Shown here: positions 1-32,225 of the stretch, piece after piece
Position numbering within the stretch: the stretch's first letter is position 1
Layout of the letters: the number at the start of each line of letters is the position of its first letter
From: Geminicoccaceae bacterium
GTDB lineage: Bacteria > Pseudomonadota > Alphaproteobacteria > Geminicoccales > Geminicoccaceae
Assembly: GCA_020445645.1 (NCBI GenBank)
Contig: JAGRGG010000049.1
Location: 1-32,225 of the forward strand
Length of the DNA stretch: 32,225 nt
Direction of reading: 5' to 3'
Notes under the pieces: generated by a model
The model's input: the letters and a program-made list of their open reading frames with translations, nothing else
The model's database searches: none
What the model was told of the DNA's origin: nothing
Translations under genes and position numbers: made by a program

Positions 1-2036
<2,036 letters not shown>

Positions 2037-2104
2037 GGCGGGGGAACCGGTCCGGCCGTTTCCGGTTTCATTCCTAGGACTTCGTGCAACAAGGGAAGAT
2101 CCTC

Positions 2105-2320
2105 ATGAACTGGGACCGGATCGAGGGCAACTGGAAGCAGGCCGTCGGCACCGTGCGGCAGAAGTGGGCGAAGCTCACCGACGACGACCTGGAACTCGTC
2201 AGGGGCAAGCGGGAGGCGCTGTCGGGGCGCATCCAGGAACGCTACGGCATCGGCAAGGACGACGCCGAAAAGCAGATCGACTCCTGGCTCGCCGACGACG
2301 AGGCGGCCGGGCGGATCTGA
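2105..2320 (+). CDS. CsbD family stress-response protein
   Basis: A 71-residue, highly charged, probably cytoplasmic protein opening MNWDRIEGNWKQAVGTVRQK and continuing with WAKLTDDDLELVRGK. This is the classic CsbD pattern of a short WxxIxGxWKQxKGxxKxxWGKLTDDDL helix followed by GxxxxLxGxIQERYG. CsbD proteins are general-stress proteins (sigma-B dependent in Bacillus), and their biochemical role is unknown. I chose the ATG at 2105 because family members begin exactly there and an AAGGGAAG purine run precedes it; a GTG at 2084 would add seven unconserved residues. The gene converges on the minus-strand gene ending at 2331, with only 10 nt between the stops. Confidence 0.9.
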   Translation: MNWDRIEGNWKQAVGTVRQKWAKLTDDDLELVRGKREALSGRIQERYGIGKDDAEKQIDSWLADDEAAGRI

Positions 2321-2330
2321 CCGCCCTACG

Positions 2331-3218
2331 TCAATAGAAGCAGCAGAGCAGCTTCATCTCGACCGTCCCCGCGGCCCCCTTGGCGTCGCCGTTGCCGAAG
2401 CCGGCCTGGAAGCGCACGGCGAGGCGGTCGATCGGCATGTCGTGGGCGACGAGGTAGTCGACGACGCTGCCGAGGCGGACGAGCGCCGTCTCCCAGGCGG
2501 TGACGGCGACTCCCCCGTTCGCCGCCGCCTCGCCCGCCTGCCCTTCGATGACGATGACCCAGTCCCGCCCGGCCGGGATGGTGCCGATCACCTTGGCGAG
2601 TTCGACGACGGAGCGGTTGAGCTGGCCGCGCAGGCGGTCGTCGAGGTCGGTGCGCTCCGGGGGGAAGGCGATCTCGGCGTGGAAGACGTAGCCGCCTTCC
2701 CGCCCCTGCTTGCCGAAGCCGCCGAGCGCGTTCTCGAGGTTGATGAAATTGGCGCTGCGGTAGCGGGCGCGCACGTCGGCCTGATCGCGCACCGCGGCGT
2801 CGAGCCGCTCGTGCGCCTCGGCGAGCAGCTGGCCGCGCTCCTCGACCTGCCGCCGCGCCGCCCATAGCGAGGCGAGGCTCAGGATAACCGTGACTGCCAG
2901 CACCGCGCTGAGGACCGGCCAGAGCAGGCGCGGGCTCACCAGCCCGCCGAGGAGCAACCGGACGATCCTGCCCCCGCCGGCGCCGGAAGGCGCTTGCAGC
3001 GCCTCGGCGTCGTAGCGCAGCCGCTTCCTCGGGTCCCGCAGCACCTCGTAGGCCTCGCGGAGCCTGTTGAAGCGGTCGGCGTCGTCGGGCCGGCTGCTCC
3101 TGTCGGGGTGGAGGACCATCGCTTGGCGGCGGAAGGCTTGGCGCACGTCGTCGGGCGTGGCGTTGCGCCGGACGCCGAGGGTCGCGTAGTAGCCGTGCGG
3201 GTCGTCTGCCGCCGTCAT
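2331..3218 (-). CDS. J-domain membrane protein with OmpA/MotB-like C-terminal region
   Basis: This is a 295-residue protein starting at ATG 3218. Residues 8-71 form a J-domain (YYATLGVRRNATPDDVRQAF, then the diagnostic HPD at 37-39 and FNRLREAYEVLRDPRKRLRYD), the module that stimulates Hsp70/DnaK ATPase. One hydrophobic helix follows at about 98-119, then a charged, probably coiled-coil stretch (120-165). The C-terminal region (FHAEIAFPPERTDL, VIVIEGQAGEAAANGG, VDYLVAHDMPIDRLAVRF) resembles the OmpA/MotB peptidoglycan-binding fold in layout, but the usual GHTD motif is replaced by EGQA. The J-domain is probably cytoplasmic and the tail periplasmic. There is no G/F-rich or zinc-finger region, so it is not DnaJ itself. 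The extended frame to 3497 is unsupported. The J-domain and helix are firm; the OmpA-like call is tentative. Confidence 0.75.
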   Translation of the reverse strand: MTAADDPHGYYATLGVRRNATPDDVRQAFRRQAMVLHPDRSSRPDDADRFNRLREAYEVLRDPRKRLRYDAEALQAPSGAGGGRIVRLLLGGLVSPRLLWPVLSAVLAVTVILSLASLWAARRQVEERGQLLAEAHERLDAAVRDQADVRARYRSANFINLENALGGFGKQGREGGYVFHAEIAFPPERTDLDDRLRGQLNRSVVELAKVIGTIPAGRDWVIVIEGQAGEAAANGGVAVTAWETALVRLGSVVDYLVAHDMPIDRLAVRFQAGFGNGDAKGAAGTVEMKLLCCFY

Positions 3219-3358
3219 GTCCCGTCCAAGGAAGCCATCGCCCCGATGCCAAGGACGGACTATACCCAAGGGGAGTGGCCCCAGGAAGCCCAGGCGGGGG
3301 CCGTCCGGGTGGTTCGCCGCATCGGGGTGCCGCCGTCGCGCAGAGAGGGAGGAGACCC

Positions 3359-4138
3359 ATGACCCATTTCGCCTTCGAGGGGTGCGCCATCGCCTGCACC
3401 GAGGACGGCGCGCCCGACGCGCCGCCCGTCCTCTTCTCGAACTCGCTGACGAGCGACCTGTCGATGTGGGAGCCGCAGGTGGCGATGCTCCAGTCACGCT
3501 TTCGCATCCTGCGCTACGACAATTCCGGTCACGGCGCTTCCGAGAGCATCGGGCGCGACCTGTCGATCGAGGATCTCGCAGGCGTGGCGCTCGGCGTGCT
3601 CGACCATTACGGCGTCGAGCGCGCCGACTTCCTGGGATTGTCGATGGGCGGGATGGTCGGGATGCACTTGGCCGCGCACGAGCCCTCCAGGATCAACCGC
3701 CTCGTCGTCGCCAACACGGGCGCCTATTTCCCGAGCAAGGACCCTTGGAACGACCGCATCCGCACGGTCGTCGAGCACGGGATCGCGCCCATCATCGACA
3801 GCATCCTGGAGCGCTGGTTCACCCCCGCCTTCGCCGAGGCCGAACCCTACGCCGTCGAGGGCGCCCGCAAGATGATGTTCCGCGTCGACCCCGAGGGCTA
3901 CGTCGGCTGCGTTGCCGCCGTGCGCGACGTGGACCTGCGCGCCGACCTCGCCCGAATCGAGCGCCCCACCCTCGTCATCGTCGGCAAGGCCGACCCCGTC
4001 ACCCCGCCGGCGATGGGCGAAGCCATCGCCGGGGCGGTGCCGGGTGCCAAGCTCGTCGCCCTCGACGCCTCGCACCTCTCGAACATGGAGCGCGGCCGCG
4101 AGTTCAGCGAAGCGGTACTGGATTTCCTCGCCGCCTGA
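3359..4138 (+). CDS. pcaD: alpha/beta hydrolase, 3-oxoadipate enol-lactonase-like
   Basis: A 259-residue alpha/beta hydrolase. The nucleophile elbow GLSMGGMVG supplies the catalytic Ser, the acid lies in VGKADPVTPP, and the His in DASHLSNMERG. The N-terminal run FSNSLTSDLSMWEPQ and RILRYDNSGHGAS is very like PcaD, which hydrolyses 3-oxoadipate enol-lactone to 3-oxoadipate in the beta-ketoadipate pathway. No other pca gene is visible here, so it may act on a different lactone or ester. I chose the ATG at 3359 because GAGGGAGGAG lies 4 nt upstream; the longer frame from 3275 is not conserved. It is followed 16 nt later by dodecin on the same strand, suggesting co-transcription. The family is certain, the substrate only likely. 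Confidence 0.8.
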   Translation: MTHFAFEGCAIACTEDGAPDAPPVLFSNSLTSDLSMWEPQVAMLQSRFRILRYDNSGHGASESIGRDLSIEDLAGVALGVLDHYGVERADFLGLSMGGMVGMHLAAHEPSRINRLVVANTGAYFPSKDPWNDRIRTVVEHGIAPIIDSILERWFTPAFAEAEPYAVEGARKMMFRVDPEGYVGCVAAVRDVDLRADLARIERPTLVIVGKADPVTPPAMGEAIAGAVPGAKLVALDASHLSNMERGREFSEAVLDFLAA

Positions 4139-4154
4139 AGAAGGAACGACCACG

Positions 4155-4364
4155 ATGCAGGACGACCACGTCTACAAGGTGATGGAGATCGTCGGCTCGT
4201 CGCGGACGGGCCTGGAGGACGCGATCCAGACGGCGCTGGTACGCGCCGGCCAGTCGATCAAGCACCTGCGCTGGTTCGAGGTGAAGGACATCCGCGGCCA
4301 CGTCGAGGACGGCAAGGCCGCGCACTATCAGGTGACGCTGCGGATCGGGTTCCAGGTGGAGTAG
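4155..4364 (+). CDS. dodecin, flavin-binding protein
   Basis: A 69-residue protein beginning MQDDHVYKVMEIVGSSRTG and containing DAIQTALVRA, LRWFEVKDIRGHVEDG and HYQVTLRIGFQVE. This is nearly the dodecin consensus. Dodecins assemble into hollow dodecamers that bind pairs of flavins (riboflavin or FMN) through a conserved Trp, here in LRWFEV, and buffer free flavin in the cytoplasm. Start ATG 4155 follows a GAAGGA ribosome-binding site. Usual length for the family is 65-75 residues. It sits 16 nt after the PcaD-like gene and its stop at 4362-4364 is one base from the opgH stop on the opposite strand, so the two transcription units collide tail to tail without an obvious terminator. Confidence 0.93.
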   Translation: MQDDHVYKVMEIVGSSRTGLEDAIQTALVRAGQSIKHLRWFEVKDIRGHVEDGKAAHYQVTLRIGFQVE

Positions 4365-4365
4365 G

Positions 4366-6506
<2,141 letters not shown>

Positions 6507-6519
<13 letters not shown>

Positions 6520-8045
6520 CGGTAGACCCAGCTCTCGCCGAACAGCTTGCCGTCCCGCTTGAGGTCGACCCGGCACTCGATCAGGGGCTCGCCGGCTGGG
6601 TCGAGTTCGAGGCTCACCCGGAGCCCGCCAGTTTCGTGGTTGGTGCGCAGGACGACGTTGTTGAAGGCGCCCTTGCTCGCCGAGGCCGCGACCTCGACTT
6701 CCTCCGCCTTGAGCGCGGGGCCGTCGCCGAGGTAGGCGTAGTCGAGGACGAAGCGCCGCCAGTTCGCCTGCGAGCCCTGCCCCGTCAGCGTGCGGGTGAC
6801 GACGGGGCCGTCGGGGCGCTTCGGCACGTCCCAGCCCCAGTAGAGACGGTAGGTGAAGGTGATCTCGGCCCCGGCGGCGAGGCCCTGGTCGGGGCGCCAG
6901 AAGGCGACGATATTGTCGTGGACCTCGGCGTCGGTGGGGATCTCGACGAGGACGACGGCGCCCTTCTGCCAGTCGCCGATCGGCTCGACCCAGAGGCTCG
7001 GACGCCTGTGGTAGAGGGCCTCCAGATCCTCGAACTCGTTGAAGCGGCGCTCGCGCTGCATGAGGCCGAAGCCCTTGAGCCCGAGGTCGACGAAGGCGCT
7101 CACCTGGAGCGCGGACGGGTTGCGCAAGGGGCGCCAAAGCCACTCGTCGCGCCCGTTCCAGATCAGCAGGCCGTCGCTGTCGTGGACGCTCGGGCGGAAG
7201 TCGTTGAAGCCCGTGGCCGTCTTCTCGTCGAACAGGAACATCGAGGTGAGGGGGGCGAGCCCGACCCCCTTGATGTCGCGCCGCGCGAAGAGCTGCGCCT
7301 CCACGTCCATGACGGTCATGTCGCCGGGGGCGATCGTGAAGCGATAGGCGCCCGTCGTCGAGGCCGAGTCCAGGAGCGCGTGGACGATGAGGCGGTCGGT
7401 GTCCGGCCGCTCGACCCAAAAGGCGCGGAAGAAGGGGAACTCCTCGCCCTCGGCCTCGGCCGTGTTGATGGCGAGCCCGCGCGCCGAGAGGCCGTAGACC
7501 TGCCCCCTCGCCACCGCCCTGAAGTAGCTGGCGCCGGCGAAGACGGCGAACTCGTCCCAGTAGTCGGTGCCGTTCAGGTGGGTACGGGCGCGAAAGCCGG
7601 CGAAGTCCAGCGCCGCGTCCGGCGCCGGCATCGGCACCCCCTCGGCGAAGGTGAACAGGTCCGGCCTGTAGACGAGCTTCTCGGCCATGCCGTCGGCGAC
7701 GGTGAAGACCTCGACCGAGACGTTGTAGATGAAGCCCGAATGGAGGAGGTCGACGGTGAAGGGGGAATCCGCCCCGGCCCAGAGCCGGTTCTCCGCCTTG
7801 TAGCGGATGCCCTGGTACTGCGAGTAGCCGATCTGCGCCAGCTCCTTCGGCACGGGCGGCTCCGGCCACTTGAAGGGCTCGGCGGCGAGCTGCCGGGCGA
7901 GGGCTATTACGGAAGAGCGGCTGAAGGGAGTCTTGTCCTCCGCCCATGCCGCCCCGCCGGGCAGGAATGCCCCGCCGGCCAGCGTCGCCCCGGCCAGCGC
8001 CGCCATGCCCGCCGTGAAGCCGCGCCTCGGCATCGTCACCATCAT
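6507..8045 (-). CDS. opgG: periplasmic glucan biosynthesis protein OpgG/OpgD family
   Basis: A 512-residue exported protein needed to build or branch osmoregulated periplasmic glucans in the periplasm. Family landmarks include QLAAEPFKWPEPPVP, YSQYQGIRYKAENRLW, LTSMFLFDEK, RPSVHDSDGLLIWNGRDEW, FGLMQRERRFNEFEDLEA, RRPSLWVEPIGDWQKG and VLVEIPTDAEVHDNIVAFW. The signal peptide PRRGFTAGMAALAGATLAGG contains two adjacent Arg followed by G-F, suggesting Tat export as in OpgD rather than the Sec signal of E. coli OpgG; it could therefore be called OpgD. I prefer ATG 8045 because AAGGGTGGA lies 9 nt upstream, though 8042 or 8033 are possible. It is the first gene of the opgGH operon. Confidence 0.92.
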
Positions 8046-8370
8046 GCTCGCGTTCCACCCTTGCGGCCGGACAACGTCCTCGTCACGTCACGACCTTTCT
8101 CGAAGGTGGTACACGGAATGAAAGGCCAACGCGATGCTGCAATGCATCGCGAACGCCGCACGTCGGTGCGTCGAGCGGGCCTGTCAGGGCAACCCTCATG
8201 CGGCAACGGCGGTCCCACACCCTGGCCAGCCCCTCGCGGTCCGGCGCTTTTCTCGGTATAACTAATATCCTTACAGTCAAGAGACCATAAGGTTCCAACG
8301 GGTGCCGGCGTGGGTCGAAACGATGCTGGCGGTGGCGTCCCGGGTGGGTAATACGTACCCTGATGCAGAT
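8046..8370. other. divergent intergenic region between opgG and the amidase
   Basis: About 325 nt without a recognisable gene. It contains three clear inverted repeats: ACCTT/AAGGT at 8093-8107, GCGATGC/GCATCGC at 8131-8150 with a 6-nt loop, and CGCAC/GTGCG at 8157-8170. An AT-richer patch around 8250-8300 would suit a promoter. On the minus strand TTGACT (8280-8275) is followed by TATACC (8260-8255), but the 14-nt spacing is too short for a standard sigma-70 promoter. Both flanking genes read outward, so promoters for each must lie here. Confidence 0.5.
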
Positions 8371-9585
8371 ATGAACCCGATCCCCGACTCCGACGACCCC
8401 TTCACCGTCCTGGCGCCGCCCCGGCCGTGCCGGACGGGACCGCTCGCGGGCGTCGGCCTCGCCGTCAAGGAGACGATCGCCGTGGCGGGGCTGCCCTGGC
8501 ACGGCGGGTCGAAGGCGCTCGAAGGGCGGATCGCCCGGGCCGACGCGCCCGCCGTCGCGGATCTGCGGGGCGCCGGGGTCGGCGTCGTCGGCCTCACCCG
8601 CTGCGACACGCTCGGCTTCGGGGTGACGACGCCGACGCTGCGCCACCCGTCGGCGCCCGGCCGCAGCGTCGGCGGGTCGAGCGGCGGGGCGGCGGCGGCC
8701 GTACTCCTCGGGCGGGCGGCGCTCGGCCTCGGCACCGACACGGGCGGAAGCTGCCGCATCCCCGCCGCCTGCTGCGGCCTGTTCGGGCTGAAGCCGAGCC
8801 GGGGGCTCGTGCCCCTGGCGGGGATGATGCCGATGGCGCCGGGCCTCGATCACGCGGGGTTCATCGCGGCACGGCTTCCCCTGATCCGCCGCGCCCTCGC
8901 CGTCTTCGACGCCAAGGGCGCGGCGCCGCATCCGCGGCTCGCCGTCGACCGGGAGGCCCTCGCCGCCGCCGAGCCTTCGGTGCGGGACGCGCTCGACGCG
9001 GCACTCGCCCGGCTGGTCGCGGCGGGCCACCGCCTTTGCCCCGTCCGCCTGCCGGGCGAGCCCCTTTGGCGGGCGGCGCACGGCGTCATCGTCTGCCGGG
9101 CGGCGCTGGAAGTCTGGGGCCGGACGCGGCGGGACGGCCTGCCGCCGCGCCTGCTGGCGGCCCTGGACCGGGGTGCCGCCCTCAAGCCGAGGGACGCGGC
9201 CCTGGCCCTGAAGGCGCAGACGGCGTGCACGGCGGCGGTCGACGGCCTGTTCGAGCGTGCCGACCTCCTCCTTCTGCCGACCCTCGCCGTGCCGCCGCCG
9301 CCGCAGCGGGCGAACGTGGTGCCGGTCGGCGGGCACCGCCGCGACGTGGTCGCAGCCCTCACGCTGTACACCGGCCTCTTCAACCTCACGGGCCACCCGG
9401 CGCTCGCCGTGCCCGTCGCGCACCCGGGCACGCCCCTGCCGGCGAGCCTGCAGATCGTCGCCCCCCTGGGCGCCGACCTTGCTCTGGTCGACGCCGTCCG
9501 AGGCCTCCTTCCCCTCCTCGATCCGGACGGCCCGGATCCGGACGAAGATGGCGGGCCTTTCCATGCCAAGGCGGGCGGTGCATAG
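8371..9585 (+). CDS. amidase signature family hydrolase
   Basis: A 404-residue member of the amidase signature (AS) family. The Ser-cisSer-Lys triad is visible: Lys in VGLAVKETIAV, cis-Ser in SVGGSSGGAAAA and the nucleophilic Ser in GLGTDTGGSCRIPAACCG. The later blocks FGLKPSRGLVPLAGMMPMAPGLDHAG and LTGHPALAVPV are also typical. AS enzymes hydrolyse carboxamides, ureido acids or the amide of Gln-tRNA intermediates. Here GatB and GatC are absent and the protein is shorter than GatA (about 480), so a small-molecule amidase (for example an AtzF- or indole-acetamide-hydrolase-like enzyme) is more likely; substrate unknown. I chose ATG 8371 as start because homology begins soon after it. An upstream GTG at 8302 in frame cannot be excluded. 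Confidence 0.85.
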   Translation: MNPIPDSDDPFTVLAPPRPCRTGPLAGVGLAVKETIAVAGLPWHGGSKALEGRIARADAPAVADLRGAGVGVVGLTRCDTLGFGVTTPTLRHPSAPGRSVGGSSGGAAAAVLLGRAALGLGTDTGGSCRIPAACCGLFGLKPSRGLVPLAGMMPMAPGLDHAGFIAARLPLIRRALAVFDAKGAAPHPRLAVDREALAAAEPSVRDALDAALARLVAAGHRLCPVRLPGEPLWRAAHGVIVCRAALEVWGRTRRDGLPPRLLAALDRGAALKPRDAALALKAQTACTAAVDGLFERADLLLLPTLAVPPPPQRANVVPVGGHRRDVVAALTLYTGLFNLTGHPALAVPVAHPGTPLPASLQIVAPLGADLALVDAVRGLLPLLDPDGPDPDEDGGPFHAKAGGA

Positions 9586-9624
9586 TCGCCGCATCCCGCT
9601 TGGCCACGCCCGCCAACGTCCGCC

Positions 9625-10332
9625 ATGAACGACATCGCCGCCGCCTTCGCCCTCGCCCTCGCCCTGATCCGCGCCGCCGACCCCGACCTCGTCGAGATCG
9701 TGGCCTTGTCCCTGCGCGTCAGCCTCACCGCCGTGGCGCTCGCCTGCCTCGTCGGCCTGCCGCTGGGCGCGGCGCTCGCCGTGCTGCGCTTTCGGGGCAG
9801 GGGCGCCCTCGTCCTTCTCGTCAACGTCCTCATGGGCCTGCCCCCGGTCGTCGTCGGCCTCCTCGTCTACCTTTTCCTCTCGCGCTCGGGACCGCTCGGG
9901 GCCTTCGGCCTCCTCTACAGCCCGAGCGCCATGATCCTGGCGCAGTTCGTCCTCGTGACGCCGATCGTCGCCGCCATCGCCCGGCAGGTGGTCGCCGACC
10001 TCCACGCCGAGTACGACGAGCAGTTCCGTGCCTGGGGGATCGGGCCCTGGCGGCGCGTCGGCACCCTCCTCCACGAGGGGCGCCACAGCCTGCTCACGGC
10101 CGCGCTCGCCGGGTTCGGAAGGGCGATCGCCGAGGTCGGCGCCGTCATCATCGTCGGCGGCAACATCGACCACGCGACCCGGGTGATGACGACGGCGATC
10201 GCGCTCGAAACCTCGAAGGGCGACCTCGCGCTTGCCCTGGCACTCGGCCTCCTCCTCCTCGGCCTCGCGTTCGCCGTCAATACCCTGGCGATGGTCCTGC
10301 GTCACGCCGAGCGGGGCCGCGCCCATGCCTGA
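9625..10332 (+). CDS. tupB: tungstate-type ABC transporter permease
   Basis: A 235-residue inner-membrane permease with about five or six hydrophobic segments. Key stretches are LRVSLTAVALACLVGLPLGA, LMGLPPVVVGLLVYLFLSRSGPLG, FGRAIAEVGAVIIVGGNI and the closing MTTAIALETSKGDLALALALG. That last motif is characteristic of TupB/WtpB-like tungstate permeases and separates them from molybdate ModB. The cytoplasmic coupling loop is around residues 130-160 (EYDEQFRAWGIGPWRRVGTLL). The gene overlaps the ATPase by 8 nt. Tungstate import normally needs the periplasmic protein TupA, typically encoded next door; none is present between 8371 and 11490. Assignment to tungstate rather than another oxyanion rests on motif resemblance. 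Confidence 0.85.
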   Translation: MNDIAAAFALALALIRAADPDLVEIVALSLRVSLTAVALACLVGLPLGAALAVLRFRGRGALVLLVNVLMGLPPVVVGLLVYLFLSRSGPLGAFGLLYSPSAMILAQFVLVTPIVAAIARQVVADLHAEYDEQFRAWGIGPWRRVGTLLHEGRHSLLTAALAGFGRAIAEVGAVIIVGGNIDHATRVMTTAIALETSKGDLALALALGLLLLGLAFAVNTLAMVLRHAERGRAHA

Positions 10333-11086
10333 ACTGGTCTCGCCGAAGCCGAAGCCGCCCCCGCCCGCGTCGCCGCTCCTGCCGCTCCGGGTCGAGGGCC
10401 TCTGCTACGAGCAGGGCAGGCAACGCCTCCTGGACGGGATCGACGCCACCGTCGAGCACCCCGGCTGCACGGTGATCCTGGGGCCGAACGGCGCCGGCAA
10501 GACCCTTCTCCTCCGCCTCCTGCACGGGCTCCTCGTCCCCAGCGCCGGCAGGATCCTCTGGGCGTCGGGGCCGCAGAGCGAGGCCCTTCGCCGCCGGCAG
10601 GCCATCGTCTTCCAAAGGCCCGTCCTCCTGCGACGCTCGGCCGCCGCCAACATCGACTACGTGCTCAGGGCGCGGGGCTTCCCGAGGGCCAAGCGGCCGG
10701 GCCGGATCGCCGACCTCCTGGCGCTCGCCGGGCTGGACGACAGGGCGGCGCGCCCGGCGCGGGTTCTCTCGGGCGGCGAGCAGCAGCGCCTCGCCCTCGT
10801 CAGGGCGCTCGCCCTCGAACCCGACGTGCTCTTCCTCGACGAGCCGACGGCGAGCCTCGACCCCGCCTCCACCCTTGCGATCGAGCGGCTGATCCGCCTC
10901 GCCCAGGGGCGGGGGGTCAAGTCCTTCCTCGTCACCCACGACATCGGGCAGGCAAGGCGCCTCGCCGACGAGGTGCTCTTCCTCCACCACGGCCGGCTCG
11001 ACGAGCAGGCGGCGGCGAAGCCCTTCTTCAAGGCGCCGGGGTCCAGCCGCGCGCGGGCCTACCTCGACGGGCGGCTCGTGCTGTGA
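10325..11086 (+). CDS. tupC: tungstate-type ABC transporter ATP-binding protein
   Basis: A 253-residue ABC ATPase with Walker A GPNGAGKT, the signature LSGGEQQRLALVRAL, Walker B DVLFLDEPTASLD and the H-loop LVTHDIGQARRLAD. It is a short ATPase without the C-terminal TOBE domain of ModC or PotA-like proteins, which fits TupC. The N-terminus has an unusual proline-rich leader (KPKPPPPASPLLP) before the ATPase fold. The start ATG at 10325 overlaps the last 8 nt of the permease gene, so both are translationally coupled and should form one importer. The stop at 11084-11086 is four bases from the stop of the convergent glyoxalase gene. Confidence 0.87.
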   Translation: MPELVSPKPKPPPPASPLLPLRVEGLCYEQGRQRLLDGIDATVEHPGCTVILGPNGAGKTLLLRLLHGLLVPSAGRILWASGPQSEALRRRQAIVFQRPVLLRRSAAANIDYVLRARGFPRAKRPGRIADLLALAGLDDRAARPARVLSGGEQQRLALVRALALEPDVLFLDEPTASLDPASTLAIERLIRLAQGRGVKSFLVTHDIGQARRLADEVLFLHHGRLDEQAAAKPFFKAPGSSRARAYLDGRLVL

Positions 11087-11090
11087 CGCC

Positions 11091-11486
11091 CTACGCGTAC
11101 CGCCCGCCCCGCTCCAGCACCTCGATCTGGTAGCCGTCCGGGTCGCTGACGAAGAAGAAGCGGGCGAGCGGGCGGCCGCCGTAGGCGAGGGACTTGATGT
11201 CGCGCGGCGCCACCCCCGCCATCGTCAGCCGCTCGTGCTCGCCCTCCAGGTCGTCGGTCGAGAAGGCGAGGTGGCCGTAGCCCTCGCCGTGGGGGTAGGG
11301 GTCCTCGCGGCCCCGGTTCGTCGTCAGCTCCAGCTCGAAGCCGTTCCCGGCGTTGCGGAGGTAGGCGAGGGTAAATCCCTCCATCTCGTAGCGGTCGGCC
11401 ACGTCGAGCCCGAAGGCGTTGCGGTAGAAGGCGATCGAGCGGTCCAGGTCGAGCACCCGCAGCATCGTGTGGATCATCTTCAGCAT
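11091..11486 (-). CDS. gloA: lactoylglutathione lyase (glyoxalase I)
   Basis: A 131-residue glyoxalase I, which isomerises the methylglyoxal-glutathione hemithioacetal to S-lactoylglutathione in the cytoplasm. It has the two-module VOC fold, with the metal ligands recognisable as His in MIHTMLRV, Glu in FELELT, His in GYGHLAFS and Glu in GYQIEVLERG. Family signatures include LDRSIAFYRNAFGLDV and FVSDPDGYQIE. Start ATG 11486 has a GGGAG ribosome-binding site 7 nt upstream; the much longer in-frame extension to 12272 overlaps the PRC-barrel gene and is not coding. The gene lies downstream of the terminator that ends the PRC-barrel transcript, so it probably has its own promoter between 11487 and 11570. 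Confidence 0.95.
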   Translation of the reverse strand: MLKMIHTMLRVLDLDRSIAFYRNAFGLDVADRYEMEGFTLAYLRNAGNGFELELTTNRGREDPYPHGEGYGHLAFSTDDLEGEHERLTMAGVAPRDIKSLAYGGRPLARFFFVSDPDGYQIEVLERGGRYA

Positions 11487-11569
11487 CGCTTCGCTCCCGT
11501 TGCCCCGCCGACCGCCGGCTTCGCGCCGCGACAGAGCGATCGCCGGAGATGAAGGTTCCCGGAAAGCCG

Positions 11570-11604
11570 AAAAAACGCGCGTCCCCCATTCGGGGAACGC
11601 GCGC
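11570..11604 (-). terminator. intrinsic terminator of the PRC-barrel gene
   Basis: Read on the minus strand, a GC-rich stem (GCGCGCGTTCCCC paired with GGGGGACGCGCG, one bulge, GAAT-type loop) is followed directly by six T residues (+ strand A-run 11570-11575). It lies about 30 nt after the PRC-barrel stop at 11633 and upstream of gloA. This is the clearest rho-independent terminator in the window. Confidence 0.88.
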
Positions 11605-11632
11605 TGAAGGGGGAGCCGAGGCAAGGGAGCGT

Positions 11633-12142
11633 TCAGCCCCTGTAGGCCGGCATGTCCTTGAGCTGGGACTTGGTCATGTCGACCGTGTAGCCCTTCCTGC
11701 CGCTCCCCGCCGGTTGCAGGTCGGTGGCGGCGAGGGCGACGGTCTTGCCGCCGAAGCCGAGAAAGCCGCCGACCTTGACGAGCGCCTCGTCGGGCCTCTG
11801 GGCCGACCCCTTCACGATGCCGGTGATCTCGCCGACCCTGTCGCCCGCACGGTCCGTCACCTCCTGGCCCACCATCGAGTCGGGGGCGGTGGGGGCGTAG
11901 ACGGCCTCGACGGCCGCGTCGCCGTTGGGGTGCTCGTGCATCTGGAAGTCCCGCGTCCGGGCGTCCGGGGTCTGGCCGGGGGTGAGGTGGTTCGCCCGCG
12001 CCGCCGAGAGGTCGTCGCGGCCCATCGACGTCACAGCGGGGTTGCCGGCGTTGGGACCGATGGTGTCGTCCGCGAAGGCGATCGCCGGGACGCCCATGAG
12101 CAGCGCCAAGGCCGAGGCCGTGCCGAGGAAAAACGTGCGCAT
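11633..12142 (-). CDS. exported PRC-barrel domain protein
   Basis: A 169-residue protein with a Sec-type signal peptide (MRTFFLGTASALALLMGVP, then AIAFADD with cleavage after AFA). The mature N-terminal half is polar and low-complexity. The C-terminal half (SMVGQEVTDRAGDRVGEITG, LVKVGGFLGFGGKTVALAATDL) matches the PRC-barrel fold, seen in photosynthetic reaction-centre H subunits, in RimM and in many small alphaproteobacterial periplasmic proteins of unknown job. Start: GGAG lies 8 nt upstream of ATG 12142, whereas the ATG at 12148 would leave only 2 nt, so 12142 is preferred. It is transcribed as a single gene ending at the terminator described separately. Function beyond a periplasmic protein is unknown. 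Confidence 0.83.
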   Translation of the reverse strand: MRTFFLGTASALALLMGVPAIAFADDTIGPNAGNPAVTSMGRDDLSAARANHLTPGQTPDARTRDFQMHEHPNGDAAVEAVYAPTAPDSMVGQEVTDRAGDRVGEITGIVKGSAQRPDEALVKVGGFLGFGGKTVALAATDLQPAGSGRKGYTVDMTKSQLKDMPAYRG

Positions 12143-12279
12143 CTTCATCACTCCGAGGACTTGGCGGGGATCCGCCCGCCACATCCGCTCGCGTCGGGCT
12201 TGGCGTTATCGCGGATGCGGCCCAACAACCTCGGGGCCGACCCCGCCGTTCCGGACGTGGCCGGGAGTTCATCGCGGGT

Positions 12280-12309
12280 TAGACAACCTTAATCCGTCGC
12301 TTGTATCAT
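12280..12309 (+). promoter_or_regulatory. candidate sigma-70 promoter for the glycine-zipper lipoprotein
   Basis: TAGACA (12280-12285) and TATCAT (12304-12309) are separated by 18 nt in an AT-richer patch of an otherwise GC-rich divergent region (12143-12403). Transcription would start near 12316 and give a leader of about 90 nt before the ATG at 12404. Only sequence similarity supports this. An inverted repeat CATCCGC/GCGGATG (12182-12188 and 12211-12217) lies on the other side, toward the PRC-barrel gene. Confidence 0.4.
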
Positions 12310-12403
12310 CCCCGAAGAACGCCCGGAACGGGCGCGGCTTGGCAGTCCGCTTGCCGGTAAGGACGTTGCCGCCCCACGTTCCCGACCTCGAATGGAGCCC
12401 CGC

Positions 12404-12916
12404 ATGGCCGCCCGCCCCATCCTCGTCCTCCTCGCCGCAGCGATGCTCGCCGGCTGCACGAACGACCCCGACGCCGGCGCCTTCGGCTACGGGCGCAAGG
12501 AGAGCGTCGGCGGCGTGCTGGGCGCCCTCGGCGGCGCCGCGGCCGGGGGTGCGCTCGGCAACATCGCCGGCGGCGGCGGCTCCAACCGCTACGAGATCGC
12601 GGTCGGCTCGGCCTTGGGCGCCCTCTTCGGCGGCATGGCGGGCTCCAGCGTCGGCGCCAGCCTCGACGACGTCGACCGGATGCGGATGGGCCGCAGCTTC
12701 GGGCAGGCGATGACCGCCCCCGTCGGCACCCAGATCACCTGGGACAACCCGGGCAGCGGCCACTCCGGCTACACGACCACCCAGCGCGGCGGCACCGACG
12801 CCTACGACCGCCGCTGCCGCGAGTACGAGACCGGCATCACGGTCGGCGGGCGGCCGCAGACGATGGTCGGCATCGCGTGCCAGAACCCCGACGGGACGTG
12901 GTCGCCGCCGTCGTAG
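12404..12916 (+). CDS. glycine-zipper lipoprotein, 17 kDa surface antigen family
   Basis: A 170-residue lipoprotein with signal peptide and lipobox MLAGC. A glycine-zipper segment follows (GGVLGALGGAAAGGALGNIAG and a second Gly/Ala stretch, SALGALFGGMAGSSVGASLDD), then a C-terminal domain with ITWDNPGSGHSGYTTT, CREYETGITVGG and ACQNPDGTW. This matches the rickettsial 17 kDa antigen and related alphaproteobacterial envelope proteins, which anchor in the outer membrane and whose function is unclear. I chose ATG 12404 because GGAG lies 7 nt upstream, while 12392 places the ATG inside that site. The gene converges with ugpC; between the two stops lies one copy of the 22-nt 3'-end repeat. Confidence 0.85.
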   Translation: MAARPILVLLAAAMLAGCTNDPDAGAFGYGRKESVGGVLGALGGAAAGGALGNIAGGGGSNRYEIAVGSALGALFGGMAGSSVGASLDDVDRMRMGRSFGQAMTAPVGTQITWDNPGSGHSGYTTTQRGGTDAYDRRCREYETGITVGGRPQTMVGIACQNPDGTWSPPS

Positions 12917-12919
12917 GTT

Positions 12920-12941
12920 ACGCTTCGCGTCCGCTGGCGCG
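12920..12941 (+). repeat. 22-nt 3'-end repeat, copy 1
   Basis: Begins ACGCTTCGCG and ends CTGGCGCG. It starts 3 nt after the stop of the glycine-zipper gene and is identical over 22 nt to copies at 17724-17745 (minus) and 27768-27789 (plus). Flanks ACGCT and AGCGT (12943-12947) allow a small hairpin, which could serve as a bidirectional transcript end between convergent genes. Confidence 0.85.
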
Positions 12942-12947
12942 GAGCGT

Positions 12948-14009
12948 TCACAGACCTATCGCCCGCCCCGTCTCCGGGTCGAACAGGCACAGCGCCCGCG
13001 CCGGCACAGTCCCGTACAGCCGGTCGCCCTGCTTCGCGCGCAGGATGCCGGGTGCGCGGACGACGAGGGGGGCGTCGGTGCCTTCCAGGGTGCCGTGGAT
13101 CACGGTGTCGGCGCCCAGCGCCTCGACGAGGCGGACCAGGAGGGGGAGTCCCTCGCCCGCGAGGGTGAGGTGCTCCGGGCGGACGCCGAGGAGGATTGGG
13201 CGGCCGGGCTCGGCGGTCGTGCCGGGCGGCAGGGGGATGCGTCGGCCGGCCACCTCGACGGCGTCGCCCTCGCCCCGGGCGGGCAGGGTGTTCATCGGCG
13301 GCGAGCCGATGAAGCCGGCGACGAACAGGCTTTCCGGACGCTCGTAGACGTCGAGCGGGGCGCCGATCTGCTCGACCCGGCCGGCATTGAGGACCAGGAG
13401 GCGGTCGCCCAGCGTCATCGCCTCGACCTGGTCGTGGGTGACGTAGACCCCGGTGGCGTTCAGGCGGGTCTGGAGGTCGCGGACCTCCTGGCGCATCTGG
13501 ACGCGCAGCTTGGCATCCAGGTTGGAGAGCGGCTCGTCGAAGAGGAAGGCCGCGGGCTCGCGGACGATGGCGCGGCCCATCGCCACCCGCTGGCGCTGCC
13601 CGCCCGAGAGCTGGCGGGGCTTGCGGGCGAGAAGGTCGGCAAGGCCAAGCGTCGCCGCGGCGCCCCGGACGCGGCGGTCGATCTCGGGCCGCTCCATGCC
13701 CCGGTTCCTCAGCCCGTAGGCCATGTTGTCGAAGACGCTCATGTGCGGGTAGAGGGCGTAGGTCTGGAAGACCATGGCGATGTCGCGCTCCATCGGCTCC
13801 AGGTCGTTGACGACCCGGCCGCCGATGCGGATCTCGCCGCCGCTCACCCGTTCGAGGCCGGCGACGCAGCGGAGCAGCGTCGACTTGCCGCAGCCGGACG
13901 GCCCCAGGATCACGAGCATCTCGCCGTCCCCGACGGCGACCGAAACGTCGTGCAGCACGTGGGTGGTCCCGAAGGACTTGCTCACCCGCTCGATCGTCAC
14001 TTCAGCCAT
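12948..14009 (-). CDS. ugpC: sn-glycerol-3-phosphate ABC transporter ATPase UgpC
   Basis: A 353-residue CUT1-type ABC ATPase that energises the UgpAE permease. Visible are Walker [10 protein letters not shown], the Q-loop [14 protein letters not shown], signature [15 protein letters not shown], Walker [15 protein letters not shown] and the H-loop [13 protein letters not shown]-terminal TOBE/OB domain follows (about 235-353, including GVRPEHL and FDPETGRAI), which in this family can mediate regulation. It is the last gene of the ugpB-A-E-C operon, 21 nt after ugpE. The ribosome-binding site upstream of ATG 14009 is weak. ATPases of this type are interchangeable among CUT1 importers, so it might also serve others. 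Confidence 0.9.
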
Positions 14010-14030
14010 TCATGGGCGCCATGCGGGGGC

Positions 14031-14879
14031 TCACTTCTCGGTCTCGATCAGGCCCCGGACGAAGAGCCGCTGCATGGCGACGACGACGACGACGGGGGGG
14101 AGGAGGGCCAGGATGGCGACGGCGGTGATGTGGTGCCATTCGGGCTCGTTCTCGGCGGCGACGGACATGCGCTGGATCGCCATGACGATCGTGTTCATGG
14201 AGGGGTCAGTCGTGATGAGGAGCGGCCAGAGGTACTGGTTCCAGCCGTAGATGAAGAGGATGACGAACAAGGCCGCGATGTTGGTGCGGGAGAGCGGCAG
14301 GACGATGTCCTTGAAGAAGCGGACGGGGCCGGCGCCGTCGACGCGGGCGGCCTCGGCCAGCTCGTCCGGGATCGTCAGGAAGAACTGGCGGAAGAGGAAG
14401 GTCGCGGTCGCGGACGCGATGAGCGGCAGGATGAGCCCGGTGTAGGAGTTGAGGATGCCGAGCTGGGCCGCGACCCGGTAGGTCGGCAGGATCCGCACCT
14501 CCACCGGCAGCATGAGCGTCATGAAGATGATCCAAAAGGCCGTCATCCTCAAGGGAAAGCGGAAGTAGACGATGGCGTAGGCGGAGAGGATCGAGATCGC
14601 GATCTTGCCGACCGCGATGCCGAGCGCCATGACGAGCGAGTTCAGCATCATCGGCCCGACGGGGCCGCTGCTGGCGCGCTCCAGGCCCCGGCCGAGGACG
14701 GCGCCGTAATTGTCGAGGACGTGCGCGCCCGGCAGCATCGGCACAGGCGCGCGCAGCACGTCGGCGGGCGCCTGGGTCGAGGCCATGAAGACGACGTAGA
14801 TCGGCAGCATGACGAGGACGACGCCCAGGATCAGGACGAGGTGCGCCATGAGCGTGTAGAGGGGCCTGTTCTCAACCAT
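14031..14879 (-). CDS. ugpE: sn-glycerol-3-phosphate ABC transporter permease UgpE
   Basis: A 282-residue inner-membrane permease with six predicted helices, beginning with [22 protein letters not shown]. The cytoplasmic EAA loop [20 protein letters not shown] docks onto the ATPase. [15 protein letters not shown] and [13 protein letters not shown] are hallmarks of UgpE-type MalG-like permeases. The start ATG at 14879 lies inside the last codons of ugpA (8-nt overlap), so the two permease subunits are translationally coupled and form a heterodimer. The substrate assignment follows from the strong UgpB match upstream. Confidence 0.92.
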
Positions 14880-15756
14880 ACTGCACCCGGCGCTCGACGA
14901 GGCGGAACTGGACGGCGGTGAGGAGGACGACGATCCCCATGAGGACCACCGACTGCGCCGCCGACGAGCCCAGGTTGAGGCCGACGAAGCCGTCGGCGTA
15001 GACCTTGTAGACGAGGATGTTGGTCGCCTGCGCCGGCCCGCCCCGGGTCACGGCGTCGATGATGCCGAAGGTCTCGAAGAAGGCGTAGACGACGTTGACG
15101 ACGAGGAGGAAGAACGTCGTCGGCGAGAGGAGGGGGAAGACGATGGTCCAAAAGCGCTTGCCCGGCCCCGCTCCGTCGATCGCCGCCGCCTCGACGAGCG
15201 AGCGCGGGATCGCCTGCATCCCGGCGAGGAAGAAGAGGAAATTGTAGGAGACCTGCTTCCAGGCGGCGGCGATGACGACGAGGAGCATCGCCTGATTGCC
15301 CCAGATCTGGTGGTTCCAGGCGATCCCGACCTTGCCCAGGAGCCACGCGACGACGCCGACGGCGGGGCTGAACATGAAGAGCCACAAGACCCCGGCGATC
15401 GCGGGCGCCACGGCGTAGGGCCAGATGAGGAAGGTCTGGTAGACGAAGCGCCCGCGCAGGACGTGATCGGCCATCGCCGCCAGCAGCAGGGCGACCCCCA
15501 GCCCCAGGGCCGCGACGCCGAGGCTGAACACCACCGTCACCTTCAGGCTGTGCAGGTATTCGGGGCTGTGGAACAGGGCCTGGAAGTTCTCGAACCAGAC
15601 GAACTGGGTCGAGAGGCCGAACGGGTCTTCCACGAGCATCGACTGCCAGAGCGCCTGCCCCGCCGGCCACAGGAAGAAGACGAAGGTGACGGCGAGCTGC
15701 GGGACGAGGAGGAGGGCCGGCAGGAGCCAGCCCTTGAAGGTGACGTTCTTGTGCAT
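14872..15756 (-). CDS. ugpA: sn-glycerol-3-phosphate ABC transporter permease UgpA
   Basis: A 294-residue MalF-like inner-membrane permease. The N-terminal helix ([20 protein letters not shown]) is followed by the periplasmic loop [20 protein letters not shown], further helices, the EAA loop [20 protein letters not shown], and [19 protein letters not shown]. All are characteristic of UgpA. It pairs with UgpE in the membrane and receives substrate from UgpB. The start at 15756 lies 55 nt after the ugpB stop; a strong hairpin fills that gap, probably setting the binding-protein to permease ratio. The Shine-Dalgarno sequence is poor. Confidence 0.92.
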
Positions 15757-15772
15757 GGCGGTGCCGCGCCGG

Positions 15773-15812
15773 GGCGGGCGCGCGGCGGGCCGCGCCCCCT
15801 GCCCCGCCCGCC
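15773..15812 (-). promoter_or_regulatory. stem-loop between ugpB and ugpA
   Basis: Nested perfect inverted repeats: outer GGCGGGCG (15773-15780) with CGCCCGCC (15805-15812), inner CGCGGC (15781-15786) with GCCGCG (15789-15794). It starts at the last base of the ugpB stop codon and has no T-run, so it is more likely an mRNA 3'-protecting or attenuating hairpin than a full terminator. Such hairpins after binding-protein genes allow higher binding-protein expression (as at malE-malF). Confidence 0.65.
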
Positions 15813-17119
15813 TACTGGTTCTGCCGCTCGAACTGGCGAAGGAGGTCGTCGCCGCGCGAGACGGCGGCGTCGAGCGCCTCCTGGGCCGTGGCGTCGCCGG
15901 CCCATACGCGCTCGAGCTCCTCCTCGATCACGTCGCGCACCTGGACCATGTTGCCGAAGCGGATGCCCTTCGAGTTCGCCGTGGGCTCCTTGTTGAGCAT
16001 CTCCTTCAGCGCGACCTCGGCCTCGGGGTTCTTGTCGTAGAACCCCTGCTTCTTCGACAGCTCGTAGGCGGCCTTGGTGATCGGCAGGTAGCCCGTTTCC
16101 TGGTGCCACCACGCCTGCACCTCGGGGGAGGACAGGTAGCTGAAGAACTTCGCCGTGCAGGCGTACTGCTCGTCGGTGTGGCCCTTGAGCACCCAAAGCG
16201 ACGCGCCGCCGATGATCGTGTTCTGCGGGGCGCCCTTCACGTCGGGCCAGTAGGGCAGCCGGCCGGTGCCGAACTCGAAGTCCTTCGCGTTCTCGCGGAT
16301 GCCGCCGAGCCCCGCCGAGGACTCGGTGTACATGGCGCAGTCCTGGTTGTAGAATTTCGGCGCCGCCTTGTTGGTCCGTCCGCCGTAGTCGAAGACCTTC
16401 GACTTCTGCCACTCGGCCATCTTCTTGATGTGCTCGAGGGCAACGCCCTTGTTGAAGACGAACTCGGTGTCGAGGCCCCCGAAGCCGTTCTCCAGCGTTC
16501 CCACCGGCTGATCGTGCCAAGCCGACAGGTTCTCGATCTGGATCCAGCTGGGCCAAGCCGTCGTGAAGCCGCAGGCGTAGCCCGCTTCCTGGAGCTTCTT
16601 CGCGTCGGCCTCCAGTTCCGGCCACGTCGCGGGCGGCTTGCTCGGGTCGAGCCCCGCCTTCTCGAACGCGGTCTTGTTGTACCAGAGCACCGGGGTCGAG
16701 CTGTTGAACGGCATCGAGAGCATCTGGCCGTCGGCGGTCGTGTAGTAGCCCTTGACCGGGGCGATGAAGCCCTCGGGGTCGAACGGCTCCTTCGTGTCGG
16801 CCATGAGCTGGTGGACGGGGTAGATCGCGCCCTCGGCCGCCATCATCGTCGCCGTGCCGACCTCGAACACCTGGACGATGTCCGGCTGCTGCCCGGCCCT
16901 GAACGCGGCGATGGCGCCGGTCATCGTCTGGCTGTAGTCGCCCTTGAAGGAGGGCGTGACCTTGCACTGGTCCTGGCTCGCGTTGAAGTCGGTCGCTATC
17001 TTGTCGACGCGCTCGCCGTTGGCGCCGCCCATCGCGTGCCACCACTGGATCTCGGTCGCGGCCGAAGCCTGCCCCGCGACGCCGAAGATCGCCGCCGCCA
17101 GGATCGTCGCCTTGCGCAT
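15812..17119 (-). CDS. ugpB: periplasmic sn-glycerol-3-phosphate/glycerophosphodiester-binding protein UgpB
   Basis: A 435-residue periplasmic binding protein with a Sec signal peptide ([20 protein letters not shown], cleavage after ASA). The mature protein tracks E. coli UgpB closely: [102 protein letters not shown], and the tail [18 protein letters not shown]. It captures sn-glycerol-3-phosphate and glycerophosphodiesters such as glycerophosphocholine as phosphate and carbon sources. An AAGGGGGG Shine-Dalgarno precedes ATG 17119. The upstream region holds a Pho-box-like site, consistent with the known PhoB control of ugp in other bacteria. It heads the ugpBAEC operon. Confidence 0.95.
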
Positions 17120-17137
17120 GGGTCAGCCCCCCTTGGT

Positions 17138-17162
17138 CGTCGCCGGCCCAGCGCCGGCGACG
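17138..17162 (-). promoter_or_regulatory. 10-bp hairpin in the ugpB leader
   Basis: CGTCGCCGGC (17138-17147) and GCCGGCGACG (17153-17162) are a perfect 10-bp inverted repeat with a 5-nt loop, 19 nt upstream of the ugpB start codon on the transcript. No T-run follows. It could end read-through from the 17219-17587 gene, or limit access to the ugpB ribosome-binding site. Confidence 0.5.
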
Positions 17163-17186
17163 GCGCCCTCCTTGCCGTGGGGCGCC

Positions 17187-17204
17187 GCGACCGTTGTGTG
17201 ACAG
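17187..17204 (-). promoter_or_regulatory. candidate Pho box (PhoB site) upstream of ugpB
   Basis: On the minus strand CTGTCAC is followed by the 4-nt spacer ACAA and CGGTCGC. This matches the Pho-box layout of two 7-nt direct repeats (consensus CTGTCAT) 11 nt apart. The first repeat is 6/7 to consensus and the second agrees with the first at 5/7. It lies 68 nt upstream of the ugpB start, oriented toward ugpB. I see no good -10 box after it. Confidence 0.5.
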
Positions 17205-17218
17205 GAGGAGGCCCTAGA

Positions 17219-17587
17219 TCAAGCCTTTACCTTTGAGCGGCCCGCCTTGCAGGAAGGCGCCACCTCGCCCGACTCGACCAGGCGGGCGGCGAGGCGAAGC
17301 GCCCGGCGCATCATCTCGTCGGAGACGGCGGGGTCGTCGTTGAACTGAAAGACGGTCTCGTGCCCGCCGAGCCAGCGCGCCGCCTCGTGCAAGCCCCGCA
17401 TCGCCAGCCTGAAGGCGGGTGCCGGCAAGGCGGGGTCGACCCGAAGGACGAGGGCCTGGACGCAGTGCTCCTTGACGCCGGGTTCGCCCCCCTCGCCGTG
17501 CTCCCCCTTGCCTATGTCGCCCGCCGCGAGACGGGCCGCCGCGAGATCGAGCACCCGGGCGGCGTTGATCGTATCGGTGTACGTCAT
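17219..17587 (-). CDS. hypothetical protein upstream of ugpB
   Basis: I do not recognise this protein. From ATG 17587 it is 122 residues, cytoplasmic by appearance (no signal peptide or membrane segment), mostly helical, and opens MTYTDTINAARVLDLAAARL. A polar Gly/Glu-rich stretch (GKGEHGEGGEPGVKEHC) and a helical C-terminal part (DPAVSDEMMRRALRLAARLV) follow; the tail is basic with one Cys (APSCKAGRSKVKA). The purine run GGAGGAGGGGG lies 14 nt before the ATG, rather far for a ribosome-binding site. The frame extends to 17710, but the extra part carries no sign of coding. It precedes ugpB by 99 nt on the same strand. Codon use matches the neighbours, so it is probably real. Confidence 0.5.
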   Translation of the reverse strand: MTYTDTINAARVLDLAAARLAAGDIGKGEHGEGGEPGVKEHCVQALVLRVDPALPAPAFRLAMRGLHEAARWLGGHETVFQFNDDPAVSDEMMRRALRLAARLVESGEVAPSCKAGRSKVKA

Positions 17588-17718
17588 CTGACCAGGAAAA
17601 GCCCCCTCCTCCGGCGCCCGCCGTTCCGGGCGTCTAAGAAGGGATACGTAACCAGGGGTGCCTTGGATCAAAAGGCGGTGAAAAATCCGGATCAAGGATT
17701 GCCGGATCAAGAATCGAA

Positions 17719-17749
17719 GGACACGCGCCAGCGGACGCGAAGCGTGTCC
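17719..17749 (-). terminator. terminator-like hairpin after the FGGY kinase gene
   Basis: GGACACGC (17719-17726) and GCGTGTCC (17742-17749) form a perfect 8-bp stem 4 nt after the kinase stop. On the minus strand it is followed by the moderately T-rich TTCGATTCTTG, so termination may be incomplete. The 15-nt loop and inner stem bases are the 22-nt repeat (copy 2). Confidence 0.6.
17724..17745 (-). repeat. 22-nt 3'-end repeat, copy 2
   Basis: On the minus strand this is identical over 22 nt to copies at 12920-12941 and 27768-27789, and it shares 24 nt with the latter. It begins 7 nt after the kinase stop codon, in the same orientation as the gene, and forms the loop of an 8-bp hairpin. Confidence 0.85.
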
Positions 17750-17752
17750 TCT

Positions 17753-19243
17753 TCAGCCCTCTCCCGCTTCGACGAGGCCGCGGGTGGCGGCGTAGACCTT
17801 CGCCTGCCGCCGGGAGAGGGCCTGCCACGCCGCGGCGGCGGCCGGGTCCGGCGCCGTGGTCTCGGCCTCGCTGCTCATCGCGGACGCGGCTTGCGCGAAG
17901 CCTTTATACCAGCCGGCGCCGACGGCGGCGGTCATGCCGGCGCCGAGCGCGGACGCCTCCTCGCTGCGGCTGCGCCGGACGGGAAGGCCGGTGGCGTCGG
18001 CGACCATCCGGGTCCAAAGCGGGCTGCGGGATCCGCCGCCGACGGCGAGGATGCGCTCCGCCTGGATGCCGAGACCCCGCATGGTCGTGAGGGCACGGGC
18101 GGCTTCGAGGGTCATCGCCTCCAGCGACGCGCGGTAGAGGTGGGGAAGGCCGTGGTTCGCGGCGAGGCCGACGAAGGCCGCGCGCGCGTTCGGGTCCCAG
18201 TGCGGGTCCATGCAGCCGGTGAGGTGGGTGGACGCGAGGACGCCCCCGCTGCCGACCGGGAGGCGCACCGCCTCCGCCTCCAGCCGGTCGAAGACGCCGG
18301 GGTCGGCCCGCCCGCCGGCGAACGCGTCGACGAACCAGTTGACGAAGTAGGCGCCGGCGCGCTGGACGGCCTCCAGGAAGTAGCCCTCGCCCGTGGCGGA
18401 GACGAGGGTGCGCCACGCCCGGTCGATCACCGGTTCGGCCGACCACGCGCCGACGAGGAGCGCGGTGCCGAGGTTCAGGTAGATCCGTCCCGCGCGCACG
18501 GCGTTGACGCCGAGCCCGGCGCATTGGCCATCGCCGCCCCCGGCGAAGACGGGGGTGCCGGGGCGAAGGCCCGTCGCCGCCGCCGCCGCGTCGCTCAGGC
18601 GCCCGACGAGGGTGCCGGGGGCGACGGCTTCCGGGAAGCGGCTCGGCTCCAGGCCGACGGCGGCGAGGATCGCCGCCGACCAGCGTTTGTCCTTGATGTC
18701 GAAGACGCCGAACGGGTCGGCGCTGGTCCAGCTCGCCACCGCCCTGCCCGTGAGCTTCAGGCAGAGGTAGCCGTGGACGTCGACGATGGCGGCGGCTTGG
18801 TTGAGGAGGGCGGGGTGATGGCGGCGCAGCCACGCGAGGCGGTAGACGACGGGGGTGAGGTCGGCGGGCTTGCCGGTGATCCGGTGGAGATACCCGGCGC
18901 CGAGGCGGGCCGTGAGCGGTCCGATCTCGCCGAGGCCCCGCTCGTCGAGCCAGACCATTCCGGGCGCCAAGGCTTCGCCGTCCGCGTCGAGAAGCGCCAC
19001 CGTCTCGCGCTGGTTCGAAATGGCGAGGCCCTCGATCCGGGCGGGGTCGATCCCCGCCGTCGCCTCCTTCAGGGCCGCCCCCGCCGAGGCCCACCAGTCC
19101 TTCGGATCCTGCTCGACGTGTCCGGGGGCGGGCGTCGAGAGCGGCAGGGGCGAGCGCCCGACGGCGACCGCGTTCCCCTCCCGGTCCCAGACGATCGCCT
19201 TGGTCGACTGGGTCGAGCTGTCCATCCCGATCACGTAGGCCAC
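17753..19243 (-). CDS. FGGY-family carbohydrate kinase (xylulokinase-like)
   Basis: A 496-residue cytoplasmic sugar or polyol kinase. The N-terminal phosphate motif is GMDSSTQSTKAIVWD, followed by APGHVEQDPKDWW and VWLDERG, which supplies the probable catalytic Asp. The hinge and C-terminal ATPase half show VFAGGGDGQCAGLG, LNLGTALLVG and VGGGSRSPLWTRMVADATGLPV. The order matches xylulokinase (XylB) and related polyol kinases. FGGY enzymes phosphorylate D-xylulose, erythritol, glycerol, ribitol and similar substrates, and the motifs do not decide which. I chose GTG 19243 as start because AGGGAGGAGG lies 5 nt upstream and the fold begins there. It follows the SorC regulator by 46 nt and should be co-transcribed with it. 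Confidence 0.87.
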   Translation of the reverse strand: MAYVIGMDSSTQSTKAIVWDREGNAVAVGRSPLPLSTPAPGHVEQDPKDWWASAGAALKEATAGIDPARIEGLAISNQRETVALLDADGEALAPGMVWLDERGLGEIGPLTARLGAGYLHRITGKPADLTPVVYRLAWLRRHHPALLNQAAAIVDVHGYLCLKLTGRAVASWTSADPFGVFDIKDKRWSAAILAAVGLEPSRFPEAVAPGTLVGRLSDAAAAATGLRPGTPVFAGGGDGQCAGLGVNAVRAGRIYLNLGTALLVGAWSAEPVIDRAWRTLVSATGEGYFLEAVQRAGAYFVNWFVDAFAGGRADPGVFDRLEAEAVRLPVGSGGVLASTHLTGCMDPHWDPNARAAFVGLAANHGLPHLYRASLEAMTLEAARALTTMRGLGIQAERILAVGGGSRSPLWTRMVADATGLPVRRSRSEEASALGAGMTAAVGAGWYKGFAQAASAMSSEAETTAPDPAAAAAWQALSRRQAKVYAATRGLVEAGEG

Positions 19244-19289
19244 CCCGTCCTCCTCCCTGCGTCGGACCCGCTTTCGGGCCTCGTTGCCT

Positions 19290-20276
19290 CTAGCCGCCTT
19301 CGAACAGCAGCGCCGCCGTCCCGGCGTCGGTGACGAGGTGGGTGGCAAAGCCGCCCGTCAGCGCCGCTTGCATCGCCGTCGCCTTCTCCGCCCCGCCCGC
19401 GACGCAGATCCGCTCCGGCACCCGGCGCAGTTCGTCGAGCGTGATGCCGACGAGCCGCCCGTCGAGCGGCCCCGGCACGTGCCGGCCGGCGGCGTCGATG
19501 AACTGCCCGATCACCACGGCCACGGCGCCGCCTTCCAGGTAGGCTTGGCCCGCCTCGGGGGGGACGAAGCCGGAAGCGAAGGCGGTGCCCGTCGGCAGCA
19601 CGTCGCCGATCCCGAACAGGATCTTGGTGCAGGCGCGGATCAGGTCGAACTGCCGCGTGATCGCGGGCTCCCGCAGGAGGAGGTCGCGCACTTCCGCCGA
19701 GGAAAGGACGGCCGGCGCGTGCAGGTTGACGCACCGTGCGGCGAGGCGGTTGGCGATGACCGAGGTGCACAGCTCCGGCGAGAAGGCGGCGGTGCCGATC
19801 GCGCTGCCCGCCACCTGGGCGACCGTGAGGCCGGGCACGGCCCGGTGCGGCAAGGCCCGCGCCACGGCGAGCACCGTCCGCCCCCAGGCGACGCCGAGCA
19901 CGTCGCTCTCGGCGAGGCTGGCGAGGAGAAGCCGCGCGCCCGCGGCGCCGAGCCGCGCGGTGAGCGGCGCACCCTCCCCCGCCAGATCCGGGATGACGTG
20001 GGCCTCCTTCAGCCCGAATCGGGCGGCGAGGCGGCGGGCCAGCGTCACCCCGGCGAGGGCGTCCGGGTCGATCGCGATCCGGACGACCCCCCGCTCGCGC
20101 GCCGCCTGGAGGTAGGCCACGACCGAGGCCCGCGACACGCCGAGCGCCGCCGCGACCCCGCTCTGGGTCAGCCCGTCCACGTAGTAGAGCCACGCCGCCC
20201 AGACGATCGCGTCCGCGCCGAACTCGGCGGGGATCGCGCGGGGCGTGGGCGCGGGGCGGACGGACATGAGGGGCAT
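19290..20276 (-). CDS. SorC-family sugar-binding transcriptional regulator
   Basis: A 328-residue regulator. The N-terminal helix-turn-helix (about residues 32-58: YYVDGLTQSGVAAALGVSRA then SVVAYLQAARERGVV) precedes a SorC-type effector domain with LGVAWGRTVLAVARAL, VAQVAGSAIG, ILFGIGDVLPTGTAF, DAAGRHVPGPLDGRLVGI and CVAGGAEKATAMQAAL. Members such as EryD and SmoC sense phosphorylated sugars or polyols and control the adjacent catabolic operon. The gene is divergent from the dehydrogenase-transporter operon; the inverted repeat at 20309-20331 between them is its probable operator. The start is uncertain: ATG 20276 or 20267, and a TTG at 20297, all lack a clear ribosome-binding site, so a leaderless message is possible. 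Confidence 0.88.
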   Translation of the reverse strand: MPLMSVRPAPTPRAIPAEFGADAIVWAAWLYYVDGLTQSGVAAALGVSRASVVAYLQAARERGVVRIAIDPDALAGVTLARRLAARFGLKEAHVIPDLAGEGAPLTARLGAAGARLLLASLAESDVLGVAWGRTVLAVARALPHRAVPGLTVAQVAGSAIGTAAFSPELCTSVIANRLAARCVNLHAPAVLSSAEVRDLLLREPAITRQFDLIRACTKILFGIGDVLPTGTAFASGFVPPEAGQAYLEGGAVAVVIGQFIDAAGRHVPGPLDGRLVGITLDELRRVPERICVAGGAEKATAMQAALTGGFATHLVTDAGTAALLFEGG

Positions 20277-20308
20277 GTTCGGCGCGGGTTTCGTCAAAAG
20301 TCAAGCCC

Positions 20309-20331
20309 GGCTGACAATGGTGTTGACAGCC
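20309..20331. promoter_or_regulatory. candidate SorC-regulator operator
   Basis: GGCTGACAA (20309-20317) and TTGACAGCC (20323-20331) are inverted 9-bp arms with one mismatch and a 5-nt spacer. The symmetry extends imperfectly into flanking CCCGGC elements. It sits 33 nt from the regulator start and 57 nt from the divergent dehydrogenase start. The right arm contains TTGACA, a good -35 hexamer for the rightward operon, so a bound regulator would block or contact polymerase. No convincing -10 box follows. Confidence 0.6.
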
Positions 20332-20387
20332 GCCCGGCTTGCCGCGACCCTGGGGCGAAGCAACGACGAGGGGAGGCGAGGACCCTG

Positions 20388-21749
20388 ATGCCGCCTGCCG
20401 ACGGGCCGCCGAACGCGGCCGAGAGAAGCGCGCCGCGAGGCGGCTGGACCGCGCTCATCGACGACATCGTCGCCGGGCGCTGGGTCGACCCCGCGACCGG
20501 CGAGCCCGCCGCCGTGCCCTACGGCGCCGTCGTCATCCAAGAGAGCCTGGAGGGCGCCGAGGCCGACTTGGTCCACCCGCACGGGCTCGGCGACCGCCTC
20601 GCCGTCGTCGCCGACGAGGCCACCTGGGAGGCGATGGGCCGCCGGGTCGCGGGCGCGCTCGGTGCCCTGGGCGGCGTCGAGACGGTGATCCTGGAGCGCC
20701 CGCACGCCGACCTCGCCACCGCCGCCGACCTGAAGGGACACCTCGAAGGCGCCAGCGGCGTCGTCGCCGTCGGCTCGGGCACGGTCAACGACCTGTGCAA
20801 GTACGTGACCGCGGGCGACGGGCGGCCCTACTGCGTCTTCGGCACCGCCGCCTCCATGAACGGCTACACCTCGACCACCGCCTCGATGACCCTGGAAAGC
20901 GGCCTGAAGGTCTCGCTCCCCGCCCACGCGCCGAGGGGCTTCTTCGTCGACCTCGACGTGAGCGCCGCTGCCCCCCCCCACCTCGCCGCCGCCGGGTTCG
21001 GCGATTGCCTGTGCCGCTCGGTCGCCCAGATCGACTGGTGGCTCTCGCACCGCCTCCTCGGCACCTACTACCTGGAAACGCCCTACCTGATCGAACTGCC
21101 GGACGAGGCCGAGATGAACGCCCGCGCCGGGCTCGTCGGCAAGGGCGAGGTCGAGGGGATCGGCTACCTCTACCGCGTCCTCACCCTGTGCGGCCTCGGC
21201 ATCGCGTTCACCGGCGTCTCGAACCACGGCTCGATGGGCGAGCACCAGATCTCGCACTACATCGACTGCTTCGCCAGGGAGCGCCACCCCGGCACGCTGC
21301 ACGGCCAGCAGGTCGGCGTCGCGTCGCTCACGATGGCGCGGCTGCAACAGCAAATCCTGGCGATGGACGAGCCGCCGACCTTACGCCCGACCCGGATCGA
21401 CCCGGACGGCATGGAGCGGCGGATGTCGCCCGAAATCGCCGCGCAGTGCCTCGCCGAGTACCGGAAGAAGGCGCTGGACGGGGCGGGCGCCGAACGGCTG
21501 AACCGGCGGCTGCGGGCGATCTGGCCCGAACTGCGCCGGGAACTTCTGGCGTTCGCCGTTCCGGTGGACGAGATGGAGCGCCTGCTGCGCGCGGCGGGCG
21601 GACCCGTCACCGCCGCCGGGCTCGGCGTGCCCCTGCCCTTCTACCGCGAAGCCGTCCTGCACTGCCGCGAGATGCGCGACCGCTACTCGATGCTCGACCT
21701 CGCCGACGACGCCGGGCTGCTGGAAGACTTCGTGGCGGGCGAGGGCTAG
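20388..21749 (+). CDS. sn-glycerol-1-phosphate dehydrogenase-like enzyme (EgsA/AraM family)
   Basis: A 453-residue Zn- or Ni-dependent dehydrogenase of the iron-ADH/G1PDH superfamily. The nucleotide-binding segment VVAVGSGTVNDLCKY is followed by FGTAASMNGYTSTTASMT, the metal-ligand Asp in AGFGDCLCRSVAQIDWW, the first His ligand region NHGSMGEHQISHYID, and the second in LHGQQVGVASL. G1PDH reduces dihydroxyacetone phosphate to sn-glycerol-1-phosphate in archaeal lipid synthesis; bacterial AraM is a known homologue. Here, in an operon with a sugar importer and kinase, it more likely oxidises a polyol phosphate. GAGGGGAGGCGAGG precedes ATG 20388. The in-frame extension back to 19284 runs through the regulator and is not coding. 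The C-terminal 150 residues (helical) are longer than in archaeal enzymes. Confidence 0.85.
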   Translation: MPPADGPPNAAERSAPRGGWTALIDDIVAGRWVDPATGEPAAVPYGAVVIQESLEGAEADLVHPHGLGDRLAVVADEATWEAMGRRVAGALGALGGVETVILERPHADLATAADLKGHLEGASGVVAVGSGTVNDLCKYVTAGDGRPYCVFGTAASMNGYTSTTASMTLESGLKVSLPAHAPRGFFVDLDVSAAAPPHLAAAGFGDCLCRSVAQIDWWLSHRLLGTYYLETPYLIELPDEAEMNARAGLVGKGEVEGIGYLYRVLTLCGLGIAFTGVSNHGSMGEHQISHYIDCFARERHPGTLHGQQVGVASLTMARLQQQILAMDEPPTLRPTRIDPDGMERRMSPEIAAQCLAEYRKKALDGAGAERLNRRLRAIWPELRRELLAFAVPVDEMERLLRAAGGPVTAAGLGVPLPFYREAVLHCREMRDRYSMLDLADDAGLLEDFVAGEG

Positions 21750-21750
21750 G

Positions 21751-22557
21751 ATGCGCGACCTCGCCCTCATGCCCGACGACGTTGCCGCCGGCGTCGTCGC
21801 CGTCTTCGCCGACATCGACGACACGCTGACGACGGCGGGGCGCCTGCCAGCCGCCGCCTACGCGGCGCTGGAGCGGCTGCACGGGGCCAGGCTCGCCGTC
21901 GTCCTGGTGACGGGCCGTCCGGCCGGCTGGTGCGACCTCATCGCAAGGCTCTGGCCCGTCGACGGCGTCGTCGGCGAGAACGGCGCCTTCTACTTCGCCT
22001 ACGACCACAAGGCGCGGCGGATGCGCCGCCGCTTCGTCGCGGACGAACCCGAGCGGCGCGCCAACCGGGAGCGGCTCGACGCGCTCAAGGAGCGCATCCT
22101 AGCATTCGTGCCGGGGTCCGCCGTCGCCTCCGATCAGCTCTACCGCGAAGCCGACCTTGCCATCGACTTCCGCGAGGACGTGCCGCCCCTGGGCGAGGCC
22201 GAGGTGGCGAGGATCGTGGCGCTGTTCGAGGAAGCGGGCGCCGTCGCCAAGGTGTCATCGATCCACGTCAACGGCTGGTTCGGCGCCTACGACAAACTCG
22301 GCATGGCGCGGACGCTGGCCGCCGACGTGCTCGACCTCGACCTCGACGCGGCGCGCGAGCGGATCGTCTTCGTCGGCGACAGCCCGAACGACGCGCCCCT
22401 GTTCGCCTTCTTCCCCAACGCCTGCGGCGTCGCCAACGTGCGGCGCTTCGCGGGGCGGATGGAATCCTACCCCGCCTACGTCGCGGCGGCGGAGGGCGGC
22501 GAAGGCTTCGTCGAGGTTGCGGCGCGGTTGTTGCGGGCGCGGGAGGACTGGACATGA
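21751..22557 (+). CDS. HAD-superfamily (type IIB) sugar-phosphatase-like hydrolase
   Basis: A 268-residue HAD phosphatase. Motif I is FADIDDTLTT (nucleophile and acid Asp), motif II is VLVTGRP, the motif III Lys lies in GAYDKLGMAR, and motif IV is FVGDSPNDAPLFAF. The cap between about residues 80 and 180 is of the C2B type, as in sucrose-phosphate, trehalose-phosphate and mannosyl-3-phosphoglycerate phosphatases. It probably removes phosphate from a sugar or polyol phosphate of the same pathway, or detoxifies a phosphorylated by-product. The ATG is 1 nt after the dehydrogenase stop (TAGG-ATG), and its own TGA overlaps the next ATG by 4 nt, so it is an integral part of the operon. Confidence 0.85.
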   Translation: MRDLALMPDDVAAGVVAVFADIDDTLTTAGRLPAAAYAALERLHGARLAVVLVTGRPAGWCDLIARLWPVDGVVGENGAFYFAYDHKARRMRRRFVADEPERRANRERLDALKERILAFVPGSAVASDQLYREADLAIDFREDVPPLGEAEVARIVALFEEAGAVAKVSSIHVNGWFGAYDKLGMARTLAADVLDLDLDAARERIVFVGDSPNDAPLFAFFPNACGVANVRRFAGRMESYPAYVAAAEGGEGFVEVAARLLRAREDWT

Positions 22558-23483
22558 GCGGGGCGCCTGCCGTGGCGGGCCGGCAGGACGAAGGGGCGTT
22601 CGCGCGCCCCGCCAGGGGCCGGGCGGTGTCCGACCACCCTTTGCCCTGGCTGCTCCCGCTCGTCCTGATCCTGCTCGCCTTCACCGTCTACCCGCTCTTC
22701 TACAACATCTATCTAAGCTTCCACGAGTACGCGCCCTTCAAGCGCGCCCTCGTCTGGGTCGGCACCGAGAACTGGACGCGGCTCTTCGCCGACGGGCGCT
22801 TGTGGGACTCGCTCGGCGTCACCCTCGTCTACTTCGTCGTCGCCCTTGCCATCGAGGTGGCGCTCGGCATGGCGATCGCGCTCCTCCTCGACGCCGACGA
22901 GCCCGGCTTCGGCTTCCTGCGCGGCGTGCTCACCCTCACCCTCGTCATCCCGCCCGCGATCACCGGCATGATGTTCCTCCTCATGGAGGACCCGCAGTTC
23001 GGGATCCTGAGCTACGTCCTCAAGCTCTTCGGCCTCCTCGACAGCACGACGCCGATCCTCGCCACGCCGTCGCTCGCCCTTGCCGGCGTCGTCCTCGCCG
23101 ACGTCTGGCAGTGGACGCCGTTCATGGTGCTGATCTTCCTCGCCGGGCTCAGGGCGCTGCCGGTCGAGCCCTACGAGGCGGCGATGATCGACGGCGCGTC
23201 GCCCCTCCAGACCTTCACCCGCCTCACGCTCCCGATGATGGGCAAGGTGATCGCCGTCGCCGTCCTCATCCGCGGCATCGACCTGTTCCGGGTCTTCGAC
23301 TACGTCTACGTGATGACCTCGGGCGGTCCCGGCACGGCGACGTACAGCCTCAGCCTCTACGCGTGGCAGCAGACGTTCAGCTTCGTGAAGTGGGGCTACG
23401 GGGCGACGATCAGCCTGTTCAGCCTCGTCATCGTCCTCGTCGTCGCCAACCTCTTCATCTATCTCGCCAAGGTGAGGTGGTAG
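22554..23483 (+). CDS. polyol/sugar ABC transporter permease 1 (SmoF/MalF type)
   Basis: A 309-residue CUT1 permease. After a polar N-terminal 25 residues come six hydrophobic segments (LPWLLPLVLILLAFTVYPLF, VTLVYFVVALAIEVALGMAI and others). The EAA loop is PYEAAMIDGASPLQTFTRL, with the typical FRVFDYVYVMTSGGPGTAT afterwards. It resembles the sorbitol/mannitol permeases SmoF and MtlF. GGGAGGA precedes the ATG at 22554, which overlaps the HAD gene stop. It partners with the next gene in the membrane and receives substrate from the Tat-exported binding protein. The substrate is not determinable from the permease. Confidence 0.9.
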   Translation: MSGAPAVAGRQDEGAFARPARGRAVSDHPLPWLLPLVLILLAFTVYPLFYNIYLSFHEYAPFKRALVWVGTENWTRLFADGRLWDSLGVTLVYFVVALAIEVALGMAIALLLDADEPGFGFLRGVLTLTLVIPPAITGMMFLLMEDPQFGILSYVLKLFGLLDSTTPILATPSLALAGVVLADVWQWTPFMVLIFLAGLRALPVEPYEAAMIDGASPLQTFTRLTLPMMGKVIAVAVLIRGIDLFRVFDYVYVMTSGGPGTATYSLSLYAWQQTFSFVKWGYGATISLFSLVIVLVVANLFIYLAKVRW

Positions 23484-24356
23484 ATGCATTCGAGCCCCGC
23501 CGCCCGCGCGCTTCGCTGGGTCCTCGCCTGGGCCGTGGTCGCCCTGTTCGCCTTTCCGATCTACTACTGGATCACCGTCGCCTTCAAGGTGCCGCGGGAG
23601 ATCTTCGACAACCCGCCCCGCGTCTTCGACTTTTCGCCGACAGTCGAGAACTTCGAGAAGGTGTTCGGCTTCAGCTTCGGCGGCGGGTTGCAGACCGTGA
23701 CCGGCGGCGGCGGCAACTTCTACATGACGCCCCGGCTCTGGGATTCGATCGTCATCGCGGTGTTCTCGACCCTGCTCGCCGTCGTGGTCTCGACGCTGGC
23801 CTCCTACGCCCTTTCCCGCATGACCTTCAGGGGCCGGCACCACTTCGTCGCCTGGGTGCTCTCGACCCGGATGATGCCGCCGGTCGCCGTCGCCATCCCG
23901 ATGTTCTTCATCTTCAAGGACCTCTCGCTCCTCGACACCTATACGGGGATGATCCTCGTCCACGCGCTGATGAACCTGCCCTTGGCCGTGCTCCTGCTGA
24001 AGAGCTTCTTCGACGACATCCCGGCCGAGATCGACGAGAGCGCCGTCGTCGACGGGGCCAGCCGCTTCCTCATCTTCCGCCGCATCGTCCTGCCGATGGC
24101 CAAGGGCGGCATCGCGGCGACGGCGGTCCTTTGCTTCATCTTCAGCTGGACTGAGTTCCTCTTCGCCCTCACCCTCACCCAGACCAGCATCAAGACGGTG
24201 CCCGTCGTCTCGTCCACCTTCGTCACCTCGACCGGCACCGCCTGGGGCAACATGGCGGCGCTGGGCGCCGCCGCGATGATCCCGGCCTTCGTCTTCATCC
24301 TCCTCGTGCAAAAGCACCTCGTGCGCGGCCTGACGATGGGCTCGCTCAAGCAGTAG
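23484..24356 (+). CDS. polyol/sugar ABC transporter permease 2 (SmoG/MalG type)
   Basis: A 290-residue CUT1 permease of the MalG type. It has an N-terminal helix ALRWVLAWAVVALFAFPIYY, the hallmark STRMMPPVAVAIPMFFIFKD, the coupling loop EIDESAVVDGASRFLIFRRI (E-S in place of the usual E-A) and FIFSWTEFLFALTLT. The ATG directly abuts the stop of permease 1 (TAG-ATG), with GAGGTGG as ribosome-binding site inside the previous gene. A periplasmic loop after helix 1 (about residues 45-85, including FGGGLQTVTGGGGNFY) is longer and more glycine-rich than usual for the family. Confidence 0.9.
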   Translation: MHSSPAARALRWVLAWAVVALFAFPIYYWITVAFKVPREIFDNPPRVFDFSPTVENFEKVFGFSFGGGLQTVTGGGGNFYMTPRLWDSIVIAVFSTLLAVVVSTLASYALSRMTFRGRHHFVAWVLSTRMMPPVAVAIPMFFIFKDLSLLDTYTGMILVHALMNLPLAVLLLKSFFDDIPAEIDESAVVDGASRFLIFRRIVLPMAKGGIAATAVLCFIFSWTEFLFALTLTQTSIKTVPVVSSTFVTSTGTAWGNMAALGAAAMIPAFVFILLVQKHLVRGLTMGSLKQ

Positions 24357-24395
24357 GCGCGCAACCTCGAACCAACGACCAGGGAGACCGAACCC

Positions 24396-25898
24396 GTGAA
24401 CGACAGGACCAGAAAAGAATATTTGGCCGGAATCGTCGGGCGCTATGTCCGGGGCGAAATCGGCCGCCGTTCATTCCTGCGCACTGCGGGCCGGCTCGGC
24501 CTCGGCGCCGGCGCGCTCGGCCTCGCAGGGCGCCCGCTCGGCCGCGCCCTCTTCCCGGCCGCGCGCGCGGCGGAGGAAGCCCTGCAACCCTCGGCCGAGG
24601 TGCTGAAGTGGGTGGCGGACGCCTCGAAGCCGTTCGCCGGCACGACCCTTCGCCTCGCCACCGAATCGACCCCGCCCTCGAACGCGATCAACTCGCAGCT
24701 CAAGCCCTTCTTCGAGAAGGCGTCGGGCATGACGGTCGAGATCGAAGTGCTGCCGCTCGAGCAGGTGCTCCAGAAGCTCACCCTCGACGTGGCGTCGAAC
24801 CTGGGTACCTACGACCTCTACTACATCGACCAGAGCTGGGCCGCGAGCTTCTACCGGGACGTGTTCGACCCCCGCGAGCAGATCCAGGCGAAGCCCGACC
24901 TCGCCATGCCGAACTACGACATCGACGACTTCCTGCCCGCCCTCGTCGACGGCATCTGCAAGTATGAGGACCGCTGGGTCGGCGTGCCCTACGACATCCC
25001 GATCTTCATCATGATGTACCGCAAGGACATCTACGACAAGATGGGCTTCAAGCCGCCGGCGACGCTGGACGAATACTACACCCAAGCGAAGGCGATCACC
25101 GACGAGATGGGGCCGTCGATGTACGGCGCCACCGGGCAGATGAAGTCCGGCCACTACAGCCTGGAGTGCGACTGGACGGCGTGGCTCTGGGGGCACGGCG
25201 GCTCGATCTTCAACGCCGACAGGAAGTTCACCGGCAACGACGAGCAGGGTCTCGCCGCGATGGACTACTGGTCGAAGCTCTGGAAGACGATGCCGCCCGG
25301 CGTCACCGGGTGGACCTGGGACGGCGAGGGGCAGTCGATCGCCCAGGGCGTCGCGGCCACGATGATGAGCTGGGGCGAGTTCTTCCCCTCCTTCGACGAC
25401 CCCGACGCCTCCAAGGTTTCGGGCCTCGTCGAGCCCGTGCGCTGCCCGAAGCCGACGGCCCTGCGCACGGTCGAGCAGACGGGCTTCGGCGAGATCCCCG
25501 GCGTCGGCCACCAGGGCGGCAGCTCGCTCGCCGTGTCGCAGTATTCCAAGAACCCGGACGCCGCCTGGATCTTCATGCAGTGGGCCACCTGCGCCGACAC
25601 GCAGGCGCTCATCACCACGCTCGGCGGCGGCACCGGCCCCACCCGGTCGAGCGTCTACGACGACCCGCGCGTCAAGGCGAACGCCCGCGTCGGCGCCGGC
25701 ACGACCCGCCACCTCGACGTGGTCCGGGCCACGATCGAGCACGACATGGGCTCGGAGCCGGATCTCCCGCAGTGGGCCGAGCTGTCCAACGACACGATCC
25801 CGGTCCAGCTCGGCCGCTACTTCGCCGGCGAGTACGGCTCGGCGAAGGAGGCGCTCGACGATATCGCGGAGAAGGCCGACGCCGTCGTCAACGGCTGA
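24396..25898 (+). CDS. Tat-exported ABC sugar/polyol-binding protein
   Basis: A 500-residue extracellular solute-binding protein of the SBP_bac_1 type. It begins at GTG 24396 with GGGAGA upstream. The N-terminus carries a twin-arginine motif GRRSFLRTAG followed by a Gly/Ala/Leu-rich hydrophobic stretch, so it should be exported folded by Tat. The mature domain shows TLRLATESTPPSNAINSQL, YDLYYIDQSWAASFYRD, GVPYDIPIFIMMYRKDIYDK, WTAWLWGHGGSIFN and GHQGGSSLAVSQYSKNPDAAW. It is related to sorbitol- and mannitol-binding proteins but longer than most (about 430-450). The gene follows permease 2 by 39 nt and is followed by a strong hairpin. The ligand is unknown, presumably a polyol or small sugar. 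Confidence 0.88.
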   Translation: MNDRTRKEYLAGIVGRYVRGEIGRRSFLRTAGRLGLGAGALGLAGRPLGRALFPAARAAEEALQPSAEVLKWVADASKPFAGTTLRLATESTPPSNAINSQLKPFFEKASGMTVEIEVLPLEQVLQKLTLDVASNLGTYDLYYIDQSWAASFYRDVFDPREQIQAKPDLAMPNYDIDDFLPALVDGICKYEDRWVGVPYDIPIFIMMYRKDIYDKMGFKPPATLDEYYTQAKAITDEMGPSMYGATGQMKSGHYSLECDWTAWLWGHGGSIFNADRKFTGNDEQGLAAMDYWSKLWKTMPPGVTGWTWDGEGQSIAQGVAATMMSWGEFFPSFDDPDASKVSGLVEPVRCPKPTALRTVEQTGFGEIPGVGHQGGSSLAVSQYSKNPDAAWIFMQWATCADTQALITTLGGGTGPTRSSVYDDPRVKANARVGAGTTRHLDVVRATIEHDMGSEPDLPQWAELSNDTIPVQLGRYFAGEYGSAKEALDDIAEKADAVVNG

Positions 25899-25910
25899 CG
25901 CTTCATGACG

Positions 25911-25939
25911 GGGGACGGCGCGGGTCGCCGTCCCCTTTT
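25911..25939 (+). terminator. stem-loop with T-tract after the binding-protein gene
   Basis: GGGGACGGCG (25911-25920) and CGCCGTCCCC (25926-25935) are a perfect 10-bp stem with loop CGGGT, followed by four T. It lies 12 nt after the stop at 25898 and 16 nt before the SDR start, inside the operon. It probably terminates most transcripts, lowering SDR and ATPase expression relative to the binding protein, or protects the upstream mRNA. Confidence 0.75.
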
Positions 25940-25955
25940 GCCCGAGGGAGAAGGC

Positions 25956-26681
25956 ATGGCAAGCAAGCCCCTGGTCGCGATCACGGGCGCCAGTTCCGGC
26001 ATCGGCGAGGCGACGGCGCGCGCCTTCTCGGCGGCGGGCCACCCGTTGCTGCTGCTGGCGCGGCGCCTCGATCGACTGGAGGCCCTGGGCCTGCCCGACG
26101 CGCTCTGCCGCAAGGTCGACGTGCGCGACCGGGAAGGGATCAAGGCGGCCGTCGTCGAGGCCGAGGCGGCGTTCGGCCCCGCCGACCTGATGTTCTGCAA
26201 CGCCGGGATCGCAAGGCTCGCCGACATCGGCCGCCAGGACCCGCTCGAGTGGGACGAGATGATCGACGTCAACGCGAAGGGGGTCATGAACGCCGTCCAC
26301 GCCGTGATGGCGGGCATGATGGAGCGGCGGCGCGGCACGCTCGTCATGATGAGTTCGATCGCCGGCCGCAAGGTCTACCCCGACCACACCGTCTACTGCG
26401 GCACCAAGTTCTTCGTCCACGCCGTCTCGGAGAGCCTGCGCGAATACCTCTCCGCCTACGACGTCCGCGTCATCGTCGTCTCGCCCGGCATCATCGAGAC
26501 CGAAGTCCTGGACGCCGTCACCGACGCGACGACGCTCGCCAGCTACAAGGCCAACAAGGCGAGGATCGGCGGCGGCATCCCGGCCTCGCACGTCGCCGAC
26601 CTCATCCTGAACGCCTACGACCTGCCGCAGAACGCCCTCGTCCAGGAGATCTGCCTGACCCCGACCCGGCAGACCTACTGA
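25956..26681 (+). CDS. short-chain dehydrogenase/reductase
   Basis: A 241-residue classical SDR. The cofactor motif is TGASSGIGEA, followed by MFCNAGIA (NAG motif), the catalytic Ser in LVMMSSIAGRK, and Tyr/Lys in VYCGTKFF (YxxxK), then VSPGIIETEVL. The residues after beta-strand 2 (LLLLARRLDRLEAL) include Arg-Arg, which favours NADP(H) over NAD(H). In similar polyol loci (SmoS) the SDR oxidises the imported polyol to a ketose. GAGGGAGAAG precedes ATG 25956, so this start is preferred over 25905, which lies in the hairpin. It is separated from the ATPase gene by 19 nt. The substrate is unknown. Confidence 0.9.
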   Translation: MASKPLVAITGASSGIGEATARAFSAAGHPLLLLARRLDRLEALGLPDALCRKVDVRDREGIKAAVVEAEAAFGPADLMFCNAGIARLADIGRQDPLEWDEMIDVNAKGVMNAVHAVMAGMMERRRGTLVMMSSIAGRKVYPDHTVYCGTKFFVHAVSESLREYLSAYDVRVIVVSPGIIETEVLDAVTDATTLASYKANKARIGGGIPASHVADLILNAYDLPQNALVQEICLTPTRQTY

Positions 26682-26700
26682 AGGGTCATTGGAGCACCGC

Positions 26701-27765
<1,065 letters not shown>

Positions 27766-27767
27766 AC

Positions 27768-27789
27768 ACGCTTCGCGTCCGCTGGCGCG
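27768..27789 (+). repeat. 22-nt 3'-end repeat, copy 3
   Basis: Starts 2 nt after the ATPase stop codon, in the same orientation as the gene. It is identical over 22 nt to copies at 12920-12941 and 17724-17745 (minus). This copy has only a three-base CGC/GCG potential stem at its edges, so the conserved part is the sequence rather than the outer hairpin. It lies between two convergent genes (next stop at 27811). Confidence 0.85.
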
Positions 27790-27810
27790 GGGCCTAACGG
27801 CACAGGCCCC

Positions 27811-28311
27811 TTACGGAACCCGCTGCGGCGCCCCCGCCCCCGCCCCCGACGGCGGCGGCTTCTCGTCTTCCCGGACGATGAAGACCGCGCAGCGGGCGTG
27901 GCGGGCGACGCGGGCGGTGTTGGGGCCGAGGAGGTAGTCCTTCAGGGACGGGCGGTGCGAGGCCATGACGATGAGGTCGGCGGGGAGTTCCTCGGCGGCC
28001 TGAAGGATCTCGTGGTAGATCGTGCCGTGGGTGGCGATGGTGCCGCCGCGCAGCGTCTCCGGGACGTTGTCGCGGACGAGCTCGTCGAGGCGCCGTTCGG
28101 CCTGCCTGACGAGTTCCTTGACGTCGTAATCCCCCGAACCGCCGGTCTCGCCGCGGATGGCGTAGCGCCAGTCGACGCCCGCCACGATGTGCGGCACGAC
28201 GGTCATGAGGTAGACCTTGCCGTCGCGCGCCTTCGCCTGGACGACCGCCTCGGGCAAGGCCCGGTGCCAGGAGCTCTTGTGCTCCAGGTCGATGGGGCAG
28301 AGGACGTTCAT
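27811..28311 (-). CDS. universal stress protein (UspA family) of the BCCT operon
   Basis: A 166-residue cytoplasmic Usp protein starting MNVLCPIDLEHKSSWHRALP. The C-terminal nucleotide-binding segment is ADLIVMASHRPSLKDYLLGP followed by NTARVARHARCAVFIVRE. The usual G-x2-G-x9-G-S/T ATP motif is altered (SHRP in place of GxxG), and this resembles the TeaD type that accompanies the TRAP ectoine transporter TeaABC and regulates it. GAGGAGAG precedes ATG 28311. The ATG overlaps the TGA of the binding-protein gene by 4 nt (ATGA), so it is translationally coupled to the transporter operon and is probably a regulatory subunit for it. The last 15 residues are Pro/Gly/Ala-rich. Confidence 0.87.
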   Translation of the reverse strand: MNVLCPIDLEHKSSWHRALPEAVVQAKARDGKVYLMTVVPHIVAGVDWRYAIRGETGGSGDYDVKELVRQAERRLDELVRDNVPETLRGGTIATHGTIYHEILQAAEELPADLIVMASHRPSLKDYLLGPNTARVARHARCAVFIVREDEKPPPSGAGAGAPQRVP

Positions 28312-30209
28312 GTACGCTCTCCTCTGATGACGTCGCGCTGCAACCGGACGCGCGGCTCGGCGATGAGCAGGTAGAACAGGAAGACCATCATCACGATCAC
28401 GAACAGGTTGGCGAGCGAGGCCCACGGGCTGGAGACGAGGCTCGTCGCCTCTTCGTGAAGCTTGGTCGTCAGCATCGCCGCCTGCGGCAGGGCGGGGTCG
28501 ACCAGTTCCATCCGCCCGAACGCCTCGCGCAGGCCCGTGATCGTCTCGTCGGGCAGGACCTGGGCCGGCTTGGTGCCGGTGGTCTGCGGCCCGCGCTCGC
28601 CGATCTCGCCCTCACGGCTTACGGGTCCGATCAGGACCATCTGCGAGGAGAGCGTGTCGACGGCGTCGCCCATGCCGGGGTAGGTCTGGGGCGCCAAGCG
28701 CGCCGGGCGCAGGAAGGAGAAGCGCAACGCCGCCGGGCTCTGCGTCCAGGCTTCCACCCCGAGGAGGCGACGGCCGTTGCCCATGATCCCGGCGACGTCG
28801 GACTCGCCCTGCGGCGCCATGACGAGGAGCGCGTCGATGTCGCCCTTCGCCAGCGCCTCGGCGCGGCCGGCGAGGTCCTGCGCCTGCGGCACGACCTCGA
28901 CCGTCCCGTCGAGGCCGAGCCCGGCCAGGAGCAGGCGGGCGGTGCGGTCGGAGGACGACCCCGCCTCGCCGACGCCGAGCCGCTTGATCCCTTCCAGGCC
29001 CCGCGGCCCGTCCTTCTCGGCGATCAGGTGGACCAGCTTGTAGCCGACGACGCCGACCGCCTCGACCCCGCCGCGTGGGGCGGGCTTGCCGTCCCGGGCG
29101 GTGAAGAAGTCGTCCGCCGAAGTGACGCCGAGGCGGGCCTTGCCGTCGCGCACCGCCTCCAGGGGGTCCGGGGTGCGGTCGAGCCGGAGCTGCGCGTCCT
29201 TGAACGCGGTGCGGGCCGCCCGCACGGCGCGGCCGGCGGGGCCGGAGAGCGAGTCGTCCGTTTCGAGCGCCATCGGGACGGTCTCGCCCGGGGCGCCCCC
29301 GGCGGCGCCCTCGCCCGGCGCCTTGAGCAGGCCCTTGTCGGTGAGGAACGCGAGCGCCACCGTTTCTGCGCTCTGCCCGCCCAGCGTGACGGCGGCGTTG
29401 AGCCTGCGCATCTCGCCGGTGGAGAGCTTGCCGGCGAGCCTGCCGATCGCGGCGGAAAGGTTCGGAAAGCGGGCGAGCGCGTCCTGGCGGACGACGGGGG
29501 CGCCCTCGTAGACCGGGAAGAACTTGAGGTCGTCCTTGAGCACCTTGAGCCCGTAGGCGTCGATCTCGGCGTCGGTCGTGTAGAGTTCCGCCGCCTGCGC
29601 CCTGCCGTCGAGGAGGGCCTCCATGATCTTGTCCTTGCCGCCCTCGGCCACGTCGTAGGCGAGCGGGTCGCCGAGGTCGAGCGCGTAGCGGCGGGCCATC
29701 GGCCCCAGCCCGTCGAGCGGCCGCTCGGCGAAGGTGGTGTCGACGGCGAGCGTGAGGCCTTGGATCCGGGAGAGGTCGCTGATCGTTCCGATGCCCTGGG
29801 CATCCGCCGCCTCGGGGCGCATGACGATGGCGTAGTCGTTGGCGAAGCCGAGGCGGTCCAGCCAGTTGAGGCCCAGGGGGCCGTAGAGTTCCCGCACCTT
29901 GGCGAGCGAGGCGTCGCCGTCCTGGGAGGGGGTCTGGCCCGTGTAGGCGAGGCCCGTGCCGTTGTAGTCGAGGTAGAGGTCGATCCGGCCCTCCTTGATC
30001 GCCTCGAACGCCTCGGCCGAGTCGCCGTAGGGGATCCTGCGCTCGACCGGGATGCCGGCGTCCTCGGCGAGGTCGGCCAGCATGTAGCCGACGACCTCGC
30101 TCTCGATGAAGTCCTTCGAGCCCACCTTCAGGGGGTCGACCGACTCGCCGCAGGCGGCGAGCAGGCCGAGCGGGGCAAGCGCGACGATGGCCTTGGCGAA
30201 GCGGTTCAT
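28308..30209 (-). CDS. lipoprotein with osmoprotectant-binding domain fused to a TAXI-like domain and C-terminal membrane helix
   Basis: A 633-residue protein with lipobox LLAAC (Cys20). Residues 25-300 form an OpuAC/ProX-type domain: LKVGSKDFIESEVVGYMLAD, GRIDLYLDYNGTGLAYTGQT and RLGFANDYAIVMRPEAA match binding proteins for quaternary amines such as glycine betaine and choline. Residues 310-590 form a second binding-like domain with TAXI features (AVRDGKARLGVTSADDF, IKRLGVGEAGSSSDRTARLL, LAKGDIDALLVMAPQG, TLSSQMVLIGPVS). A hydrophobic helix at about 599-617 (LANLFVIVMMVFLFYLLIA) precedes a basic tail. It would thus be held in the membrane at both ends. Start ATG 30209 overlaps the BCCT stop by 4 nt. 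No ABC permease or ATPase is nearby. Domain 1 is firm, domain 2 tentative. Confidence 0.8.
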   Translation of the reverse strand: MNRFAKAIVALAPLGLLAACGESVDPLKVGSKDFIESEVVGYMLADLAEDAGIPVERRIPYGDSAEAFEAIKEGRIDLYLDYNGTGLAYTGQTPSQDGDASLAKVRELYGPLGLNWLDRLGFANDYAIVMRPEAADAQGIGTISDLSRIQGLTLAVDTTFAERPLDGLGPMARRYALDLGDPLAYDVAEGGKDKIMEALLDGRAQAAELYTTDAEIDAYGLKVLKDDLKFFPVYEGAPVVRQDALARFPNLSAAIGRLAGKLSTGEMRRLNAAVTLGGQSAETVALAFLTDKGLLKAPGEGAAGGAPGETVPMALETDDSLSGPAGRAVRAARTAFKDAQLRLDRTPDPLEAVRDGKARLGVTSADDFFTARDGKPAPRGGVEAVGVVGYKLVHLIAEKDGPRGLEGIKRLGVGEAGSSSDRTARLLLAGLGLDGTVEVVPQAQDLAGRAEALAKGDIDALLVMAPQGESDVAGIMGNGRRLLGVEAWTQSPAALRFSFLRPARLAPQTYPGMGDAVDTLSSQMVLIGPVSREGEIGERGPQTTGTKPAQVLPDETITGLREAFGRMELVDPALPQAAMLTTKLHEEATSLVSSPWASLANLFVIVMMVFLFYLLIAEPRVRLQRDVIRGERT

Positions 30210-31777
30210 TCGGCCGGCCTCCCTTCCGCGGGAACGACGCGCGTCCCGTCCTCGCCGTAGAGCCTCACCCGCATGTAGCGGGGCATCGGCGGCGTCTCCT
30301 CGCGCAGCGCCCGGAAGAACCCGACCAGCTGGAAGAGGACGATGAAGGTGAAGGGGATGGCGCCCGTGATCGCCATCGCCTTCGCCACGGTGATGCTGCC
30401 GCTGAACAGCGTGCCGACGGTGATCGCGGCGATGATCAGGCCCCAGACGAGCTTGGTGAGCGTCGACGGGTTGAGGCTGCCGTTCGTCGTCATCATGGCG
30501 ACGACGTAGGTGCCGCTGTCGGCGCTGGTGACGAGGAAGATGAAGACGAGCGAGATGGCGAGGACGTTCAGGATCTGCGAGAACGGCAGGTAGTTGAGGA
30601 AGACGAAGAACGCCTTGGTCACGTCGGCGAAGACCACCTCGGAGAGCCCGCCCGCGCCGTGCATCTCGATGTAGAGCCCGGCCCCCCCGAAGACGGCGAA
30701 CCAGAGCATCGAGAACAGGGTGGGGACCAGGATGACGCCGATGCAGAACTCGCGGATGGTGCGGCCCCGGCTGATGCGGGCGATGAAGATGCCGACGAAC
30801 GGCCCCCAGGCAATCCACCAGATGAGGTAGGTGAGCGTCCAGCTGTGCACCCAGCTGCGCAGCTCTTCCTTATAGGTGAACAGCCTGAACGAGTAGTCGA
30901 CGAGCCGGCCGAAGTAGTCGCCCAGCGAATTGACGAAGACGCCGAAGAGGAAGGTCGTGGGGCCGACGAAGAGGACGATCAGCATCAGGGCGATCGCCAG
31001 GATCATGTTGAGGTTGGAGAGGATCTTGATGCCCTTGTCGACGCCCGTGCAGGCCGAGGTGAGGAAGGCGGCCGTCATGGCGACGAGGATGATGACGCTC
31101 ATCGTGTCGGTGCCGGGGGTGCCGAACACCTGGGTCATCCCGGAGCGGGTCATGAGCACGCCCGACGAGAGCGAGCCCGCGAGGCCGAAGATCACGGCGA
31201 GCACGGCGACGATGTCGGCGAACGCGCCGAAGCCGTTGGTGAGCTTCGCGCCCAACAGGGGCTTCAAGGAATAGATGATCGGCGTCGAGACCATCGACGC
31301 CTGGTCCTTGCGGAAGACGAAGTAGGCGATGACGAGCGCGCAGATGCCGTAGATCGACCACGCGTGCAGGCCCCAGTGCAGGTTGACGATGGCGAGCGCC
31401 GTCCGCGCCGCCTCCGGGGTCTGCCCCACCTCGCCCGGCGGCGAGTAGTAGTGGTACATCGGCTCTGCGACGCCCCAGAAGAGGAGGCCCGAGCCCATCC
31501 CGCCCGCGAACAGCATGGCGATCCACGACGCCGTGTCGAACTCCGGCACGTCGTCGTCCTTGCCCAGCTTGATCCCGCCGTAGGGGCCGATGGCGAGGAA
31601 CAGGCTGATGACGAGGAACATCGTGCAGACGAGGAGGTAGAGCCAGTCGAGGCTGTCGAGGGCGGCCCCGGTCAACCCCAGGGCCATGTCGGCCAACTGG
31701 TCGGGGAAGATGACCCCCCAGATCCCGATGGCGGCGCTCAGCGCCATCGACACGACGAGGACGACGTTGCCGCGCAT
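30206..31777 (-). CDS. BCCT-family betaine/choline/carnitine-type transporter
   Basis: A 523-residue secondary transporter with about 12 hydrophobic segments. The family's glycine-rich segment is FAGGMGSGLLFWGVAEPMYH, with Ser at the position that is Ile in BetP (MGIGL). The BCCT signature is WTLTYLIWWIAWGPFVGIFIAR followed by ISRGRTIREF, which contains the Trp residues of the betaine box, and VTSADSGTYVVAMM is also typical. BCCT carriers import quaternary ammonium compounds, often with Na+ or H+, for osmoprotection. The C-terminal tail after the last helix is about 30 residues, shorter than the osmosensing tail of BetP. GGGGAGAA lies 7 nt before ATG 31777. It is the first gene of the BCCT-binding protein-Usp operon; both junctions are ATGA overlaps. 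Confidence 0.93.
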   Translation of the reverse strand: MRGNVVLVVSMALSAAIGIWGVIFPDQLADMALGLTGAALDSLDWLYLLVCTMFLVISLFLAIGPYGGIKLGKDDDVPEFDTASWIAMLFAGGMGSGLLFWGVAEPMYHYYSPPGEVGQTPEAARTALAIVNLHWGLHAWSIYGICALVIAYFVFRKDQASMVSTPIIYSLKPLLGAKLTNGFGAFADIVAVLAVIFGLAGSLSSGVLMTRSGMTQVFGTPGTDTMSVIILVAMTAAFLTSACTGVDKGIKILSNLNMILAIALMLIVLFVGPTTFLFGVFVNSLGDYFGRLVDYSFRLFTYKEELRSWVHSWTLTYLIWWIAWGPFVGIFIARISRGRTIREFCIGVILVPTLFSMLWFAVFGGAGLYIEMHGAGGLSEVVFADVTKAFFVFLNYLPFSQILNVLAISLVFIFLVTSADSGTYVVAMMTTNGSLNPSTLTKLVWGLIIAAITVGTLFSGSITVAKAMAITGAIPFTFIVLFQLVGFFRALREETPPMPRYMRVRLYGEDGTRVVPAEGRPAE

Positions 31778-31831
31778 GGGCGCTTCTCCCCGGTTCGTTC
31801 TTGTCTTGCTTTAGCCTCTTCGACGATTAAG

Positions 31832-31902
31832 CCTTCGCACGAAGGGCGGCGCTTGCCAAGCGCGTCGTGCCGACTTTCGCAATCACGACATCGGTGCGAA
31901 GG
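31832..31902 (-). promoter_or_regulatory. candidate structured leader (three-way junction-like) of the BCCT operon
   Basis: Perfect 9-bp arms CCTTCGCAC (31832-31840) and GTGCGAAGG (31894-31902) enclose two further inverted repeats. These are GCGCTTG/CAAGCGC (31849-31863) and GTCGTG/CACGAC (31864-31869 and 31884-31889). On the transcript this could fold as a closed three-way junction. The 3' arm can also pair locally (CCTTC/GAAGG, 31832-31845), giving a mutually exclusive alternative. It ends about 55 nt before the BCCT start codon. It could instead be a DNA operator. Judged by eye only. Confidence 0.4.
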
Positions 31903-31933
31903 GGGCCGGCCCTCGTCCGCCGACAAGGAAGGC

Positions 31934-31963
31934 GCACCGGGGAACACAGTTCCCTGGCGGTGC
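31934..31963 (-). promoter_or_regulatory. two-part hairpin farther up the BCCT leader
   Basis: GCACC (31934-31938) pairs with GGTGC (31959-31963), and GGGAAC (31940-31945) pairs with GTTCCC (31949-31954) around a 3-nt loop. The arms are asymmetric by a small internal loop. It is a single long stem that could be part of the leader RNA or an operator palindrome. Confidence 0.35.
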
Positions 31964-32225
31964 CGGAAGGCTTCAACCTCTCGTCGCCGCCAATGAACGC
32001 CGCATCCGCCCCCGCGGCGGATGGATCGACCTGTATGACTCAATAAACGGTCCAAACCGATTTACTTGTCAGGAGATGAAGAGCATAGTGTCCGATGCGC
32101 ACACGCAATGCGCATTGTCATCTGAGACCGTTGGTTGGCCGGTGGATGGACTTGCGTTGTGCTGACCAGCAACCAAGACTGGTTCGGGCCCAAGACCAGG
32201 AGAGGGTTTGAGCCTGGCATAGACC

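Follow-up and report, generated by a model that had tools for sequence, protein, structure and literature searches.

A conserved gene pair encoding a BCCT carrier and a lipoprotein with two substrate-binding domains, a candidate binding-protein-assisted importer for a betaine

The window analysed here is an entire contig (G000:C2) of 32,225 bases from a draft genome of 3.78 Mb in 291 contigs, and because it is the whole contig the upstream side of the operon is lost after about 450 bases beyond position 31777. Three genes on the minus strand encode a BCCT-family carrier, a large lipoprotein and a universal stress protein (Usp), and their features are given in Table 1. An earlier note on this DNA described these genes as joined by two 4 nt ATGA overlaps, which we confirm at 30209-30206 and 28311-28308; the first of these suggests that the BCCT and lipoprotein genes are translationally coupled. 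The identities assigned in that note also hold, with Pfam E-values of 7.7e-167 for BCCT, 2.1e-46 for OpuAC (lipoprotein residues 26-290) and 7.8e-20 for Usp, and no ABC gene was found from 27766 to the end of the contig. A MalK-type ATPase is encoded on the opposite strand, up to position 27765, by a gene of a sugar-type ABC operon that has its own substrate-binding protein (SBP).

Table 1. Features of the BCCT-lipoprotein-Usp operon
Feature	Positions	Strand	Remarks
BCCT-family carrier	30206..31777	-	523 aa; Trp box and Na2-type residues intact
ATGA overlap, 4 nt	30206..30209	-	BCCT stop / lipoprotein start
Lipoprotein	28308..30209	-	633 aa; lipobox LAAC with Cys20, OpuAC/ProX, TAXI, C-terminal transmembrane helix
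OpuAC/ProX (cluster F-III) substrate-binding domain	29316..30140	-	lipoprotein residues 24-298
TAXI-TRAP-type substrate-binding domain	28455..29288	-	lipoprotein residues 308-585
C-terminal transmembrane helix	28362..28427	-	lipoprotein residues 595-616; short basic tail after
ATGA overlap, 4 nt	28308..28311	-	lipoprotein stop / Usp start
Universal stress protein (Usp)	27811..28311	-	166 aa; RYAIRGE motif; canonical ATP-binding motif absent

Elsewhere on the contig there are two sugar-type ABC importer operons, at 12948-17119 on the minus strand and 22646-27765 on the plus strand, and both encode an SBP and a MalK-type ATPase of their own; the second includes an SDR gene, and a HAD hydrolase gene lies just upstream. 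The region 4366-8045 on the minus strand holds an MdoG gene (PF04349, 6507-8045) together with a glycosyltransferase frame (within 4366-8058), which is consistent with osmoregulated periplasmic glucan synthesis being encoded on the operon's own contig.

The lipoprotein is more complex than was first described. Its OpuAC/ProX-type domain was correctly named in the earlier note and is recognised by PF04069 with 159 bits, but the TAXI domain was only alluded to there, and the union of two SBP domains and a transmembrane anchor in one protein was not stated. In an AlphaFold2 model of the full-length protein (mean pLDDT 86.9), residues 24-298 adopt the cluster F-III fold (Z 35 to iAChSnFR/OpuBC-type structures) and residues 308-585 match TAXI-TRAP proteins with Z up to 22.4. 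When the TAXI part was modelled alone (pLDDT 88.3) it matched six TAXI structures at Z 18.6-22.0, and the next fold scored 12.9. NCBIfam gives a weak TAXI match over residues 351-527, and NMT1_3, a TAXI-type Pfam family, matches 20 of 24 members at E 0.01, the window protein scoring 18 bits, which is under the cut-off of 27. The lipobox Cys (Cys20) and the C-terminal hydrophobic helix are each present in all 24 of the relatives aligned, and in most of them the helix is followed by a short basic tail. The lipobox, the two binding domains and the C-terminal helix together suggest a topology of two periplasmic domains between an N-terminal lipid and a C-terminal transmembrane helix.

When 84,980 species genomes were scanned with the full-length lipoprotein alignment, 25 whole-protein relatives (L046-L070, among which L070 ends at a contig edge and L059 has frame breaks) and 55 OpuAC-only matches were obtained. 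A BCCT gene lies directly upstream of the lipoprotein gene in 25/25 of the former and 0/55 of the latter, where an ABC ATPase is nearby in 53/55; these counts are not independent, because relatives of Planococcus weigh heavily in the OpuAC-only control set and the 25 include closely related members. The 25 fall in the Alpha- and Gammaproteobacteria (Roseobacteraceae, Paracoccaceae, Phyllobacteriaceae, Rhodospirillaceae, Rhodovibrionaceae, Kiloniellaceae, Minwuiaceae, Thiotrichaceae and one unclassified gammaproteobacterium), and the pair is carried mostly by bacteria of marine and saline habitats. Few of the sampled genomes carry the system: 2/385 of the class, 3/31 of the family and, in a phylum sample of 398 genomes, only the window's genome and one other. 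The BCCT-lipoprotein-Usp triplet is thus conserved in other genomes, and an ordinary chance operon is rejected because the arrangement is conserved far beyond chance. No clustered gene family beyond the triplet recurs across genera in the flanks within 6 kb, and annotation of the flanking genes, which was done to infer the substrate, revealed no common pathway.

Searching 321 gammaproteobacterial genomes with a profile of the TAXI domain only, which took no account of BCCT or OpuAC, added one divergent member, L198, with a lipobox, OpuAC, TAXI, a C-terminal helix and a BCCT gene upstream. The weak TAXI-only matches L191-L197, L040, L043 and L044 were rejected as members; their frames are about 330-500 aa with no OpuAC match and they were taken as ordinary TAXI proteins. 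Near one weak TAXI-type match, L193, there is a BCCT frame (3-1100, minus strand, E 2e-64) in a gammaproteobacterial genome, with no OpuAC match seen. In G409 (L028/L059) stop codons around 1491-1495 and 1960-1964 split the lipoprotein between OpuAC and TAXI, which may be either a true break or an assembly error.

The carrier scores 556 bits with PF02028 (cut-off 27) and 449.7 with TIGR00842 (cut-off 407.6). Residues W135, W140, Y143, W320, W321, W324, T417 and S418 are invariant in the paired members and align with BetP, from which we take the roles of the Trp-box and Na2-type positions. Because these residues are invariant and aligned in this way, the protein is likely to be a Na+-coupled betaine carrier. 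It shares with BetP/BetT-type carriers the BCCT family, the Trp box, the Na2-type Thr-Ser and a betaine-type Gly-rich motif. In contrast with them, however, the paired BCCT cluster has GMG[SA]GL instead of GMGIGL, in most members the first Trp of WAWW is replaced by Leu, and its members are paired with an SBP lipoprotein where BetP/BetT-type carriers have no known SBP partner.

Identity to the window BCCT is 57-70% for the paired BCCTs and does not exceed 42% for the closest solo BCCTs among 385 genomes of the class. In the tree the paired BCCTs form a 25-row subgroup (94/97), and the 27-row clade around it (100/99) takes in two distant solo BCCTs as well. Distances between BCCTs correlate with those between lipoproteins (r 0.94), but shared ancestry alone could give such a correlation. 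Only one solo BCCT, L137 (G408), lies inside the subgroup, and we rejected it as a counter-example; it is near the end of its contig and an IS110-like transposase frame (2921-4036, identified by eye and not by a profile) is directly downstream. No BCCT of the cluster was seen in intact surroundings without the lipoprotein. These observations bear on the view that carrier and lipoprotein act independently in osmotic stress, with a common operon but no physical coupling. The osmoregulated glucan genes on the same contig would fit this view, but it is improbable given one dedicated BCCT cluster with an invariant BCCT-lipoprotein gene order, 4 nt overlaps in several members and a spread over two classes, within which the only exception is the L137 locus.

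The lipoprotein's OpuAC domain has the residues expected of a betaine site. The cage tyrosines of OpuBC/OpuCC structures align to lipoprotein Y82, Y126, Y210 and Y234; Y82 and Y234 are conserved in 24/24 sequences, Y126 in 22/24 (the remainder being F), and position 210 is Y or F in 23/24. On the carboxylate side, K32, T85 and R163, which we take to be at the positions of AfProX Lys13, Thr66 and Arg149, are conserved in 24/24, 22/24 and 24/24, respectively. An aromatic cage has been described for ProX, OpuBC and EgtU, and in AfProX the lysine orients the carboxylate (PMC9732360). As both the cage and the Lys/Thr/Arg positions are conserved, the predicted ligand is a betaine with a carboxylate, with choline alone and ergothioneine as less likely candidates. 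In the TAXI domain, by contrast with TtGluBP, the Gln of the ALAQND stretch is not kept and its column is Ser or Gly (numbering equivalence to VcGluP being assumed), which makes it doubtful that this domain binds glutamate in the known way; the Tyr region of the VcGluP glutamate site lies outside the TAXI alignment.

SBPs of the OpuBC/ProX/EgtU type share the cluster F-III fold and the conserved cage with the N-terminal domain, but here that domain is fused to TAXI and a transmembrane helix and is paired with a BCCT instead of an ABC permease. It could be argued that the lipoprotein serves an ABC permease encoded elsewhere in the genome and lies behind the BCCT gene for co-regulation only, and OpuB/ProW-like permeases are indeed present in genomes that carry the system. 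We regard this as very improbable. The lipoprotein gene accompanies a BCCT gene in every case and adjoins an OpuB-type ABC cassette in none, and no ABC permease and ATPase are present in the window unit or recur in the 25 relatives. Furthermore, in the window's genome the top-scoring permease of this kind is accompanied by an ATPase of its own and by an adjacent SBP-like protein with a signal peptide, G409 has no close permease (best E 7e-18, in a genome that is only 82% complete), and neither the TAXI domain nor the anchor helix is a feature of ABC SBPs.

A Usp gene lies downstream of the lipoprotein gene in the window and in 21/25 relatives; of the others, L061, L062 and L070 end at contig edges. 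It is missing from L068, L034, L035 and L198. The core of the system is therefore the BCCT-lipoprotein pair, and the Usp is usual but dispensable. L034 and L035 are two divergent BCCT-lipoprotein copies in a single genome, G394, neither with an adjacent Usp gene. The Usp had been put forward in the earlier note as a sensor of energy or osmotic state. The energy part of this proposal is not supported, because the ATP motif G-2x-G-9x-G(S/T) is found in 0/22 Usp sequences (L069 being cut by a contig edge ahead of the motif), and the pair also occurs without a Usp. The Halomonas elongata TeaABC/TeaD system similarly has an osmolyte secondary transporter, an SBP and a Usp in one cluster, but its carrier is of the TRAP type and TeaD is described as ATP-binding (PMC9006882), in contrast with the motif-less Usp here. 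A gene association between TRAP transporters and Usp proteins is known (PMC11574862) and TeaD modulates TeaABC according to the literature, so a regulatory role for the Usp is likely, by analogy only.

Taken together, the data suggest that the BCCT and the lipoprotein probably act as a binding-protein-assisted secondary importer for a betaine. This agrees with the quaternary-amine importer of the earlier note, which is partly supported, by the dedicated and conserved lipoprotein, the ligand-site residues and the lack of an ABC permease in the unit, and from which the Usp as an energy sensor is dropped. The lipoprotein would be tethered twice at the outer face of the inner membrane, by the N-terminal lipid and by the C-terminal transmembrane helix. 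The OpuAC/ProX domain would catch a betaine-type ligand, with a quaternary amine and a carboxylate, in its Tyr cage and hand it, presumably within a physical complex, to the periplasmic gate of the co-translated BCCT, which would carry it inward with Na+. The TAXI domain, fused directly to the anchor helix, may be a docking or gating module or may bind a second ligand, and the Usp would be the usual but dispensable cytoplasmic modulator.

To our knowledge, every other characterised BCCT works without an SBP, and for this reason the lipoprotein could regulate the carrier instead of delivering to it. It would then be a periplasmic ligand-sensing regulator whose OpuAC and TAXI domains gate the BCCT via the C-terminal helix, with substrate taken directly from the periplasm. 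The genetic evidence is identical to that for delivery, and anchoring at both ends together with two binding domains would suit a sensor. Moreover, the C-terminal tail of the BCCT is short, at about 30 aa, whereas long tails are the regulatory elements of BetP and BetT, and the apparent loss of the glutamate-site features suggests a non-transport role for the TAXI domain. However, the cage and betaine-carboxylate residues of a high-affinity capture protein are fully conserved, as would be expected for delivery too, and the TAXI-GltS precedent has been read as delivery (PMC12344293). We therefore rank delivery by the OpuAC domain as the most likely reading and a purely regulatory subunit, which we think rather unlikely, next.

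The nearest published case is this TAXI-GltS system of Bordetella pertussis (BP0403/BP0402; PMC12344293). Both systems have a multi-domain lipoprotein in which TAXI follows an N-terminal domain, encoded just downstream of, and translationally coupled to, a secondary carrier of a usually self-sufficient kind, with no TRAP membrane gene. They differ in the carrier, which is GltS (ESS family, a predicted elevator) in one and a BCCT (LeuT fold) in the other, and in the N-terminal domain, which is PilO-like and non-binding in TAXI-GltS but an OpuAC/ProX SBP here. The C-terminal transmembrane anchor and, usually, the Usp are additions of the present system, and BP0403 binds glutamate whereas a betaine is the predicted ligand here. 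With the TAXI-TRAP SBPs VcGluP and TtGluBP the lipoprotein shares the TAXI fold of its second domain (Z 18.6-22.4) and the link to Usp proteins, but the DctM/QM membrane component is absent from the window unit and the carrier is a BCCT. We found no BCCT-SBP system in the open-licence PMC literature, outside which such papers may exist.

It is accepted that TRAP and TTT carriers work with SBPs. An SBP partner for GltS was proposed in 2025, and its authors suggested that some feature of the elevator mechanism may let SBPs serve secondary carriers and called for further classes (PMC12344293). BCCT carriers are LeuT-fold proteins with a bundle-hash rocking mechanism (PMC10862720), so that a BCCT with a dedicated SBP, if true, would allow a direct test of the elevator proposal, and this in cultured marine bacteria. 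Cultured carriers of the system include Roseovarius atlanticus and Pelagibius litoralis. The data suggest that a carrier class thought to work alone has gained its own capture protein. Whether the LeuT-fold BCCT depends on a doubly anchored lipoprotein that joins an ABC-type and a TAXI-TRAP-type SBP, for capture and docking or for two ligands, we put forward more tentatively, as somewhat short of an even chance. If it does, it would show how ABC-type and TRAP-type binding domains combine in one capture subunit, and with the same reserve such a BCCT might represent a novel class of SBP-dependent secondary carrier that does not belong to the elevator families.

Two further observations concern BCCT genes in the genomes surveyed. 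In L053 (2601-5968) two BCCT genes are in tandem, and only the second belongs to the lipoprotein-associated cluster. In L128 and L129 (G410:C418 and G408:C79) a solo-type BCCT gene has an adjacent Usp gene and no lipoprotein gene, which represents a separate BCCT-Usp association.

Follow-up and report, generated by a model that had tools for sequence, protein, structure and literature searches.

Why is a lipoprotein that joins binding proteins of two transporter classes, ABC and TRAP, encoded next to a carrier of a third class, BCCT? The question arises in a window of 32,225 nucleotides from a Geminicoccaceae bacterium (GenBank assembly GCA_020445645.1, contig JAGRGG010000049.1, positions 1 to 32,225), the whole stretch of DNA analysed here. 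The first-pass annotation had noticed that a single chain, tethered to the membrane at either end and encoded beside a BCCT gene, combines both families, an arrangement that proved correct and is kept in all 13 copies that we found. BCCT carriers have the LeuT fold, and most of them work without a binding protein; the linked BCCT may therefore do so too.

A lipoprotein with two binding-protein domains and two anchors

The tandem binding-protein gene lies at 28308..30209 on the minus strand, where a stop-free reading frame translates into 633 residues comprising a lipoprotein signal, an OpuAC domain, a TAXI-like domain and a C-terminal membrane helix. Its start codon, an ATG, is well supported because it overlaps the stop of the BCCT gene (ATGA), as it does at eight other loci. 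The lipobox (LAAC followed by Gly; 30150..30161, minus strand), recognised from the translation and the lipobox pattern, places the lipidated residue at Cys20 as first annotated, and the aligned Cys is invariant in 11/11 rows of the residue alignments, which exclude the two plasmid copies (L201 and L202). The L002 row begins past a frameshift, with the true lipobox lying in a different reading frame. Both plasmid copies, from Paracoccus aminovorans and Martelella, also carry a lipobox, which is thus present in all 13 copies.

At the other end of the protein, the whole-chain AlphaFold2 model (pLDDT 81) has two binding-protein folds and then a helix at residues 595–616 (28362..28427, minus strand), followed by a short basic tail. 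Hydropathy agrees with the model: the most hydrophobic 19-residue stretch is 599–617 (mean KD 2.72), the helix that the first-pass annotation had pointed out, and a comparable C-terminal stretch (KD 2.24–2.72) occurs in 11/11 homologues. The basic character of the tail, also claimed earlier, is modest in the window protein (+5/−3). With a C-terminal helix in the membrane, the lipid end would therefore also stay at the inner membrane.

Domain 1 (residues 26–290; 29340..30134, minus strand) is defined by Pfam, Foldseek and alignment columns. PF04069 (OpuAC) matches the window protein over these residues with an E value of 2.1e-46 and 159 bits against a gathering score of 21.2, in agreement with the OpuAC-type domain first assigned to residues 25–300, and the family is matched by 11/11 homologues at E 0.01 or better. 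The best structural matches belong to the OpuBC/OpuCC/EgtU class (Foldseek, 7.5e-27). By sequence, the nearest solved relatives are OpuBC-class proteins engineered as sensors of nicotine and acetylcholine, and Y82 of domain 1 aligns with position 65 of the sensor chain. In the accessible part of PMC8820738, Tyr65 and Tyr357 of these sensors are described as touching the amine; in our reading of the alignment, Tyr357 would correspond to Y126.

The aromatic cage residues for which the first-pass annotation had proposed a check have equivalents in the window protein at Y82, Y126, Y210 and Y234, and these are largely kept among the homologues. In the alignment columns, Y82 and Y234 are retained in 11/11 sequences, Y126 in 10/11 (Phe in L003, which we counted against our favoured explanation) and Tyr or Phe at position 210 in 10/11 (Leu in L019). 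The residues expected to enclose a cationic head group are thus intact in domain 1.

Domain 2 (about residues 303–590; 28440..29303, minus strand) is delimited by a sequence-level match at 351–527 and by structure. PF16868 (TAXI/NMT1-like) scores the window protein at E 0.0024 and 19.6 bits, below its cut-off of 27, and TIGR02122 (TRAP_TAXI) scores domain 2 alone at E 2e-8 and 33.5 bits, below its curated cut-off of 84.35; the latter is matched by 10/11 homologues. A profile of the eleven homologues finds TtGluBP (1us4) at 7.4e-15 and VcGluP (8s4j) at 2.8e-5, and domain 2 aligns profile to profile with eight TAXI proteins from related genomes at E 9.4e-20 (hhalign). The domain-2-only AlphaFold2 model has a mean pLDDT of 83.7, and among the VIA-align matches listed its top hits are six TAXI entries (Z 18.5–21.3), the next match standing at 12.9. 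By fold and descent, domain 2 is thus a genuine, if distant, member of the TAXI (TRAP-type) binding proteins.

The first-pass annotation had called residues 310–590 a second binding domain of the TAXI type, and profile search and structure prediction both match a binding-protein fold; as the homologues also carry the lipobox, neither outcome that it had named as refuting occurred. The TAXI part of the claim stands; a second ligand-binding role is uncertain because the key TAXI glutamine is absent. The position of Gln78 in TtGluBP and Q93 in VcGluP is occupied by Ser, Gly, Ala or Pro in 11/11 sequences. In the accessible text of PMC11574862, loss of Q93 costs VcGluP 990-fold in affinity, and this glutamine is given as occurring in 54% of TAXI sequences. 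In the loop of the key tyrosine (Y45), no Tyr is visible by eye in our alignment; the profile alignments begin past that loop. Residues that are invariant in domain 2 include H394, W488, Q523, G540 and P541, and R359 is nearly invariant. Domain 2 may be a docking module.

These features bear on a two-ligand system, in which domain 1 would take betaine-like solutes and domain 2 a different ligand, giving one carrier a wider range. The full TAXI fold, with Z up to 21.3, would suit such a role, and H394, W488 and Q523 together with R359 could form a new pocket. The substitution of the glutamine throughout the alignment argues against it, as does the lower conservation of domain 2 (mean identity 0.31, compared with 0.40 for domain 1; 7 loci), and we regard a second ligand as quite unlikely.

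The linked BCCT carrier

The carrier gene encodes 523 residues at 30206..31777 on the minus strand, and its stop overlaps the binding-protein ATG by 4 bases (ATGA). The protein belongs to the BCCT family (Pfam E 7.7e-167): PF02028 covers the whole length of the protein (556 bits, residues 6–494), and comparison with PDB profiles matches it to BetP and relatives. The aromatic box is kept as the motif HW..H.W..Y and a paired Trp, which we take to be W189, W194, Y197, W373 and W374 of BetP; Thr replaces Ile before the Tyr of this motif in L020 and G008. A further signature, WTLTYLIWW, was present in 12/12 distinct BCCTs of the group examined and in 0/45 rows outside it (L201 and L202 left out). 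In BetP and most other BCCTs examined, this helix has the form WT..YW.WW, the Tyr being preceded by Phe or Leu; in BetP numbering, the signature replaces F369 and W371.

BCCT scores across 398 genomes of the phylum and 31 of the order, with up to three candidates scored per genome, were bimodal: complete members of the linked group reached 843–920 bits and all others 519 or less, with the partial L002 gene at 575. A tree of 56 rows, from which the duplicates L161, L167, L136 and L162 and the partial L137 were left out, placed the linked BCCTs in one group (support 83/97), and joined them with a three-row sister group without a binding protein at support 100/100. We considered this sister group (L138/L157, L168, L169) as an early form of the partnership and rejected it, as neither domain 1, domain 2 nor TAXI occurred in the flanks examined. 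One close member of the linked group, G008 (L156), had no binding protein that we could find; its contig meets another gene directly behind the BCCT, which to our eye is an IS110-like transposase.

Conservation and distribution of the gene unit

A search of genome contigs with the single protein returned no copies, and a search with a four-row alignment returned at least four full-length ones. Altogether, at least 13 full-length tandem binding-protein copies were found in Alpha- and Gammaproteobacteria. Besides the window copy, three (L002, L003, L016) come from two related genomes and three (L158–L160) from as many genomes of a different family within the same class. Among the matches listed, L018–L021 belong to metagenome genomes of Acidiferrobacterales and Hyphomicrobiales and, twice, to Thiohalocapsa halophila DSM 6210. 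Two copies lie on plasmids of Paracoccus aminovorans (L201) and Martelella sp. NC18 (L202); a Martelella NC20 record that matches NC18 in query range and identity was left uncounted. Copies occurred in 3 of the 31 order genomes, in 3 of 149 genomes of the second family and in at least 2 of the 398 of the phylum sample (window included), where up to three candidates were scored per genome and weak copies may be missed.

A BCCT gene lies immediately upstream of the tandem binding-protein gene in 13/13 copies found, which indicates an evolved unit and no local accident. The 4-base overlap occurs in nine of the 13 (the window, L002, L003, L016, L019, L020, L021, L159 and L202), and gaps of 5 to 26 bases separate the genes in L160, L018 and L158; the overlap in L201 was left unscored because the BCCT is frameshifted in that record. 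The BCCT/tandem binding-protein unit is therefore real and conserved.

Downstream in the window, a gene for a universal stress protein of 166 residues (27811..28311, minus strand; PF00582, 7.8e-20) overlaps the binding-protein stop by 4 bases with its ATG. Such a gene follows in 7/13 loci (the window, L002, L018, L158, L159, L160 and L201), most loci from the genome search having been covered with flanks of 1.5 kb; none was present in the longer flanks L161 and L162, which extend L003 and L016. A mechanosensitive-channel gene lies near 3/13 loci (L003, L020 and L202), neighbours that fit an osmotic role, if weakly.

Two loci carry lesions. L002 has a frameshift, an in-frame TAG at the border between the binding-protein domains and a stop in the BCCT, and the Paracoccus aminovorans record has the frameshifted BCCT mentioned above; the unit may therefore be dispensable, or these may be sequence errors. 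The stop at the domain border of L002, and the origin of many copies in draft metagenome genomes, would suit an assembly or annotation artefact in which two separate genes are seemingly fused. Against this, the frame is single and uninterrupted at 12/13 loci, including the Thiohalocapsa halophila DSM 6210 assembly, and runs through on the complete plasmids of Paracoccus aminovorans and Martelella. Independent copies refute the artefact, and we assign it a negligible probability.

Co-inheritance of carrier and binding protein

The pairing was checked in both directions. Among the matches listed, neither a BCCT nor a domain 2 turned up at E 1e-3 in any of 76 OpuAC-only loci, which cover 872 kb. 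Conversely, domain 1, domain 2 or TAXI was found in 0/46 other BCCT loci within the flanks examined, and only at the five linked loci of that set; the flanks of these same BCCT loci also held no TAXI-only or OpuAC-only neighbours. Distances between BCCTs correlated with those between domain 1 sequences (Mantel r 0.75, with 4 of 5000 permutations as high) and with those between domain 2 sequences (r 0.89, 8 of 5000), each over 7 loci. These tests drew on an alignment of 8 rows and ran without L002, L158–L160, L201 and L202. The main BCCT groupings are repeated in the binding-protein tree. Carrier and binding protein are co-inherited, within one BCCT group.

This pattern also speaks to the partner of the binding protein. 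The public annotation, glycine betaine ABC transporter substrate-binding protein, would have it serve an ABC importer encoded elsewhere, with the adjacent BCCT reflecting incidental co-regulation of two osmolyte systems, and three proV-like ATPase genes above the family cut-off do lie on other contigs of the window genome. Yet the BCCT adjoins in every copy found, mostly with overlapping genes, it shares its inheritance with the binding protein in one BCCT group, and the two annotated plasmid neighbourhoods list no ABC permease or ATPase. We therefore hold service to an ABC importer to be very unlikely. A sugar-type ABC importer on the plus strand of the window (binding protein, permeases and ATPase) was likewise rejected as the partner, since it is encoded on the opposite strand and belongs to another class.

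Proposed mechanism

The computations show the gene order, the gene overlaps, the co-inheritance, the cage-equivalent residues of domain 1, the BCCT aromatic box, the TAXI fold and the double anchors. We favour the reading that the BCCT and the tandem binding protein, often with the universal stress protein, probably constitute a binding-protein-dependent secondary transporter for betaine-like compatible solutes, where betaine-like means quaternary or otherwise cationic. From gene order, co-inheritance and conserved sites, we infer the following sequence of events. A periplasmic solute would be captured by domain 1, which would close on it, while the lipid anchor and the C-terminal helix would keep the chain near the inner membrane beside the BCCT. 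Having lost the usual glutamine of the glutamate site, domain 2 would mainly dock or bridge, holding domain 1 in place above the BCCT in its outward-facing state. Release into the BCCT would follow, a putative hand-off of ligand that the first-pass annotation had already suggested, and the solute would enter the cell together with Na+ (or H+). Tuning of the carrier from the cytoplasmic side is the probable role of the universal stress protein, by analogy with TeaD, which is reported to tune the TRAP transporter TeaABC. An association of universal stress proteins with TRAP transporters has been noted before, and they appear to regulate TRAP function negatively, according to the accessible part of PMC11574862.

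The same genetics would be equally expected if the double binding protein were a regulator that responds to betaine or ionic conditions outside the cell and controls the BCCT by allosteric gating, the BCCT loading directly from the periplasm. A complete aromatic box could allow the BCCT to work alone, domain 2 looks remodelled, and the C-terminal helix could couple to the carrier within the membrane. Two points speak against such a regulator: domain 1 retains the cage-equivalent residues of uptake binding proteins, and in TRAP and TAXI-GltS systems the partner counts as a donor (PMC12344293, in its accessible part). We consider a purely regulatory protein unlikely, and prefer the binding-protein-dependent transporter.

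Implications and comparison with known systems

In the accessible text of PMC12344293 (2025), TRAP and TTT are given as the only secondary transporters known to use a soluble binding protein before TAXI-GltS. All three are described there as likely elevators, from which it is suggested that an elevator carrier may be required, and the authors call for further classes that would test this requirement. The words 'BCCT' and 'betaine' are absent from its main text. No BCCT paired with a binding protein came up in the titles and abstract openings of the open-licence literature searched, where the two papers containing both 'BCCT' and 'TAXI' compare Streptomyces genomes and deal with brain imaging, respectively. 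BCCT and LeuT receive no mention in the accessible part of a review of multicomponent transporters (PMC8276074); that of PMC7824335 discusses BetT and ProU systems of phototrophs, including Thiohalocapsa, without the term 'BCCT'. By these searches, the BCCT/tandem binding-protein unit is undescribed in the open-licence literature.

The chances seem to us about even that a binding-protein-dependent carrier of the LeuT-fold (rocking-bundle) type is met here for the first time, a BCCT fed by a membrane-pinned tandem capture protein of ABC-class and TRAP-class parts. As the BCCT has the LeuT fold, dependence on a binding protein would make it a direct counter-example and disprove the idea that the use of binding proteins is restricted to elevator carriers. 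A BCCT whose binding-protein gene is conserved and overlapping offers a test case for the elevator requirement, in a family for which many structures have been solved (BetP and others). The transporter would also correct the annotation of these proteins as ABC transporter components, and it gives organisms such as Thiohalocapsa halophila, in which at least two copies occur, a further candidate system for osmolyte uptake. If confirmed, it would widen the known range of binding-protein-dependent transporters.

Each part of the unit resembles a known system and departs from it. The carrier is like BetP and other BCCTs in its whole-length family match and its aromatic box, but differs from them in the WTLTYLIWW helix and in the binding protein that adjoins in all copies but one (G008). 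Domain 1 shares its fold and cage-equivalent aromatics with the OpuAC/OpuBC/OpuCC/ProX/EgtU class of ABC binding proteins; here, however, there is no adjacent ABC partner, and a TAXI domain and C-terminal helix are fused on. Domain 2 has the fold of the TAXI TRAP binding proteins TtGluBP (1US4) and VcGluP (8S4J), with about 250 residues aligned at Z 21 and a recognisable IPAGTYxG region, whereas it lacks the Gln93/Gln78 equivalent in 11/11 sequences and is partnered by a BCCT in place of a TRAP membrane protein.

Among whole systems, TeaABC–TeaD, the TRAP transporter for ectoine, would be similar if our inference holds: there too, an osmolyte carrier that depends on a binding protein is followed by a universal stress protein. 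TeaABC is a TRAP carrier with a DctP-type binding protein, in contrast to a BCCT with OpuAC plus TAXI here. Membership in TRAP, TTT or TAXI-GltS was rejected for the window system, since its membrane component is a BCCT, outside the TRAP, TTT and GltS families. As far as the accessible part of PMC12344293 describes it, TAXI-GltS of Bordetella pertussis (BP0403/BP0402) likewise has a larger-than-usual lipoprotein whose TAXI domain lies towards the C terminus, and translational coupling links it to a secondary carrier of a kind that normally acts by itself. The carrier there is GltS, a modelled elevator, and here a BCCT; the extra N-terminal domain is PilO-like there and an OpuAC binding protein here. 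In TAXI-GltS, both Tyr and Gln of the glutamate site are preserved in the TAXI domain, and no C-terminal membrane helix is mentioned in that part of the paper, whereas the tandem binding protein ends in one.

Two genomes each carry two copies of the partnership between the BCCT carrier and the two-domain binding lipoprotein. The tree resolves two divergent BCCT/binding-protein pairs in genome G019 (loci L003 and L016) and two in Thiohalocapsa halophila (L020 and L021), and in both genomes the pairs are divided between two sub-groups of the tree, with one pair in each.

In the copy at L002 (1-2902, genome G025), a frameshift lies close to the lipobox of the binding protein, an in-frame TAG falls at the border between its domains, and the BCCT frame is interrupted by a stop; these lesions may reflect either decay or errors in the draft assembly. 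On plasmid IV of Paracoccus aminovorans JCM7685 (L201, 3401-4890), the BCCT is spread across two frames and is absent from the plasmid's gene table entries at this locus, and the binding protein and universal stress protein are both intact. At L156 (5035-7574, genome G008), the BCCT belongs to the linked group, the clade paired with the binding protein, and a search of the G008 genome did not find the binding protein. Directly behind this BCCT, on the opposite strand, lies a gene that on visual inspection resembles an IS110-type transposase.

Among the genomes of the window's order, several TAXI open frames at L108, L109, L111, L112 and L122, measured stop to stop, far exceed the usual length of TAXI proteins. 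Within the window, sugar-type ABC importer genes (21930-27765, forward strand), encoding two permeases, a binding protein and a MalK-like ATPase and accompanied by a short-chain dehydrogenase gene in their midst, run in the opposite orientation to the BCCT unit. A 747-aa open frame (8083-10326, reverse strand) adjoins a 1230-aa frame with a glycosyltransferase domain and gives no Pfam match at 1e-5.

A sister BCCT group (L138/L157, L168 and L169), with the motif WTL[TN]YMVWW, shows no binding-protein gene in the flanking sequence scanned and is of use in dating the origin of the BCCT/binding-protein partnership.
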